Shown here: positions 1 through 64,000 of the stretch, piece by piece
Numbering within the stretch: position 1 is the first letter of the stretch
Layout: each line of letters opens with the position of its first letter
DNA from: Nitrospira sp.
GTDB taxonomy: Bacteria > Nitrospirota > Nitrospiria > Nitrospirales > Nitrospiraceae
NCBI GenBank assembly: GCA_022226935.1
Contig: CP092081.1
Coordinates: 1 to 64,000, forward strand
DNA: 64,000 nt
Direction of reading: 5' to 3'
Program-made: the position numbers and the translations under genes
The notes under the pieces: generated by a model
Seen by the model: only the letters and a program-made list of their open reading frames with translations
The model's database searches: none
Told to the model about the DNA's origin: nothing

Positions 1-1
1 T

Positions 2-142
2 GAAACCCAGATCCACGGGAAGCGGTTCGACATGTACAACGATACCGTGTTGGGCTTCAACAAGTCGGGCAAGGAAGTGGCGCGGATTCAGGTCGAAGAG
101 CCGATCTACATTCGGCCGGCCGAGCGCGTGAACTGGCTGTAA
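2..142 (+). CDS. C-terminal 46 residues of an unrecognised protein
   Basis: An open frame runs in from the left edge and stops at TAA 140-142; it encodes 46 residues ending PAERVNWL. The stretch is hydrophilic with alternating beta-like segments and no recognisable motif. A perfect 11-bp hairpin follows 10 bp after the stop, which supports a real gene end. I do not recognise the family. Confidence 0.6.
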   Translation, partial: ETQIHGKRFDMYNDTVLGFNKSGKEVARIQVEEPIYIRPAERVNWL

Positions 143-152
143 CTTCCATATG

Positions 153-178
153 GCTGAGAGCGGGCCACCGCTCTCAGC
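153..178 (+). terminator. Hairpin after the first gene
   Basis: A perfect 11-bp stem (153-163 with 168-178) closes on a 4-nt loop just after the stop codon at 142. There is no T tract directly behind it. A second, weaker hairpin (202-208 with 225-231) is followed by a T-rich stretch, so termination may use both. Confidence 0.55.
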
Positions 179-201
179 AGTGAAGTGCCGCAGTATAGAT
201 G

Positions 202-231
202 CCGCAGGGACTCATGAGAAGGTTCCTGCGG
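202..231. terminator. Second hairpin with T-rich tail
   Basis: A 7-bp stem, CCGCAGG with CCTGCGG, has a 16-nt loop and is followed by tatctttat. It lies between the converging first gene and malQ, so it could serve the plus-strand transcript. The stem is short, hence modest confidence. Confidence 0.4.
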
Positions 232-286
232 TATCTTTATATTGGAGTCCGGTTGCATCGATGTGGTGATGATGTCACGAGCGGGA

Positions 287-2149
287 TCAGGTGACGCTCT
301 TGTCCATGCGGCGCCGATTGAGGATCTCCGCCAGCTTGGTGGGACGTTCGGCAGCTATAAGTTCTTCCAGCGAACAGGGCAGGGCGAGCGACCAATTTGG
401 ATACGCACCGCCGGAAGTGGGCATGTTTGGGCGTTCGTTTACCGCGCAGGCCGCTTCAAGGTCGGCCATCACCACCGCGCAAGGTGACTCGGCCAGTGCC
501 GAGAACGTTTTGGTCATGACCTCCTCAACATCGCTGGTCGCCTCAACATCGCTCGTCTCCATGAGTTTTGCGCGGAACTGTTTCTGAGCTTGTTCGTCCG
601 GTTTGGCGCCGCACATTCGTTGCGACTCGAGGTCGGCCCCAGTCCAGATGCCTGCCAAGGTAGGGAGGTCGTGCGTGGTGACGGCGGCCAAAGCCTTCCG
701 CGGGTACTGTGAAGGCGGCTGGTCTTCGAACCAGAGCAGGCGATAGGACAAGACATTCTGTTCGGCCAGTATCTCTCGCACACCGTTTTCCACTGTTCCG
801 AGGTCTTCTCCGACGATGATGGCCTGTGCGCGTGCGCTTTCCACGGCCAAGATTGCCAGCAGCTCCTCTGCCGCATACCGCACGAATGCGCCGTCCTTGG
901 GCGGACTGCCTTGAGGCACCCACCACAGGCGAAAAAGACCCATCACGTGATCGATACGTAAGCCGCCGGCGCGGCGGACGATGGACCGGATCGTTTCGAT
1001 GAACGGTTGGTATCCCGCCGCCCGGAGTTTATGCGGGATGAACGGGGGAAGCCCCCAATCCTGACCGGTCGCATTGAACAGATCAGGCGGAGCCCCCACG
1101 GTCATGTCTGCTGCGAGTAAGTCCTGCCATGCCCAGGCATCCGCGCCGTCCGGCGAAAATCCAATGGGCAGATCGTGCATCAACGGAATGGTCTGCGCGG
1201 CGCCGGTGAGTTGCTGGTCGAGCAGCCACTGTTGCCACATATGAAATGTGATGCGATCGGCTTCTGCCGGCATGACTCGTTTGGCCTCAGCTGAGTCCGG
1301 GTGCCGATAGGCTGCCGGCCATCGACGCCAGTCCGCGCCGTAACGCTCAACGAGACAACAGTGGAGTGCATACTGGCGCAGTGAGCGCCCGCCTGCGGAT
1401 TGAAATCGAACGAAACCCTCATCTCCCGCGAAGCTATTCCATAACAGTTGTAAGGCCTCTTGCTTGAAATGATAGACGCGGTCACGGTCGATATGACGAT
1501 CTTCATTTAAGGCTCGGCCCATGGTGGCCAATCGTGACAACTCGTGGCCCAGTTTCTGCGCACCGGGCAGGTCTTCGATGCGCAGGTACAATGGGTTGAG
1601 ATAACGACGGCTGGAGGGGGAATAGGGACTGGTCTCCTGAGGAACAAGCGGCGGAACGGCATGCAGCGGATTGATCAACAGCAGTTGCGCACCGAGGCTC
1701 ACGGCCCATCGAGTCAGGGTGGCGAGATCAGTCAGGTCTCCCATTCCCCAACTCTCGTGACTGCGTGTCGCATACAACTGGGCGCTCCAGCCCCAGATGT
1801 GGAGATTTTCCGGCAGATGACAACGACCCGGCGTGACGATGACCCGAACGAATGATTCGGGGTTGGATGCAGGCATGAGTCGATGATAGCCGATGGGCAA
1901 GGGGCGGGGGAGTTGGTTCTCAGCCTCCGCCGTGCTGCCGTCTTCGAACATGAAGACGGCGTCTGCCGGGAGTGTGAACAACTCATTCTGCCGAAGCACT
2001 TTCACCTGTTCGTTATGCCAAGAGAGGGCCGGTGAAGGCGAGTCGCCCATTGCCGCTCGAATGCGGGTCAGCGCCTGTTTGGAGACCATTCGCATGTTGC
2101 CCGCCGCATCTTCATACTCGGCTTGAATGCCCCATGCATCGGTCTTCAT
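287..2149 (-). CDS. malQ: 4-alpha-glucanotransferase (amylomaltase), short form
   Basis: GH77 disproportionating enzyme that moves maltodextrin units between glucan chains in the cytoplasm. The 620-residue product carries the family landmarks: GLRIDHVMGLFRLWWVPQG with the nucleophile Asp, VGEDLGTVE with the acid/base Glu, and TTHDLPTLAGIW with the third Asp. I start at ATG 2149 because AAGGGAG lies about 9 nt upstream and the protein begins normally there. The frame stays open another 136 codons upstream, but that stretch is Arg/His-rich and does not look like a MalQ domain. It diverges from treZ, which fits a joint role in glucan and trehalose metabolism. A longer paralogue lies at 25653-27947. 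Confidence 0.92.
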   Translation of the reverse strand: MKTDAWGIQAEYEDAAGNMRMVSKQALTRIRAAMGDSPSPALSWHNEQVKVLRQNELFTLPADAVFMFEDGSTAEAENQLPRPLPIGYHRLMPASNPESFVRVIVTPGRCHLPENLHIWGWSAQLYATRSHESWGMGDLTDLATLTRWAVSLGAQLLLINPLHAVPPLVPQETSPYSPSSRRYLNPLYLRIEDLPGAQKLGHELSRLATMGRALNEDRHIDRDRVYHFKQEALQLLWNSFAGDEGFVRFQSAGGRSLRQYALHCCLVERYGADWRRWPAAYRHPDSAEAKRVMPAEADRITFHMWQQWLLDQQLTGAAQTIPLMHDLPIGFSPDGADAWAWQDLLAADMTVGAPPDLFNATGQDWGLPPFIPHKLRAAGYQPFIETIRSIVRRAGGLRIDHVMGLFRLWWVPQGSPPKDGAFVRYAAEELLAILAVESARAQAIIVGEDLGTVENGVREILAEQNVLSYRLLWFEDQPPSQYPRKALAAVTTHDLPTLAGIWTGADLESQRMCGAKPDEQAQKQFRAKLMETSDVEATSDVEEVMTKTFSALAESPCAVVMADLEAACAVNERPNMPTSGGAYPNWSLALPCSLEELIAAERPTKLAEILNRRRMDKSVT

Positions 2150-2723
2150 GTCTGACGGCTCCCTTGTTCTTCCTGCGCAGTCTGATTCCGTCTTGTCGTC
2201 AAGTCGTTTGGGGGCAGATTGTGCCGGCTTGATGCGAGACCTTTTTCCGGCGAGAAGCGCGTCTTTACAATGGGAAGCACGGCGAGGCCGGCCCGAGAGC
2301 CGCCCCTCTCGAAGAAGAGAGCAGTGAATAGAGCGTTCCGGTTGGTCATGGTCTAGGCCTCCATGAGGTAAGCGTGATAGCGTGCCGGCGGCGAACTGCT
2401 GATCGTGTCGATGGTCGATTATGGAGCGGCCCTGCGGTATGCAATGTTTAGGCTCAGCCCCTGGTCGAGATATTCGTGAGATTTTGTTAGAAGGCCAGCG
2501 TGAAGTGATGGTGAAGCGGTGGCCTTTTGTCCCCCTGCAGACAACTTGTCCGGTCACTCTCGTCTCCGGTCAGGGTTCCGGCAGTAGATATCCGATCAGG
2601 CAAGGAGCTTCGGTGTAGGCTATTGATGCAGACTGTGGCGTACCCTTTGCAGCAGTGCTGCCAACCGTTCTTCGCAATTTAGGCAGGATCGGCAATACCG
2701 GAACAGAATTTGGAGGAGATCGG
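2150..2723. other. Divergent intergenic region malQ / treZ
   Basis: About 570 bp between the two divergent start codons. It should hold both promoters, but I see no convincing -35/-10 pair or conserved operator. Open frames here have no start signals and no recognisable domain. Confidence 0.6.
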
Positions 2724-4619
2724 ATGGGGAGTGCGAGACAGAGATGCGGCGCGCATCTGGGGCGCGATGGAATGATGGAATGGCGCGTATGGGCTCCAAA
2801 AGCCAAGAGGGTGGATCTCATATTGATTGATGGCGGAGATCGGCAGGTAGAGGCGATGATCGCAGAGCCGCATGGATACTTTGTCTTCCGGCGCCATGGG
2901 GTGCGCCACGGGCAGCGCTATGCGTATTCACTCGACAGGGGGCCCGATCGTGCGGACCCCGCATCGTGTTGGCAGCCGGATGGCGTCATGCAGCCGTCCG
3001 CGATCCTGGTGCCTTCTCAATTTCACTGGACTGATGAACAGTGGACGGGAGTCGCGCGGGAACACCTCGTCTTCTATGAAATCCATGTCGGGACATTCAC
3101 GGCTGAAGGAACATTTGATGCGATCATTTCCCGCCTTCCATCGCTGCGGCAACTCGGCGTGACGGCTCTGGAATTGATGCCTGTCGGTCAATTCCCAGGA
3201 ACTCGAAACTGGGGGTACGACGGCGTGTATCCGTTCTCGCCTCATCAAAGCTATGGCGGGCCGGAAGGTCTCCAGCGGCTCATCAATGCCTGTCACGAAC
3301 AGGGCTTGGCCTGCGTGCTGGACGTCGTCTACAACCATTTTGGTCCGGAAGGCTGCTATCAGTCTGAGTTCGGGCCCTATTTCACGGACCACTACAAGAC
3401 GCCGTGGGGGATGGCGGTGAATTTCGATGGGCCGGGAAGTGAGGCTGTTCGTGCATATGTCACAGATAACGTTCGTATGTGGATTCGCGACTACCATGTT
3501 GATGGATTGAGGCTGGATGCCGTTCATGCAATGTACGATTTCAGCGCAGTCCACATTTTGAAAGAAATCAAACATGCCGCCGATGAGGCTGCCCAGGGAA
3601 GAAGGTTTCCCGCTTACGTTATCGCGGAAAGTGACCTGAACGATGTTCGAATCCTCCTGCCGGAGGATCGAGGAGGCTACGGTCTGGACGGTCAATGGAG
3701 TGATGATTTTCATCATACGGTGCATGCGCTTCTGACGGACGAGCGCCAGGGCTATTACTCGGACTATGGAGATCCTGAGCAGTTGGCTACCGTGCTGGAG
3801 AAAACCTTCGCCCTCGATGGATGTTTTAGTCGGCATCGAAACCGCTGCCATGGGGCTCCGTCGGCGGGACTTTCCGGCGACCGTTTCGTCGGCTGCATAC
3901 AAAACCATGATCAGGTAGGCAATCGAGCGGCCGGCGAGCGGCTGAGTCATCTCCTCTCTCCGCCCCTCCAGCGGCTAGCCGCAGCCTTCTTGCTTCTTGC
4001 GCCTCACCTCCCGCTGCTGTTCATGGGCGAAGAATACGGCGAAGAACATCCTTTTCAGTTTTTTTGCTCCTTCGAAGGAAAGGAACTGATCGAGGCCGTG
4101 CGCAAAGGTCGACGCCAAGAATTTGAGGCCTTTCATGCGGGTGCCGCCCATGTGCCCGATCCGCAGTCTTTTTCCACCTTTGACAAGTCCCGCCTCACGT
4201 GGCGGTGGGACGAGGTGCCGCATCGAGCAGGATTGAGGCGCCTGTATACAGATCTGTTGGAAGCCCGACGAGTGTGGCCGGCCATGCACAATTATGCGGA
4301 GCGCATGAGCCGGCTGCATCCCGGCCCTAATGGACGAGTCGTGCTGGAGATGGTGCGAGGAGGAACCACAGCGGAACGGGAAAAGACCATACAAGCCTTT
4401 TTTAACCATACCGACACAGTTCAAAACCTGCCGGCCAAGGAATTGCCGGTTCTACTGTTTAGTTCTGAGTGGGACCGCTATGACGGCGGTCGAGCGTCCT
4501 CTGCTGACAGCCTGCAGCTGCTGCCGTTCGAATGTGCCGTCTTTGGCCCATCGCATTGGAAACGGTACGGCGGGCCTGAGGCGAATCTGCCTGATGAAGA
4601 GAGATGGACAGCGTATTAG
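2724..4619 (+). CDS. treZ: Malto-oligosyltrehalose trehalohydrolase
   Basis: GH13 enzyme that releases trehalose from maltooligosyl-trehalose, the second step of the TreY/TreZ route from glucans. The 631-residue product starts at ATG 2724, 5 nt after GGAGGAG. The N-terminal carbohydrate-binding part opens with MEWRVWAPKAKRVDL. The barrel shows DVVYNHFGPEG, then GLRLDAVHAMYD with the nucleophile Asp, VIAESDLND with the acid/base Glu, and QNHDQVGNR with the third catalytic Asp. The length fits the family. Glycogen branching enzyme is the nearest alternative, but the short N terminus and the NHDQVGN motif favour TreZ. The partner TreY is not in this window. Confidence 0.9.
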   Translation: MGSARQRCGAHLGRDGMMEWRVWAPKAKRVDLILIDGGDRQVEAMIAEPHGYFVFRRHGVRHGQRYAYSLDRGPDRADPASCWQPDGVMQPSAILVPSQFHWTDEQWTGVAREHLVFYEIHVGTFTAEGTFDAIISRLPSLRQLGVTALELMPVGQFPGTRNWGYDGVYPFSPHQSYGGPEGLQRLINACHEQGLACVLDVVYNHFGPEGCYQSEFGPYFTDHYKTPWGMAVNFDGPGSEAVRAYVTDNVRMWIRDYHVDGLRLDAVHAMYDFSAVHILKEIKHAADEAAQGRRFPAYVIAESDLNDVRILLPEDRGGYGLDGQWSDDFHHTVHALLTDERQGYYSDYGDPEQLATVLEKTFALDGCFSRHRNRCHGAPSAGLSGDRFVGCIQNHDQVGNRAAGERLSHLLSPPLQRLAAAFLLLAPHLPLLFMGEEYGEEHPFQFFCSFEGKELIEAVRKGRRQEFEAFHAGAAHVPDPQSFSTFDKSRLTWRWDEVPHRAGLRRLYTDLLEARRVWPAMHNYAERMSRLHPGPNGRVVLEMVRGGTTAEREKTIQAFFNHTDTVQNLPAKELPVLLFSSEWDRYDGGRASSADSLQLLPFECAVFGPSHWKRYGGPEANLPDEERWTAY

Positions 4620-4642
4620 AAGCAGAAGTCAGGTGAGATGGG

Positions 4643-4972
4643 CTAGCGTGCGTAGACGACTTCGACGCGACTCAAAAAATCTTTCAGCAACGCGACTTGT
4701 TTTTCGATCGACGGCCTGTCTTGTATCATCGCGGCCTGTTCCAGGTCATTGCCGATCGTGCTGATCTGATCGAAACCGTACCCGCCGCCGTCGCCTTTCA
4801 TCCGATGGCTCAATAGACGGATGGTGTTCAAGTCCCCCTGGTTCAGACAGCCCTCGATCGTGACGAGATCTCGCCGGCGGTTGGCGAGGAAGCCCGGGAC
4901 GATGGCTTCGAGATCCGGATCGATATGGACGATGATCCTGTCCTGCCCGGCCTGAGGGTGTGGCGGCATCAT
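4643..4972 (-). CDS. Histidine phosphotransfer (Hpt) domain protein
   Basis: A stand-alone 109-residue Hpt protein that would accept and pass on phosphoryl groups in a phosphorelay. The phospho-acceptor motif is [14 protein letters not shown] with His56, followed by a helix that completes the four-helix bundle. Its ATG overlaps the TGA of the hybrid kinase gene by four bases (ATGA), so the two are translationally coupled and probably work as partners. The product is cytoplasmic with no membrane segment. Its 3' end lies 23 bp from the converging treZ gene. Confidence 0.88.
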
Positions 4973-6738
4973 TGCGCGTGGGTCTTCTCGTAGGCGGACA
5001 GTAATTCCAGGAGCGTCGTGCGTTTGAGTGGCTTGGTCATGTGCGCGTTACAGCCGGCTTCGAAGATTCTCGCCGATTCCTCCTTCAAGGCCAGGGCGGT
5101 CAGGGCGACGATTTGCACTGCAGGAAGTCCCTGTTCCTGCTCCCAGCGCCGGATCATGCGGGTGGCCGTCAATCCGTCCATCACCGGCATCTGCATATCC
5201 ATCAAAATCAGGTCATAGTGGCCGTTTTGAAATTTGGCGACGCCGATCTGCCCATTGTCGGCCAGATCCAACCGATGGCTGGTGTGTTTGAGATACGACT
5301 GGATCAACACCTGATTGTCAGGCGAGTCCTCGACCAGCAGAATCCGCAGAGACCGTCCTAGGGGTGCGGCCGTGAGCGGTGCGGTCGTTGGAGAGAGGGC
5401 CAGCCCACGTTGGCTGCGTCCCAGCGCGATGCTGATGGTTTGCTGCAGATCAGAGCGTCGAATCGGTTTGACCAGGTAGCCGCCCAAACCCAGGTCGTAG
5501 GTTTTGGCGATGTCATCGGCCCAGCGGTCCGAGGCCAGCATGATGATTGTCAGATCGCGAAGCCGGGGATCGGCGTGGATGCGTTCAATGACCTCGAATC
5601 CGTCCATGCCCGGCATGCGGCAGTCGAGCAGCAGCAGATCGAAGGGCGTGTGCGATGTGAGGGCGGCATCAAGCGCCTCCATGGCCTGTTCGCCGCTGTC
5701 GGCTTCCACCACGGCGGCGCCCCACGCGAACAGCGTTTCGCGCAGGATCAGCCGGTTGGTCGGGTAATCATCGACGACGAGGCAGCGGATAGCGCTCAGG
5801 TTCAGCGCGCCGGCCGCCTTCGAGGGAGCCGGTGCCGTCTGCACGCCCAGTCGAACGACGCAATGAAACGTACTCCCCTTGCCAAGCGTGCTCTCGACCC
5901 AGATACGCCCGCCCATGAGCGCGGCGAGTTGCTGGGAAATCGACAATCCCAGTCCCGTGCCCCCGTAACGGCGAGCAATCGTGCTGTGTGCTTGCGTGAA
6001 GGTGTCGAAGATGGCCGTCATTTTGTCGTGGGGAACGCCGATGCCTGTATCGGTCACCGAGAAGCGGATGGCGCCCGGTGTCGGGCAGTCCGGATCGTTG
6101 GTGATGGTCATGACCACCGATCCCCTCTCCGTGAACTTGATCGCGTTGCCCAGTAAATTCAGCAGAATCTGGTAGAGGCGGTTGGGATCACCGATGAGGT
6201 GGCAAGGGACATCGTTCGACAGGTGACAGACGAGTTCGAGGCCTTTTTCGTTGGCCCGGAGCGCGAGCATTTCGCTCGCTTTGTCGATGAGTTCCGACAA
6301 ATCAAAGTCGATGCTGTCCAGGTCGAGCCGGCCGGATTCGACTTTCGAGAGATCCAGAATATCGTTGATTAGGCTCAGCAGGCTAGCCCCGGCGCGTCGA
6401 AAAATCCGGAGATATTTGCGTTGCTCGGGAGTGAGGGTCGTATCCCATAACAGATCAGCCATGCCGATGATGGCGTTCATGGGAGTCCGAATCTCGTGGC
6501 TCATGCTGGCCAGGAAATCGCTCTTGGCGCGGTTGGCCACATCGGCGGCATCTTTTGCGCGCTGCAGCTCTTCGACGCGGCGTTGCAGTTCCTTGGATGC
6601 GCGCTCGAGAGCGCGTTCGGCGCGACGGCGCGCGGCTTGCTCGCGTTGAAGTGCGGTTGGGGGCCGGGGCGTGGTGCGGAGGGTGCGTTTCGGAGTGGTG
6701 CCTGTCGTGCGCCGTGATTGCGGGATGCGTTTCGCCAT
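4969..6738 (-). CDS. Soluble hybrid histidine kinase with two receiver domains
   Basis: A 589-residue kinase without membrane segments or an input domain. A basic N terminus and coiled coil (about 30-70) lead to the dimerisation helix with [13 protein letters not shown] (His81). The ATPase domain follows, with LLGNAIKF (Asn198) and GGTGLGLSI. Two receivers come after it: the first around 318-440 with Asp372 in [13 protein letters not shown], the second around 464-585 with Asp514 in [13 protein letters not shown]. Each receiver keeps its KP motif. The order H-N-D-D plus the coupled Hpt gene makes a complete His-Asp-His relay. The signal must come from a partner protein, perhaps through the coiled coil. 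Confidence 0.93.
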
Positions 6739-6827
6739 GTCGTCGTCTGCTCGTCTTCAGTTCATCAGGACTGCATCATGCCGCGAGTAGGTGAAACCGA
6801 TTCGATCGTCGCGACGGCGAGCAGCCA

Positions 6828-7832
6828 TCAGTCCTTATGCGTATGGTGTACGAGTGAGAGTACCCCGGCTTGTTTGGCGCGGTTGCGCCCTTCCTGCTTG
6901 GCTTGATAAAGCGCCTGGTCGGCCGCACGGATCAGATCGGTTGGGGCGGCGACGCGGCTGGGGACCGTGCTGGCGAAGCCCAAGCTGATCGTGACCGGAT
7001 CGCCGTTCGGGTGTTTCATCTCCGCCTCGCAAACTTTGCGTCTGAGGGTATCGGCGACCTGTGCGGCGCCATCGACGGTTGTGCCGGGCAGCACGATGAC
7101 GAACTCGTCGCCGCCGTACCGCGCGACTAAGTCGCCGGGACGATTGACGTGACTGGAGATGAGTTGGGCCACCTGGCGGAGGCATTCGTCCCCGGCCTGG
7201 TGGCCATGGCTGTCGTTGTAGGTTTTGAAAAAATCGATATCCAGCATGATGAGCGACAGCGGGGTGGATTCGCGCGCGGCGCGGCGCCATTCCTGGTCCA
7301 AAAAGTCATCGAACTGCCGGCGATTGGTGATGCCGGTGAGCCCGTCGAGGCAGGACAAGCGCAGCAGCATCTGGTTGGCTTCCTGCAATTGGCGCATGAC
7401 TTCCAGCAGTTCCTGTTCGCGCGCCCGGCGCCGTTCGATTTCATGGACGAGGCGGAGCACGCAGCGGACGCGGGTCAACAGTTCAATCTTGCTGATGGGC
7501 TTGGCGACATAATCGATGGCGCCTGCGGCAAAGGCCAGTTGCAGATCGACCGGGTCGGTCTTGACCGTAACCATGATGATCGGGATGTCCCGGTACCGTT
7601 CGACGGCCTTGATTTGGCGGCAGGCTTCGATCCCGTTGGTGGACGGCATGACGATATCCATCAAGATCAAATCCACGCGGCCGGTCATCTGCCGCACCCC
7701 GTCGAGGCCCAGCAAACGAAACGCGGCGGCGGCGGATTCTGCCACAAACGTTTCTTCGTAGCCGGCGTTGGCGAGAATGGATTGGATCAACAGACGATCG
7801 TCTGTCGAATCATCGACGATCAGGATACCCAT
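6828..7832 (-). CDS. Receiver-GGDEF response regulator (diguanylate cyclase)
   Basis: A 334-residue PleD/WspR-like protein predicted to make cyclic di-GMP when phosphorylated. The receiver (1-125) has the acidic pair near the N terminus, phospho-acceptor Asp59 in LILMDIVMP, and KPIS. A coiled linker (130-160) joins it to the GGDEF domain. The active-site loop RYGGDEF (240-244) is intact, and an allosteric inhibition site RPGD lies exactly five residues before it, so product feedback is expected. It sits between a second response regulator and the hybrid kinase, all on one strand, and is probably an output of that relay. Confidence 0.93.
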
Positions 7833-7876
7833 GGTCAGTGTCTCCCTGAAAGTGTGTCGTAGGTCGATGCTAGCAG

Positions 7877-8524
7877 CTAGTCTGGGTAAACACCAGGGTA
7901 ATGCTTTTTGATGCAGGGGGTGCAGAGGCCGTGGCTGAATTCCGCCTCCGAATGCTGTTGGATATATTCTTCCAATTGCTGCCAGAAGCCTTGGTCGTTG
8001 CGGATTTTCTTGCAGGAGGCGCAGATCGGCACGAGTCCCTTGAGCACTTTCACTTCGCGCAACGCCCGTTGCAGATCGTCATTGCTGCGGCGAAGTTCCA
8101 GCTCGCGGGTTTTACGGCAATCCATTTCCTTCTTCAGCATGAGCGCGGAGTTGACCCGTGCGAGCAATTCCACGCTGTTCACCGGTTTGGTAATAAAATC
8201 CATGGCCCCTGCGGCAAAGGCCGCCTGCAAGTCGCCGAGCGCGGTTTTGGCCGTGACGACGATCACCGGAATATCCCGCCACGCGTCCAGGTTCTTGATG
8301 TGCCGCGTCGCCTCCACGCCGTCGATCCCCGGCATGAGAAAATCCATGAGAATCAAATCGACGGCATGGGGCCCTTCATGCGCCTGCGGCTGCTGAATGC
8401 CCAGCTGGTCGTAGGCCGAGGTCGCTGAGTCCGCGATGAGGAGATCCTGGTGGCCTGCTTTATTGAGGATGGTCTTCAGCAGCAGCTGCTGGTCAGGGGA
8501 ATCGTCGACGATCAAAATGCTCAT
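7877..8524 (-). CDS. Response regulator with C-terminal Cys-rich motif
   Basis: A 215-residue protein: receiver (1-135) with acceptor Asp in [13 protein letters not shown] and a KP motif, then a short coiled segment and a C-terminal cysteine motif, [13 protein letters not shown] followed by [13 protein letters not shown]. The two CxxC pairs suggest a small metal site; this tail recurs on many bacterial receivers and kinases, but its role is not settled. I start at ATG 8524, the first residue of the receiver, with GAGG upstream; an upstream in-frame extension of 34 residues looks non-coding. It is the first gene of the four-gene phosphorelay cluster. Confidence 0.88.
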
Positions 8525-8671
8525 GTCGTAGCCTCGTGCGGCAGGGGAGAGGAGCCGGCTCCTTGCTCTCGCGAGCAGAGGAGGGGGCGTGGGTCGTATC
8601 CCTTCGCCGCCGTGCGTCAGATCCAATATCGGCGGAAAGACCGAAGAGGTTAAGCCCGGCAGCGAGGCATA

Positions 8672-9121
8672 TCAGCGTTGAAGGGCGGTTTTCACCAAGT
8701 CACTGACGACTTTGCCGTCGACGGATTGGCCGGCCAGACGAGCCATGACCGCTTTCATAACCTGGCCCATGTCTTTCAGCGACGCGGCGCCGGATTCTTT
8801 GATGACCAGCGTGACAATCTTCGCCAGCTCGTCGGAAGAGACCGCGGCGGGAAGATAGCCCTCGATAATGCTGATCTCTTGACGTTCCTTCGCGGCCAAG
8901 TCTTGGCGATTGCCCTTCTCGAACTGCTCGGCAGCCTCCCGGCGTTGCTTGATCAAGGTGGTCATGATCCGGCTCATGCCGGCATCGTCGAGATCTTGTT
9001 TGAGTTCGACTTCCTTATATTGCACGGCGGCTTTGATCATGCGAATGACATCCATGCGCAACTGGTCTCTGGACTTCATCGCCGATTTCAGATCTTCGGA
9101 TAAACGGTCATGCAGCGACAT
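8672..9121 (-). CDS. yqeY: GatB/YqeY domain protein
   Basis: A 149-residue helical protein of the YqeY family, related to the tail domain of the GatB amidotransferase subunit. Recognisable stretches are LRMDVIRMIKAAVQYKEVE near the N terminus and IIEGYLPAAVSSDEL followed by GKVVSDLVKTAL at the end. The family is thought to bind tRNA, but its cellular role is poorly defined. I prefer ATG 9121 (GGAAAGGAAC five bases upstream) over an ATG five codons earlier. It is separated from the phosphorelay genes by 147 bp and is probably a separate unit. Confidence 0.85.
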   Translation of the reverse strand: MSLHDRLSEDLKSAMKSRDQLRMDVIRMIKAAVQYKEVELKQDLDDAGMSRIMTTLIKQRREAAEQFEKGNRQDLAAKERQEISIIEGYLPAAVSSDELAKIVTLVIKESGAASLKDMGQVMKAVMARLAGQSVDGKVVSDLVKTALQR

Positions 9122-9282
9122 TGGGTTCCTTTCCACGGAAAAGTGCGTCGTCGCGGAGAATAACGCCTTTGCCGAAGGCAGTCAACGTGGCCGAGACGCG
9201 CACGTTTTATATTGAGCGCCGTGAGGTCCTGTCCCATAATGCAATCGGCGATACCGGTAACATTTAACGAAGGAGGCTCGGA

Positions 9283-9486
9283 ATGGGTCAGGCAAGGAGT
9301 AATGTAGCGATACGGATAGGGCTGCTCGCCGGCATCGTTGCGGTGATAGGGCTCGCGGTGGGATGCGCCAGCGACAAACCAAAACCGATGGCCCAACCCT
9401 CATCCGAGCAGGTCAAAGGGAATGCGGATCGTGCATTCGACCGTTTGAAGCAAGAAGAGGGAGAGCGCCGGCCCTCAGGGATGTAA
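9283..9486 (+). CDS. Small lipoprotein
   Basis: A 67-residue precursor with an N-terminal hydrophobic stretch and lipobox LAVGC at about residue 28, so a mature lipopeptide of about 40 polar residues is expected at the outer face of the membrane. AAGGAGG lies 6 nt before ATG 9283. The tail is charged and probably helical. No known domain is visible. Confidence 0.78.
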   Translation: MGQARSNVAIRIGLLAGIVAVIGLAVGCASDKPKPMAQPSSEQVKGNADRAFDRLKQEEGERRPSGM

Positions 9487-9511
9487 GGCGGGGGTCCGGT
9501 TGTGCGCTTTC

Positions 9512-10948
9512 TTAAGGCGCGACGCGTGGGTTTCTCCACGGCATGAGCGCCATGAGGGATCTCAGAACAGGCAGTTCCCAGACGAGATGTCCTTGCGGTG
9601 GAGAGGCAATGCGCCGGGGCTCAGCAAACGTGCGCAGCAGGCTCATGGCGATCACAAGTCGTAAGACCCCCGAAAGGCAAAACAGAAAAGGCAGGTTCGA
9701 CGCCGGTGCGAGATGCCAGAAGCCGATCGAGAGTTCGGCGGGCATCAGTGTCGCCAGCCAACTGCCGGTCAGCGCGCCGAGTCCCCATCCCACCGCATTC
9801 GTAGCATTGGCCAGCGCGACCCCCCTGGTGCGTTCTTCCGGCCGTAATGAATCGAAAACATAATTCTGCAAGCCCAGCGACAATCCTGCCCAGATCACGC
9901 CACCGAAGAAGTTGACGGTCAAGAGAAACAGATAGTGCTCGCTCAGCAGGTAGCCCATCGGCAGGAACGGCACGGCGGAGGCCGTCAACGCCAGTAAGGC
10001 TTTGTTGCCATATTGGTCACCGATGCGACCCCAAGGGCCCAGTGTGAGAAATTGAGCCGAGATACTGCTCGCCATCCAGCCGGCATATTCCAGATAGGAC
10101 CAATGTAGATCTCGCAAGAGATAGATCACAAAAAACGGTCCCGACAGCAAGACCGCGAAATGCATCAGTCCGGAGAATAAGAGGAAGCGACGAAAATCTC
10201 GGCTGGCGGCTTCGGCGAGAAAATGCCGGAAGCCATGCGGCGCATCGAGTTGGTGGACCGGCATCAGCCGTGCCACGTGAGTCTGGCAGCTCGTGGCTCC
10301 CATACGCGCCGCAGCGGCGCCGAGGAAAATGACAAGGAACCCGATCCAGCTCATGTCCCATCGTTGCCCCAGCGTCAGGATGGCCCCAGCCAGTCCTAAC
10401 GTCAGAAAACTCGTGAGTGCGGTCGTGCGAGCACGCCGGGCGAAATAGGCGCCGCGACTGTCGGCTTCCGCCACGTCGACCAAGAGGCTATTCCAGACCG
10501 GGGCGGTCACATGGCCAAAGCCGAAATAGAGCATGGCGCAGCCGATCAGCAGCCACGGACCATGTTCCGGGGCGATCAGCGGCAACGACAGGATCGGGAG
10601 CCAGCAAAAGGCCTGTGCCCGCCCTCCGGCAATGAGGAGGCGTCGGGGCAGACGGAGATAGTGCAGCACCTTTACTGATGCGAGTTGCGCCACGACGCCG
10701 ACCAACTGCGGCAGCGCGGACAGGATGGCGATGTGGAACGGAGCGGCATGCAGAAGCAAGGCGAAGGCCGAAAAATAGTTTTCCCCGCCGCCCTGAGCTG
10801 CGGCTTGGCAGGCCGCATCCCGGATACCGTATTGCCGGCTGCTTGCTTTGGCCTCGTATTCCGCGATTTCCGTCTCGCTCGACAAGAGGACTGGCTGCGA
10901 AGGTGAAGGCGGGGAGGCGGCCGTTGAGTAATTCATGGGACTTTGCAC
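9512..10948 (-). CDS. Major facilitator superfamily transporter
   Basis: A 478-residue membrane protein with about twelve hydrophobic segments after a polar N-terminal stretch of about 55 residues. The segment ending GRIGDQYGNK, between the two halves, resembles the MFS loop motif. The substrate cannot be read from the sequence. The frame opens at GTG 10948 with an ATG four codons later (10936); neither has a clear Shine-Dalgarno sequence. It converges with the small lipoprotein gene, 25 bp away. Confidence 0.85.
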   Translation of the reverse strand: MQSPMNYSTAASPPSPSQPVLLSSETEIAEYEAKASSRQYGIRDAACQAAAQGGGENYFSAFALLLHAAPFHIAILSALPQLVGVVAQLASVKVLHYLRLPRRLLIAGGRAQAFCWLPILSLPLIAPEHGPWLLIGCAMLYFGFGHVTAPVWNSLLVDVAEADSRGAYFARRARTTALTSFLTLGLAGAILTLGQRWDMSWIGFLVIFLGAAAARMGATSCQTHVARLMPVHQLDAPHGFRHFLAEAASRDFRRFLLFSGLMHFAVLLSGPFFVIYLLRDLHWSYLEYAGWMASSISAQFLTLGPWGRIGDQYGNKALLALTASAVPFLPMGYLLSEHYLFLLTVNFFGGVIWAGLSLGLQNYVFDSLRPEERTRGVALANATNAVGWGLGALTGSWLATLMPAELSIGFWHLAPASNLPFLFCLSGVLRLVIAMSLLRTFAEPRRIASPPQGHLVWELPVLRSLMALMPWRNPRVAP

Positions 10949-11084
10949 GGGAACAAGTGCGGATGCCTATGAATATGGTGTTGAATGAAAGGCATTATAT
11001 CAGAGCGGACCGAGTTGCCTGCTGTTTTGATCAAATCCTGCAGCCCGGTTGACCCCTCCTTCTCACAGTGGGTACCATAACTGT

Positions 11085-11777
11085 ATGGATGCCTGGGTTT
11101 CACAAGGGGCGGCAGAATTGATCGGCCGACAGAGGACGCGGTTGCCCTTACCATTGGCGCTGGTGCTGGGTATGACCTCGATCCTGGGATGGGGGCAGAC
11201 GGGTGTCGAAGGTCGCGATCTGATGGTCCCCAAAGAGCAGACCACGACAGAGTTCGAACCCACCGAAACGCCCTCTCTGGATGTGCAGCAGAAGGGTGTG
11301 CCGCAGTCGCTCTTCACCTGGATCAAGATGGCGCGAGGCTATGAGGTCGAGTGGGACACGTTCGGCCGCAAGGGGTGGTTCACGCAAGATCCGCGGCTGA
11401 AACCCATCGCCCCGGGCACGACGGTCTTCACGCCGGATACTCCGGCTGTGTACATCGTGTTCGAAGTCGCCCCGCTGGAAGATCCGGCCCAGTTTGCCGC
11501 ACAGGTATTTGCTATCGGGCCGGACGGGAAAACCAGCGACGCGGTGATCGTGCAGGATAGCCTCGAGGTGCCGGGCCACGAACGGTACGGTTTCCTGGAA
11601 TTGAAGAAGCCTTCGTCGCAGTGGCCGCAGGGCAAGTATGTAGTCAAGATCTACATCACGTCGCTGGGGCAGCAACCGTTCCATGCGGTAAATCAAGTGG
11701 GAACGATGCGGTTTGCCGTGACCGACCAGCCTTCCGGAGATGTTCCCCCTCCCGCGTCTGATTCGTCTACCCGTTGA
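11085..11777 (+). CDS. Predicted secreted protein of unknown function
   Basis: About 230 residues with an N-terminal hydrophobic segment (LPLPLALVLGMTSILGWG) that looks like a signal sequence or anchor, followed by a soluble beta-rich region. I choose ATG 11085; an in-frame TTG 12 codons upstream is possible, but neither start has a strong ribosome site. The middle part, about 100-215, resembles an immunoglobulin-like beta fold (strands such as AVYIVFEVAPL and GKYVVKIYIT). I do not recognise the family. Confidence 0.7.
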   Translation: MDAWVSQGAAELIGRQRTRLPLPLALVLGMTSILGWGQTGVEGRDLMVPKEQTTTEFEPTETPSLDVQQKGVPQSLFTWIKMARGYEVEWDTFGRKGWFTQDPRLKPIAPGTTVFTPDTPAVYIVFEVAPLEDPAQFAAQVFAIGPDGKTSDAVIVQDSLEVPGHERYGFLELKKPSSQWPQGKYVVKIYITSLGQQPFHAVNQVGTMRFAVTDQPSGDVPPPASDSSTR

Positions 11778-11863
11778 ATATGTTCCCCTGCTTAGTCTAA
11801 CGTTCGTCTGCCGCGCCGGATCATGCGGATTGCGGAGGTACTGATTATCGCGAGGAGCAGGGG

Positions 11864-12139
11864 ATGAAGGAAACCGATCCGGAGAAATTGACGCTGTTGT
11901 ATGAACGGTTTTGTGATGTGTGTTTAGTCGAAAAGGAGGTGTGGACCGAAATTTACATGCCGCGCACCTTCAAGGACGGTACCGCGGTTCGCACGAATAT
12001 TCAGGATCGGTATGAGGTGGTCATCGATGACCGGGGAGTGGAGGATGCCTTGGAAGTGAATATCCCTCTTGGAAAGGCCGCATTGAGTGCGGCCATCCAA
12101 GAGTATCGATCCCATATCACCTTCGAGAAAAAGACCTGA
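11864..12139 (+). CDS. Small conserved-looking protein of unknown function
   Basis: A 91-residue soluble protein. GAGGAGCAGGGG stands right before ATG 11864. It contains two cysteines in RFCDVCLVEKE near the N terminus, then a mixed alpha/beta pattern with an acidic character. No signal peptide or membrane segment. It ends 6 bp from the converging glutathione peroxidase gene. I cannot name the family. Confidence 0.65.
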   Translation: MKETDPEKLTLLYERFCDVCLVEKEVWTEIYMPRTFKDGTAVRTNIQDRYEVVIDDRGVEDALEVNIPLGKAALSAAIQEYRSHITFEKKT

Positions 12140-12145
12140 ACGATC

Positions 12146-12769
12146 TCACGGCTTCGCGAGGAAGCGCTCGACATCGTTCACGATCTGGTCGGCCACCGGT
12201 TTCGTTCCATGATGATACCGGGCCACCACATTTCCTGATCGATCGACGAGATATTTTTGAAAGTTCCATTCTACCTCGCCGGGGAACGGGCTCTGTTCAG
12301 TGAGGTAGCGGTAGAGGGGGTGCTTGTCGCTGCCCTTCACGCTGATCTTGCTGAACAGCGGGAACCCGACGCTGTATTTCGTCAGGCAAAATCCCTTGAT
12401 CTCTTCATTGCTGCCCGGCTCCTGCTGGCCGAAATTATTGGCCGGGAAGGCGAGAATCTCAAACCCCTTGTCTTTGTAGGTCTCATACATCTTTTCAAGG
12501 TCGGCATATTGCGGGGTGTTGCCGCACAAGCTGGCCGTATTGACCAGCATGACGACCTTTCCCTTATATTGGCTCAGCGAGACCGGTTTCCCATCGATAT
12601 CGTTCAACGTAAAATCGTAGACGGTTGATGCTTTGGCAGCCATACGTGTCACTCCTTGTTCCGCCGCATCGACCGAACCAAGGCCCATTTCGATGGCGCC
12701 AAGCCCGAGACCCGCGATGAGCCCGAGGACCAGTACCTTCCATGAACACGTCGGTCGAGAGATCGGCAT
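12146..12769 (-). CDS. Exported glutathione peroxidase-like thiol peroxidase
   Basis: Reduces hydrogen peroxide and organic peroxides with a thiol donor. The 207-residue product has an N-terminal signal sequence (about 1-36) and then the family core: LVNTASLCGNT with peroxidatic Cys82, FPANNFGQQEPG with the tetrad Gln, and EWNFQKYLVD with Trp168 and Asn169. All four catalytic residues are present, and Cys rather than selenocysteine is used. Many bacterial members actually use thioredoxin. Export to the periplasm would make it an envelope peroxidase. Start ATG 12769 gives the signal peptide; an internal ATG at MAAKAS would give a cytosolic form. Confidence 0.9.
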   Translation of the reverse strand: MPISRPTCSWKVLVLGLIAGLGLGAIEMGLGSVDAAEQGVTRMAAKASTVYDFTLNDIDGKPVSLSQYKGKVVMLVNTASLCGNTPQYADLEKMYETYKDKGFEILAFPANNFGQQEPGSNEEIKGFCLTKYSVGFPLFSKISVKGSDKHPLYRYLTEQSPFPGEVEWNFQKYLVDRSGNVVARYHHGTKPVADQIVNDVERFLAKP

Positions 12770-12784
12770 AGAAAGACTCCTTGG

Positions 12785-13702
12785 TTATAACCGTTCGAGC
12801 GCCGCAACCCGCTCCTCGATCGGAGGGTGAGTTGCCAGCAAGTGCAAGAAGCCAGAAGTGTTGCCGGAGATCTTCATCGTGGCCAACGCATCTTGCGTCG
12901 AATACTCGAACTGGGCGCGGTTCACCCAGCGATCGATGGCGTGCAATGCCTTGATCATCGACTCTTTCCCGTAGACCTTGGCGGAAAAGGCATCCGCGGC
13001 ATATTCCCGGCGGCGGGAATGCCAGCTGACCACGAGCATGGCAAGGACCGACAGCACGACCTGCAAGAAGAGATAGACGACGAACCCTAAAATCGGGCTC
13101 CCGCTCTGGCCCTCCTCCCGATCGCCCCCTTGCGGCTGCGCCACCATTTGGTAGACGAAGTTGCTGATGTAGTGCACAAAGGTGTTCATCAACCCGGCCA
13201 AGACCGTGGTGGAGAACATGTCGCCATTGAAGACGTGACCCATCTCGTGGGCCAGCACCGCCCTCACTTCATCTTCACGTAGGTTCGCCAAGAGGCCGGT
13301 CGACACCGCAACCATCGCGTTGTTCTTGCTGGGCCCCGTGGCAAAGGCATTCGGATCCGGCGACTCATAGACCCACACTTCCGGCATGGTGATCTGGAGG
13401 CGGTCCGCAATCTCGCGAACTGAGCCGTAAATCACCTGTTCTGCTTGTGTGCGGGGCTGCGTGATCTGCGTGCAATCCAACATGGCGCGGGCCATTTGTT
13501 TGGAAAAGAGCAAGCTGATAAACGCGCCGCCGAAGCCGATGACCAACGACCAGACCAGCAACTCCTGACTGAATGCCCCGCGAACATCGATGCCGAACGC
13601 GGGCAGAACCATATTCACCAGCACTCTGACAGTAATCGACAGCGTGAGGTAAATGAGAATGTTCGAAATAATCAGCAGCCCGATACCCTTCAACGACTTC
13701 AT
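12785..13702 (-). CDS. htpX: Membrane zinc metalloprotease HtpX
   Basis: Inner-membrane M48 peptidase that degrades damaged membrane proteins. The 305-residue product has two N-terminal membrane helices, the zinc motif AHEMGHVFNGD (HEMGH at 152-156), two further helices after about 165, and the conserved end LATHPPIEERVAALE. A strong AAGGAGG lies before ATG 13702. It is 15 bp upstream of the peroxidase gene on the same strand, so the two may be co-transcribed as envelope stress functions. Confidence 0.95.
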   Translation of the reverse strand: MKSLKGIGLLIISNILIYLTLSITVRVLVNMVLPAFGIDVRGAFSQELLVWSLVIGFGGAFISLLFSKQMARAMLDCTQITQPRTQAEQVIYGSVREIADRLQITMPEVWVYESPDPNAFATGPSKNNAMVAVSTGLLANLREDEVRAVLAHEMGHVFNGDMFSTTVLAGLMNTFVHYISNFVYQMVAQPQGGDREEGQSGSPILGFVVYLFLQVVLSVLAMLVVSWHSRRREYAADAFSAKVYGKESMIKALHAIDRWVNRAQFEYSTQDALATMKISGNTSGFLHLLATHPPIEERVAALERL

Positions 13703-13971
13703 ATTTCTCCTCCTTGGAGGGTCCCCCTTCTACTACGAAGAGGATGGACCCTTGGATGTCATTATACCGAACGCCGGGTCCGGTTGTTGGCCCCTTTGGG
13801 CAGAGGAGCCAGGATCGGGCCCGGTGCAGACAGATAATACCAGGTTTTCAGTCCGTCAAGTCTGGGGAGCGCTGATCCGCGACTTGACAGGGTATCGTTC
13901 AATGCTTGAAGCGGACCGGCCGACCTGCCGCCGGTTGACCGATTCTGTGCCCTTCTGTTAGAAACTCCGCT

Positions 13972-14418
13972 ATGCGTCTAGGGCTCTTGTCACTGATTCT
14001 GGGTATGTTGGCTACGGGAGGACTGGGCATCGTCGCAGGGCCGACCGCTGTCATGGGAGCGGAACAGGCGCTGCAGGTGCCTCCGTTACGAGTGCCGGTC
14101 GATCAAGCCGACGGCATGCAGCGGGCCACGGTGATCTTGGACAGCTATTCCTATACCCCGCAGCACCTGATCGTACAGGCTGGAAAACCCGTTGAATTGC
14201 TCTTGACCAGCATCACGACGATCACTCCGCACAATTTTGTGTTAAAGGATGAGGCCGCCGGGCTCTCGATCGAACGGGATGTGAGTGCCGGCAAAACGGT
14301 CACGGTGCAATTTACACCAACGAAGCCGGGCAATTATCTCTTCTATTGCGATAAGAAACTCCTATTTCTTCCAAGTCACCGGGAGAAAGGCATGGAAGGG
14401 ACACTCGAAGTCAGATAA
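13972..14418 (+). CDS. Periplasmic cupredoxin-like copper protein
   Basis: A 148-residue protein with a signal peptide ending near AGPTAVMGAEQ. The rest is a cupredoxin-type beta fold. Candidate type-1 copper ligands in the usual order are His in ITPHNFVL, Cys in FYCDKK, His in LPSHREKGM and Met in the same stretch. A role in periplasmic electron transfer or copper handling is inferred. Its stop codon is in frame with, and 12 bp before, the inferred start of the squalene synthase gene, so the two are probably co-transcribed. Confidence 0.8.
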   Translation: MRLGLLSLILGMLATGGLGIVAGPTAVMGAEQALQVPPLRVPVDQADGMQRATVILDSYSYTPQHLIVQAGKPVELLLTSITTITPHNFVLKDEAAGLSIERDVSAGKTVTVQFTPTKPGNYLFYCDKKLLFLPSHREKGMEGTLEVR

Positions 14419-14430
14419 GCAGGGTGCGCC

Positions 14431-15471
14431 ACGAGTACTCAGCCTTCCAAGCACGAACTCCTCCACGTCATTCTCAAGCAGGTATCCCGTTCGTTTTACC
14501 TGACGTTGAATGTCCTCCCGTCGGATGTGCGCGACGAGATGGGGCTGGCCTATTTGCTCGCGCGGGCAGCCGATACCATCGCCGACACCGACCTGATCGG
14601 GCGGGCGGAGCGCCTTCGGTATCTGAACATGTTTCGCGCGCAGTTCGCAGGCGACGAGGTTGAGCCGCAGGCCGTGCAGGCTATTCAGACCGCGCTTCTG
14701 CCGCATCAGACCGACTCGGCCGAGCGTGTGCTCCTGGAGCGATTGCCGGAGTGCCTGGCCCTCTACCGCCAGTTCGAGCAGGGGGATCGCGATCGCATTC
14801 GCTGGCTCATGGAGGTGTTGCCGAACGGCATGGAGATGGACCTGACGAGGTTCCCCGGGTCATCGGCTCAAGACCTCTCGGCGCTGGAGTGTCCTGAAGA
14901 ATTGGATCGGTATACGTACTACGTCGCCGGTTGCGTGGGGGAATTCTGGACCCGCATGGTTTGCGCACATCGGCCGGCCATGGCGCAGTGGGATGTCGAG
15001 CGGATGTCCGCAGTCGGCGTCCGCTTCGGCAAAGGGTTGCAGCTCACGAACATTGTGAAAGATATCGCCCGAGATCTTCACAACGGCCGTTGTTACGTGC
15101 CGACGCAGTGGCTGGATGAAGTCGGGTTAAAGCCGCCAGACTTGCTCAAGCCTGAGCATCTATCCACCTTTCGACCCATCCTCCTGCGCATGATCCGTCA
15201 GGCCGTGGAGCATTTGGATCAGGGATGGATGTACACCATGGCGCTGCCGCGGTTGGAAATCCGCCAGCGACTCGCCTGCATGTGGCCGATTTTGCTGGCC
15301 GGTGAAACGCTCAAACGGGTGGCCACGGCGCCGGATCTGCTCGATCCGACCGTGAACGTCAAGGCCCCGCGCTCAGTGGTCTATCGAGTGATGGCCCTCA
15401 CGACCTTGACCGGTGCCTGCGGGTATGTCGGGACGGCCTACTGGGGGCGGTTGCGCAAGCAGATCGTCTGA
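14431..15471 (+). CDS. Squalene/phytoene synthase family protein, apparently ACG start
   Basis: Condenses two prenyl diphosphates. The Asp-rich motifs are both present: ARAADTIADT and LTNIVKDIARDLHNGRCYVP. A C-terminal hydrophobic segment (about 318-338) suggests a membrane-anchored squalene synthase rather than phytoene synthase; a hopanoid or sterol role is inferred. The essential N-terminal motif SRSFYLTLNVLPSDVR lies upstream of the only in-frame canonical start (TTG 14506). Between the preceding TAA (14416-14418) and that TTG there is no ATG, GTG or other TTG in frame. The natural protein start would be xSTQPSKHELLHVILKQ, where x is ACG at 14431, with AGGG about 7 nt upstream. I annotate 346 residues from that ACG; a mutated or mis-sequenced ATG is possible. 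Confidence 0.85.
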   Translation, partial: TSTQPSKHELLHVILKQVSRSFYLTLNVLPSDVRDEMGLAYLLARAADTIADTDLIGRAERLRYLNMFRAQFAGDEVEPQAVQAIQTALLPHQTDSAERVLLERLPECLALYRQFEQGDRDRIRWLMEVLPNGMEMDLTRFPGSSAQDLSALECPEELDRYTYYVAGCVGEFWTRMVCAHRPAMAQWDVERMSAVGVRFGKGLQLTNIVKDIARDLHNGRCYVPTQWLDEVGLKPPDLLKPEHLSTFRPILLRMIRQAVEHLDQGWMYTMALPRLEIRQRLACMWPILLAGETLKRVATAPDLLDPTVNVKAPRSVVYRVMALTTLTGACGYVGTAYWGRLRKQIV

Positions 15472-15485
15472 GGCCAGGTGCCTCC

Positions 15486-15782
15486 CTACTTCTTCTGCGG
15501 CTCCAAGAGTTTCTCGCCTTTTCTGAAGACGACATAGATCGCTTGGGATGGGCAAGCGTCCAGGCAGAGCCGACAGCTTTCCAGGCAGCGGGAGGGGTCG
15601 AATTTGTAGGGAGGCGTCGACAGCCAGGCGCTGGTCGGACAAATGGGCACGCAAATGGCCTGGTGAGTGCAGCGGTCGGGATGACGGACAAGGTGATCGC
15701 GGATAACCAGCATCGGTTTGACTCCTTCGAAGAGACCCTGCGAAAAGATCTCGAACATGTTTTTCTGAGGAAGACTGCTCAC
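15486..15782 (-). CDS. Ferredoxin-like protein with two [4Fe-4S] motifs
   Basis: A 98-residue electron-transfer protein. Two cysteine clusters are visible, CTHQAICVPICPTSA and CLESCRLCLDACPSQAI, giving eight cysteines, with spacing suited to [4Fe-4S] binding. The first cluster has the unusual spacing C-x5-C-x3-CP. I start at GTG 15782, which overlaps the upstream stop as GTGA and has AAGGAG five bases before it; a GTG two codons earlier is possible. It is the last gene of a four-gene minus-strand cluster of redox and CxxC proteins. Confidence 0.85.
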   Translation of the reverse strand: MSSLPQKNMFEIFSQGLFEGVKPMLVIRDHLVRHPDRCTHQAICVPICPTSAWLSTPPYKFDPSRCLESCRLCLDACPSQAIYVVFRKGEKLLEPQKK

Positions 15783-16192
15783 TTCCACTCCTTGACCAGC
15801 TGGGCAAGCCGATCTTTCAATTCCGGGATCTGTTCCACATTGTTTTGAATCGCGCCGAGAATGTTCTCCATGCGCGCGGTGCGTTGGGCCTCTTGGTCCT
15901 TCTTGAGCAAGTGGTCGTATCCGGCATAGGCCTCAGGGTGCTTCGGCTCGAGGTATGCTCGGCCTGCCTGGAGCGCTTCGCCCAACTCGTACGGTTCCGG
16001 ACTGAGCAGCGGAACCACCACAAACGATCCATCGGTGCAAATGACCGCGGCGGATCCTGTCTTGCTCTTAAGCGGTAACACGGCTTCCACGGTTTTCCCG
16101 ATCAGCTGATCCCACGAGCGGAGCAATCCGGGAAACGCTTTCATGTAGGCCACCTTTTCCATGTTGGCCTTCCATTTTTCATCGGCTGGCAT
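15779..16192 (-). CDS. Protein of unknown function in an iron-sulfur gene cluster
   Basis: A 137-residue soluble protein. The N-terminal half has beta strands (SAAVICTDGSFVVVPLL) and the C-terminal half is charged and helical, ending in a likely coiled coil (RMENILGAIQNNVEQ onward). There are no signal peptide and no metal motif. It overlaps the ferredoxin gene by four bases, so the two are coupled and may act together. I do not recognise the family. Confidence 0.7.
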   Translation of the reverse strand: MPADEKWKANMEKVAYMKAFPGLLRSWDQLIGKTVEAVLPLKSKTGSAAVICTDGSFVVVPLLSPEPYELGEALQAGRAYLEPKHPEAYAGYDHLLKKDQEAQRTARMENILGAIQNNVEQIPELKDRLAQLVKEWK

Positions 16193-16225
16193 ACAGATCT
16201 CGCGAGATTCGGTGGACGGACCGGT

Positions 16226-16576
16226 TCAAGGTTTCAGCGGAGAGAGGAGGGGAGGCCGGGCCTGATCGGGCATCAGGAGCCGTTCGACCGGCTCTCCGTT
16301 CACGATATGGCGCTCCATGATTTCCTTCACGTCGGCTTCGGATCGGACGCGGTACCAGATGCCTTCTGGATAGACCACCACGCTGGGCCCTTGGGCGCAA
16401 TAGTCGAGGCAGCCGGCCTTATTCGCCCGTACGACGCCTTTCAAGTTGAGTCGCTTGGCCTCTTGTTTGAAACAGGCATGCAGCGCCTCGGAGCCGAGCT
16501 TGGAGCAACTGCCCCGGGGATCATCGGGCTCGCGTTTGTTGGTGCACACAAAAATATGTCGTTGATAGCCGGTCAT
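16226..16576 (-). CDS. Thioredoxin-like [2Fe-2S] ferredoxin
   Basis: A 116-residue protein of the thioredoxin-fold [2Fe-2S] type. The four cluster ligands follow the family spacing: Cys in IFVCTNKREPDD, then Cys in RGSCSKLG, and the pair GCLDYCAQGPSVVVYPEG. After the fold comes a short tail with VKEIMERHIVNGEPVERLL, also typical. Likely role: small electron carrier or redox sensor in the cytoplasm. Neighbours include another ferredoxin and a CxxC protein on the same strand. Confidence 0.88.
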   Translation of the reverse strand: MTGYQRHIFVCTNKREPDDPRGSCSKLGSEALHACFKQEAKRLNLKGVVRANKAGCLDYCAQGPSVVVYPEGIWYRVRSEADVKEIMERHIVNGEPVERLLMPDQARPPLLSPLKP

Positions 16577-16620
16577 CGTCAGGGTATCGGTGCTGGTCGA
16601 TTCAACCTGTGTCTGCGAGT

Positions 16621-16989
16621 TCAGGCGCGCGTGTGGAATTGGTCGATCAGTTGTGTGACGTCCGCGGGATTCAGCAGCGACGAACCGGCAGGTTGACCTC
16701 CGGTAATGGCGGCAATTTCCCTCAGGCGCAACTGCGCGCGTTGTTTCGCTTCAGGTTCCGAGAGCGCGGACGCCTGGCCTTTCGCGAGCTTGTCGAATTC
16801 CATCCGGATATCACGAAAGTCGCGCTGCAGATTTTTCATCATGGAGCAGGGTTCGCAATACCATTTCGGGCTTTGGTCCGAGGAGGGCGACAATCGGTCA
16901 TAAGTGCGTCCGAAAAAGTCTTTGCCCAGCGACAATTTCATCAACGGTGTGCCTGCGGTGCTGCAGGCATTACAGGATCCGGCATCCAT
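16621..16989 (-). CDS. Small protein with two CxxC motifs
   Basis: A 122-residue protein with CNACSTAG at the very start and WYCEPCSMMKN around residue 45, which could form one zinc or iron site. The rest is helical and charged. I start at ATG 16989 (GAGGAG ten bases upstream); an in-frame extension of 22 residues upstream looks non-coding. It lies 44 bp upstream of the [2Fe-2S] ferredoxin gene on the same strand. The family is not recognised. Confidence 0.68.
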   Translation of the reverse strand: MDAGSCNACSTAGTPLMKLSLGKDFFGRTYDRLSPSSDQSPKWYCEPCSMMKNLQRDFRDIRMEFDKLAKGQASALSEPEAKQRAQLRLREIAAITGGQPAGSSLLNPADVTQLIDQFHTRA

Positions 16990-17153
16990 GCGCGAAGTGC
17001 TCCTCTTCAAGGGAAAAAACCACAGAGCCCGAATCTTACCGCACTGGTCTTTCACGTAGCAAGGTGGTGAAGCGGGTTGCGCTCATCCAGGGTCCGGTCC
17101 GATGTATAATGCGGAGGAGAGCGGACGAGAGGCGAAGGAGCGAGGAGGCGCGC

Positions 17154-18257
17154 ATGCTGATCGGGGTTCCAAAAGAGGTAAAGGATTTTGAATATCGCGT
17201 GAGTGTGACGCCGGACGGGGTGCGTCTGCTGCGGCAACACGGCCATCAGGTGCTGGTGGAGCCTTCAGCCGGACAAGGGAGCGGGTTTTCGGACGAGGCC
17301 TATCGTCATGCCGGCGCTGAAGTCGTCGCCTCAAAGGAAGAGGTCTTCCAACGGGCCGAACTCATCGTGAAAGTGAAGGAGCCCCAGTCGGCCGAATGTG
17401 CGCTGTTCCGGCCGGGTCAGGTGCTGTTTACCTATTTGCATCTCGCGTCTTTGCCTGATCTCACCAAAGCCCTGATGGCTGCTGAGATCACGGCTATCGC
17501 TTATGAAACCGTCGAAGCAAAGGATCATAGCCTGCCGATGCTGCGGCCGATGAGCGAGATCGCCGGACGCCTCGCCGTACAGGTCGGAGCCCACTATCTC
17601 GGCACGGTTCAAGGGGGGCGCGGTATCCTGTTGGCCGGAGTGCCCGGTGTGCCGCCCGGCCATGTCGTGGTGTTGGGCGCGGGGGTCGTGGGCACGTCGG
17701 CGGTCAGAATCGCCGTGGGGATGGGCGCCCGGGTCACGGTGATTAATTTGGATTTGGATCGGTTGCGCCTCCTCGACGATTTGTACGGCGGCCGTATTGC
17801 CACCTGCGCGGCGACTGAATCGGCCATCGAACGAGCGGTCATGCAGGCCGACCTGGTGATTGGAGCCGTGTTGGTGCCGGGCGCGCGAGCCCCACGCGTG
17901 ATCTCGCGCAGTCTCGTGTCGAAGATGCAGCCCGGAGCCGTCATTGTGGACGTCGCCGTCGATCAGGGCGGGTGCTGCGAAACCACCAGGCCCACGACAC
18001 ATTCAGATCCGGTATACACGGTGGACGGGGTGCTGCATTACTGCGTCACGAACATGCCGGGCATTGTTCCGCATACCTCCACGCGAGCGCTGACCAACGT
18101 GACTCTTCCCTACATAGTCCGTCTCGCGTCGGAAGGGGTGGGGAACGCCATTCATTCCGATCCCGGCCTCGCGAAGGGTGTGAACGTGATGAATGGGAAG
18201 ATTACGTGCCAGGCGGTCGCTGAATCTCACGGCTTGCGTTTTACCCCTCTGTTGTAA
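17154..18257 (+). CDS. ald: Alanine dehydrogenase
   Basis: NAD-dependent interconversion of L-alanine with pyruvate and ammonium. The 367-residue product begins [16 protein letters not shown], the standard start of the family, with GAGGAGG 7 nt before ATG 17154. The nucleotide-binding loop [12 protein letters not shown] sits around 172-183. VKVKEPQ contains the pyruvate-binding Lys, and YLHLAS the catalytic His. The end [18 protein letters not shown] matches the family. A TATAAT box lies at 17105-17110 without a well-placed -35 element. Confidence 0.95.
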
Positions 18258-18292
18258 GACAATCCGGCTTCCGTTTTTCGGATCCGCCCGGT

Positions 18293-18371
<79 letters not shown>

Positions 18372-18715
18372 CAACACTACCTTCTCCCTTCAGACTTTTT
18401 CGCCAGTTCTCGGGCCCAATTCACTAACAGTGATTTCTCGCACCTTTCCAACGACGAGTGACAGCAATTGTGTTTTCAGGCGGTCGCCTGTTGTCATTCC
18501 GTGAGTCTGAACGCGACGACGTTCTCCAGAACCGACGAGGTGTGTCATGGCGCTCATGGTTTGTGACGGACCTGCCGATAAGGTAGGCGTATGAGCCTGA
18601 GACAGCCGCGTAAAGTTGCAAATCGCGTGACGACCTGTGGGCGCTGTGAGAGTATTCTGTGCTAGGCGGGGAACTCGCTCTGCGTCAACACACGGATATT
18701 GAGGACGTACTGACG

Positions 18716-19003
18716 ATGACCGATATCGGCGAATCTGTGCGCGCGCGAATCCTGGTGAGCGGTCGAGTGCAGGGAGTGGGTTACCGCGCTTTTACCTGCC
18801 GTATGGCGGCTACGCGCGGGCTGACCGGCGGAGTGGAAAATCTCGATAGCGGACAAGTTGCGGTGGATGTAGAAGGTGGGCGGGCCGTGCTTGAGGAATT
18901 CCTCGTCGATCTTAAAAAAGGGCCGGTCGGGGCGCGTGTGACCCAGGTACAAGTGGAGTGGGGCCACGCCACGGGCCGGTATCACGATTTTACGATTTGG
19001 TAG
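18716..19003 (+). CDS. Acylphosphatase
   Basis: A small 95-residue enzyme that hydrolyses carboxyl-phosphate bonds. It shows the signature [11 protein letters not shown] with the phosphate-binding Arg and the later catalytic Asn in [12 protein letters not shown] 18716 lies ten bases after GAGGA. The stop is 15 bp before the sigma factor gene, so the two may share a transcript. Confidence 0.92.
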
Positions 19004-19017
19004 TAGGTGACGACGTT

Positions 19018-20016
19018 ATGGCTCGACGTGCAACCGTGCGACAGGACAGCGAGGTAAGTGCGCCGGTCTCGACCCGACGTCCGCGTGCTGCGCGGGCGGA
19101 AGAGGATGAGGACGCGGAGTCGCCAGGCCTCGCCGAGTCGGAGGATTCCGGCGGAGACAGCCGCCAGGCGGAATCCGGACGCGCGGAAGGCCTCGATACC
19201 ATCAAGAGTTACCTGCGCGAGGTCCGCAAGTCGACCCTGCTGAACTTCAAGCAGGAGCAAGCGCTGGGCAAGCGAGTCATGGCCGGCGATGAAGCGGCGC
19301 GTCAGGAGATGATCGAAGCGAATCTCCGGCTGGTCATCAGTATCGGCAAGCGATACATGAACCGCGGCTTCCCGTTTGCCGATATCGTCGAAGAAGGCAA
19401 TCTCGGCCTGATCAAGGCCGTGGAGAAATTCAATTACAAACGTGGATTCCGCTTCAGCACCTATGCCTCCTGGTGGATTCGTCAGTATATCGAGCGCGCG
19501 ATCATCAATCAGGGTAAACTCGTCCGCTTGCCGGTGCATGTCGTCGAACGGTTGAACCGGTACCTCGGGAAGGTGGAGCAATTGGTCCATGAGCTCGGCC
19601 GCGAACCGCGGGCCGAGGAGGTGGCGGCCAAGTTGAAAACCAGTGTCGCCGAGGTGGATGATCTGAAGCAGCTGGTTCGCACCACCTGTTCACTCGACAG
19701 CCCGATCAGCGACCGGCAGGACACCTTCCTGCGGGATGTCATTGAGGACCCGCTCTGCCTCACGCCGGCGGATACGACCGAGGGTGTGATGCGACGGGCG
19801 GAGCTCATGGCCTGGGTCAATGAGTTGCCCGAAAAGGAACGCACGGTGATTTTGGCGCGGTTTGGACTTGACGGCGCCGAGTCGCGGACGTTAGAAGAGA
19901 TCGGCCAGGAGATGGGGCTGACTCGCGAGCGGGTCCGCCAAATCGAAACCGCGGCGCTGGCCAGGCTTCGCGGGATCATTGAACGGAAAACCATGAAACG
20001 GGCGGATCTTTTATGA
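19018..20016 (+). CDS. RpoD/RpoS-type sigma-70 factor
   Basis: A 332-residue primary-like sigma factor. A variable acidic N terminus (about 1-55) leads to region 1.2 ([12 protein letters not shown]), region 2 with [19 protein letters not shown] and [19 protein letters not shown] for -10 recognition and melting, region 3 ([14 protein letters not shown]), and region 4 with the helix-turn-helix [19 protein letters not shown]. It lacks the long non-conserved insert of RpoD, and its size is like RpoS or other group 2 factors. Which stress it serves cannot be read from the sequence. ATG 19018 follows acylphosphatase by 15 bp; apt follows 25 bp downstream. Confidence 0.93.
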
Positions 20017-20040
20017 GAACCTCCCGATTCGATCAGGTCC

Positions 20041-20556
20041 ATGAACTACAAGTCCCTCATCCGAGAAGTCCCCGACTTTCCTAAGCCCGGCATCCTCTTC
20101 TACGACATCACCACGCTCCTGAAAGATCCGCAGGCCTTTCGGGCTATCGCCGATGAGCTTGCCGCTCGTTACGAGGGGCAGGGCATTGCGAAGGTCATTG
20201 GGATCGAGTCGCGCGGGTTTATTCTTGGCGGCACGCTGGCGGCCAGGCTTGGCGCCGGGTTCGTGCCCGTGCGAAAACCCGGGAAATTGCCGGCCGACAT
20301 TTATGAGGTCGAATACAACCTCGAATACGGCTCCAGCGTGTTGGCGATCCATCGTGATGCCGTATCGCCCGGTGAGCGGGTGTTGATCGTCGACGATCTG
20401 CTGGCGACAGGGGGCACGGCGTCGGCTACCGTCGATCTAATCGGCCAACTCGGCGGAGAGATTGCAGGGCTGGATTTCCTCATCGAATTGAAAGCCCTCA
20501 AGGGGCGCGACCGCCTGACCGGGCACAACGTGCACTCCATGATCATTTACCCATAA
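20041..20556 (+). CDS. apt: Adenine phosphoribosyltransferase
   Basis: Purine salvage: adenine plus PRPP gives AMP. The 171-residue product has the usual start LIREVPDFPKPGILFYDITTL, the GIESRGFI loop and the PRPP-binding motif VLIVDDLLATGGTA. Its length matches the family. It is the third gene of a likely acylphosphatase-sigma-apt transcript. Confidence 0.96.
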   Translation: MNYKSLIREVPDFPKPGILFYDITTLLKDPQAFRAIADELAARYEGQGIAKVIGIESRGFILGGTLAARLGAGFVPVRKPGKLPADIYEVEYNLEYGSSVLAIHRDAVSPGERVLIVDDLLATGGTASATVDLIGQLGGEIAGLDFLIELKALKGRDRLTGHNVHSMIIYP

Positions 20557-20584
20557 ATACCCAAGATCTTGGGGAAGCGGGTAC

Positions 20585-20613
20585 TTGTCAAACGATCTAT
20601 AGCGTGATATACC
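20585..20613 (+). promoter_or_regulatory. Likely sigma-70 promoter of the DksA-type gene
   Basis: TTGTCA at 20585-20590 and TATACC at 20608-20613 are separated by 17 bp and lie about 50 bp before the start codon. A 14-bp perfect palindrome, CCCAAGATCTTGGG (20560-20573), sits just upstream and could be an operator or part of the apt terminator. Confidence 0.5.
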
Positions 20614-20661
20614 AGCCAAACTTTTTCGCCTTGCACTCATCACGAAAGGGCATGAGACTCT

Positions 20662-21237
20662 ATGGCGACGAAAGTCGGCGCGAAGAAAAAAACACCAACG
20701 ACGAAAGCCAAAGCCATCGCTCCTGAAAAGCCCGCGAAGAAAGAGCGATCGGCTCCTGTAACCACTATGACTGAAAAAGATGAAGACAGCGTAGCCGCGC
20801 GCGTTGTGGCTGCGTTGACGCTCAAGGAAACGCCGAAAGAAAAAGAGGAACGCCAGCGCCGGCGCGAAGTCCTGCAACGGATGCTGCTCGGCAAGCGCCA
20901 GGAGATCATGCGCGAGATCGAGGGCAACCTCGGCCAGTCGCTGACGGAGGATCAGCAGCGCCGGTTGGAGTCGGCCCGCGATGTCGGGGATCAAGCCCTC
21001 ATGGATCTGGATCGCGAGCTCGGCATTTCTCTGATGGAAATGCGGAACCGGAAGCGCCAAGCGATCGACGAGGCGCTGACGCGGCTCAGCGAAGGGACCT
21101 ACGGGATTTGCGCGGAATGCGGCATCGAAGTCAGCGAGAAGCGCTTGGAGGCGGTGCCCTTCGCCAAGTTGTGCGTGCAATGCCAGTCCCGCCAGGAACT
21201 CCTCGAGAAGATTGAGAAGGAAGAGGATCGAGACTAG
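20662..21237 (+). CDS. DksA/TraR-type zinc-finger transcription regulator
   Basis: A 191-residue protein. The first 55 residues are rich in Lys, Ala and Pro and probably disordered. A coiled coil follows (about 60-135), and then the C4 zinc finger CAECGIEVSEKRLEA and LCVQCQSRQELLE. The family binds in the secondary channel of RNA polymerase and works with ppGpp. The basic N-terminal tail is an addition to the E. coli DksA plan. Confidence 0.88.
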   Translation: MATKVGAKKKTPTTKAKAIAPEKPAKKERSAPVTTMTEKDEDSVAARVVAALTLKETPKEKEERQRRREVLQRMLLGKRQEIMREIEGNLGQSLTEDQQRRLESARDVGDQALMDLDRELGISLMEMRNRKRQAIDEALTRLSEGTYGICAECGIEVSEKRLEAVPFAKLCVQCQSRQELLEKIEKEEDRD

Positions 21238-21349
21238 CCGATGGGTTGGTCTCGTGCCGTTTCCTCGGCATGTGTGCATCGTATGAGAAGCCGGACGCAT
21301 ACTCTCCCATGACCGGCATCGCGAGACTGCCTCGTTCTTTCCTGGGTCT

Positions 21350-22048
21350 ATGACTCCTCTCCAGCCGAAGGCCGTGGTCCTCTTGAGCGGTGGCTTGGAT
21401 TCCACCGTGACGGCGGCGATCGCGCAACAGGATGGGTATCGCATTCACTGCGTGACGGTATCCTACGGGCAGCGGCACTACGTGGAAGTCGAGCGGGCCC
21501 GCGCCGTCGCAGCGGCTTTGGGAGCTGCCGGCCATGTTGTCGTCACGGTTGATCTGCGGGCCATCGGCGGGTCGGCCCTCACGGCGGATGTGGCGGTGCC
21601 CAAGGATCGTACGCCAGAAGCACGTGCAGGCGAGATCCCTGTCACTTATGTTCCCGCCCGCAACACCATCTTCCTCTCCCTGGCATTAGCCTGTGCGGAA
21701 ACGGTGAATGCTTCGGCTCTTTACTTCGGAGCAAACGTCCTGGATTATTCGGGATACCCGGATTGCCGCCCCGATTTCATTCGCGCGTTTGAAACCGTCG
21801 CTCGCCTTGGAACGAAGATGGGGGTAGAGGGGCATGGGGTCGAGGTCCGCGCGCCCTTGTTGATGCTGTCCAAGGCAGACATCGTGCGGCGCGGGCAGGA
21901 CCTCCATGCTCCCTTCGAGTTGACGCATAGTTGTTACGATCCTGGGGTCGAGGGTGTCGCCTGCGGCCGGTGCGACAGTTGTCGGATTCGGCGGGAAGGT
22001 TTCCGCCTGGCGGGAGTTGTGGATCCGGTCCCCTATGCGATACTCTAG
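21350..22048 (+). CDS. queC: 7-cyano-7-deazaguanine synthase
   Basis: Converts 7-carboxy-7-deazaguanine to preQ0 in queuosine biosynthesis using ATP and ammonia. The 232-residue product has the PP-loop SGGLDSTV at the start, VSYGQRH, YVPARNTIFLS, and the C-terminal zinc site SCYDPG then CGRCDSCRIRREGF. The ribosome site before ATG 21350 is weak. Other que genes are not in the window. Confidence 0.95.
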   Translation: MTPLQPKAVVLLSGGLDSTVTAAIAQQDGYRIHCVTVSYGQRHYVEVERARAVAAALGAAGHVVVTVDLRAIGGSALTADVAVPKDRTPEARAGEIPVTYVPARNTIFLSLALACAETVNASALYFGANVLDYSGYPDCRPDFIRAFETVARLGTKMGVEGHGVEVRAPLLMLSKADIVRRGQDLHAPFELTHSCYDPGVEGVACGRCDSCRIRREGFRLAGVVDPVPYAIL

Positions 22049-22093
22049 CGACCGGTCGGCAGCTGTTGCACACGAGTCAGGAGAGATGGGCTC

Positions 22094-22267
22094 ATGACGC
22101 CTGAAGAATTTTTCATGTATTTGATCATCGCATTGGTGATCATTGCGCCCATCGGCGCCCGGCTCTACCGGCGGTTGACGGTGAATCGCACCGCGCAGAT
22201 GTTGCGCGAGCAATTGCATCACTCACAATCCAAGTCGTCGACGACCCCGCCGGAGCTTCCGCGATGA
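22094..22267 (+). CDS. Small single-pass membrane protein coupled to cytochrome c
   Basis: A 57-residue protein starting MTPEEFFMYLIIALVIIAPI, one hydrophobic helix followed by a basic tail rich in Arg and Ser. AGGAGAG lies about 10 bases before ATG 22094. Its TGA overlaps the ATG of the cytochrome gene (ATGA), which strongly supports translation and a shared role, perhaps as a membrane anchor or assembly partner. I do not recognise a family. Confidence 0.72.
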   Translation: MTPEEFFMYLIIALVIIAPIGARLYRRLTVNRTAQMLREQLHHSQSKSSTTPPELPR

Positions 22268-22686
22268 GTCGGAACATGGTCAAGCAGAGCCGGATGAAAG
22301 CCCGGATGGCGGGAATCGGATTGGTCGTTCTTGTCGCGGCCCTGCCTGCTTGCGAATCGAATGCCACCAATCAGGATGCGGCCAAGCCCGCCGGCGGCGC
22401 CACGCCGGCCGATGTACAGGTGGGCGAGGCGAAGTTCAGCGCCAATTGTGCCGCCTGCCACGGCGTCCGCGGTGTCGGAACCAAACAGGGACCGCCGTTG
22501 GTCCACAAGATTTATGAACCCAACCATCATGCCGACATAGCCTTCCAGCGTGCGGCGGAAAATGGCGTTCGGGCTCACCATTGGGAGTTCGGCAATATGC
22601 CGAAGATCGAAGGGGTGACGCCGGCCGATGTGGACCAGATCATTCGATACGTACGATGGCTGCAACGCGAGGCGGGAATTTACTAG
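22264..22686 (+). CDS. Monohaem c-type cytochrome lipoprotein
   Basis: A 140-residue precursor. The hydrophobic N-terminal segment ends in the lipobox AALPAC, so the mature protein is probably lipid-anchored outside the inner membrane. Haem attachment is at CAACHGVRGVG and the distal ligand is likely Met in FGNMPKIEGV. The final helix VDQIIRYVRWLQ is typical of small class I cytochromes. The likely role is periplasmic electron transfer; the partner is unknown. Confidence 0.9.
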   Translation: MSRNMVKQSRMKARMAGIGLVVLVAALPACESNATNQDAAKPAGGATPADVQVGEAKFSANCAACHGVRGVGTKQGPPLVHKIYEPNHHADIAFQRAAENGVRAHHWEFGNMPKIEGVTPADVDQIIRYVRWLQREAGIY

Positions 22687-22866
22687 CCGGCCCTCCTCCC
22701 GTTCGGTTGAGCTTCCTCTCTCTTCCCTGTTACTGCGTCAGTCTCAAGCCTGGTTTGACAACCTTCGCGTGCGGTTCGTAAGGTATTTGTATGACCCCAC
22801 GTGGCCGTGGACTCCCTCGGTCAGGGAGTTCGGCTGGTGGGTCAGACCTTTTCACAGGAGGAACTT

Positions 22867-23694
22867 ATGAGACAGGGAGCCTGGTCCATGCTCGGGGTAA
22901 TGGGAGTCATGCTGGTGACTTCAGGCTGTGTGGCGATCGAGGCCGGCCACGAGGGGGTCATGGTGGAACAACCGTTCTTCTTCGGCCACGGCGGAGTGGA
23001 TCCGGCGCCGACCAAGACCGGCCGGGTGTGGGTTGCGCCCACGACCAAGGTTATCGAAGTGGATATCCGGCCATTACAGTATTCCGAACATTTCGACATC
23101 ATTTCCGCAGAAAACGCTCCGGTGTCGTTCGATGCCTTCCTGATTGCCAACGTCGTCGAAGGGCGGACTCCTGAGCTCATCGGACGATATGGCACGACCT
23201 GGTACCAGAATAACGTCAAGGAGGCATTTCGCACCTTCGTCCGAGAAGAGGTGCAACGGTACCCGCTCTTTCAGCTGACGACCGATCCGACGACCAGAAC
23301 GAAGCTGCAGGATGCCATTGCGCGAGAGGTGCAGAACAAGCTCATCGATAAACAGAATATGCCGATTCGGCTCAATCGCGTGGTCGTCGGCAGCATCCTG
23401 CCGCCGAAGGGCGTGGTCGAACAGACGACGCAAACCATCGTCCAGGAACAGCGAAAGATTACAATGGTCGAGTTTCAAAAAGCCGAAGAGGCGCGGGAAA
23501 AGGCTGAGAAGCAGCGTGGTATCGCCGACCGGGCCTATCGGGAATCGTTGGGACTGACCGCGCCGGAGTTTGTCGATCTCCGCCGTATCGAAGTACAGAA
23601 GGAAATCGTCCAGCATGCGCCGTCGGCACTGACGGTCATTATGGGATTGGAGCGAGTCGGCATCAATATGCCGTCGTCTGGCGCCGATCGATAA
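22867..23694 (+). CDS. SPFH/prohibitin-like lipoprotein
   Basis: A 275-residue protein with signal sequence and lipobox LVTSGC, then an SPFH (band 7) domain from about 30 to 200 (VIEVDIRPLQYSEHFDI, TWYQNNVKEAFRTFVREEV) and a charged coiled coil (FQKAEEAREKAEKQRGIADR). CAGGAGG lies 6 nt before ATG 22867. Most SPFH proteins are anchored by a membrane helix, so the lipid anchor is unusual. It probably forms membrane-bound oligomers in the periplasm. A very strong hairpin follows the stop. Confidence 0.88.
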   Translation: MRQGAWSMLGVMGVMLVTSGCVAIEAGHEGVMVEQPFFFGHGGVDPAPTKTGRVWVAPTTKVIEVDIRPLQYSEHFDIISAENAPVSFDAFLIANVVEGRTPELIGRYGTTWYQNNVKEAFRTFVREEVQRYPLFQLTTDPTTRTKLQDAIAREVQNKLIDKQNMPIRLNRVVVGSILPPKGVVEQTTQTIVQEQRKITMVEFQKAEEAREKAEKQRGIADRAYRESLGLTAPEFVDLRRIEVQKEIVQHAPSALTVIMGLERVGINMPSSGADR

Positions 23695-23731
23695 CGATCT
23701 TCGTGACGGCAGATGCATGTCTGTCGAGGAA

Positions 23732-23767
23732 CAGGAGGCAAAACCGGAGATCCGGTTTTGCCTCCTG
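23732..23767. terminator. Strong bidirectional intrinsic terminator
   Basis: A 17-bp perfect inverted repeat with only two central bases (realistically about 15 bp and a 4-nt loop) followed on the plus strand by AATTTTT. It lies between two converging genes and would end both transcripts. Confidence 0.9.
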
Positions 23768-23780
23768 AATTTTTGAGAAG

Positions 23781-24512
23781 TTATTTCACGACCCACACAC
23801 GGAAGGTTTTCGCATTCAGCGGTTTCGCGATTTTGAGTGTGCCCACCTCACCGGGATTCATCACGTCATCGCCCGTCGCCGTCTTTCTGGCCGGGTGCCG
23901 GCTGCTTCGCACGAGGATGCCTTGCTCGTCGTAAAAATCCACCATCACATCGGCTGTTTCGCGCAATCCTCCTTGATAGGCGGTGCCCAGCCAATCGAGA
24001 CGCTTGATCGCCTGATAGGTGATCACCAGCATCCCGTCCGGCTCTTCATGCGCGGCGAGAATTCTCAGGGCCCGATTCTGATCCAGCGCCTGCTCTGATC
24101 CGCTCGTGGTCTGGGCGATCAGGACTCGTTCGACGGCGTCCGCCTGGAAGACCGCCTTGATTTTGCAGTACACCGTGCGGCCGTGTTCGCTGTGCTGCAA
24201 GATCTGCTGATCGGTGACATGCTGAGTGGCCAAAGTATGAACCAGCTGGTGGAACAGTTTCGAGTCGACAATGGAGGCGGTGTGCTCACGCACGGCCGCC
24301 GTGGTACTGACGGCCTGATGCAGCGCTTCCATGCAGGCATGTTGCTTGGCTTCCAACGCCGTCTCAGGCTGGTGATAGGCGTACCGATAATCGCCGGTGA
24401 TATCGACACGGGAATGATCTGATGCGGCCTGGGCGGGGACGGCCACGGTCAGGCAGTGAACGGCGACCACGAAGAGGGCGCCGCCTCGGGACATCGACAG
24501 CAGCGAGGTCAT
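23781..24512 (-). CDS. Exported protein of unknown function
   Basis: A 243-residue protein with a signal peptide cleaved near VPAQAASDH. The region ITGDYRYAYHQPETALEAKQ followed by helices resembles the N-terminal domain of flagellar assembly protein FlgT-like lipoproteins, though identity is weak. The C-terminal half (VITYQAIKRLDWLG, VMVDFYDEQGILVRS) looks like a beta domain of the DUF4384/LPP20 kind. A strong GAGGAGG precedes ATG 24512. Function unknown. Confidence 0.7.
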   Translation of the reverse strand: MTSLLSMSRGGALFVVAVHCLTVAVPAQAASDHSRVDITGDYRYAYHQPETALEAKQHACMEALHQAVSTTAAVREHTASIVDSKLFHQLVHTLATQHVTDQQILQHSEHGRTVYCKIKAVFQADAVERVLIAQTTSGSEQALDQNRALRILAAHEEPDGMLVITYQAIKRLDWLGTAYQGGLRETADVMVDFYDEQGILVRSSRHPARKTATGDDVMNPGEVGTLKIAKPLNAKTFRVWVVK

Positions 24513-24571
24513 ACGAAATCCTCCTCTTTCCTGGCAGGTTCTGGTGTGTGCGCATCACGCGAGCACTCACC

Positions 24572-25513
24572 TCAAATCATGCTACCACGCGTGGACGGCG
24601 GCAGCAATGTGGCGGAGTCTGGAAGCGTTGCCAACATCTCCACAATAGCTTGAATGGTGAGAGGCGCATTGCCTTCCGAGCGATTGTTGACCAGCACGTA
24701 GGGCGTCACGCCTTGGGAGGAGGCGGAATGGATCAGCGAGGCGGCCTCCCGGCGCATCTGCGGCTGAGCGGTGACGATGCGATTGTAGGGGGCATACCGT
24801 TCCACGGCATCGGCATAGGGCAGACCGAGCGGAGTGAGGAGCCGCATCACCACAAAAGGAGCGGTGAAACGTTCGTGGAGCAGACGATGCTGAGTGAGCA
24901 GCGGCGGCATGCCGGTCCAGTGGTTATAGGTGTGCGCGACGTGGTGCGCGAGAAGAATCTCCCGGTATCGGGGCCTCAGCACCGCAGGATTCCGGATCTC
25001 AATGGCGTAGGGATACCCGGCCGGCAGCTCAGTCAGAAAACGGTCCAGGGCGTCGAGGAAAGTGCCGGGGTCCATTCCTGTTCGCTGAAATTCAAAGATG
25101 AGCGGACCGATTCGATCTGGAATGGCATCGAGAAAGGGCTGCAGGACCATCTCGCGAAAGAGACGGCTGTCGAGAAATCGGGGGTTGGGTTTCCCGGCCT
25201 TGACGCCATATCGCGGGAGAGCGGCATAGATAGGAACCGTCAGTTCTTCCCACACCTTCGAGCAAAAGTGGAAATCGGTTGGAACCTGGCTGGCGTAGTG
25301 CGCAAGTTGAGTCGCACTGGCAGGCCGGTAGAAAGAATGGTCGATGCCGACGGTGCGAAAGAGCGGCGCCTCGCCGGCAGGATATGCGGCGTACTCGGCA
25401 AGACTATCTTTGGAGAACCGACTGGCCGAGTAGGGCCGGTGATAGATCTGATTGCGCCACCCTTCGTAGGCCCAGGAACTGGTGCCGAAACGAACCAGCA
25501 ACCGGTTGCTCAT
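24572..25513 (-). CDS. DUF72 (YecE-like) family protein
   Basis: A 313-residue protein beginning MSNRLLVRFGTSSWAYEGW, the classic DUF72 start, with FHFCSKVWEELT, LIFEFQRTG, YAIEIRNPAVL and the end region PYVLVNNRSEGNAPLTI. The fold is a TIM barrel; the biochemical role of the family is unknown. I start at ATG 25513; the frame is open 51 codons further upstream but that part is not family sequence. It diverges from the second malQ. Confidence 0.9.
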   Translation of the reverse strand: MSNRLLVRFGTSSWAYEGWRNQIYHRPYSASRFSKDSLAEYAAYPAGEAPLFRTVGIDHSFYRPASATQLAHYASQVPTDFHFCSKVWEELTVPIYAALPRYGVKAGKPNPRFLDSRLFREMVLQPFLDAIPDRIGPLIFEFQRTGMDPGTFLDALDRFLTELPAGYPYAIEIRNPAVLRPRYREILLAHHVAHTYNHWTGMPPLLTQHRLLHERFTAPFVVMRLLTPLGLPYADAVERYAPYNRIVTAQPQMRREAASLIHSASSQGVTPYVLVNNRSEGNAPLTIQAIVEMLATLPDSATLLPPSTRGSMI

Positions 25514-25652
25514 CCAACACGTCGCTTGGAGAAATGCGGTGCTGCAATGGGGGGCAAGACCATGGTTCGAGAGCGATGCCGGACCCACAGAATGGGATTC
25601 ATGCGGGCATTGTATCGCAACCCTGCGGAAAAGCGTAGGACGCCTTGACTTG

Positions 25653-27947
25653 ATGAAGGTCTTCACTCACACTCGGGCGACACGTATGTACGACGGGACC
25701 GAGCAAGACCTGCTGTGCCTCCTCGCCTCGCGGGCCGGTATTTCCCCCGAGTATTACGACATCGCCGGGACACTCCATGTGACCAGCGACGACACGCGTC
25801 GCGCCATCCTCTCCGCCATGGGGTTTGACACGACGTCGCAAGAATCCTTGGCCACAACCTTGGCCGACTGGGATGAGGCTTCGTGGAGACAACCCTGTGA
25901 TCCGATTCTCATTCTGGAACAGGGATATGGTCCAACTCGCTGGGCGTTTCGTCTCCCGTTAGAGGAGAAGGAAGAGACCCAGTTGGTCCTGACATGGCAC
26001 CTTTGCGATGAAAAAGGGACGGTCGTTCATCGCGAGGATGCCGGTCCGCGGCTGGTTCCACAGGAGGTTCAGATGGTGGCGGGGCGCCGTATGGCTCGCC
26101 TCGAATTACCGCTGGTACCGAATTTAGCGCTGGGCTATTACGACCTTTCGGTCGTCGGCACAATCGGAGCAACGACCACGAAAGGGGTGCTTCGTGTCGT
26201 GGTGGCTCCCGCACACTGTTATGTGCCGCCGGGGATGGCGCACGGAGAACGGGTGTGGGGATTGGCGGTCCAACTCTATGCGTTGCGATCCCGGACCAAT
26301 TGGGGTGTCGGCGACTTTACGGACCTGGCCCGCCTGGTCGAATGGGCCGGCAAGGAATTAGGCGCGGGCATCATCGGGTTGAATCCATTACACGCGCTCA
26401 AGAACTCGCGTCCTCACCACCTCAGTCCGTACTCTCCGACAAGCCGCCTCTTTTTGAATGAACTGTATATCGATCTGGATCGCCTGCCTGAATACCATGC
26501 CTCGCCGGAGGCGCAGCGGCTGAGACACAGTCCTGAATTTCAAACAGGCGTGGAGCAGGCCCGCGCGGCAGACTTCGTGGACTCCGAATCCGTGGTCAAG
26601 GCCAAGCGCACGATGCTGGATTTGGCCTATCGGCAATTCCTGACGGAAAACTATGCAGGGACAGAGCCGTCGCTGCAGCCCACCAGCGCCAGAGGATGGT
26701 TGTTGGAACGGTTCATCCGGGATGAAGGCGAGTCGCTGGAACGATTTGCTCTCTTTCAGGTGTTGGAGGAAGACCGGCGTCTGATTGAACAGGCCCCGAA
26801 ACTGTGGCCTGAATGGCCGGAACAGTACCGGAATCCCGGCACGCCGGCATTGCGGGAATTTGCGCGCCGCCATCGCAAACGGGTCAGGTTTTTTCAGTAT
26901 GTGCAGTGGGTCGCGGCGGATCAACTCCGGGCGGCCAACACCCGCGCGTCGCAGGTGCACATGACCGTCGGCCTGTATCCGGACTTGGCGCTGGGAAGCG
27001 ATCGCAACGGCGCCGAAGCCTGGATGTTGCAGGATACGCTGGCGTTAACCGCAGACTGCGGGGCTCCTCCGGATGCGTTTGCTCCGCAGGGGCAGAATTG
27101 GGGATTCGCGCCATTCAACCCGCTGCGTTTGAAGTCGACCGGGTATCGTTCGTTCATCGAGCTCCTCCGAAAGACGTTGCGCCAGGGCGGGGCGATTCGC
27201 ATCGATCATGTCATGATGTTGTTCCGACTGTTCTGGGTGCCTCGCGGGTTGACGGCCGCGGCGGGAGCCTATGTGCAGTATCCAGCCGAGGACCTGCTGC
27301 GGATTCTTGCACTGGAGAGTGTGCGTGCGCAGACTCTCGTGATCGGAGAAGATCTCGGTACGGTGCCGGACTATGTGCGTGAACAACTTGCCCGGTACAA
27401 AATTCTTTCCTACCGCGTGTTGTACTTCGAGCGGAACTGGGACGGCTCCTGCAAGCCTCCGTCGGCCTATCCCGATCAATCCCTGGCAGTCGTGACGACA
27501 CATGATCTTCCGACATTGACCGGGTATTGGAGCGGTGAGGATATCCGACTGCGCGCTAGGCTCGGGATGTATGTGCATGAACAGGCGGTGCAGCAGGCGT
27601 TCGAGGAACGGGCGAGAGACAAGACCCACTTCTTGACGGCGCTGCAGGGTGCGGGGTTATTGCCGACCGGCGTGAGCGCGCAGCAGGAATCTGTGCCGGC
27701 CATGACGCCTGAATTGTGCCGGGCGATTCACCTGTATCTTGCCGGTTCGCCGGCTTGGGTGGTGTTGGCCAACCTTGACGATGTGATCGGGGAAGTGACA
27801 CAGATGAATTTGCCTGGTACCGTGGATGCCTATCCGAACTGGTCGCGCAAATTGTCGCTGTCGCTGGAGGAGCTCCAACAGGATGAGCGTGTACAATCTC
27901 TTTCCGCAGCCCTTCGTGCGCTCCGCCCTTCCACTACACAGCCGTAG
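25653..27947 (+). CDS. malQ: 4-alpha-glucanotransferase (amylomaltase), long form
   Basis: A second GH77 enzyme, about 764 residues, with an extra N-terminal region of about 190 residues as in E. coli MalQ (TEQDLLCLLASRAGI, then beta-rich domain). Catalytic landmarks are AIRIDHVMMLFRLFWVPRG, VIGEDLGTVPDYVREQL and TTHDLPTLTGYWSGEDI. I choose ATG 25653; ATG 25686 is an alternative and neither ribosome site is strong. It differs clearly from the short paralogue at 287-2149, so they probably prefer different glucan lengths or partners. Confidence 0.92.
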   Translation: MKVFTHTRATRMYDGTEQDLLCLLASRAGISPEYYDIAGTLHVTSDDTRRAILSAMGFDTTSQESLATTLADWDEASWRQPCDPILILEQGYGPTRWAFRLPLEEKEETQLVLTWHLCDEKGTVVHREDAGPRLVPQEVQMVAGRRMARLELPLVPNLALGYYDLSVVGTIGATTTKGVLRVVVAPAHCYVPPGMAHGERVWGLAVQLYALRSRTNWGVGDFTDLARLVEWAGKELGAGIIGLNPLHALKNSRPHHLSPYSPTSRLFLNELYIDLDRLPEYHASPEAQRLRHSPEFQTGVEQARAADFVDSESVVKAKRTMLDLAYRQFLTENYAGTEPSLQPTSARGWLLERFIRDEGESLERFALFQVLEEDRRLIEQAPKLWPEWPEQYRNPGTPALREFARRHRKRVRFFQYVQWVAADQLRAANTRASQVHMTVGLYPDLALGSDRNGAEAWMLQDTLALTADCGAPPDAFAPQGQNWGFAPFNPLRLKSTGYRSFIELLRKTLRQGGAIRIDHVMMLFRLFWVPRGLTAAAGAYVQYPAEDLLRILALESVRAQTLVIGEDLGTVPDYVREQLARYKILSYRVLYFERNWDGSCKPPSAYPDQSLAVVTTHDLPTLTGYWSGEDIRLRARLGMYVHEQAVQQAFEERARDKTHFLTALQGAGLLPTGVSAQQESVPAMTPELCRAIHLYLAGSPAWVVLANLDDVIGEVTQMNLPGTVDAYPNWSRKLSLSLEELQQDERVQSLSAALRALRPSTTQP

Positions 27948-28055
27948 TCTCCTGCGAGAAACAGTCCCGGGGATGCCTTTGCCTCGTGGCTGGATAGGCC
28001 TGGCGATGCGTCTATCGCGGCCGACCCCCTTCTTTCATCAAGGCGCCTGATCGTG

Positions 28056-29207
28056 ATGAAGAACCGCAATCAGCTCGTGCTTGGGATTGCCGTCTGCCTG
28101 TTCCTCATCGTGACGGTGATGGAATGGATGTTTCCGTTGAACGTGGTCGGCGCATTCGGGTTTGTCCTCCCGATTCTGCTGGTGGCCACGGTTCGGAATC
28201 GACAGCTCATGGTGATGACGCTCGCCCTGTGTATCCTGGTGACCTTTGTCGGGCTCTTTCAGCCGGCCAAGAAAAAAGAACGGTTCACGACGGTCGTGTT
28301 CAATCGCATCATGGTCGTCTTCGTTCTGGCGGGAGTGGCGTATATCGGCGTGACGTGGGAGGAACGGAAAGCCCGGGAAGAAGCAGCGCGGGCTGCATTG
28401 GCGACTCAAACGGAGCATCTCCTCCGCGCCAACACGCAGTTAGGTGAGCTCAAGGATACACTGGCGCGATCTGAGCGGCTGGCGGCGGTGGGGCAATTGG
28501 TCGCCTCGGTGGCGCACGAGGTGGGGACGCCCTTGCATTCCATCGCCTGGCATGTGGAGGCGTTGGCGGAAGAACCGGGGCTCACTGCCGAGATGCAGAA
28601 ACGGATTGGGATCATCGATGAACAGTTGAATCGTGTCGTGCGGATCATTCAAGATCTCCTGTCATCGACGAGGCAACGCAAGCCCGAGCCGACCTGGTAT
28701 CCGGCCGAGCGTCTGATCGAGCCGGTGATGGCATTGATGGAGCCGGGCTACCATGCGAAAGGCGTGGCGCTACGTGCGGAGGTCGCGCCGTCGGTGTTGA
28801 TGTGGGCGGATGCGGAAAAAATTCATCAAGTCTTAGTGAATCTCCTCACCAATGCGCTCGCCGCAACCGGGGCGGGGGGGCAGGTGACGGTGTCGGTGGC
28901 AGCGCGCCCGGCATCAGCGGACGAGCGGGAGCGTGGATCCTGCACGGGCCGGACCGATCTCGATACGACGGTCATGCTCACGGTGTCCGATTCCGGATGC
29001 GGGATGCCGCGGGAAGATGTGGAGCGGGCATTCCAGCCGTTTTTTACGACGAAGGCAGTCGGCAAAGGCACCGGATTGGGATTGTTTCTCAGCCGTGAAG
29101 TCGTTGTCGCACACGGCGGCCAGCTGACGCTGGAGAGTGAAGTTGGAAAAGGGACGACGGCGACCGTGATCCTTCCCGGATTGCCGGCGAATCCTGGCGA
29201 AGCGTAG
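28056..29207 (+). CDS. NtrB-like membrane histidine kinase
   Basis: A 383-residue kinase with four predicted membrane helices in the first 100 residues and almost no periplasmic domain, so it may sense membrane or intracellular state. A short coiled coil follows, then LVASVAHEVGTPLHSI with His154, and an ATPase domain (LVNLLTNALAA, DSGCGMP, GKGTGLGLFLS). ATG 28056 directly follows GTG 28053; either could start. The regulator gene begins 13 bp downstream, so they form a two-component operon. Confidence 0.92.
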   Translation: MKNRNQLVLGIAVCLFLIVTVMEWMFPLNVVGAFGFVLPILLVATVRNRQLMVMTLALCILVTFVGLFQPAKKKERFTTVVFNRIMVVFVLAGVAYIGVTWEERKAREEAARAALATQTEHLLRANTQLGELKDTLARSERLAAVGQLVASVAHEVGTPLHSIAWHVEALAEEPGLTAEMQKRIGIIDEQLNRVVRIIQDLLSSTRQRKPEPTWYPAERLIEPVMALMEPGYHAKGVALRAEVAPSVLMWADAEKIHQVLVNLLTNALAATGAGGQVTVSVAARPASADERERGSCTGRTDLDTTVMLTVSDSGCGMPREDVERAFQPFFTTKAVGKGTGLGLFLSREVVVAHGGQLTLESEVGKGTTATVILPGLPANPGEA

Positions 29208-29220
29208 GAGCGTAAAGCTG

Positions 29221-30615
29221 ATGAGTCAGGCAAAACTATTTGTGGTCGACGATGATGAGGCTGCGCGGACGTTGCTCGCGGAAGCGCTCGTGAAAGAAGG
29301 CTATGAGGTCGAAGCCTTTGCCAGCGGGCAGGCCGCAGTGGATCGTGGCAAGCAAGCTCCTCCCGATGTGGTGCTCACCGATATTCGCATGGAGCAAGGC
29401 GACGGATTTTTGGTGTTGAAAGAGTTCAAGCGATTCAGCCCGGATACGTCGATCGTCTTGCTGACGGCATTCGGCTCGTTGGAGGGCGCGATCGAAGCGA
29501 TCAAGCAGGGCGCCTACGACTATCTGGCGAAGCCGTTCAAGCGAGACGAGATTCGGCTGGTCGTGCAGCGCAGCCTGGAGCATTGCCGTCTCGTTCGGGA
29601 AAATGCCCGGTTCCGAGAGGATGCGCGCGTGCGCGAACCCTGGTCGCATCTGGTGGGCAGCAGCCCCGCGATGCTGGAGGTGTACAAGCTGGTCGCCCGG
29701 GTATCCGATGGGCGGAGCACGGTGCTTATCGAAGGGGAAAGCGGCACCGGCAAGGAACTGATCGCACGCGCGGTCCATTTGAACAGTCCGCGTCGTGAGA
29801 AACCGTTCATTCCTGTGAACTGCGGCGCGTTGCCCGATCATTTGCTCGAATCAGAAATGTTCGGCTATGAAAAGGGCGCGTTTACGGGAGCGGTTGGCGC
29901 GAAGGCCGGGTTATTTGAGGCCGCCAATGGCGGGACGTTGTTTCTGGACGAGATCGGGGATCTCGGGCAGGCGCTTCAGGTCAAGCTGTTGCGCGTGATG
30001 CAGGAGCAGGAGGTGCGGCGGGTCGGCAGTACGTCCTCCGTCAAAGTCGATGTGCGTATTATTGCCGCCACGAATCGGGATCTTGCCGCTCGTGTCAAAG
30101 AGGGGAAATTCCGCGATGACTTGTACTATCGGTTGAATGTAGTGCGGATCGCGCTCCCGTCGTTAGCCGAGCGGCAGGAAGATATCCCGATGCTGGCCCA
30201 TCACTTTTTACAGAAATATGCCAAGCAATCCTCGCATGTGAGGGGATTTGCTCCGGAAACGATGGCGCTGTTGAAGCACTATCAGTGGCCGGGCAATGTG
30301 CGCGAGTTGGAAAATGCCGTGGAACGGGCCGTGTCTCTGAGTCATGGTCCGTTGCTGTTGCCCGAAGATCTTCCCGAATCGATCCGGGCGGAGCCCGGTC
30401 CGCCCGATAAGCCGGCGGGTGGATTGTCCGAAGGGGATCCGGACGCGTTGCTGACCTTAGATGAGGTGGAAAAGCGCCATCTCTCGCGGGTGCTGAAAGA
30501 GACGCGTGGCAACAAGGTCAAGGCGGCGAAGATCCTCGGCATCGATCGGCGCACACTGTACAGGATGGCGGAACGGTTCGGGCTGGATTTTGGCGACGAG
30601 AGCGAGGAAAAATAG
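29221..30615 (+). CDS. NtrC-family sigma-54 response regulator
   Basis: A 464-residue activator of sigma-54 promoters. Receiver (1-120) with Asp54 in VVLTDIRMEQG; AAA+ domain with Walker A GESGTGKELIARAV, the sigma-54 contact loop GAFTGA, and LFLDEIGDL; C-terminal Fis-type helix-turn-helix NKVKAAKILGIDRRTLYR. It is the partner of the kinase 13 bp upstream. Target genes cannot be told from this window; I saw no clear -24/-12 site nearby. Confidence 0.95.
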   Translation: MSQAKLFVVDDDEAARTLLAEALVKEGYEVEAFASGQAAVDRGKQAPPDVVLTDIRMEQGDGFLVLKEFKRFSPDTSIVLLTAFGSLEGAIEAIKQGAYDYLAKPFKRDEIRLVVQRSLEHCRLVRENARFREDARVREPWSHLVGSSPAMLEVYKLVARVSDGRSTVLIEGESGTGKELIARAVHLNSPRREKPFIPVNCGALPDHLLESEMFGYEKGAFTGAVGAKAGLFEAANGGTLFLDEIGDLGQALQVKLLRVMQEQEVRRVGSTSSVKVDVRIIAATNRDLAARVKEGKFRDDLYYRLNVVRIALPSLAERQEDIPMLAHHFLQKYAKQSSHVRGFAPETMALLKHYQWPGNVRELENAVERAVSLSHGPLLLPEDLPESIRAEPGPPDKPAGGLSEGDPDALLTLDEVEKRHLSRVLKETRGNKVKAAKILGIDRRTLYRMAERFGLDFGDESEEK

Positions 30616-30622
30616 CTTGTCG

Positions 30623-31060
30623 CTACAGTAAGCGAAGGGCGTTCTTGATCAGGCGGATTTCATTGGCGGCGCTTTGCGGCAAGGGCGTCTCCGCATCCTC
30701 CCAGGTGTCGACCAGCCCGTCTTTGCCCCGATAAAATACCTGCAGCCGTAACCGTGTGGTACTCTCGTCTTGCGAAACGATGCGCGCTTCCACCCGGCTC
30801 TTTCCCACGCCAAATCTCCAACGCAACAATCCATTCCACGGGCCTCTGACTTCCTGTCTCATGCCGGTGGTCACGTTGCCGGCCTCATCCTGGTCGACCG
30901 AGTAGCCGCCTTGTGTGAGCACATCAGTGACGGCCTGTTGCACCTTTTCAGCAGGAGCCTCAAGGGTCACTTCCATTACATCCGTCTCAGGAGCGGCGGG
31001 GCCTCCTGCACATCCGGCGACCGCGATTGCCAGCAGAACGGGCGCGATCGTACGCTTCAT
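30623..31060 (-). CDS. Lipoprotein of unknown function
   Basis: A 145-residue precursor with lipobox AVAGC at residues 13-17. The mature part has a beta-alpha pattern (VMEVTLEAPAEKVQQAVTDV, RVEARIVSQ, RLRLQVFYRGKDG) like small outer-membrane lipoproteins of the BamC kind, which is only a resemblance. Its ATG overlaps the stop of the upstream gene (ATGA), so the two are coupled. Confidence 0.75.
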   Translation of the reverse strand: MKRTIAPVLLAIAVAGCAGGPAAPETDVMEVTLEAPAEKVQQAVTDVLTQGGYSVDQDEAGNVTTGMRQEVRGPWNGLLRWRFGVGKSRVEARIVSQDESTTRLRLQVFYRGKDGLVDTWEDAETPLPQSAANEIRLIKNALRLL

Positions 31061-31311
31061 TTGGGTTTCGTCTCCTGGAGCCGATAGACGTTATGGGTAT
31101 CTGTCTGCTCAACGCCGGGAATGGCGTGAATTTTTGCCAGCACGAGCTGAGTCAAAGCGTCTTGATGAGGAATTTCCACGATCGTGAAGATGTCCGGCTT
31201 GCCCCAACAGGGGTCGATCTGTTTGATTTCCTTAATGTCCGCTAAGGCCTTCACGACGTCGGCGGTTTGACCGGGATGGACGTTGATCAACACGTAGGCT
31301 CGGTCGGGCAT
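31057..31311 (-). CDS. Lrp/AsnC ligand-binding domain protein
   Basis: An 84-residue stand-alone RAM (AsnC C-terminal) domain without a DNA-binding part. The pattern RAYVLINVHPGQTADVVKAL, IKQIDPCWGKPDIFTIVEI, ALTQLVLAKIHAIPGVEQT follows the family. Such proteins bind small ligands, often amino acids, and form oligomers. Translational coupling to a lipoprotein gene is unusual for this family. Confidence 0.82.
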   Translation of the reverse strand: MPDRAYVLINVHPGQTADVVKALADIKEIKQIDPCWGKPDIFTIVEIPHQDALTQLVLAKIHAIPGVEQTDTHNVYRLQETKPK

Positions 31312-31432
31312 GCAGGGAATCTCCCTTGAAAGAGTGCGGGGTGGTTAGCCTCGCGCGAATCGAAACCTATCGGATTGCTTCGGATGAAGTCAACACGATG
31401 CCCACACGTCTGCGTTTGGCGAAGGCGTCATG

Positions 31433-33160
31433 TTACTTGGGCGCCACCATGACTTCAATGCGGTATCCTCCGTCTGTAGAGGAGAGGTCCGCCTCCAATC
31501 CACGGGGGTTTCCCACGCGTCCGTCCGGGTCATACACAAAGCAAACTAAGGTGGTTCCATTCGGCCGCGCGGAATAGCGGGCTGCGTCCGCCGCAATCTG
31601 TTCGGCGAGGTCTCTGGTCGTCAGTCCGGAGCGGGTTTGTTTGACGACCACCACCGTCTTTTCCCAATCGAGGAGATAGCTGGTTCGGGGCGCGCCGTTC
31701 GTATAAGCCGGAGTCCACTCTTCCGTGCCGACCTCATCGAACTGCAAGCGAAGGAGCGCATAGAACAGATCCTGCAAGTCATACTCGTCGGTGATCTCGA
31801 GCGTCGGCCGGTATTCTTTTCTGAGCCGCAATTGGCGCGCGACGAGGTGAAACCGGGCGCAGATTCTTCTCAATATTTCCAGCGTGCCATGTTCGGCCGA
31901 GACCTGCGCTTCTGGCATCTTCTCTGGGATCGGGTTCTGGGTGGACGCGGGAGCAGCGGGAGCAGATGATCGGACCGGTGAGGGCGCCTGTGCCACGCTG
32001 GGCGAAGTGGTCGGCTCCTGCTGCGGCGCAGGGGTTGTGTTGGTCGTTGTCGGAGCCATGCTCTGAACGATCGGAGGCACGGTTCGAATTTCAGCGGCAG
32101 GGGTGGGGCTCATGCTGACCATGGTTGCAGCCAACGATGAAGCTACCTGCTGGGGTGGCTCAGGAACCGGAGCGGAGGCCGGCGTCGGAGTAGGCAGAAC
32201 ATTCGTGGCCGGCTGAATCGGAGCCGGAGAGTCGGTACTGACGAGTGGCGCTGGACGCGGCCGCAAGGTCGTGTGGGGAACGGGTGGCATGGTTCCTTGG
32301 GGAACGGCACTCATGGTTGATGGCATAGGTGGAATGGTGGTCGTGGGAATCGGCGCCTCTGCGGCCGGCTTCGCGGTGCCAGGGCTTAGGCGTGGCGATA
32401 TTGCTGAGACAACACCGGTGGCGCCCGGCGGTGGCGTGACCGGAGGCGGTGGACTACTGAGCTGTGATATCTGCGCGGACTCGCCGGAAGCGGAGCTGAC
32501 CGAAGCCAGTGGCTGAACGGGGCGAGGGGCTAGCGTGTCACGCACAGGCGGAGGTATGGTGTCCGACACCGGTGCCAAGGTTGAAGGGGCGACGATCCGT
32601 GAAGTTGCGGAGGACGGAGCCTGGGACGAAGGGGGCGGATTGCTGGCGGCACTTGCTATGGTAGCCGTCGTAGGGGGGATAGGTGCAACAACAGTTGCCG
32701 GTGGAGCCGGGCTTACCGCGCTCGACATTCCAGTGCCGTCGGACGATGTGGTGGGCGGCACCACAGTCAGCGACGGACGACTGGGTTCTGTCGCGACCAT
32801 GGCGATGACTTCTTCGGGCTTGAGGCCGAGTAACTCAGCTTTTTGGATTTCCAGCGTAGCGATGAACTCCTTGAGGAGCGCAGTGCTCTGCGCGGATTCT
32901 GCGCGAGTGCCGACTTTGAGTTTGTGATTTTTGTGCGTCTGATATTCCGGGGATTTTTCACCGAACAATCGTCTGATCGTTTCACGAAAGGAGAGCTCGG
33001 TTCTGGCGCGGACCGCTTCTTGGTAAGGAAATCCGTCTCGGCTCAGGTCGTCGATCTGAACGCTCAGTTCCCGAAGGGTGGCGATGCCTCGTGTAAGTTC
33101 ATCAACCGCGTTCGGTTTGGCTTTGCTGCGTGATGCCTCGTGTGCTTTTGCTCGTGCCAT
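31433..33160 (-). CDS. Proline-rich protein with degenerate DpnII/MboI-type nuclease domain
   Basis: A 575-residue protein in three parts. Residues 1-125 are charged and helical. About 127-425 are a low-complexity Pro/Thr/Ser/Ala region. From about 428 the sequence follows the PD-(D/E)XK DpnII/MboI-like domain: ITDEYDLQDLFYALLRLQFD, GTEEWTPAYTNGAPR, TTLVCFVYDPDGRVGNPRGL, MVAPK. Family members have Asp in the strand before the turn and Glu two residues before the catalytic Lys; here those places read SYLL and VVVVKQTR, so Asp and Glu appear replaced by Ser and Val while Lys is kept. It is therefore probably not an active nuclease. There is no methyltransferase nearby. ATG 33160 is the first in-frame start. 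Confidence 0.82.
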   Translation of the reverse strand: MARAKAHEASRSKAKPNAVDELTRGIATLRELSVQIDDLSRDGFPYQEAVRARTELSFRETIRRLFGEKSPEYQTHKNHKLKVGTRAESAQSTALLKEFIATLEIQKAELLGLKPEEVIAMVATEPSRPSLTVVPPTTSSDGTGMSSAVSPAPPATVVAPIPPTTATIASAASNPPPSSQAPSSATSRIVAPSTLAPVSDTIPPPVRDTLAPRPVQPLASVSSASGESAQISQLSSPPPPVTPPPGATGVVSAISPRLSPGTAKPAAEAPIPTTTIPPMPSTMSAVPQGTMPPVPHTTLRPRPAPLVSTDSPAPIQPATNVLPTPTPASAPVPEPPQQVASSLAATMVSMSPTPAAEIRTVPPIVQSMAPTTTNTTPAPQQEPTTSPSVAQAPSPVRSSAPAAPASTQNPIPEKMPEAQVSAEHGTLEILRRICARFHLVARQLRLRKEYRPTLEITDEYDLQDLFYALLRLQFDEVGTEEWTPAYTNGAPRTSYLLDWEKTVVVVKQTRSGLTTRDLAEQIAADAARYSARPNGTTLVCFVYDPDGRVGNPRGLEADLSSTDGGYRIEVMVAPK

Positions 33161-33267
33161 GCGAAGTATCCTTCTCGTCAGAAAAGTCTATCCGAGGGGG
33201 TGTGACCTGACAAGCAATCCCCGCTTTTACTCGTCGCCGCTGATGGGAGGTGGGGGCGTGATGGCGG

Positions 33268-33762
33268 TCAGTCGACCCACTCGACTTCGCCCTGCCCGGA
33301 GGCAGAAGGTTTGGCAGGGCCCTGTGTGGCCGGCGGCCCGGCCACGGTCTCGCGGATAAGCGTCAGCAGCGCTTCGCTGGTAAAGGGTTTTTTGAGGAAG
33401 GGCAATCCCTCCCGGATAAGACCGCGACTCTGCAAGTCAGGTCCAGAAGTGCTGGACATCAGAATGATGCGGAGCTCCCGTTTTTTCTCGAGCAGGCGTT
33501 CGACCATCTCCAGGCCATTGACCCGGGGGTAGGGATTCTTTTCGACGGAGAGTTGAAAACCGGGGGGTGGAAGGAAGATATCGGTGACGATGAGATGGAT
33601 CGGCGTGGGGTGTTCCGCATAGAGCCTGAGTGCTTCGGCGCTTCCCGGCGCTTGCAGCACCGTGTACCCGTGATCCTGCAGTGGTTTTGCCGCCAGCAGG
33701 AGCGTCGAAGGGTCATCGTCAACGAGAAGGATGGTCGCGTGCGGTATTCCGTCGGTGGTCAT
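33268..33762 (-). CDS. Single-domain response regulator with a loop insertion
   Basis: A 164-residue receiver-only protein. The acidic pair (LLVDDDPST), acceptor Asp in LIVTDIFLP and the Lys in FLKKPF are present. About 15 extra residues (PPPGFQLSVEKNPYPRVNG) are inserted right after the phosphorylation site, in the loop that normally reads PxMDG, which could alter phosphorylation or partner contact. A Pro/Gly-rich tail ends the protein. No kinase gene is adjacent. Confidence 0.85.
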   Translation of the reverse strand: MTTDGIPHATILLVDDDPSTLLLAAKPLQDHGYTVLQAPGSAEALRLYAEHPTPIHLIVTDIFLPPPGFQLSVEKNPYPRVNGLEMVERLLEKKRELRIILMSSTSGPDLQSRGLIREGLPFLKKPFTSEALLTLIRETVAGPPATQGPAKPSASGQGEVEWVD

Positions 33763-33800
33763 GCCGGCACTCCTTCATGACAGAGTTTCGTGTCCGCGGA

Positions 33801-34661
33801 TTAAAATCGGGGATGGCGCTCCTTGAGTCGTTGGTATTCCCGCTGCTCGCAAGTGCCTTGGGTGGGACGCACTGTGTCAGGCACCTCCGCGAACCGCAAG
33901 GAGCAATAACGCTGAGCCTCATGCCGGCGTTCGAGGTCCTGCTGTTCTTCGAGTTGCTGGAGGCGCGCCGTGAGGTCGACCGCCGGAAGATCCTTGCCGT
34001 TGGGGGGCTCCGGCTGAGAAGGGGCCGGTGAGGTATCTTCGCTGGACCGTGGATTCGGGCCGGTCAGCCGCCAGCGAGTTAAGACGTCTTCCTGGTTGAA
34101 CACGATGGTCAGGCCGAATTGCGCGTAGTCCCAGATCAGTTCGCCTTTTTCAGGGCGTGCCCAGATTGATCGAGGCAGGCCGTATCGATTCCATACCTCA
34201 TCCCGCAACATCCCCACACGAGGCGTGAGATTTCTGACCGCTGCGACCTGCGCGAGGATGGGTGAAATGTCGGCCGGCTTTCCCGGGCTGCCGCGTCGTG
34301 CGAGTCCATCCAAGGCCAGGCGGGGGGCACGCAAAAGACGCCATACCGTCACCAGTCCCGGGGCGCAGTCGGCCGGATGGCTGTCCTCAAAAATCATCTG
34401 GGTGTCCAGCGGAAATCCGCCGATCTCCTGGGCGCGCGTGAAATTTTTGACCTCCTGGACCGCGGCGAGGTAGGCGCGTTGCCGCCCTTCTTCCACGTTG
34501 GGCGCGCAAGAGGCTCGCCCTGTAAAAAAGACGTCTTCACCGAAATGAAACAGAGCTTGCTCCGTCCAAAACGGGTGATTCTCGTTGGCCTCGGCGATTG
34601 ATGCCGTAAACAAGCTCCAACTCAGGAGGAGAATGAGCGGGTACTGCACCATAGGTAACAC
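33801..34661 (-). CDS. Exported protein of unknown function
   Basis: A 286-residue protein with a signal peptide (LILLLSWSLFTASIAEA). After it comes a region like FFTGRASCAPNVEEGRQRAY, which recalls the N-terminal repeat of FlgT/LPP20-type proteins, then a segment LRDEVWNRYGLPRSIW typical of SmpA/OmlA-like folds, and a C-terminal charged coiled tail with two cysteines. Function unknown. Confidence 0.7.
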   Translation of the reverse strand: MLPMVQYPLILLLSWSLFTASIAEANENHPFWTEQALFHFGEDVFFTGRASCAPNVEEGRQRAYLAAVQEVKNFTRAQEIGGFPLDTQMIFEDSHPADCAPGLVTVWRLLRAPRLALDGLARRGSPGKPADISPILAQVAAVRNLTPRVGMLRDEVWNRYGLPRSIWARPEKGELIWDYAQFGLTIVFNQEDVLTRWRLTGPNPRSSEDTSPAPSQPEPPNGKDLPAVDLTARLQQLEEQQDLERRHEAQRYCSLRFAEVPDTVRPTQGTCEQREYQRLKERHPRF

Positions 34662-34801
34662 TCAGTAAAAAACAGTCAGAGGCAGCACTCCTGCAGTATA
34701 ACGCGCCGGACAAGAAAATCGACAAAAGAGCGAGTTTGTGCGTCAGGCGGCTCTAGGGAGAGAGTGAGGGGGAGCGCGTAGCCCTTGGAAGGATGCGCGG
34801 C

Positions 34802-35485
34802 CTAGTTATTCATTGAGGGGGTGAGGTTTTCTTTCGTCGATGCCGCAGGGGTGGCGTGGTGTCTGCTGCCTTCGGTGGTCATGAGGCCGGATCCCGGGGG
34901 ACAGATGTTCTCGGGAGCCACGGAGCCCGGGTTACGCATCCCCCAGGCTGTGGCCAAGGCGTGACAGGTGAGGAGGCTGACTCCTTCCTCGATATTGCTG
35001 AATCGCTCGGTAGACTGGGCTTTTCCGCTCCATTCGATTTCGCCGGTGTTGACATCGACGGCTCGTAAGGCAATCGTGGCTGAATAGACCCGTTGACTAC
35101 GGGGGAATCCCCCGCTCCAATCCAGCGCTTCCCACGTCCCCACCTCGGCATTACTGAATACGACCAGCCGGGCACCGACCAGTTTCGCCATCCGGAGCAC
35201 GTCTGTTTCGAGATACTGATATCCCGAAAGACTCACTTTTTGATCGGCCGCGGCTTGCAAGACTTTCGTTTGATCTACGACGAGAAGGCCCTTTTTGAGT
35301 AGCCAGGTGCTGGCGCTTTGAACTGTATCGGAGCGTCCGCCCCAGACGACTGCCCTCGTATAGGGCGCGGGGAGCTTGGAATGGAACCCATCAGTCGTGG
35401 GAGTTTCCAGGAGGGTATACCCGTGGCATCCGGCCGTGGAGAGGAGCAGCAAAACCCAACCGATCAATAGATTCGCCAGTTTCAT
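34802..35485 (-). CDS. Lipoprotein of unknown function
   Basis: About 227 residues. The start at ATG 35485 gives a textbook signal, MKLANLLIGWVLLLLSTAGC, with lipobox STAGC; ATG 35524 would add 13 residues. Neither has a good ribosome site. The mature part has a Rossmann-like pattern (GLLVVDQTKVLQAAADQK, VGARLVVFSNAEVG, YSATIALRAVDVNTGEIEWSG) resembling CsgG/TolB-N type envelope lipoproteins. The last 45 residues are low-complexity and polar. Confidence 0.72.
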   Translation of the reverse strand: MKLANLLIGWVLLLLSTAGCHGYTLLETPTTDGFHSKLPAPYTRAVVWGGRSDTVQSASTWLLKKGLLVVDQTKVLQAAADQKVSLSGYQYLETDVLRMAKLVGARLVVFSNAEVGTWEALDWSGGFPRSQRVYSATIALRAVDVNTGEIEWSGKAQSTERFSNIEEGVSLLTCHALATAWGMRNPGSVAPENICPPGSGLMTTEGSRHHATPAASTKENLTPSMNN

Positions 35486-35789
35486 GGATGTTTGAGGAGA
35501 AGATGTGCCGTGATTGTTCGCCATGAAAATGAGTCTTTTATCAAGAACGGTTCCTGCTGTGCGCAGGACACCCCTCCGGTGATTCCGTCGCATTATACAG
35601 GACCAATTTTACCTACATCTGCTGCATTCGTCGAGTACATTGGGCGGTGGTCTGCTCTCGATATACCCCTTCTTACTTAGAACATGGTATTGCGCGGACA
35701 GAGTTCGGCGGCGGCTCTACGCGATAGCCTGAGGATGACGGTGTCGTAGCGGGCAAGAAGGCGGGAGCCAGCGATAGTAGCCTGGAAAG

Positions 35790-35824
35790 GCGGCGGCTCC
35801 ACTCATGGTTCGTGAAGCCGCCGC
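35790..35824 (-). terminator. Hairpin terminator of the small membrane protein gene
   Basis: GCGGCGGCT (35790-35798) pairs with AGCCGCCGC (35816-35824). On the minus strand the stem is followed by CTTTCC. It sits 5 bp after the stop codon of the 43-residue gene, which supports that gene being real. Confidence 0.6.
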
Positions 35825-35828
35825 AGGC

Positions 35829-35960
35829 TTACAGGATTTCAACCTGGGGGAAGGCGTTTTGTTCGCCCTTCTGTTGAGGCCGATCAGCCATGGTCATCAG
35901 CTGGAGGGCAATGATGGGCAGAAGTGCATACCCTATGAGGATCAGCGGAAACTCGATCAT
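35829..35960 (-). CDS. Short membrane peptide (43 residues)
   Basis: The product begins MIEFPLILIGYALLPIIALQ, a single hydrophobic helix, and ends in a polar tail. AAAGGAG lies seven bases before ATG 35960, and a hairpin follows the stop. There is no recognised family. Such peptides often bind to a larger membrane complex, but no partner is adjacent. It is the last core gene before the integrated element. Confidence 0.65.
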   Translation of the reverse strand: MIEFPLILIGYALLPIIALQLMTMADRPQQKGEQNAFPQVEIL

Positions 35961-36332
35961 GATGGAACTCCTTTTGTTATGCGGAGTCACCATTGCAAAC
36001 GGAGTACCGTGATCCTGCCTTACGTCAACCTATTGATTCTACAGGTAGAATAAGTGCCTTCTGCCACTAGTGTTCGCGTGGAAGCGAGAATTCAAGGGAG
36101 AGAACTGTGCAATGAGAACAATTTGCGCTGAGCCGGAAGGCCTACGGGTATCGGGCGAAAGGCAGGTGAGATAGAGGCTCGTCTTTGTTGATGTGCGGTA
36201 GAAAGCGTGTGAAGAAGCGAAAAGATTGCGAACGGCTTGCTGAGTAACTGGCCGCGTAGCCATTCGGCTGCGAGCAGTCAGCGAAGGATGCGAACCTGTT
36301 TCAGCCTGAAGATGAAGGAAGGACGAAGTTGG
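35961..36332. other. Intergenic region left of the integrated element
   Basis: About 370 bp with only short unsupported frames. It holds the promoter of the short membrane peptide gene. I see no tRNA or repeat until the 48-bp att copy begins at 36333. Confidence 0.6.
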
Positions 36333-36380
36333 TTGGTGCCCCCGACACGAATTGAACGTGCGACCCGCGGTTTAGGAAAC
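36333..36380. repeat. attL, 48-bp direct repeat
   Basis: Identical over 48 bases to 50948-50995. It is the displaced 3' part of tRNA-Arg(CCT), from the anticodon loop to the CCA end, without the 5' half. Recombination in the anticodon loop is usual for tyrosine integrases. Confidence 0.93.
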
Positions 36381-36528
36381 AGGCCGGGACAGATTTTAAA
36401 ACGCTCGGTGTATCAATGGTTTCCCCATTTTTGACTGCCAAAACAGATACTTGTGTGCCTTCCACTGATTCGATGGATTCGAGGGGTATTGGTCGATTTT
36501 GAAAATTTTTAGCACAAATTTAGCACAG
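36381..36528. repeat. Left-end arm sequence, copy 1
   Basis: 148 bp directly inside attL, closely similar to 41893-42040. It ends in the doubled motif TTTAGCACAAATTTAGCACA (36508-36527), which also occurs at 50884-50903 next to attR. The position fits integrase arm-binding sites. Confidence 0.8.
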
Positions 36529-36598
36529 CAGTTTCCACCTGCTTTTCTTGAAGCCGCCTAGTTCCGTGCAAAAGGCGGTTCTGACCTTTTATGAGGCA

Positions 36599-37486
36599 TT
36601 AGTCCAGAACGACAGTGACTTGCTCGGCTCGTAACAACACGATTGATGAACCAATAATGAGCGCCGCACTCACAACGACCCAGAGCGTCAAGGGTTCTCC
36701 AAAAAATATTGCGGCAAAGACAATCGCGTAGACCGGCTCAAGGGCAATGAACCCGCTGCACGTCGTGGCTGACAATCTCTTCAACGCAAACAAGTAGAGT
36801 TGGTGCATGAATGCCGTCGTCACTACTCCGAGGAGCATGAGGCACACCCAGTCAGTGGTTGTGTGGGGCGCGTGCGAGTTGAAAACGAGAGTAGGTGTGA
36901 GGCATAAGGCCACCGTGAGATTTTGTATCAAAGAAACCATGAGGGGCTGTATTTGGGTGGTCAGGATTTGTGCCTTGATTCCAAAAACGGCAAAAGACAA
37001 TGCCGATCCGAGCCCAACGATCGCGCCAGTGAGTTGTGCATCAGAATCTTTCGCATCAACCAACAACGCCACTGCCAGAATAATCGCAAGTCCAGCTCCG
37101 AGTTCCAACAGGCTTGGGCGTCGGCGCGCCTTCATCGTTACAAGGAGAACAGTAAACAGCGGAAACACTGCGAACGTCAGCGTCGCGATTGCCACACCGG
37201 CAAGCTGGACCGATAAGAAGAAGGTGACCCAATGAATCGCCAGCAATATGCCTGTCACGAGCAAGCCCCTAAGCTGTGCGATGGTAGGAAACAGGCCCAG
37301 GCCTCCACGCAATAGGCCAACTGCGGCTATCGCAATCGACGCAAAGGTTCCTCTCATCATCACAATCCAAAATGGTGAAATATCCAATTTCCCATATAGT
37401 GCAGCCGTGCCAAAGATGATGGCCGCAAGATTGATGGCGATAAGTCCCGACCTCTGAGTTTCTTCTGTCCTGACGGCTGTAACCAT
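36599..37486 (-). CDS. EamA/DMT-type membrane transporter
   Basis: A 295-residue protein with ten hydrophobic segments in two similar halves, the drug/metabolite transporter plan. The second half ends SGFIALEPVYAIVFAAIFFG followed by the final helix pair, a hallmark of EamA proteins. The substrate is unknown; exporters of amino acids or metabolites are common in the family. It lies alone between attL and a degenerate att remnant, so it may be its own acquired block. Confidence 0.9.
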   Translation of the reverse strand: MVTAVRTEETQRSGLIAINLAAIIFGTAALYGKLDISPFWIVMMRGTFASIAIAAVGLLRGGLGLFPTIAQLRGLLVTGILLAIHWVTFFLSVQLAGVAIATLTFAVFPLFTVLLVTMKARRRPSLLELGAGLAIILAVALLVDAKDSDAQLTGAIVGLGSALSFAVFGIKAQILTTQIQPLMVSLIQNLTVALCLTPTLVFNSHAPHTTTDWVCLMLLGVVTTAFMHQLYLFALKRLSATTCSGFIALEPVYAIVFAAIFFGEPLTLWVVVSAALIIGSSIVLLRAEQVTVVLD

Positions 37487-37638
37487 ATTTCCCCAATGAC
37501 CGCAGGCGGTATGTTCGCCTCGTCCTGGTCGGAGCCCTACATTTCTATAAAGGCGAGCCAGTGAAAATGTAAAACTACTCGGGCTCTCTGAGAAAGGTAA
37601 CGCAGGGGATTGAGTGAAAGGAATGATCGAAATGTTGA

Positions 37639-37672
37639 CGCGGGGCTTACGAAACAGGCCGGGGCAGATGTT
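37639..37672. repeat. Degenerate att-like remnant
   Basis: The stretch CTTACGAAACAGGCCGGGGC and its neighbours match the junction at 36370-36400 with few differences, including the inner AGGCCGGG and CAGAT. It lies 5 bp beyond the fic stop codon. It looks like the trace of an earlier insertion end. Confidence 0.55.
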
Positions 37673-37677
37673 CCCTC

Positions 37678-38784
37678 TTACTCTATCACTGGCGTGAGGC
37701 TATAACTTGTGTTCTTGCTGCCACCTTCATTGCGAATGAGCACCCCTCGATCAATCAGTTCTTTGATATCACGCTGGGCAGTGGGCATCGAACATTTTGC
37801 AAGCGCTGCCCATTTTCTCGCTGTCAGTTTGCCCTCAAACCCGTCGAGCAATCGATTCAACACTTTCCGTTGGCGTTCGTTGAGCGCGAGACCGGTATGG
37901 CGTTGCCAGAACGCGGCCTTACGCAGCACATCCGCGCATCCCGTCTCGGCAGCCTCGATCGCATTGGCCACGCATTCAACAAACCACAGCATACGCGGCG
38001 TGATGTCGAGATCACCTTTCTGAGTGACTTCGAGCGAGGCGTAATACTCGGGGCGCTCGCGATGAATCTGTCCCGCCAGGCTGTAGAATCGCTGTGGGGA
38101 CTGTTCCGAGCGTGCAAGACTCCGCTCTGCGAGCGCGCGTGCAATTCTGCCGTTCCCATCGTCGAAGGGATGGATGGTGACAAACCAGAGGTGTGCGATT
38201 GTCGCATGGAGGATGCCGTCGATCGTAAGGGGTTCATTCAGCCATGCGAGAAGCATCTCCATCTCAGCATCCACTCGCTCAGCTGGGGGTGCTTGAAAGT
38301 GAACCTTCTCACGTCCGACCGGACCTGAGCGAACTTGCATGGGACCATCGGCATCGTCTCGCCACCCTCCGGTCTTTATCTTGCGCACACCGGAATAGCC
38401 AGTTGGAAACAGCGCGGCCTGCCACCCATACAGTCGCTCCCGAGTGAGAGGGGTATCCAGTTGGCTCGTCGCATCGAGCATCATCGCAACCATGCCCTCA
38501 GTGCGTCGGTCTTCCGGACCAAGGGCGGCCCCAGGCACACCAAGCCGGCGTGCCACCGAGGAGCGGACACTCGACGGGTCCAATCGTTCGCCTTCTATTT
38601 CTGCACTTTTGACGGCCTCTTCCGTGAGAGCCAGAAGTTCCGCCTCAAGGCGCAGCTCAAAGCCCAACTGCATCATTTTTCCAAGGAGGCGACCTTGCTT
38701 CAGGTGGGCCTTGCCGAGCGGGTTGAGCAATTGCTCAGCATTCCAGCGGAAGTGTGGCCAATCAGGTAGTTCCCAGATATACAT
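37678..38784 (-). CDS. Fic-domain AMP-transferase with C-terminal winged helix
   Basis: A 368-residue protein. The N-terminal helical region (DUF4172-like, MYIWELPDWPHFRW) contains the self-inhibitory helix motif SAEIEG. The Fic motif HPFDDGNGRIAR (about 214-225) is intact, so transfer of AMP to a target protein is predicted. The C-terminal part (ALNERQRKVLNRLLDG, CSMPTAQRDIKELIDRGVL) is a winged helix-turn-helix. The gene starts right at an array of six operator-like half-sites, so I infer that the winged helix autoregulates transcription. Such proteins can act as toxins or as regulators; no separate antitoxin gene is visible. Confidence 0.92.
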   Translation of the reverse strand: MYIWELPDWPHFRWNAEQLLNPLGKAHLKQGRLLGKMMQLGFELRLEAELLALTEEAVKSAEIEGERLDPSSVRSSVARRLGVPGAALGPEDRRTEGMVAMMLDATSQLDTPLTRERLYGWQAALFPTGYSGVRKIKTGGWRDDADGPMQVRSGPVGREKVHFQAPPAERVDAEMEMLLAWLNEPLTIDGILHATIAHLWFVTIHPFDDGNGRIARALAERSLARSEQSPQRFYSLAGQIHRERPEYYASLEVTQKGDLDITPRMLWFVECVANAIEAAETGCADVLRKAAFWQRHTGLALNERQRKVLNRLLDGFEGKLTARKWAALAKCSMPTAQRDIKELIDRGVLIRNEGGSKNTSYSLTPVIE

Positions 38785-38881
38785 ATTCGCCTCACATTAT
38801 GATGCGAATATACGCCTATTCGCATCATAATGCTAGCTATTCACATCATCATTTGAGGTGAATGCGAGCTCATTCGCCTCA
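38785..38881. promoter_or_regulatory. Array of six operator-like half-sites before fic
   Basis: Ten-base half-sites of the form ATTCRCMTCA occur at 38785(+), 38800(-), 38818(+), 38839(+), 38854(-) and 38872(+). The first three and the last three have identical spacing, so the array is a 54-bp module used twice. Within it a 16-bp perfect inverted repeat spans 38795-38810 and 38817-38832. The first site touches the fic start codon. Binding by the Fic winged helix is inferred. Confidence 0.75.
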
Positions 38882-38998
38882 TTGGGCGGGAATAGGGAAC
38901 TCTCCAACGAGCTAGGGTCGAGTCGGTGCGTTAGAGAAGCTTGGCTCGTTTGCTCGTGAGGTGGCTAAGATGACTGGGGACTCACTAGGAAATCCTGG

Positions 38999-39133
38999 GT
39001 GGGTCTTTCTTCTGGCGGTGGCACAGGCGACGACGAAATTTCTGACGCCCGGGCACTGGGAGCGGGCATTGTGCTTCTGGCGATGTTGCTGCTGCTAGTG
39101 ACTCTCCTCGTCAACCTCGCCGCTGCGGCTTAG
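38999..39133 (+). pseudogene. Possible remnant of a membrane protein C terminus
   Basis: An in-frame stretch ends ALGAGIVLLAMLLLLVTLLV followed by a short polar end and TAG. It resembles the last helix of an ABC permease such as PstA or PstC. There is no good start: GTG 38999 lacks a ribosome site and the frame closes at a TAA about 45 bases upstream. It may be a gene scrap or a 44-residue peptide gene. Confidence 0.3.
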
Positions 39134-39366
39134 TAGACCACCCTTCTCGTTTGTTGCCGTCCGTCAGGAGACGACATCCTATAGAGGTCGCAGCCGGTTG
39201 TTTTTGCCGCTGCGTGGCTTGCAGATCCGCCATGCCTCATGCCTAAATCAGCCATCGTGACTTCACCATCATCGATGCAACGACTGAGCATCACTTCTGT
39301 CACTACACTCAGACAGGAGCACGAGCGTACCATGCAAAAGATTGGTCAATTTTAGTGCGTCCGTCC

Positions 39367-40230
39367 TCAGGCACAGCCCGTCTTCGGTTTCGCCTGAGCT
39401 GTTTTCGTTTGCTCTTCTGCGAGGTATTGTTTGGCCTTTTCAAGTTGCGACACTGCGCGTGGAAAGGGCGCAATGTGAATGGCCTTTTCCCACTGTACGA
39501 TGGCTTCTAGGTAGCGGCCTGTGCACATCAGAAACGCAGCATAGTCGCCATACGCGTAGGCGCTGGCCGGATTCAAGGCGATGCCCTCCTTCAGCAGCTG
39601 TTCCCGTAACGCGGCGTTGCCTCCGACTTTCGCCACACTTGCCCGATGCACGAGAACCATCATCGAATGGTGTGGAAGTGCTGCCGCCTGTTGCGTGCGA
39701 TTAAAGGTGTGAGTAGCTTCGGCCACGTGACCTTGCTTCTCATGCCAGATGCCTTTGAAGTACCATGGGTAGAAGCTATCTGGGTCAAGCGCTTTGGCTT
39801 TCGCAATATGTTCGGCGGCCTCGACAAACTCTTTCCTGACTATTAAGACCCGTGCCAGCTGCGCATGCGCTGCGCCAAGATTCGGATCCAAGCTCACCGC
39901 CTGCCGCGCATGGCCTAATGCGTCCTGCACCACTGTTCCAGCAAACGTGGTGAGATCATACCAGTCGCCAATGTTATACCCACCGACCAGGGTTCCCAGC
40001 GAAACCGCGGCATAAATAAACGCCTCATTGCGGTTCTGGTCTGCCGCCAGATTAATCTTGGTATAGGCATCCTGCAGGTGTGCTCGACTGAACACGTTGG
40101 CTTCGATTGGATAATAGGCCTCATGGGCAGTGCCCGTGGCGTGCCCTTGTCTGCGGGTGGCACTGATCACAAGCACCCAGCCGAACGATTTCATGGTGAT
40201 GGACATCGCGTCCCCCCGCGTGAACCGCAT
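39367..40230 (-). CDS. TPR-repeat protein
   Basis: A 287-residue protein with tetratricopeptide repeats from about residue 90 to 270 (for example AVSLDPNLGAAHAQLARVL, AKALDPDSFYPWYFKGIWHE, GIALNPASAYAYGDYAAFL). The family makes protein-protein contacts. The N terminus, MRFTRGDAMSITMKSFGWVL, hints at a weak signal sequence or a damaged start. No catalytic domain is present. It lies alone between the fic control region and gene fragments. Confidence 0.78.
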   Translation of the reverse strand: MRFTRGDAMSITMKSFGWVLVISATRRQGHATGTAHEAYYPIEANVFSRAHLQDAYTKINLAADQNRNEAFIYAAVSLGTLVGGYNIGDWYDLTTFAGTVVQDALGHARQAVSLDPNLGAAHAQLARVLIVRKEFVEAAEHIAKAKALDPDSFYPWYFKGIWHEKQGHVAEATHTFNRTQQAAALPHHSMMVLVHRASVAKVGGNAALREQLLKEGIALNPASAYAYGDYAAFLMCTGRYLEAIVQWEKAIHIAPFPRAVSQLEKAKQYLAEEQTKTAQAKPKTGCA

Positions 40231-40543
40231 CTTTTACCGCACGAATACCTAGGCACTCGTGCACGATCTTTCCACGCCCGTCTCATCTCAGCAGGCGTTG
40301 AGTGAAAAGATGTTTCGACTTGGGTCGCTAGTCAGTGGCGGAAGGGGCCGTATCCGCGGGCTATCACCAATTTCTGCGCCGAGGCTTCGCAACATTTCGC
40401 GAATGGCTTCTATGTTTCTGTAACTTTTCCCATAATCCAACGAAGTTATCTTCATAGCTGGAGCGCTACGAAGCTTTACCCAAGCATAGTCATTCCCCGC
40501 ACCTGCTTGGTTACACTGCACGCCCTTTTGCGGGGCGTGCAAC
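40231..40543. other. Stretch without a supported gene
   Basis: About 310 bp. A minus-strand frame of 84 codons (40288-40542) lacks a ribosome site and a recognisable domain; part of it (MKITSLDYGKSYRNIEAIRE) reads like protein, so a gene scrap is possible. No repeat or RNA gene is seen. Confidence 0.4.
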
Positions 40544-40738
40544 CTATTTGAGGCGAGTCCCGACGCGAATTCTAGAGCGGTCTACGATGATGAGAGACGT
40601 GGTGAGTTCAGCCTCGGTAACCTCGCTGAGCAATCGTCCCAAAGCCTGCTCGGTTTCTTCGATCATGGTCGGCCAAACCCGAAGACGCACAATGCTATGG
40701 TGGCGATGCACTTTCAGGAAGTCGGGCGCGGTGCACAT
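40544..40738 (-). pseudogene. C-terminal fragment of a DUF5615 PIN-like protein
   Basis: The frame encodes HHSIVRLRVWPTMIEETEQA, ALGRLLSEVTEAELTTSLII and VDRSRIRVGTRL, which matches the end of DUF5615 proteins (toxin-like, PIN fold). The N-terminal half with the catalytic acids is missing: an in-frame TGA closes the frame just upstream. It is probably the remains of a toxin-antitoxin pair. Confidence 0.45.
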
Positions 40739-40873
40739 CCAGAAGACGGATGGGCTCTCGTTTCAATGGTTGGACGAGGGCGGGTCCTGCTTGGATCAGG
40801 AAAAATCCCTTGTTGAAGCTCGTACCTTTCATGCCTATCATGGTGGACCGACACTCTCGCAAAGGAGGACGCC

Positions 40874-41752
40874 ATGAAGGCCCAACGCTCTGATGATATG
40901 CGCCCGACCCCCGATCCGGCTGAGGATAACGCCTTCTTCCCTTCAGCCTATTCGCTTGGGAAATTCACGTCCGCCAAGTCCGATCTAGGGGAGACTGATT
41001 ATCCCAACGCCTATCGAGGTGGTCGATGGAAGGTGCTCATGATTGCCACCGATGAACGCTACTTGCTCATGCAGAACGGCACCATGTTTTCGACGGGCAA
41101 CCATCCCGTCGAAACGCTATTGCCCATGTATCACTTTGATAAGGCGGGGTTCGAGATCGACATCGCGACGCTCTCAGGCAATCCCGCAAAACTGGAGCTC
41201 TGGGCCCTACCCAAAGAGGACCAGGCCGTCCTGAGCATCTTCGCAAAATATCGCGACAAATTGAAACACCCGCTCAAACTGTCCGACGTGGTCGAACACA
41301 AGCTTGACGACAAATCCGATTATATCGCTGTCTTTATCCCCGGCGGCCATGGTGCCCTGGTCGGGATTCCCTCTAGCTCAGATGTGAAAGCCGTCCTGAA
41401 GTGGGCCGTCAAACGGGACAAGTACATTGTTTCGCTGTGCCATGGTCCGGCGGCACTGCTGGCAGCAGCAGTTGGCGAGAACAAGGACACCTATCTCTTC
41501 AAGGGCTACAGTATTTGCGTCTTCCCGGATTCCATCGATCAGAAGACTCCAGACATTGGCTACATGCCCGGTCAACTCCAGTGGTTCCTCGGCGAGAAAC
41601 TGAAGGCGCTTGGGGTCAAGATCGTGAATACCGATATCACGGGCCTGACGCATCAAGACCGGCGATTGATCACTGGGGATAGTCCGTTTGCCTCGAACAA
41701 TGTTGGGAAGGCGGCGGCAAAGGCCCTGCTCGATGAGGTCGGTGGCGGCTAA
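40874..41752 (+). CDS. hchA: Hsp31-type glyoxalase III / protein deglycase
   Basis: A 292-residue DJ-1/PfpI superfamily protein that aligns along its whole length with E. coli Hch[20 protein letters not shown]-like [39 protein letters not shown], nucleophile Cys in [10 protein letters not shown], and [12 protein letters not shown]. It converts methylglyoxal to lactate and acts as a chaperone. A strong AAAGGAGG lies before ATG 40874. It is the last gene before the internal att junction. Confidence 0.94.
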
Positions 41753-41845
41753 GATACACACAAACAGCCGAGGAAGAAGAACAAGAGACGGGTACGCTGC
41801 GCACGCATATACGAATCCCCGCCATCAATGTAGGTCTTTTAGAAA

Positions 41846-41892
41846 TGGAGCCGGCGAGTGGAATCGAACCACCGACCTGCGGTTTACGAATC
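41846..41892 (-). repeat. tRNA-Thr(CGT) 3' fragment, internal att-like junction
   Basis: Read on the minus strand this is the 3' part of a tRNA: loop TTCGTAA, stem ACCGC, T arm GGTGG-TTCGATT-CCACT, acceptor half CGCCGGC, T and CCA. The 5' half is absent. The break is in the anticodon loop, exactly as in attL, and the next bases match the left-end arm sequence. Confidence 0.85.
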
Positions 41893-42040
41893 AGGCCAGG
41901 GCAATTTTTGAAACGCTCGGTGTATCAAATGGTTTCCCCGTTTTAACTGCGAAAACAGGCGCTTGCGTGCATTCTATTGATTCGATGGATTCGAGGTGTA
42001 TGGGTGGGTTTTGAAAATTTTTAGCACAAATTTAGCACAG
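41893..42040. repeat. Left-end arm sequence, copy 2
   Basis: 148 bp closely similar to 36381-36528, in the same orientation and equally placed inside a tRNA 3' fragment. It ends in the same doubled motif TTTAGCACAAATTTAGCACA (42020-42039). It marks an older or second left end of an integrase-related element. Confidence 0.82.
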
Positions 42041-42056
42041 GATTTTGTGCCCAATT

Positions 42057-43199
42057 TTACACCTCAATATTAGTAACACGTGATGTGATCTTCCACGTTA
42101 CAAATTGTTGGGTGCCTGGAAGTAAGGCTGTAGGGGGTTTCGGATAATCAGACATGCACATGGCTTTTATTGCATCCTGTTGGCCTCTGTCTAACCCCCG
42201 CCACCAAAGCGGTGAAAAAAATACATTCTCACCGAACTCGAATAAAAACTTAACTGTCGCCTGAACAAGGCGATTGTCCTCAAATTCCTCCATGCTTCTA
42301 ACGAGCCGTCGGCCGACATTGTTTGGTTCGTTTAGCCATGCGAAAACCACTGCTCCACCTTTGTCAGTCGCAATCGAACTGCAAGTGATAAGGTCAGCTT
42401 CCGATCCGGACATACCTAGAGCTACTAAGTTCTGCAAGAATCTTCCGCTGAAATCATATTCGGGGTTGCATCCGAAACTGCACATTATGTCGGGGCATCG
42501 GTCGAGTTCCATCACGTAATAGTGGATCTTGGAGTAGTCCCCGGAATTTAGGCAGTCATCATATTTGATTTTTTCTTTCTTCAGCATCTTCATTCCAACT
42601 TCAAGCCCGTCTTTTCTAACGTTAAGATACTGCTGCAAGAATATTTGGCTTGTAAGATCTTGGCCTTTGTCCATGTTCCTCTGGAACCGTATGCTTTCCA
42701 ATGCTGCCGCCTTAGTAAAGATTTCGCGGCATATCGCACGGTAAGCAAGCAGCAAATTATGTTCTTTCTTATTTGATTCATAAGCGTGCTGTTCTATTGG
42801 TTCGAATGTTCGAGAGTCGTGATGGTAGCAAAATCCTGTAAAGGTCGAAGCATCCTTTACGCCTGCTCGCTTTGCCTCAAAGGAACCTCCATTGGTGATT
42901 AGCTCTTGCAGGCTTGGCTTAAAAGCGAAACCCATGACATGGCCATTCTCTGCTATGCGAGAAAGCCCCCCCATTCTCTGTATCGTATGGGCTTTAACTA
43001 TACCCCCCTTGCAGACTGATGGATTAGCGCTAGGGTGAAGACAATACTCAGATTTGAACTGTTTCCTCAGTTTGTCATCAAAAACAAATGGGCGCAGAGG
43101 AGCTTGCTTATGCCTATCTAAATGGCAATCTTTGTATTTGTCACCGGACCCACACCAACATGGATCATTCGGGCTGTTGTGCAAGACGATTTTAGGCAT
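42057..43199 (-). CDS. SEC-C protein with HNH-like cysteine/histidine core
   Basis: A 380-residue soluble protein. The N-terminal SEC-C metal motif DPCWCGSGDKYKDCH uses Cys14, Cys16, Cys25 and His26. A second potential metal centre follows: Cys53 and Cys63, then KAHTIQ with His71, and FCYHHDSRTFEPIE with Cys124, His126 and His127, arranged like a treble-clef (HNH-type) fold. The rest is alpha-helical. I cannot name the family; nuclease activity is only a suggestion. It starts 3 bp after the protease gene ends, so the two are co-transcribed. The DNA is visibly richer in AT than the core genome. Confidence 0.8.
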   Translation of the reverse strand: MPKIVLHNSPNDPCWCGSGDKYKDCHLDRHKQAPLRPFVFDDKLRKQFKSEYCLHPSANPSVCKGGIVKAHTIQRMGGLSRIAENGHVMGFAFKPSLQELITNGGSFEAKRAGVKDASTFTGFCYHHDSRTFEPIEQHAYESNKKEHNLLLAYRAICREIFTKAAALESIRFQRNMDKGQDLTSQIFLQQYLNVRKDGLEVGMKMLKKEKIKYDDCLNSGDYSKIHYYVMELDRCPDIMCSFGCNPEYDFSGRFLQNLVALGMSGSEADLITCSSIATDKGGAVVFAWLNEPNNVGRRLVRSMEEFEDNRLVQATVKFLFEFGENVFFSPLWWRGLDRGQQDAIKAMCMSDYPKPPTALLPGTQQFVTWKITSRVTNIEV

Positions 43200-43202
43200 G
43201 TG

Positions 43203-44090
43203 CTACTGCTGCGTTCCCTTATTGAGCTCGAAGTTTTTATCCTTTTCTCGCAGGTCATCGCGTCGAATTAGATCAATAACGGCATCTGCAGGGACAATAT
43301 TTGCGAGACCCGAATTTTCCTCAAACACCACGCGGGGCCTTTTAGTCTGTCCACTGTAAGCGGTATCTACATAAGATATGAAGTTGGAGATTAAACCTAT
43401 TAACCTTTCCTCGTTTATCAGGTTCGACGAGAGGCCCTGACCAAACTTAAGCGGAGGCGAGTAGAGAACTGGGCCGCCACTGTTTCCAGGAAAAACGAAC
43501 GAATCAGCGATAATTCCATCTGAATCTGAGCGCGCGACCATTCCTTGTCTCGCAATAGGGTTTGCATATGCTGTCGATCGAAGACCTAGTGGAAATCCGA
43601 GCACAAGAAGCCTAGCACCAACTTTGATGTCCTTATGGGAGAGAAACATCCTCAACGGAATTGTCTTAAACTTGGGCTTACCTGTCCAAGCAATGAATCT
43701 ACATGCAACGTCATAATCAGACGAGAAATACCAGTGACCAGCGTTATGGCGTTCGACCTCTTCGTTCTGAAGTAGCACCGACCCTCCGCTCGATTCATTA
43801 AGACGATATCTGAGATTGGGCTTCACTGCTCCAGCCTTTTCGACTATCACATGCTTTGCAGTTACCAGCAGCACGTGCCCTTTTTCAGTTTCGACAAGAA
43901 ACCCTGTTCCTATCGGGCTTAACTTTGTCTTCCCGTTCTCTATTTCTTCGACTTCGATCGAAACCACAGTATCAAGCCATTGATCATTGAAAAATGACGT
44001 TTCTCCACGGACTGGTACATCTCCTAAAGCTGAGCTTCCACAAAACAGAACAGCAATTACTGCAACAATGAATGGGAATGGCGGTCTCAC
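43203..44090 (-). CDS. Exported trypsin-like serine protease
   Basis: A 295-residue protein with a signal peptide (FPFIVAVIAVLFCGSSALG). The S1-type triad is complete: His80 in LVTAKHVI, Asp127 in SSDYDVACRF and Ser204 in FPGNSGGPVL. There is no PDZ domain, unlike DegP, so substrate recognition must lie in the protease or a partner. It lies 3 bp upstream of the SEC-C gene and 246 bp downstream of the helicase gene on the same strand. If part of one system, it would act outside the cytoplasm, which is unusual. Confidence 0.88.
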   Translation of the reverse strand: MRPPFPFIVAVIAVLFCGSSALGDVPVRGETSFFNDQWLDTVVSIEVEEIENGKTKLSPIGTGFLVETEKGHVLLVTAKHVIVEKAGAVKPNLRYRLNESSGGSVLLQNEEVERHNAGHWYFSSDYDVACRFIAWTGKPKFKTIPLRMFLSHKDIKVGARLLVLGFPLGLRSTAYANPIARQGMVARSDSDGIIADSFVFPGNSGGPVLYSPPLKFGQGLSSNLINEERLIGLISNFISYVDTAYSGQTKRPRVVFEENSGLANIVPADAVIDLIRRDDLREKDKNFELNKGTQQ

Positions 44091-44336
44091 AATCCAGTCT
44101 CCTTATCCTGCCTAGGCTGCCCGCAAGAGATAATTTGCTCTTCCTGATGTCTAGATAATGCATTTCATTTTGAGCCGTCTCTCTGAGAGGTCGAAATTGC
44201 ATAAGAAATCGACGGGTACGGGCTAGCCTTCTCGAATAGATCTAGACCTGTGCGAGTATTTCGACGCGCCCAGTTTGAGAAAGAGGTTCGGGAATATCAC
44301 CGTCAGATACCAAAGCAGGTCAATAGCGTAGGCCCC

Positions 44337-47300
44337 TCAGGCTTTTCCTCGGATAGACTGCCAGTAGTCAGTCGAAGCACATACCGGCATGCACTGCGCA
44401 AGATGGGCAAAAGCGCCAGCGTCTTTCCAGGCTCTGTGACTGCCGACCACATAGAGCCGTCTTTTAGCGCGAGTCACTGCAACGTTTAGTAGATTGGGAG
44501 GATGTCCAGCCCACCTGCGGGCTCCAACCGATACGCCGAGCGGAGCTCCTAGAACGAGCACGACACTATCTGCCTCCTTGCCTTGAAAAGTATGAATAGT
44601 TCCAATTCGGTTATTCGTCCAGTCCCATACCCCTCCCGGTAGGCGCTTGGCGATTGATGGGTTACGCCGAACCATCTCGCGTAGCTTAGCGGATACAATC
44701 CGAAACGGGGTGATGACAAAGATGTCAGGGTCGTTAAGCCCTTCATCCAGGAGCGTCAGGAGCAGATGGAGTGCCACCCTGCCTTCATCCTCTGCCCACT
44801 TCCCAACAGCCTCTCCCTCAACATTTATCCAAACGCTCTTTCCTAGGATTTGGCCGATATTCGAGGTTGCGGAACGTGTCCCATACACCATTAATCCGTC
44901 GTAAGCGACGTGGTTGGAAATCTTAAACATTGGTTCTTCGCATCGTCTGTGCACTCTCAATGGTGAGCCAATCCAAAGGTCGCCATCTGCTGTATTAAGC
45001 GAGGTGCCAAACCAGCTGACTCGATCTGCGAGAGCCTGAGCTGACATATCTGGTCCCGCCCACTCATCAGCTTCTACATTGAATTCTCTAAAAATGGATC
45101 GAATCAGCCTTGGTGGTATTGTTACGACTGGCTGAATCTGTAAAGGGTCTCCAATCACGATGGCGCGTTTCGCACGCCAAAGTGCGCCCACCGACGCCTG
45201 TGGAACCGCTTGACCAGCTTCATCGATCAGAAGCCATCCTAGTTCCTCTTTTCCGAGGCTCCCCAAAAGGCGGCCAGTGGAGGCGAAGGTAGTTGAGACA
45301 ACCGGGACCGCCAGAAAAAGAGTTGCCCAAAGCGATCGCCTTGCAGGTTCCTGCTTGTCAGACAATGTCCGCCCTCGCATTAGGTCCAGCGCCGCGCGGA
45401 GGTTATGCCGCAGGTACTTCGCGGAGGCATCAATGAATGCGCGATGGAGTGCAAAGGCGGCTGCAAAAAGTTCGTCGCGTGAGGCCTGGAGATCCTCACA
45501 AATCCAGGGCGAAGCACATTGTAGGTCGATATCGTTTTGCGCCCAGAAAGCGTCATCGGCGAAATTAGCACCAACGAGCTTCCTCCCAATATTGATCACC
45601 CTGAGGTTGTCAGAAAGAATGCGATTTGCATTCACTGTTTTTGTCTCAGCATCTGCTGCGTGATGCTGTGAGACAGCAACCTCCCTCTTAGAATTGTCAA
45701 CGGCCTCGGCAGAAGCGAGCGTACGCAAGCGTGCGCCCTTAACTTGTTCGACGGCTACCGTTATTTGATTTCGCCATTGCCGGTATGTACGCGTACAAAA
45801 AAGACGGGCAAAAAAACCAGGACGCAGACGATCAAGAACATCGCGATCCTCAATCGCCTTGCGCTCTCCGGCCGATGCCATCTCGTTTGATCGACGGGCC
45901 TCTTCGGCTTTAGCTAATGATTCACCGAGGGTTTGTTTTGCCGCCGCGAGCAGTCGCTCGGCTTCTTCAGCGGTTCTAATCAGGCTAGGCCTTTGACGAA
46001 GCGCCTCATAGGCCTCCTGATTGCGTTTTTGTAGCCCTTCCGCGATCTTGAGTTTTGCGAGAAAGTCTGAACGTGTGAGCCGCCAGCGTTGAAGTGCATC
46101 AATCTCACTGCGGGGAGGTTGCTCAATACTTACTACATCCAGAATTTCCTGCACTTCGCTATATTCTTCCTTCTCGTCATCGTCCGGCGGTACATCGCCA
46201 CCAGTAACCGCCTTGAGATAGAGGGCCATTCCCCGTTTCTTATGCCACCAAAAAGAATTGATAAAAGCCGCTCGATTGGCCGCATTCCCTAGCACGGCTG
46301 CCGCAAGTCCCCAAGTCGCTCCGTCGATAAGTGGTCCATTGCCAGCGGCGACTGCGTCTGCAATTGACTGAAAGTAACGCAGGGGCGGATTGAAATCATT
46401 GGCTACGGCGGAAGAAGACGGTATTTCACGGCTAACGTTCTCCACGGCCTTATTATTGGATGAAGCAACCACGATTTCGTGACCATGCAAACTGTGGTGT
46501 AGCCGATATAGGTGGCTGTAAGCCTGTCCGGTTCTCATGGTGGTAACGTGCTCAAACGCCGTCTCGGGCTTTTCAAACTTGGACATAGCGATCGCACGAT
46601 CCAGCACGACCTTTGCCACGATGTCACGTAGGAGCGTGGTCTTCCCAGTCCCTGGAGGACCATTGACCGCAATGAGGCCACTGTTCTTTAGTTCATCGGC
46701 TGCGTGATTAATAGCCGCTTGCTGCATGAGAACGAGGGGGTACCGGCCCTGGCTGGGCCACCGGGCGAGAGGCATTCTGGTTGGTGCGAGCGTCTCCGAG
46801 AGGAGATTTTTACTGCGTATGACATCCTGTCGACTGCGAGCAGGAGCGACGCGCATATATGCAGAGAGCGCTTGTCCGACATCTCCCAGGTTGAAGGCTT
46901 TTCGGGTTTTTACAAGGTCTTCAATAAAGAAACTGTTTAGGAGCTCAGGGGTCGGCGCCTCGTTATACAAGCCCCATTGTGGGACCCGGATTGCCACTCC
47001 TGGGCGAAGAACCTCTTCTGTGGGAATATTAAGCTTATGTATGAGCCACTCGATCGTCTGATCGATTTCGGCTGCCCCCAATGGCTGTATTTCACCATCC
47101 TTGCTCCTGATTATTAGCCGACTTTCCAAGTCAGCTTTAATTGCGTGCTCGGCATCAATGAAACCAGCGAGCTCTTTGAGCTTTCCGGCTCGCAATCTCC
47201 CGTAACCCCAGGCGAAACTAGACAAGAAGGTTCTGTCAATGACCGGGCGACCTCGCGCATCGAGTACAATAACCGCAAGTGTAGTTCTCCCACGGACTTC

Positions 47301-48059
47301 GCTACGCTCGTCAGATGCATCATCAGGAAATACTTTGACTATAGTTTCGAGGGCTTTGGCAAGTTCAATCTCGCCCAAGTACACAAGCCAAAACACCGCC
47401 CGTTCTCTTCCATGTTTGCCAAATCGAGGATCGTGCCATGGTTCCGGGATCTCTTCGAGCCTTATGAGCTGGCTCCGCGCAGCTTCGAGATCTTGTTGAT
47501 TGGGCATCGGCTGGGGGGTAAGAACCTCGAGAGTGAGCCATGCCGCAAGAATGGAATCGGCTCCCGGATGCTCCATTGGAGGACTTACAGGCTCTTCGGA
47601 AAGAGTGGGAGGGAGGGAACCGTCTCCTACAACTGACGGATGAGGGGAGCTATTCCTAGAGCATCGATCATTGCCCTCGGCGCTTTGTGTTTCAGTCAAA
47701 GTGGTCCATGCACTGGACAGGGAAGAAGCGCTACCTAGAGGTGATGCTGCCTTAGCTTTTTGAACGATCTCCTCGGCAGGCATCGATGGGGGGGTGGCAA
47801 GTATGGTTGGAGCAATGCCCGCTCTATCCTTCGATGGAGGGCTCTCCGGATCGGGAGTTGGTTTCGTGACCGTGTGAGGTGGCTTGCCTCTCAATGCTTG
47901 CTCCACGTTCGAGCGAAGCGCTATTGCCCTATTGGTACTGCGGTGTTGAAGCTCGTTGTGTAATGCCTGAAGTGTTTCGATCTCATCCTTCGATGAGTGA
48001 AAGAGCCTCTCAAGGTCAGCAATGTTGGATTTAAAATATGGCCTTGGCGGCATTGTCAT
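44337..48059 (-). CDS. Large superfamily 1 helicase with DEAG box
   Basis: A 1240-residue UPF1/DNA2-like (COG1112-type) helicase. N-terminal helical domain (1-57), a polar Pro/Ser-rich linker (about 58-165), and a mixed domain (about 170-400). Then Walker A GPPGTGKTTL (467-476), a long insertion with coiled coil (about 655-820), Walker B as LLIDEAGQAVPQ (943-954), GDPLQIQPVV, ITPFR, TIHTFQGKEADSVVLVLG and NVAVTRAKRRLYVVGS. No nuclease or kinase domain is obvious. Long DEAG-box helicases of this kind are known from phage defence (Mokosh), but the extra Mokosh domains are not seen. Substrate, DNA or RNA, is unknown. ATG 48059 is an early in-frame start. Confidence 0.9.
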   Translation of the reverse strand: MTMPPRPYFKSNIADLERLFHSSKDEIETLQALHNELQHRSTNRAIALRSNVEQALRGKPPHTVTKPTPDPESPPSKDRAGIAPTILATPPSMPAEEIVQKAKAASPLGSASSLSSAWTTLTETQSAEGNDRCSRNSSPHPSVVGDGSLPPTLSEEPVSPPMEHPGADSILAAWLTLEVLTPQPMPNQQDLEAARSQLIRLEEIPEPWHDPRFGKHGRERAVFWLVYLGEIELAKALETIVKVFPDDASDERSEVRGRTTLAVIVLDARGRPVIDRTFLSSFAWGYGRLRAGKLKELAGFIDAEHAIKADLESRLIIRSKDGEIQPLGAAEIDQTIEWLIHKLNIPTEEVLRPGVAIRVPQWGLYNEAPTPELLNSFFIEDLVKTRKAFNLGDVGQALSAYMRVAPARSRQDVIRSKNLLSETLAPTRMPLARWPSQGRYPLVLMQQAAINHAADELKNSGLIAVNGPPGTGKTTLLRDIVAKVVLDRAIAMSKFEKPETAFEHVTTMRTGQAYSHLYRLHHSLHGHEIVVASSNNKAVENVSREIPSSSAVANDFNPPLRYFQSIADAVAAGNGPLIDGATWGLAAAVLGNAANRAAFINSFWWHKKRGMALYLKAVTGGDVPPDDDEKEEYSEVQEILDVVSIEQPPRSEIDALQRWRLTRSDFLAKLKIAEGLQKRNQEAYEALRQRPSLIRTAEEAERLLAAAKQTLGESLAKAEEARRSNEMASAGERKAIEDRDVLDRLRPGFFARLFCTRTYRQWRNQITVAVEQVKGARLRTLASAEAVDNSKREVAVSQHHAADAETKTVNANRILSDNLRVINIGRKLVGANFADDAFWAQNDIDLQCASPWICEDLQASRDELFAAAFALHRAFIDASAKYLRHNLRAALDLMRGRTLSDKQEPARRSLWATLFLAVPVVSTTFASTGRLLGSLGKEELGWLLIDEAGQAVPQASVGALWRAKRAIVIGDPLQIQPVVTIPPRLIRSIFREFNVEADEWAGPDMSAQALADRVSWFGTSLNTADGDLWIGSPLRVHRRCEEPMFKISNHVAYDGLMVYGTRSATSNIGQILGKSVWINVEGEAVGKWAEDEGRVALHLLLTLLDEGLNDPDIFVITPFRIVSAKLREMVRRNPSIAKRLPGGVWDWTNNRIGTIHTFQGKEADSVVLVLGAPLGVSVGARRWAGHPPNLLNVAVTRAKRRLYVVGSHRAWKDAGAFAHLAQCMPVCASTDYWQSIRGKA

Positions 48060-48526
48060 TGGTACTCAATTAGTAAGTAAAAAGCGATCATCCTCTTCGG
48101 CCCAATATCAGTCAAGAGATCGTTGCGACCTCAGAAAACGGAATGAGTTCGATGTTAGCCGGCCAATCTGCACACATAACCACACATAAGCATCCATACG
48201 CCTACTTCCTTTCCTGACCTCCCTGCCCGATAATTTGTCCACTATTTGTCCCCTACTGTCCCTTACTGGCCTCTGGTGGGTACTTTACTTAGTACTTGCC
48301 GTTCACATAGGGTTGGAACACCCAATAAACGACCCGGGGACCGCGATTACACGCAGATGGGAGCCCTGTTCACAGCAGCACCGTCGTCCGTCGCCGGGAG
48401 GCGAAGCCGGTCCGCGCCGCATGCCGGCAGGCTGCGGGGCGGACCGGAATGGCCCCCGTCTTGGTAACACGGGGGCAACACGGGGGCGCTACCTACAGCG
48501 CTCCGTACAGGAGTTCGATAGCGTCC
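48060..48526. other. Divergent control and origin-like region
   Basis: 467 bp between the helicase and the replication initiator. It holds a direct repeat CACACATAAC/CACACATAAG (48171-48190), decamer repeats of the form TTTGTCC/TGTCC/TGGCC at about 48234-48270, a long GC-rich hairpin (48407-48447), a second hairpin (48452-48476) and an 11-bp tandem repeat. Such a cluster beside a rep gene fits an origin of replication or transfer. Confidence 0.6.
48407..48476 (+). other. Two hairpins: candidate rolling-circle origin
   Basis: CCGGTCCGC (48407-48415) pairs with GCGGACCGG (48439-48447), with an inner CCGCA/TGCGG stem. Next, GCCCCCGT (48452-48459) pairs with ACGGGGGC (48469-48476) around the loop CTTGGTAAC. 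The loop resembles the CTTG nick context of some rolling-circle plasmids. AACACGGGGGC is repeated directly at 48466-48476 and 48477-48487. The link to the Rep protein is inferred. Confidence 0.5.
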
Positions 48527-49654
48527 ATGGAGTCGAGCTTCACCCTCACCATCGACTGGCTGGCGTTTACGGTCCTGGCCAGCAATCCGCAAGAGACCAT
48601 GAAGGTGCTTGGTGGGGACTGGAGCAAGGCCAAGGGTGGCTTCAGAGGCTATCCCCTGTCCTGGATGCGGGCAGACGGCCTGCGCGGGGTTGGCAAACTG
48701 GGCACCAATGCGCCTCGTCGTCCGAATGAAATCCATGTGGATCTGTCGGGCGGCCTCGCGTCCGCCCTAACACTGGATCAAATCCGCACCCTGCTCAAGT
48801 GGGTGCATACTCAACAGGGCCACGTCACGCGCATCGACTGTGCCTTGGATGACCGAGCGGGCGCAGTACCGGTCTCGACCATTCGAGAGGCCGTCGCTGC
48901 CGGTCAGTGTGTGACGCGTGCCGCACAGGTCCGGCATATCGTCTCCAATCTGACGCACGGCACCGGAGCAACCACGGGCGAGACGATGTATTTCGGCAGT
49001 TCACAGAGCCAGACCTTGCTGCGGATTTATGACAAACGGCTCGAACTCCAGAGCAAAGGACAAGAGAACTGGCATGAATACGGGACTCGATGGGAGTTAG
49101 AGCTCAAGAAGGATCGGGCCGAACAGTGTGCCCGAGCATTGGCAACTTTAGACGAAGCCGACTGGAAGGAGTTGGTGGTCTGCCTCCTGAGATCGTATGT
49201 GGACTTCCGGCAGATTCCGAAGGATGCCGAGGATGAAGAACGGTACCGGGCTCCCGTGTTGGAGTGGTACGCCCTCCTGCCGGAGGGATTTCAGAAAGGG
49301 CGATTGGCCCAGGAAAAGCAGGTGCAGACCCTGCAGAATGTGAAACGATGGGTGAGTGATACCCTGACGCCGATGTTGGCGGTCATTTGTACCACCCCTG
49401 GAGGGGAAGAATGGCTACTACAGGAAATTGTCAGGGGGCATTGCTCGGTGGAAAGACCGACACCGCAATTTGCTCAAGCAACCACCCAATCGGTTTCACC
49501 GGTCTGCCGGCGGTCACGCGGGCAGCCCATGCTAGGGGGACTGGGGGTGTCGGCAGACTCCCCCGGTGGATCTGCACATGCTCACCGTCAAAGAGCTCTC
49601 GGCCTGGCTCAACATCAAACAATCCACACTCTATCTCTGGGTTTCAAAAAATAA
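48527..49654 (+). CDS. Replication initiation factor (Rep_trans type)
   Basis: About 375 residues. The pattern FTLTIDWLAFTV, IHVDLSGG, GHVTRIDCALDDRAG, TMYFGSSQSQTLLRIYDKRLE, WHEYGTRWELELKKDRA is that of the PF02486 family, which nicks origins for rolling-circle replication and can act as a mobilisation relaxase. I start at ATG 48527 with AGGAG 13 bases upstream; ATG 48449 is also in frame. The last about 26 residues overlap the HTH gene in another frame and look non-native, so the original stop may have been lost by a small frameshift. Confidence 0.85.
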   Translation: MESSFTLTIDWLAFTVLASNPQETMKVLGGDWSKAKGGFRGYPLSWMRADGLRGVGKLGTNAPRRPNEIHVDLSGGLASALTLDQIRTLLKWVHTQQGHVTRIDCALDDRAGAVPVSTIREAVAAGQCVTRAAQVRHIVSNLTHGTGATTGETMYFGSSQSQTLLRIYDKRLELQSKGQENWHEYGTRWELELKKDRAEQCARALATLDEADWKELVVCLLRSYVDFRQIPKDAEDEERYRAPVLEWYALLPEGFQKGRLAQEKQVQTLQNVKRWVSDTLTPMLAVICTTPGGEEWLLQEIVRGHCSVERPTPQFAQATTQSVSPVCRRSRGQPMLGGLGVSADSPGGSAHAHRQRALGLAQHQTIHTLSLGFKK

Positions 49655-49886
49655 AATCCCTTGTCGTCGCATTCATGGCCTCGTCCGCTTTGAACCTGAG
49701 GCGATTGAGGCCTGGCTAAACGGTTTTGAGGCTAGTCCTGGCAAGGCCTTTTCACTGCCGACTCATGACGACACCCGCGACGTGGACCAGCTCATTGAAG
49801 CGGCCAAATCCGAGGTCTATACTCGCGGCGGGGAAACCATCACACCGAGCCCACGCACGAAGGAGGAGCAGCATGGGGCTCGTTAA
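49578..49886 (+). CDS. Excisionase-type helix-turn-helix protein
   Basis: A 102-residue DNA-binding protein. The N-terminal MerR/excisionase-like HTH reads LTVKELSAWLNIKQSTLYLW then RIHGLVRFEPEAIEAWL. The C-terminal tail is polar. I use ATG 49578; GTG 49566 is possible. It overlaps both the end of rep (77 bp) and the start of the integrase gene (14 bp), the usual compact order rep-xis-int. It probably guides excision of the element. Confidence 0.83.
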   Translation: MLTVKELSAWLNIKQSTLYLWVSKNKIPCRRIHGLVRFEPEAIEAWLNGFEASPGKAFSLPTHDDTRDVDQLIEAAKSEVYTRGGETITPSPRTKEEQHGAR

Positions 49887-50943
49887 ACGAAACAATATCT
49901 GGTGGATGTCATTTACGTTTCAAGGGCAGCAGGTGCGCCGATCGACCGAAACCTCGGACAAGAAGTTGGCCGAAGCCATCCTCAGCAAAGTCAGGGTGCA
50001 GATTGTGGAAGGAAAGTACTTTGACAAGCCCAAAGAGGAAGCTAGGACATTCCGAGAGTTGATGGATCGGTATTTGCGGGAGCATGCCAGTCGACGGTCG
50101 GGCTACCGTCGATATGTGAACATGGTCACGAATCTGACCGCGCATTTTGGCAATCCCAAGTTGGAACACGTGACACCCAAAACGATCGTAGCCTTTAAGA
50201 ACAAACGGTATGCGGATGGGGTTACACCGGCCACGATCAATCGCGAATTGGCGCTTTTGAAGAAGGCCTTCAATTTGGCGTGTCGCGAATGGGAATGGAC
50301 CAAGGACAATCCGGTGTGCCGGGTATCCATGGAACGGGAGAACAACACGCGGGATCGTTGGCTGACGTGTGAGGAGGAACGACGCCTCCTTGCGGCTTCA
50401 GCCCCGTGGCTACAGGAAGTGATCGTGTTCGCGATCCATACCGGGATGCGATGTGGGGAAATTCTGAGTCTCACATGGGCTGGTGTGGACCTCAACCGAC
50501 GAACCGCCACGGTGTTTAAATCGAAAAACGGGGAGCGGCGGACCATTCCGCTCAGTCACACGCTCGTGCAGGCTCTTCAGAACAAAGCCCGTGGCCGGCG
50601 CATGGATTCGGAGTTAGTGTTTACAAGCGCAGCTCACACACCGTTGGATGCTCCCAACTTACGACGGAGTTTTAGATTGGCGCTGAAGCATGGCCAGGTG
50701 TCGGATTTCCGATTCCATGATTTGCGCCATACCTGTGCCACTCGCATGGTGCAGGCGGGTGTGGACTTGTACAAAGTCCAACGGATTCTGGGGCATAAGT
50801 CGCCGATGATGACGCAGCGGTATGCGCACCATTATCCGGAAAGTTTGCGGGATGGGGTGGCGATTTTCGATGCGGGAAGGCCGTTTAGCACAAATTTAGC
50901 ACAAGGGGGGATTCGGCCAGAGCAGGTTTCGCTAACCTGTTGA
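49873..50943 (+). CDS. Tyrosine site-specific integrase
   Basis: A 356-residue phage-type recombinase. An N-terminal arm-binding part (WWMSFTFQGQQVRRSTETSD) and SAM-like core-binding domain (60-150) lead to the catalytic domain with Arg193 in TGMRCGEIL, HDLRHTCATR (His282, Arg285), His308 in LGHKSPMMT and nucleophile Tyr317 in QRYAHHY. AGGAGG stands 6-7 bases before ATG 49873. The codons for FSTNLAQ near the C terminus are themselves the doubled arm motif TTTAGCACAAATTTAGCACA. It ends 4 bp from attR in tRNA-Arg. Confidence 0.95.
   Translation: MGLVKRNNIWWMSFTFQGQQVRRSTETSDKKLAEAILSKVRVQIVEGKYFDKPKEEARTFRELMDRYLREHASRRSGYRRYVNMVTNLTAHFGNPKLEHVTPKTIVAFKNKRYADGVTPATINRELALLKKAFNLACREWEWTKDNPVCRVSMERENNTRDRWLTCEEERRLLAASAPWLQEVIVFAIHTGMRCGEILSLTWAGVDLNRRTATVFKSKNGERRTIPLSHTLVQALQNKARGRRMDSELVFTSAAHTPLDAPNLRRSFRLALKHGQVSDFRFHDLRHTCATRMVQAGVDLYKVQRILGHKSPMMTQRYAHHYPESLRDGVAIFDAGRPFSTNLAQGGIRPEQVSLTC
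50884..50904 (+). repeat. Arm-type repeat inside the integrase 3' end
   Basis: TTTAGCACAAATTTAGCACA plus A, the same doubled 11-base motif as at 36508 and 42020. All three copies have the same orientation. It is 44 bp from attR and would be the right-arm integrase site, encoded within the gene for the enzyme that binds it. Confidence 0.75.
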
Positions 50944-50947
50944 AAAA

Positions 50948-50995
50948 TTGGTGCCCCCGACACGAATTGAACGTGCGACCCGCGGTTTAGGAAAC
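50948..50995. repeat. attR, 48-bp direct repeat
   Basis: Identical to 36333-36380. It is the 3' part of the intact tRNA-Arg(CCT) gene from the anticodon loop to the CCA end plus one base. Confidence 0.93.
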
Positions 50996-51025
50996 CGCTG
51001 CTCTATCCAACTGAGCTACGGGGGC
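50949..51025 (-). tRNA. tRNA-Arg (anticodon CCT), integration target
   Basis: A 77-nt cloverleaf on the minus strand. Acceptor stem GCCCCCG pairs with CGGGGGC, with A and encoded CCA. Anticodon stem GCGGT/ACCGC encloses TTCCTAA, giving anticodon CCT. The gene stays intact because the element carries the same 3' sequence. Confidence 0.96.
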
Positions 51026-51132
51026 GTCATCGTACGATACTGAAAGACGGTGAGATTGTCTACAGCGAGGCGCGCCTCCGAAGGGCATGATCACCTCCAG
51101 AGGCGCGGCACACATCAATCCGGAATGTCGGA

Positions 51133-51555
51133 TTACCGCTGGTTGGCTTGATCGCGCTTGCAGCTCTCCTCGGCCAACATCCGCTGACCGACGGAGCCGT
51201 CTTTCGGGATACGAGCCATACAGGCTTCCAAGCTATCGCCGGCGGCACCGGCTGCCGCGCGATTCCCGCTCTTGGTCGTCGCGTTGCCTGCGATGGACTG
51301 GCGCAGCGTCTCATCCCGGCGACAGCTTTCTTCAGCGATCATGCGATTCCCAGCCGTGCCTGAAGATGGGATCCGGTTCAGGCAAGACTGCAGCGAGTCA
51401 TAGGCCTGGGCCTGAGCAGTAGTTTTCATCGATCCGCTTGCCGAGGCAGCTTGTGTCGATCCGCTGCTGGTCATGGTTTCTTCCGTCGCACAGGCACTGA
51501 GCACAAGCAGAGATAAGGACAGAACAACGGCACCGTGGAATCGCGAGTACATCAT
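51133..51555 (-). CDS. Lipoprotein with duplicated Cys-containing motif
   Basis: A 140-residue precursor with lipobox VLSAC at about 20. After a Ser/Thr/Ala-rich linker come two copies of a motif of about 28 residues: SCLNRIPSSGTAGNRMIAEE then SCRRDE, and ACMARIPKDGSVGQRMLAEE then SCKRDQ. Each copy has two cysteines 19 residues apart, fit for a disulfide hairpin. AAGGAGG precedes ATG 51555. The function is unknown; it resembles other small repeat lipoproteins of the outer membrane. Confidence 0.8.
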   Translation of the reverse strand: MMYSRFHGAVVLSLSLLVLSACATEETMTSSGSTQAASASGSMKTTAQAQAYDSLQSCLNRIPSSGTAGNRMIAEESCRRDETLRQSIAGNATTKSGNRAAAGAAGDSLEACMARIPKDGSVGQRMLAEESCKRDQANQR

Positions 51556-51635
51556 TGAAGGATCCTCCTTGATCAAGAGCGATGGGCGCACAGTAGCACA
51601 ATCCTCCTCTTCCTGGAAACACCTCTGGTCGCGGG

Positions 51636-53006
51636 TTACGGCAGTGTTTCCGGGCCCCTGACGAGCAGGGCCAACCTGGACGGGATTTGGGTCAGTAGAT
51701 CGGGGCGGACCTGGAATACGCCCGGTATCCGGTGGCCAATGGCATAGAGGAGGCCTCCCGATTGGTTGCCGAGGGCCAGGCGTCCGGCTACACGACCGTC
51801 TCTTCCGGTCGCGACAAATTCCGCGACCGGGGCGACGAGTCCATAGGGGGCCAGTGGGCCAGCTTGTTTGAGGACGCGTTCTTCTGCGGGCAGGTTCACG
51901 ATACGGCTGACGAGAAGATCGGCGACGTCTTGCCGCAGTTTGTCCGTCGGCTGATCTTCCAGCATCCAGCCGTCGCGGTCATGAACCAGCGTGTATTGCT
52001 CGTCTCGAGTCTTAATGGAGAGCAGGGCAATGTCGCCCGTTTCGACGCCGAGTAACCGTTTGTCCTGCAGGGCGAACAGATCTTTCGTTAATTCTTTGAT
52101 GACCGACGGACTGACTTTATAGATAGGGCCGTCCTGAGCGGTTTGCGCATAGGCTTCGCCGCTGGCCGGATCGGGCTGGAAGAGGCGAACGACTTGGTCG
52201 GTCCCGGCCGCATGCACGGTGACCTTCACCTTGGGTTTGGTCAGTAAGGGCGCGAGTTTGTCCCGTTCAGGTCCCGGATCGACGATGGCCAAGGCTTTCA
52301 GATCTTCCAAACGAAACAGCAGGGCTTGAACCTCCGTGCGATCCGCTTCCGCCTCGATCGGATAACGGATTTTCCATTTTTTCTTCGGCTTCTCCTCGAT
52401 CCCGTAGAGCACGATTTCCGTCGTGGGGTAGGTGAGGCGGAGCTGCTCGGTCTCTTGTTGGTTGAACTGCAGTAATTCTTTCCGCCGGAAGGAAAGGAGG
52501 GTTCGGTTCAGAAAGTCCTTCGGGGCCAAGTCGGTCAGGAGCACCGCCTCGTCCGACGCTCTCAGTACATACAGGGTGGACGACAGGGGGCCGGCATCCC
52601 CAATCGAGAGTGTTTCTTCGCGATCGCCCGCGGTCACGGTCACGACGGTGGAGGGATGATCGAGACCGAAGGGCGTCAATGAGACCGGATGGGTTTCAAC
52701 AAGTCGTGAGACCTTTCCCGTGACGAGCGCGCGGAGCAGCGCCTGAACCTGTCGTTGATCGGCGTCGGTTTGAATCGGCGCGGTAATGCCCCAGGGGTGG
52801 CCAGGCGTCTGGCTGAGGACCACTTCCCCGGAATGGCTGCGGACCCGTAGGGCGCTGATCTGGGCTTGCTCAAACGGCAAGATTTGTTTGGCCTGGGTTG
52901 CGGTGACAAGTTCAGTGCGTTGTTCAGGCAGTTCGACGAAATAGAGGTACAGGCCAAGCCCTGCAAGGACGCCTGCCAGGAGGACTGTCGGCCAATAGCG
53001 CGCCAT
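51636..53006 (-). CDS. DUF4340 protein of a Gld-type ABC operon
   Basis: A 456-residue protein with one N-terminal membrane helix (TVLLAGVLAGLGLYLYFVE) and a large periplasmic part with repeated beta-rich units (ISALRVRSHSGEVVLSQT, DIALLSIKTRDEQYTL), typical of DUF4340. It is the last gene of four on the minus strand, 3 bp after the GldG-like gene. The family always seems to sit beside such ABC exporters, but its role is unknown. Confidence 0.85.
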   Translation of the reverse strand: MARYWPTVLLAGVLAGLGLYLYFVELPEQRTELVTATQAKQILPFEQAQISALRVRSHSGEVVLSQTPGHPWGITAPIQTDADQRQVQALLRALVTGKVSRLVETHPVSLTPFGLDHPSTVVTVTAGDREETLSIGDAGPLSSTLYVLRASDEAVLLTDLAPKDFLNRTLLSFRRKELLQFNQQETEQLRLTYPTTEIVLYGIEEKPKKKWKIRYPIEAEADRTEVQALLFRLEDLKALAIVDPGPERDKLAPLLTKPKVKVTVHAAGTDQVVRLFQPDPASGEAYAQTAQDGPIYKVSPSVIKELTKDLFALQDKRLLGVETGDIALLSIKTRDEQYTLVHDRDGWMLEDQPTDKLRQDVADLLVSRIVNLPAEERVLKQAGPLAPYGLVAPVAEFVATGRDGRVAGRLALGNQSGGLLYAIGHRIPGVFQVRPDLLTQIPSRLALLVRGPETLP

Positions 53007-53009
53007 GAC

Positions 53010-54539
53010 CTACAAACGACGCCGTTTCCGCCAGACCAGCAGACCGCAGAGCACGGTCATGGTTGGGAGAAAAATCACCTGCACATAGAGCAGGATCCGT
53101 TCCTGGAGCGGATTTGGCGTAAACGGTCGAACCGCGGGGTCTTTCGGCGTGAGGGAAATCAAGTCACGCTCTTCCGAGAGCCATCCCACCGTGCGTTGAA
53201 AGAAGTCGCTGTTGCCGACGAAGTTGATGAATCCATTGCTGGCGAACGCCGAATTGCCGACAACCACGATGGCGGGACGAGGCTTGCCTTCCTCAGGTGC
53301 TTGTTTGGGCGTCAAGGCGGCGGCCAGGGCCAACGGCCCTTGCACATCTTCTTTTTCATCATAGCTGACGACCCGACCCTTCATATCGGTTTCCGCCCAA
53401 CTTCGTGGTGATGTGCGCGCCAACGGAACATAGTCCCAGTCTTTCCCCTGGTCTTCGTGAAAGGTCAGATGGCGGGCCAAAGGAAACAAGACAGCCGCCG
53501 TCAATTCGTGGGTGATTTCGTGGTCGGTAAAGGTGCGGACCAAAAGAGCCGTGAGGTCGCCTTGAGCGAGCCGGTCTTGCAGATCGACGAGCACGCCAGA
53601 CCCCAGTTCCAGACCCCAGACTTTGAGAAGCCCATCCATGCTGGCTTGGGTATCTGGATCGAGCAGAACCAGTAAGTGGCCGCCTTTTGCGACGTAGGCT
53701 TGAATGCGGTCCTGCTCTTCCTTGGTAATGGCGCGTCGGGGGCCGGCGATAATCAGGACGTCTGTGTCGCTCGGTACCGCCGGCTCTTGCAGCAAGGTGA
53801 CGGTGCCGATCTCGTAGCCTTGCTTTTCCAGCACTTCCTTAGTGAGCGCCATCCCGCCACGGTCTTTGTCTTCCAAGCTGCGTTCACCATGGCCTTCCAG
53901 AAACACGACCCGCTTCTTGCTGTCTTTTGAAACCCGCACGAGTGCGCCGGTGATCTCCACTTCTGCCGGCGACGTAATGCGAACTGATTGCGGACCGCTT
54001 TCGAAGATCGCCACGTCGGTGCGGGTGACGCCGTAATTTTGCGCGACTTTCGGCTGGCGTTCTGGATCGATGAACTGCACGGTCAGCTTCGGACTGGCTT
54101 GTCGATAGCTGTCGAAGCGTTCCTTGTAGCCCTGGTAACCAGGATCCTTTTCCCGCGTAAACACCGTCACGTTGACGTCGCGGGTGAGATTGCGCAGAAC
54201 GCGGTAGGTTTCCGGTGCGAGCGTATAGTTCTGATTCTCTGAAAAGTCCCAGCGAATCGAATGTCTGGCGGCGAGGAAATTCACGATGGCTAAAATAGCC
54301 AAAAAGAACACGACCATCAGCGCGCTGTTCGCGCCCATTCGCGTGGATCGCTGTGAGGAGAAGCGTTTGACCTGATCAAAATGTGTGGCAAACGCCCAGA
54401 TAAAACAGGCCAGGGCCAGCCCTTCCAGAAGCGTGACGAGCCACAGCTTGTCCGGCACCAAGGAGTACGCAATGACCCCGGCGATGGCCAGTCCGGTTCC
54501 GATGGCGCCGATGGGAAGGGGACTGCGTGTCATTTCCAT
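53010..54539 (-). CDS. GldG-like ABC transporter auxiliary protein
   Basis: A 509-residue protein with two N-terminal membrane helices plus a third near 75-95, a large extracytoplasmic domain (ABC_transp_aux type: YTLAPETYRVLRNLTRDVNV, PKLTVQFIDPERQPKVAQNY, VLIIAGPRRAITKEEQDRIQ) and a C-terminal helix before an Arg/Lys tail. In Bacteroidetes the GldA-GldF-GldG complex takes part in gliding; outside that group the function is open. It overlaps the permease gene by 10 bp. Confidence 0.86.
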   Translation of the reverse strand: MEMTRSPLPIGAIGTGLAIAGVIAYSLVPDKLWLVTLLEGLALACFIWAFATHFDQVKRFSSQRSTRMGANSALMVVFFLAILAIVNFLAARHSIRWDFSENQNYTLAPETYRVLRNLTRDVNVTVFTREKDPGYQGYKERFDSYRQASPKLTVQFIDPERQPKVAQNYGVTRTDVAIFESGPQSVRITSPAEVEITGALVRVSKDSKKRVVFLEGHGERSLEDKDRGGMALTKEVLEKQGYEIGTVTLLQEPAVPSDTDVLIIAGPRRAITKEEQDRIQAYVAKGGHLLVLLDPDTQASMDGLLKVWGLELGSGVLVDLQDRLAQGDLTALLVRTFTDHEITHELTAAVLFPLARHLTFHEDQGKDWDYVPLARTSPRSWAETDMKGRVVSYDEKEDVQGPLALAAALTPKQAPEEGKPRPAIVVVGNSAFASNGFINFVGNSDFFQRTVGWLSEERDLISLTPKDPAVRPFTPNPLQERILLYVQVIFLPTMTVLCGLLVWRKRRRL

Positions 54540-55300
54540 CGCGAGGCATCCACAATGCGGTGGGCGAGGAACAGCATCAGTACGGTTCCGCTGACGTAAT
54601 ACACCAAGTCTTTCGTATCGATCAGACCGCGCACCAGGTGGTCATAGTGCTCCATGAACGAGAGATAGGAGACCACTTGTCCCGCCGGCGTGTCGCCCAA
54701 GAGCGAACCCAGTCCAGCCAGCAGCCAGCACATCAGGAGCAGGCCGAAGCTGGTGAATGCGGCCACAATTTGATTTTCGGTGACGGACGAGGCAAAGAGA
54801 CCGACAGCGAGAAAAAACCCGCCGAGCAGTAACAAGCCTAGGTAGCCGGTGAGCACGGGGTGCCAATCAAAATCGCTGAAGAGCGCCAGCGTGAGCGGCA
54901 CCAAGGTCGTCAACAGCAGCATTCCTATAAAGACTAAGTAGACGCTGATGAATTTCCCGACAATGATTTCGCTGACTCGTATGGGGGCGGTCATCAGGAA
55001 TTCAAAGGTCCGAAGTTTGCGTTCTTCGGCCAGGAGTCGCATGGTGAGGATCGGAAGGATCAGCAGCAGGACGAACCGCATGCTGGCAAAGAGATTGCGG
55101 AATACGAGATCGTTCAGGTTGATCTGCGCCGTGCCCCCTTGCATTTGCATGAGTTGAATGGCTTGGGCTCCCGTAAAGACAATGTAGAGATATGCGAGGA
55201 ATCCGAAGGTCAGGAGAAAAACTCCGCCGACGACATACACGATCGGCGAGACGAAGTAGGAGCGCAACTCTTTTCTGATGATCGCTTGGACGGGTGGCAT
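54530..55300 (-). CDS. ABC-2 type permease (GldF-like)
   Basis: A 256-residue membrane protein with six helices, starting VQAIIRKELRSYFVSPIVYV, a typical ABC-2 beginning. The region ILPILTMRLLAEERKLRTFE is conserved in these permeases. It lies 3 bp after the ATPase gene and overlaps the auxiliary gene. It forms the channel of the exporter; the cargo is unknown. Confidence 0.88.
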   Translation of the reverse strand: MPPVQAIIRKELRSYFVSPIVYVVGGVFLLTFGFLAYLYIVFTGAQAIQLMQMQGGTAQINLNDLVFRNLFASMRFVLLLILPILTMRLLAEERKLRTFEFLMTAPIRVSEIIVGKFISVYLVFIGMLLLTTLVPLTLALFSDFDWHPVLTGYLGLLLLGGFFLAVGLFASSVTENQIVAAFTSFGLLLMCWLLAGLGSLLGDTPAGQVVSYLSFMEHYDHLVRGLIDTKDLVYYVSGTVLMLFLAHRIVDASRWK

Positions 55301-55303
55301 CGC

Positions 55304-56272
55304 TTAGTGTGGCTCGCCTATGGTGGTGTCGTTTGACTTCGGCAGCTCGTCTTCCCGCTGGGTCAGTTTCAGGAAGACATCTTCCAGTGTCATCGAGACG
55401 GGTTTCATTTCCAACAGTCCCCAGTTTTGCCCGACGGCGAAGCGCGCCACGTCCTCCCGGATATCTCGGCCCAGCGCGCATTCGATCAGGACCGTGTGTG
55501 GGTCAGCCGTAGTCAAGACATGTTCTACTCCTGGGACCTCGCGAAACCGGTCCGCCACATTCACCGGCGGAACTTTTAGTGTGACGCTGATCTTTTCCGA
55601 CTTCCGGAGACGGGCGGACAGTTGGTCGGGGGTATCTTCGGCGACGATCCGCCCTCCGTTAATGATCACGACGCGCTGACAGACCGCGGTGGCCTCCGGC
55701 AAGATGTGCGTGCTCAGAATGACGGAATGCGAACCGGCCAGGCTTTTAATCAATTCCCGGATCTCGATAATTTGCTTCGGATCGAGACCCACCGTGGGTT
55801 CGTCGAGGATCAGGACAGGTGGATCATGAATCAGGGCCTGGGCCAGGCCGACCCGTTGACGATAGCCGCGTGACAGGTTGGCAATGAGCCGCTGGCGCAC
55901 AGATCCCAGAGAGAGGCGTTCCATGACGCGATCCAACGCCTGGGTCAGACTTGTTCCACTCAACCCCCGGAGTTTCCCCACAAAGCCCAAGTACTCGGCG
56001 ACCGTGAGTTCTTGGTAAACGGGCGGGGTTTCCGGCAAATATCCGATTCGCTTCTTCACCTCGTCAGGTTGTTCCGCACAATCGAACCCCGCGACCTGCG
56101 CGGTTCCTTCCGTTGCGGGAATGAACGAGGTGAGAATGCGCATGGTCGTGGTTTTCCCGGCGCCATTGGGGCCGAGAAATGCCAAGACCTCACCTTTCTC
56201 GACACGAAAGGTGACACGATCAATCGCGGTGAGGTGGCCGTAGCGTTTCGTGATGTTGCAAACTTCGATCAT
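55304..56272 (-). CDS. ABC transporter ATP-binding protein (GldA-like)
   Basis: A 322-residue ATPase. Walker A LGPNGAGKTTTMRIL near residue 40, signature NLSRGYRQRVGLAQAL, Walker B PVLILDEPTVGLDP and the switch His in STHILPEA are all present. A C-terminal domain of about 90 residues (RKSEKISVTLKVPPVNVADR) is typical of this subfamily. It is the first gene of the four-gene operon. Confidence 0.93.
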   Translation of the reverse strand: MIEVCNITKRYGHLTAIDRVTFRVEKGEVLAFLGPNGAGKTTTMRILTSFIPATEGTAQVAGFDCAEQPDEVKKRIGYLPETPPVYQELTVAEYLGFVGKLRGLSGTSLTQALDRVMERLSLGSVRQRLIANLSRGYRQRVGLAQALIHDPPVLILDEPTVGLDPKQIIEIRELIKSLAGSHSVILSTHILPEATAVCQRVVIINGGRIVAEDTPDQLSARLRKSEKISVTLKVPPVNVADRFREVPGVEHVLTTADPHTVLIECALGRDIREDVARFAVGQNWGLLEMKPVSMTLEDVFLKLTQREDELPKSNDTTIGEPH

Positions 56273-56516
56273 GCAGTCGGGATTGACGGCTGGCTGGGTG
56301 TGAGTCCTGCTGTTCGTTGATACGGCACGTGGTGTGGCAAATCGCGCCTGATATTACCGACCGTGTGAGATGCAGTCAAGAGAAGGGTGCGCCGCATAGG
56401 TGAGGAGGCAGAAAAGCGTGAGTCCGTCTTTACAGCGTAATTCGTAACTGCTACAGTTCCGCGACTTTAGCCACTGAGCAGCCTGGTGGAATACCTGACG
56501 AAGAGGTCTCTCCGGA

Positions 56517-56894
56517 ATGAAGAATGACATGAATCAACCGAGGCCGAGTTTGCTCGGCGTCCTCGTGATTGGCGCCGCGCTGTGTGTCGCCCTCGCCGGA
56601 CTCGGAAGCTTCCTGACATCGGTGTATGCCGCCAGTAATACCGTCCACGAGATCAAGGGGACGGTGGAGAATGTGAATGCCAGTGAAGACCCCCCTGTCA
56701 TCGTCGTGAAAGGGCAGCATGGATCGAGTGAAGCGATCGTGGTCGGCGCGGTGATTCAGCAAGGCGCCACTATCATGCGTGGAAAGAAACGGATCACGCT
56801 CGATCACATCCATGCCGGGGATAAGGTGACGTTGAAATATGTGAAGACTCGCGATGGGCTGACGGTTCGATCGATCGTGCTCCATCGCAATTGA
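56517..56894 (+). CDS. Exported small beta-rich protein
   Basis: A 125-residue precursor with a hydrophobic signal (LLGVLVIGAALCVALAGLGS) cleaved near VYAAS. The mature part (HEIKGTVENVNASEDPPVIV, GKKRITLDHIHAGDKVTLKY) looks like a small OB/SH3-like barrel of the kind found in DUF5666-type proteins. GAAGAGG precedes ATG 56517; a second ATG four codons later is possible. Confidence 0.72.
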   Translation: MKNDMNQPRPSLLGVLVIGAALCVALAGLGSFLTSVYAASNTVHEIKGTVENVNASEDPPVIVVKGQHGSSEAIVVGAVIQQGATIMRGKKRITLDHIHAGDKVTLKYVKTRDGLTVRSIVLHRN

Positions 56895-56950
56895 TCAGAC
56901 GCATTCATTATCGTGAAGATGTGTTTCTCACAAGGAGGTAGAGAGATTTT

Positions 56951-57607
56951 ATGATTCGACAGCATGTGGTGCGGGGGATATCTGCGCCGGTCGCCGTCGG
57001 GTTGCTGCTCCTCATGGGCTGCTCCGGAAAAGGCGACATTATTCCGATGACTCTGACCCCCAAGGCTAAGGAAATGCCCAACACCTCTTCAGCCGTGAAG
57101 CCGATGGCGGGGCCGAAAGTGGTGGTGATTCCATTTGAAGACGCGCGGGCCGATCATGCGAAGGTGGGAAGCCGAAGCTCCATGTGGGGCGGTGAAACGG
57201 ACTTTCATGTCTCGAGTGGCAATGCCGGTGAGGAAACCGGCCAAGCATTTGCCGATTATCTCAAGCGCAAAGGCTGGCTAGTGCAGTATCAGAAGGCCGC
57301 CCCACCGGAATCAGACAATGGTCCGAATATCGTGTTGTCCGGCAAAATTCTCGACCTGGCGGTCGATGCGAAGCGGGGCTTTTTTATGACGGATATTGAG
57401 GCCCGCAGCAAGTTGGTGATCCAGGCCAACAATCGCGAAGATGGCAGCTCGATCGTTCGAACCGATGCGCATTCCGGCAGCCACGACAATGTATTTTGGT
57501 TTGACCCTCAGGACGGGGAAGAACTGCTTGCCGAAGTGCTGGAAAAGAACTTTGAGCGATTTGTTCTGAACACGAAGCTGGAAGATCGGTCTCTTCGGTT
57601 TCGGTAG
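56951..57607 (+). CDS. Lipoprotein with YajG-like fold
   Basis: A 218-residue precursor with lipobox LLMGC at about 20-24. The mature part has VVVIPFEDARADHAKVGSR, then QAFADYLKRKGWLVQYQKA and NIVLSGKILDLAVDAKRGFF, a pattern like YajG or other envelope lipoproteins. AAGGAGG lies 10-12 bases before ATG 56951. The specific role is unknown. Confidence 0.78.
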   Translation: MIRQHVVRGISAPVAVGLLLLMGCSGKGDIIPMTLTPKAKEMPNTSSAVKPMAGPKVVVIPFEDARADHAKVGSRSSMWGGETDFHVSSGNAGEETGQAFADYLKRKGWLVQYQKAAPPESDNGPNIVLSGKILDLAVDAKRGFFMTDIEARSKLVIQANNREDGSSIVRTDAHSGSHDNVFWFDPQDGEELLAEVLEKNFERFVLNTKLEDRSLRFR

Positions 57608-57880
57608 AGAGTTATCCGCAACTGGGTCGCCTCATGTCTTGAGCCATTGTGGCGTCGTGCTTGAGTTCACCTCGGTCCATGAGGGATGTTCATTTATGAA
57701 CTGTCTGTTTCGTGGAGATTTGGAGCTTTTACAGGGCTGATCAATTCGATAGCATGTGAGGTTTTCTAGCGTATTTCCGGTGGGGGAGCGTGGCGTCTGG
57801 TCGGTGATGCAGGGTTTTTTGTCCGTTTGTAGGGGGCCTTGCTACCCAGACGGTATTGTCGCCAAGGGGAATCTCCCGTA

Positions 57881-57931
57881 GCCTGAAATCACTTTTGCGG
57901 AGCTGTTCAATCAGACAGTGATTTCAGGCTT
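57881..57931 (+). promoter_or_regulatory. Long hairpin before rlpA
   Basis: AGCCTGAAATCACT (57881-57894) pairs perfectly with AGTGATTTCAGGCT (57918-57931) around a 23-nt loop. The stem ends 17 bp before the rlpA start codon and close to its ribosome site, so it could act in the leader RNA. It could also be a transcription terminator, though the T tract is poor. The rest of the 340-bp gap upstream (57608-57880) shows nothing else. Confidence 0.55.
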
Positions 57932-57948
57932 TCAAACGAGGTGCTTCT

Positions 57949-58608
57949 ATGGTCAGGAATTTCTGGAACCGTTCTCGTTGTAAGACGGGATCTGCTCTTG
58001 TTCCCCTGGTATCCTGCCTCCTCCTCAGTGCCTGTTCCGCCCTTCCAAAAGGCGATCTCTCCCTGGATCTCGGTATCAAGGATCGAGGCGTTGCGTCCTG
58101 GTATGGAAAGGAGTTTCACGGAAAACTGGCAGCGAACGGGGAAGTCTTTGACATGACCGCCTATACTGCTGCTCATCGTAAGTTGCCGCTTGGTAGTCTC
58201 GTGCGAGTCGTCAACCTGGCCAATGGAAAGTCCGTTCAGGTGCGAATTAATGATCGGGGTCCATATGTATCAGGCCGAATGTTGGACCTGTCGCAGGCTG
58301 CAGCTCGTGAACTGGGTATGCTGGAAGCCGGCACCAGCCCTGTGCAGATAGAAGTCATCGGCAATCATCGTCCTGTGGCACCAATACCCTCCTCGCTGAT
58401 AGCTACTGTGGCGGGTATGTTGCTGAATACCGACATGCGAGTTGTGAAGTGGCCTACGCGCCAGGAAGAAGGTGTCGAAGTGCCTGCTGGGCCCCTTCGA
58501 ATGATGCCCCAAGAAGCCTTGTATGTTCGCCGTGAGCGGCGGATCGGCAGCATGTTAGCGGCTGATCATTCGGCGCACAATACCGTCCCCGGGCTCATCG
58601 TCTCCTAG
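57949..58608 (+). CDS. rlpA: RlpA-type septal lytic transglycosylase lipoprotein
   Basis: Cuts naked glycan strands of peptidoglycan at the division septum. The 219-residue precursor has lipobox LLSAC near 29 and a double-psi beta-barrel: GVASWYGKEFHGKLAANGE, TAAHRKLPLGSLVRVVN and INDRGPYVSGRMLDLS with the catalytic Asp. There is no C-terminal SPOR domain, unlike E. coli RlpA; a short unrelated tail takes its place. A long hairpin lies just upstream of the gene. Confidence 0.92.
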   Translation: MVRNFWNRSRCKTGSALVPLVSCLLLSACSALPKGDLSLDLGIKDRGVASWYGKEFHGKLAANGEVFDMTAYTAAHRKLPLGSLVRVVNLANGKSVQVRINDRGPYVSGRMLDLSQAAARELGMLEAGTSPVQIEVIGNHRPVAPIPSSLIATVAGMLLNTDMRVVKWPTRQEEGVEVPAGPLRMMPQEALYVRRERRIGSMLAADHSAHNTVPGLIVS

Positions 58609-58736
58609 GCGAGCGAACGACATTCCGTCAGTTGACACCTCCTCCTGCACTTGATTAGACTGCCCGTTCTAGATTGGCCGCTGGGCGTGCCGTATTCCTG
58701 TTTATGTTGATCTTAACTGTTGGAGGTTGAAGCTGC

Positions 58737-58937
58737 ATGGCAAAGAAACCGACCGGTGAATCAGACGAAGTCCGACTGAAGAAAAAGATCGCCGTTAGCA
58801 CAAAAGATGAGAGCAAATCGGGTGATCCGGCCTTGCGGTCCTTGCGTAAACGACTCAAGCGAGTACAGCGTAAACGACGAGCGCTTTCGTTAAGGAAAAA
58901 GCATGCAGCAGGGAAACAGGCTGAAACAAAATCCTGA
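58737..58937 (+). CDS. Small Lys/Arg-rich protein
   Basis: A 66-residue very basic protein (SLRKRLKRVQRKRRALSLRK) with GGAGG about 10 bases before ATG 58737. The composition suggests nucleic acid or ribosome binding. No known family. It lies between rlpA and a HEAT-repeat gene on the same strand. Confidence 0.6.
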   Translation: MAKKPTGESDEVRLKKKIAVSTKDESKSGDPALRSLRKRLKRVQRKRRALSLRKKHAAGKQAETKS

Positions 58938-59000
58938 TGAATTGCGGTATCAAAGCATCTGACCCTACTCCAACCCTCCTGCGGAATAAGGATTCTTGAT

Positions 59001-59831
59001 ATGGAACATACTGGCGAAAACAAAGAACAAGCACAGGCTGTTTCCCCTGTCGGCCCAGTTGCAGATGAGGCTTTGACAGATCAAGTCTCTGACCAACTTG
59101 CCGCATCCTTGGATTCCTCCGTGGGGGATCAGGAACTCACTGAGCCAATGCAGGAAGTAGTGCTGGAGGAGGAGAAGGTCAAGGATGAAATCGATATCCA
59201 GATTGACCTCCTCAAGGATCCTGATTGGGTTGTGCGGCGGGAAGCGGCGATTACGCTGGGAGAGATGGGGGATGAACGTTGCGTCGAACCTCTCGCGGCA
59301 GCCCTTCGTGACGGTGACTGGCAGGTGCGAGAGGTCGCGATTGAGGGAATCGGGCAAATCGGATCTCCTGCCGTTGATGTACTTCTCAAGCTTTTGCGCG
59401 ATTGGGATGTGCGAAAGTCTGCGATCGTGGCACTGGGAAAGATTCGTGATGAGCGGGTGTTGGAGCCGCTCATGCAGCAGCTTCGGAATGATGAATTCAT
59501 GGAAGATGCGACCGATGCCCTGGTAAACCTTGGAGAGCCTGCGTTGCCCGGCCTGATCAAGGCACTGAAGGACAAAGAGGAATTAGTACGGAAGCAAGCC
59601 GTGATTGCGTTGGGCCGCATTAAGTCGCCAGAAGCCATCGATCCATTGATCGAGATGCTGCAGAACAAAGATTGGTTTACACGGTTAACGGCGGCAGCGG
59701 CGCTCGAAGCTATTGGAGATGAGCGTGGTCGCGAAGCGATCAAGCCATTGCTGAAGGATACGGATATGGTGGTCAAGATGCGGGTCGAGCGCATTCTTGC
59801 GAAATGGAAAAAGCAGCCAGCCGCTGTTTGA
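59001..59831 (+). CDS. HEAT-repeat protein
   Basis: A 276-residue protein. An acidic N terminus (1-62) is followed by about six HEAT/PBS-lyase-like repeats of about 31 residues (DPDWVVRREAAITLGEMGDE, VRKSAIVALGKIRDERVLEP, VRKQAVIALGRIKSPEAIDP). It has no signal peptide and is probably a cytoplasmic scaffold. A second HEAT protein lies nearby on the other strand. Confidence 0.88.
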   Translation: MEHTGENKEQAQAVSPVGPVADEALTDQVSDQLAASLDSSVGDQELTEPMQEVVLEEEKVKDEIDIQIDLLKDPDWVVRREAAITLGEMGDERCVEPLAAALRDGDWQVREVAIEGIGQIGSPAVDVLLKLLRDWDVRKSAIVALGKIRDERVLEPLMQQLRNDEFMEDATDALVNLGEPALPGLIKALKDKEELVRKQAVIALGRIKSPEAIDPLIEMLQNKDWFTRLTAAAALEAIGDERGREAIKPLLKDTDMVVKMRVERILAKWKKQPAAV

Positions 59832-60221
59832 TAGAAAGCCTTAACGGGAGAGCAAGAGAGAACGTTCTTTTTTCACTCTCGTCTTATTTGGTTTTCTGCG
59901 CTCTGCCCGAAAAGACATCAGGATGGAGTGTCCGAATTTTCCTGCCAGCTCCTTGATTGCGGGCTAAGAAACCACCACTTTCCCCATCACACCATCCAGT
60001 GGATGAATGGCTTCCGCCGAGCTCTAGAGAGCATTCCTCTACCACAATTCCAGATGCAGCCTTCGCCAGCTCCATGCCTCTCGGCGTCAACCCCTTGGGG
60101 TGCTATTGGGAATCGCACCTAAATCTGAATGTGTTCTTGACCTGCATTTATTAGGAAGTTGCAGCAATATTCAGCGAATGAATCAAAGACAGCTCGGCCT
60201 GGTGAGGCTGAGGATGTCGGC
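59832..60221. other. Intergenic region between the two HEAT genes
   Basis: About 390 bp between converging genes. A weak imperfect hairpin with T run around 59850-59885 may terminate the plus-strand gene. Short frames here have no start signals. I see nothing else. Confidence 0.55.
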
Positions 60222-61634
60222 TCATCCCTTACGGGTGCTGACTTTGTCTTTTCGAGACAGTATGCGGAGAAGACTTCCGGCGGAAGTAATACGTACGGCG
60301 GGATCGGAGTCCTGTAAGCCAATTTTAGCGGCAGGAATGAGCGATTTTAACGGAGACTTTCCCAGCGCGCGAGCAGCCATGAGCCGAGGAAGCGGTTGCT
60401 GGTCTCGGAGCAGGTTTTCGAGGATAGGCAGTGCGTTGGCGGTGGTCGCGAGGGCCAGCGCGTGGGCGGTGTCGCCGCGTATGGATGGGTCGGGATGCCG
60501 CGCGAGGGCTGCCGCGTTCAAAATGGCACCGGCATCGCCTAAGCGGAGCAACGATTCCACTGCGCTGATGCGGACATGCTCGTCTGAGTCCCTCAACAAC
60601 GGCTGAACGACGCTTCGCGATTCCGCGACGCCCAGGCGACCGAGGCTGGAGGCGGCAACGCTGCGGACGCGCGGATCTTCATCTCCCAGGGCGTGGGTCA
60701 GTGGCGCGATTCCTTCGATACTGCCGAATTCGCCCAAGGCACCTGCGGCAAAGGCACGTACGGCAGGATGAGGATCATACACAGCCTGACTGAGGATCGA
60801 CAGGCTTGCCGGGCGCCGCAGGCGCCCCAACACACCCAAGGCCGCCATGCGTACTTCGGGATCGGGGAGAGTCACCGCACTGGAAATATCCGTTAGCACA
60901 TCTGTGCGGCCGAGTTTGTACAAGCCCGCAAAAGCAAAGATGGATTCTGGGCCCTCATCGACCCGGGCAATTTCGGTGAGTTGATCGGCAATGCCTGACA
61001 CCTTGGCATCGCTGAGCGCATTGATGGCGGCGATACGCACACCGGGGGCTTCATCCCGAAGCGCGCGTTTGAGCGCAGCCGAACGTCCTGCCAGCCCGCT
61101 CCGCCCAATGGCTTCCGCAGCCCTGGCCCGAACAAGTGCCGAAGAATCCAACAAGCCGTCTTCAAGCAGCGGGAGGGTATCGCCTTCCCCCATCTCGGCG
61201 AGTGCGGTATAAGCCGCGATGCGGATATGTTCTTGAGAATCACGGACTCGGGACACGATAAATGCCCGTGCGACTTCCCTCAACAATGCCGGATCATCAG
61301 GACGATCCCCCGCGGTAAGCTTGGGGTAAAGTTTCCATGCTTCCTCGGGTTTTCCCATCTTCACGTAACTGAGGATGGCGTAGCGAATGGCTTCCAGACT
61401 TGGTTCTTGGCCGCTTGGCGGATGCTGAACCAGGTCTATGACGCGGCTGTACTCCGCCTTGCGATACAACGTCATGACGTCCCGCTCTAGTGACGGTGGC
61501 GAGGCTTTGGGCGTGGGTGTACCTCCTGTTGCCGGCATAGGGCTCACCCAGATCATCAACAGGAGTCCTGCGGGAAATGCCCAGGAAGAGATGCAGCGAC
61601 CTGGCATAGAAGTAAACTTAATTCCTGCTACCAT
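60222..61634 (-). CDS. Exported or anchored HEAT-repeat protein
   Basis: About 470 residues. A hydrophobic N-terminal segment (SSWAFPAGLLLMIWVSPMPA) is a signal sequence or anchor. A short TPR-like part (AEYSRVIDLVQHPPSGQEPS) leads to about ten HEAT repeats (RIAAYTALAEMGEGDTLPLL, VRARAAEAIGRSGLAGRSAA, VRSVAASSLGRLGVAESRSV). I start at ATG 61634, which overlaps the phosphorylase stop by 7 bases and suggests coupling; ATG 61607 is an alternative. A scaffold role outside the cytoplasm is inferred. Confidence 0.85.
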   Translation of the reverse strand: MVAGIKFTSMPGRCISSWAFPAGLLLMIWVSPMPATGGTPTPKASPPSLERDVMTLYRKAEYSRVIDLVQHPPSGQEPSLEAIRYAILSYVKMGKPEEAWKLYPKLTAGDRPDDPALLREVARAFIVSRVRDSQEHIRIAAYTALAEMGEGDTLPLLEDGLLDSSALVRARAAEAIGRSGLAGRSAALKRALRDEAPGVRIAAINALSDAKVSGIADQLTEIARVDEGPESIFAFAGLYKLGRTDVLTDISSAVTLPDPEVRMAALGVLGRLRRPASLSILSQAVYDPHPAVRAFAAGALGEFGSIEGIAPLTHALGDEDPRVRSVAASSLGRLGVAESRSVVQPLLRDSDEHVRISAVESLLRLGDAGAILNAAALARHPDPSIRGDTAHALALATTANALPILENLLRDQQPLPRLMAARALGKSPLKSLIPAAKIGLQDSDPAVRITSAGSLLRILSRKDKVSTRKG

Positions 61635-63787
61635 TTGTTCGGCGTACGCGTGGTCGCCGGGGCATACAGCTGCCTCATGTATTCTTTGACCATCCGTTTG
61701 GTGCAAAAGCGTGGAGCAACGGTCTTGATGCTCTCTTTGACAATGTGAAGCCATCCGCGAGGAATACCGTCGAGATCGCGCTGATAGAACAACGGCACGA
61801 CCTCTTGTTCCAGGAGGCGAAAGAGTTGTTCGGCATCATGCGCGTCTTGCGCTTGGGTGTCTGATCCTTCAGGGAGAGGTTGAATGCCCCATCCATTGGC
61901 ACCGTTGTAGCCCTCCTGCCACCACCCGTCCAACACACTGAGGTTAATCACGCCGTTCAGCGCAGCTTTTTGACCACTGGTGCCGCTGGCTTCGAGTGGC
62001 GCACGAGGCGTGTTAAGCCAGACATCGACGCCTTGGACCAAATACTTGGCCATGTGCATGTCATAGTCTTCGAGAAAAGCAATATGCCCGCCGAGTTTGT
62101 GATCGTTACAGAAGTTCAGGACTTCGTGAATGAAGTACCGGCCTGGTTCGTCGGCCGGATGGGCTTTGCCCGCAAAGACGATTTGGACAGGCCGCCAGCG
62201 GTTATGGAGCAACTGTTTAAGCCGTTCCAGGTCACGGAATAAGAGGGTCGCCCGCTTATACGTGGCGAACCGCCTGGCGAAGCCAATGGTGAGAGCCTCT
62301 GGATCCAAGAGTGTGCCTCTCGCGATGGCTTGCATGGGCTGGAGATGCCCGCGAATCCAGCCATCCCGCGCGCGCTCACGAATGAATCGCATGAGTTTGC
62401 GTCTGGTGGTTTGCCGAACCGCCCATAGCGCGTCATCAGGCAGGTCTGTAACCCGTTGCCAGATGGTCGGGTCGTCGATTCGCTCCGCCCAGTCGGGGCT
62501 GAGATATTTGGCATAGAGGGAATTCGATTCAGGTGAGATCCATGTCGGTGCGTGAATGCCGTTGGTGAGGCTCCGGATGGGAACAAGATCCTGCGCCAGA
62601 CCGGGCCACAAATGTTGCCACATTTGGCGAGAGACACGCCCGTGTTCCCGGCTCACGCCATTCACGTGGGCCGATAGCCGCATGGCGAGCGCGGTCATAT
62701 TAAAGCCGTGACCGGCGCTTTCCGGTGTTTCTCCAAGCCGCAAAAATTCTTCCCTCGATAGTCCGAGCTGGCCCCAGTAATTGTGGAAATACCGGTCCAT
62801 CAAATGAAAGGGAAAGATGTCATGTCCGGCAGGGACGGGGGTATGCGTGGTGAACACGGTGCTTTGTCGAACCAGCTCACTCGCTTCGGCATGACTGTGT
62901 CCCATGCTGACGAACTCGCGGATCCGCTCCGCCGTGAGGAAGGCGGAGTGGCCTTCATTGCAATGCCAGACCGCCGGAGCGATGCCGAGGGCGCGCAGGA
63001 TGCGTACGCCGCCGATGCCGAGAAGAAATTCCTGACACAGTCTCGTCTCCTGATCGCCACCGTACAGTCTCGCTGAGAGGGCTCGATCTTCGGGAGTGTT
63101 TTCGGGCACATCGGTATCAATCAGGTAGAGGGACATCCGTCCGTTACGGACCTGCCAGACAAGGACGGTGACCTGGCGATGGCCGATTTCAACTTTGATG
63201 GTACAGGGAACGCCCGCTGGAGTCAGCGCTTGTTGAATCGGCGAATCGTACCGATTGAAGGGCACATAGGTCGCTTCCTGCCATCCCTCGGGATTGATCC
63301 GTTGTTTGAAGTATCCCTGCGGATACATGAATCCGAGCCCGACGAGCGGAATGCCCAAGTCGCTGGCTTCTTTGCAATGATCTCCGGCCAGAATGCCGAG
63401 GCCGCCGCTGTAAATCGGAATCGAAATATGGAGTCCGAATTCCGCAGAAAAATAGGCAATCGGAGAATTCTGGAGCGCCGGGAATTCCGTGGCCGCCCAT
63501 GTGTTCTTGCTGCTCATATATTCGTCAAAACTGCGCAAGACGGCGGAATACTGCCGCGCGAACGTTGGATCATTCGCCAAGGTGGCGAAACGCTCCGGTT
63601 TCACTCCGGCGAGCAATTGGACAGGATTGTGGTGAGTCAAGAACCACAAAGTCGGATCGATGGACTCAAAGAGTTGCCGTGCCGGCTGATTCCAGCTCCA
63701 CCATAAGTTGCGGGCGAGTTCGCCGAGTCGATGCAGGCTTTGCGGAACCATGTCCTGAGGGGGCTGTATGTGGTCGGGTGCTTGCAC
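61628..63787 (-). CDS. glgP: Alpha-glucan (glycogen) phosphorylase
   Basis: Releases glucose 1-phosphate from storage glucan. The 719-residue GT35 product is of the short alpha-glucan phosphorylase type: SPIAYFSAEFGLHISIPIYS near 110, WHCNEGHSAFLT, TTHTPVPAGHDIF, GFARRFATYKRATLL, VWLNTPRAPLEASGTSGQKA containing the pyridoxal-phosphate Lys. It starts at GTG 63787 with GGAGG four bases upstream; ATG 63751 is the next option. With two MalQ enzymes and TreZ in the window it forms the glucan-use set. Confidence 0.95.
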   Translation of the reverse strand: MQAPDHIQPPQDMVPQSLHRLGELARNLWWSWNQPARQLFESIDPTLWFLTHHNPVQLLAGVKPERFATLANDPTFARQYSAVLRSFDEYMSSKNTWAATEFPALQNSPIAYFSAEFGLHISIPIYSGGLGILAGDHCKEASDLGIPLVGLGFMYPQGYFKQRINPEGWQEATYVPFNRYDSPIQQALTPAGVPCTIKVEIGHRQVTVLVWQVRNGRMSLYLIDTDVPENTPEDRALSARLYGGDQETRLCQEFLLGIGGVRILRALGIAPAVWHCNEGHSAFLTAERIREFVSMGHSHAEASELVRQSTVFTTHTPVPAGHDIFPFHLMDRYFHNYWGQLGLSREEFLRLGETPESAGHGFNMTALAMRLSAHVNGVSREHGRVSRQMWQHLWPGLAQDLVPIRSLTNGIHAPTWISPESNSLYAKYLSPDWAERIDDPTIWQRVTDLPDDALWAVRQTTRRKLMRFIRERARDGWIRGHLQPMQAIARGTLLDPEALTIGFARRFATYKRATLLFRDLERLKQLLHNRWRPVQIVFAGKAHPADEPGRYFIHEVLNFCNDHKLGGHIAFLEDYDMHMAKYLVQGVDVWLNTPRAPLEASGTSGQKAALNGVINLSVLDGWWQEGYNGANGWGIQPLPEGSDTQAQDAHDAEQLFRLLEQEVVPLFYQRDLDGIPRGWLHIVKESIKTVAPRFCTKRMVKEYMRQLYAPATTRTPNKW

Positions 63788-63855
63788 GACGCCTCCGTGG
63801 AATGTGATCGATGGGTGAGGAAGGGCCGGTATGGTCCCCCTTCCGGAATGCTGTA

Positions 63856-64000
63856 TCAGGCGTGTCCGGCTTTATGCCAGGATGCCCACTGGTCAGAAAA
63901 GGCGACGGTGGCGTAGCGCTCTCCGAGAATCTTGGCGACTCGATTCATAGTGGCCGTCAGTTGTTTCGCCTCCTCTTGTGTCAAGTCTTGACGAAAACGC
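63856..64000 (-). CDS. C-terminal end of an unrecognised protein
   Basis: The last 48 residues of a gene that runs off the right edge; the stop TGA lies at 63856-63858. The visible part is helical (QEEAKQLTATMNRVAKILGE) and ends FSDQWASWHKAGHA. It lies 68 bp upstream of glgP on the same strand and may share its transcript. The fragment is too short to name. Confidence 0.55.
   Translation of the reverse strand, partial: RFRQDLTQEEAKQLTATMNRVAKILGERYATVAFSDQWASWHKAGHA

Follow-up and report, generated by a model that had tools for sequence, protein, structure and literature searches.

The three minus-strand genes at 42057-48059 of the window (the whole 64,000-nucleotide stretch of Nitrospira sp. 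DNA analysed here) are the interchangeable cargo carried by a small integrative element in tRNA-Arg(CCT), which has a sister family in tRNA-Thr(CGT). They encode a SEC-C protein, a trypsin-like protease and an SF1 helicase, and they are probably a stack of separately acquired candidate defence genes, likely directed against phages or other elements, rather than one three-gene system. The features of the region are as follows.

36334-36380, plus strand: outer left boundary of the 14.6-kb island, a direct repeat of the tRNA-Arg 3' end (47-48 bp)
36508-36527: arm site, exact copy of TTTAGCACAAATTTAGCACA
37678-38784, minus strand: Fic protein of the neighbouring unit (SoFic-like, 4e-41)
41846-41900, minus strand: att site, left end of the cargo unit, tRNA-Thr(CGT) type (tRNA 3' half and core)
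42020-42039, plus strand: arm site TTTAGCACAAATTTAGCACA, with exact copies at 50884-50903 and 36508-36527
about 42046-48169: cargo slot, with no nucleotide match in 18 sister elements and shared sequence on both sides
42057-43199, minus strand: SEC-C protein gene, 380 aa (Pfam PF02810 SEC-C, 4.6e-9)
43203-44090, minus strand: trypsin-like protease gene, 295 aa, GTG start (Pfam Trypsin_2, 4.9e-10)
44337-48059, minus strand: SF1 (COG1112/Upf1-like) helicase gene, 1240 aa (Pfam AAA_11, 4.3e-17; AAA_12, 1.3e-11)
48449-49654, plus strand: replication initiator (Rep_trans, 1.9e-33), common to sister elements
49566-49886, plus strand: HTH_17 excisionase-like protein
49876-50943, plus strand: tyrosine integrase, 93-99% identical in 13 genomes of the same genus
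50884-50903, plus strand: right-end arm site, copy of TTTAGCACAAATTTAGCACA
50949-51025, minus strand: intact tRNA-Arg(CCT), right att site

In those 13 genomes the integrase stands beside the same tRNA-Arg, and in eight relatives the site is empty, the same flanking genes lying 0.8-1.1 kb from tRNA-Arg. Given these empty sites and the tRNA-Arg 3'-end repeat at 36334-36380, the stretch 36382-50948 is a 14.6-kb insertion. It has the features of a tRNA-integrated island, namely an integrase beside an intact tRNA, a displaced 3'-end repeat and an empty site in relatives. The layout of the cargo-bearing element is att and arm site, cargo, Rep-Xis-Int, arm site and tRNA. About 200 bp of the att region at 41846-41900 are 94-96% identical to the ends of most tRNA-Thr elements (90% in G000's own and 93% in G025), as against 79-88% for elements at tRNA-Arg; tRNA-Thr elsewhere in the window's genome holds a related element, whose integrase is 74% identical. 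Since an att site of tRNA-Thr type thus lies inside an insertion bounded by tRNA-Arg, the island is a hybrid array of two units. Its order across 36334-51025 is a tRNA-Arg-type att, a unit with EamA, SoFic-like Fic, TPR and PfpI genes, a tRNA-Thr-type att, the unit with the three genes, and tRNA-Arg. The Fic-TPR stretch (37673-40711) has an 88-90% match in the G025 tRNA-Thr island and its Fic gene a 94% match in G023, so that units appear to move between tRNA-Arg and tRNA-Thr sites. A simpler reading, in which 41.85-51.0 kb is a single element with only one pair of ends, was rejected, its left end being of tRNA-Thr type, its right end of tRNA-Arg type and the outer repeat lying at 36334.

These elements resemble tRNA-integrated islands and satellites that are hotspots of defence cargo (P4-like elements, Tn7-like cargo) in their tRNA target, tyrosine integrase and excisionase, short backbone, swapped defence cargo and empty sites. 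They differ in that the element here carries a Rep_trans initiator, no phage packaging gene being noticed, and in having att sites of both tRNA-Arg and tRNA-Thr, in hybrid and tandem form. The initiator scored 46.7 bits against the NCBIfam MobT relaxase model, for which the cut-off is 600. A literature search found no description of these tRNA-Arg/tRNA-Thr elements, which does not in itself prove that none exists.

The limits of the cargo emerge when the island (36382-50949) is set against 18 sister elements, all from Nitrospira-type genomes. Nearly all of these share its left end (41846-42045) and its right end (48170-50949), and none matches 42046-48170, which makes the block of three genes exactly the variable slot. 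The other slots hold a retron II-A reverse transcriptase (3e-104) and NDT (1e-53) together with DUF4917/PDC-S21 (1e-88) in G017; a dCTP deaminase (7e-151) with TIR-HEAT in G001; TIR (2.7e-27) with a GGDEF-like protein in G004; NACHT-NCH1 (4.5e-40) in G006; AbiTii (2.5e-35) in G025; and patatin and MBL proteins in G024. Genes for PIN, LanC-like kinase, radical SAM and lipoprotein products, which do not look like defence, are found in sister slots as well; defence genes are frequent in the slot but do not have it to themselves. With the defence genes of the sister slots and the SoFic-like Fic of the neighbouring unit taken together, the defence association of the slot is well supported.

A first-pass annotation of this DNA had placed three open reading frames on the minus strand at 42057-48059, with a 3-bp spacing between the protease and SEC-C genes, in an AT-richer block that it took for mobile cargo in a defence-like setting. 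All of this is upheld here: the frames are present as placed, 3 bp separate the protease stop from the SEC-C ATG, the mobile element is evident from its att ends, integrase, tRNA and the empty sites of relatives, and the setting agrees with the sister slots and with the neighbours of the helicase family described below. The block is indeed AT-richer, unevenly so, with a GC content of 45.4% in the SEC-C gene, 46.4% in the protease gene and 53.3% in the helicase gene, against 59.0 +/- 2.2% in the flanking chromosomal ORFs (n=31). The helicase and protease genes are 246 bp apart, and a scan for promoters and terminators between the three genes gave nothing exceeding shuffled controls.

The protease has the features of an S1 peptidase, a His-Asp-Ser triad with GNSGGP. 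The triad (H80/D127/S204) is complete, as had been claimed, and the H and the GNSGG are invariant in relatives. Its hydrophobic N-terminus reads by eye as the signal peptide proposed at first pass, and its closest relatives also start with one; an exported, proteolytically active enzyme is predicted. These relatives (46-56% identical) have a scattered distribution (Desulfobacterota, Nitrospira, Omnitrophota and Ignavibacteria), most being lone genes whose products start with a signal peptide, and one further relative (41%) is in Lentisphaerae. No match was found in the plasmid and phage collections, nor any defence association of the closest relatives. A distant relative in L051 (8134-10233) lies 6 bp after an endonuclease/exonuclease/phosphatase-like gene, in what appears by eye to be a conflict island. 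In G025 the slot of the tRNA-Thr element holds, besides the AbiTii gene, another exported protease of the trypsin-like kind (L190:8221-9387; Trypsin_2, 2.9e-16).

The third protein shares with SEC-C motif proteins an N-terminal SEC-C zinc motif (residues 11-27), but within its own family the motif is accessory. L219, L221 and L222 lack it and keep only the second Cys/His core, so that it is the core that defines the family. This core (C53, C63, H71, C124, H127 and D128, in the pattern C/C/AH/GFCxxHD) is conserved, in agreement with the first description of the protein; the label "HNH-like" given to it there finds no support from profile or fold. The core matched neither HNH nor any other Pfam model, the whole protein likewise gave no HNH match, and PHROGs and NCBIfam gave no family beyond the SEC-C motif. 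The structure model of the protein (pLDDT 89) found nothing at E <= 0.001 in the PDB and viral libraries, the best VIA Z being 4.7, within the range of common arrangements, and the core modelled alone, a poorer model (pLDDT 73), had no significant fold match; we assign no fold, and an HNH identity is at most possible. The family is uncharacterised and its Cys/His core unclassified. Its members lie singly in P4-like and P2-like elements, at prophage ends and in rhizobial and lactococcal plasmids. At some prophage ends (L203, L204, L210 and L211) they directly follow umuDC-like genes, and these loci mostly adjoin a YedK/SRAP-like host gene, as judged by eye.

Whether the three genes belong together was addressed across genomes. 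A survey of 396 genomes of the phylum found the helicase family in 9, the SEC-C family in 8 and the protease family in 3; no genome but the window's combines any two of them. Profiles of all three families, run over about 80 protease loci (from 84,980 species) and 33 other loci, found two families together in 0 of 113; none of 40 viral SEC-C loci has a helicase or protease partner, and 14 viral helicase loci gave no second example of the trio. The co-occurrence beyond this element that the first-pass annotation had put forward as a check on its proposal therefore came out negative. Since no other locus holds two of the families, the phylum genomes that carry them are disjoint and GC stands at 45-46% against 53%, the cargo probably goes back to two or more separate acquisitions, that of a solitary helicase and that of an AT-richer pair of protease and SEC-C genes.

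It might be asked whether this pair is itself a functional two-gene unit independent of the helicase, for example an exported effector with a cytoplasmic partner. The 3-bp spacing would suit such a unit, as would the near-identical GC of the two genes, both far below the helicase. However, none of the six readable protease relatives at >=40% identity (L050, L061 and L063-L066) has a SEC-C neighbour, and none of the SEC-C relatives examined has a protease neighbour, which makes the two-gene unit unlikely; in the nearest two protease relatives (L049/L062 and L060), the contig ends exactly where the SEC-C gene would lie, and the pair is unreadable there.

The helicase was first described as a DEAG-box SF1 protein of 1240 residues, and so it proves to be. 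Its Walker A motif begins at residue 467, and DEAGQ (residues 946-950) is invariant across ten aligned sequences of a coherent family of about 1150-1240 aa. Among PADLOC models it matches MkoC (2.6e-53) and MkoA (6.9e-28), the MkoC profile match reaching only position 949 of 1136. Mokosh types I and II are defined by a PLD-family nuclease, fused in type II or encoded by a neighbouring gene in type I (PMC11672841). The helicase here is of the COG1112 type with a DEAG box, like MkoA and MkoC, but is without a PLD nuclease, fused or adjacent, and has a protease and a SEC-C protein as neighbours; profile searches found no PLD match in the helicase, the protease, the SEC-C protein or the element genes. 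The link to Mokosh suggested at first pass thus stands as kinship at profile level, membership in Mokosh itself failing for want of the nuclease.

Members of the helicase family recur beside known defence systems. The closest full-length relative of the window's copy (56% identical) is on a viral contig (L235:3189-13339), in a row with PD-Lambda-1 (2e-163) and a complete QatABCD (3e-91, 4e-15, 5e-96 and 8e-60). As for plasmid copies, one is near Septu PtuAB and others are followed by Mrr/type IV nuclease genes. In Nitrospira-type genomes the usual place of the family is beside uvrA: five of them (L052, L053, L054, L058 and L059) have a relative as a single gene at one fixed place, with ubiE and uvrA on its two sides. 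In two of these, L054 and L058, the side of the helicase that faces uvrA has a gene for a GHKL-type ATPase (537 and 531 aa, recognized by eye). The fixed spot would be in keeping with a repair or maintenance enzyme that has no part in defence, the cargo then being a mixed bag of adaptive genes. Against this, the ubiE-uvrA copies are accessory, most genomes of the genus having none, and are partly broken (an in-frame stop in G007, a truncation in G025), whereas the closest full-length copy has a known defence system on either side and others are near Septu or type IV nucleases. We therefore consider a pure repair function quite improbable; a defence role is likely and a repair role possible.

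The first-pass proposal that the trio is one defence or conflict module, in which the helicase would sense phage nucleic acid while the protease and the SEC-C protein would serve as sensor or effector at the envelope and in the cytoplasm, would account for the shared strand, the single slot, the 3-bp spacing and the lack of any promoter or terminator signal above chance between the genes, but it is very improbable indeed, as the genomes and the protease, viral SEC-C and viral helicase loci surveyed above hold no second case, each family is found alone, GC is unequal among the genes, and protease and helicase would work in different compartments.

For the stack of separately acquired genes that we prefer, the company of the slot and of the helicase family points to protection against phages or other elements as the likely role, and each gene might contribute in its own way. 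The helicase may act on invading nucleic acid as an SF1/Upf1-like translocase, driven by ATP and with no dedicated PLD partner. The protease, once exported, could act beyond the cytoplasm by cleaving phage particles, receptors or targets in the envelope. In Salinispora, a trypsin-like protease located near defence genes is secreted and inactivates phages extracellularly (PMC13175485). Like it, the protease described here would be an exported trypsin-like serine protease with a G[DN]SGGP motif near defence genes, but the Salinispora enzyme has a twin-arginine signal (PMC13175485) and the present one an ordinary-looking signal; the Salinispora enzyme is a functional precedent and not a claim of homology. 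The SEC-C protein, which occurs alone elsewhere, may likewise work alone, as a cytoplasmic zinc-binding effector or nucleic-acid binder. These anti-phage functions and mechanisms are read from sequence and context.

Taken further, the elements could be undescribed carriers of defence cassettes that swap units between two tRNA genes through near-identical att cores of the anticodon loop, and the slot here could hold an exported anti-phage protease along with two solitary families of defence genes, likewise undescribed, namely a Mokosh-type helicase without PLD and a SEC-C/Cys-His protein; we put this forward tentatively. A sharply bounded slot that holds varied known defence systems in sister elements is a good place to seek new ones. 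Candidates for defence by a single gene are two families that recur in prophages, satellites and plasmids as well as in slots of this kind: the COG1112 helicase without PLD, and the SEC-C/Cys-His family, for which we found neither a Pfam model of the core nor a structural match. Finally, it has recently been proposed that secreted proteases can act extracellularly against phages, and the exported proteases in two slots, that of the window and that of G025, are relevant to this idea.
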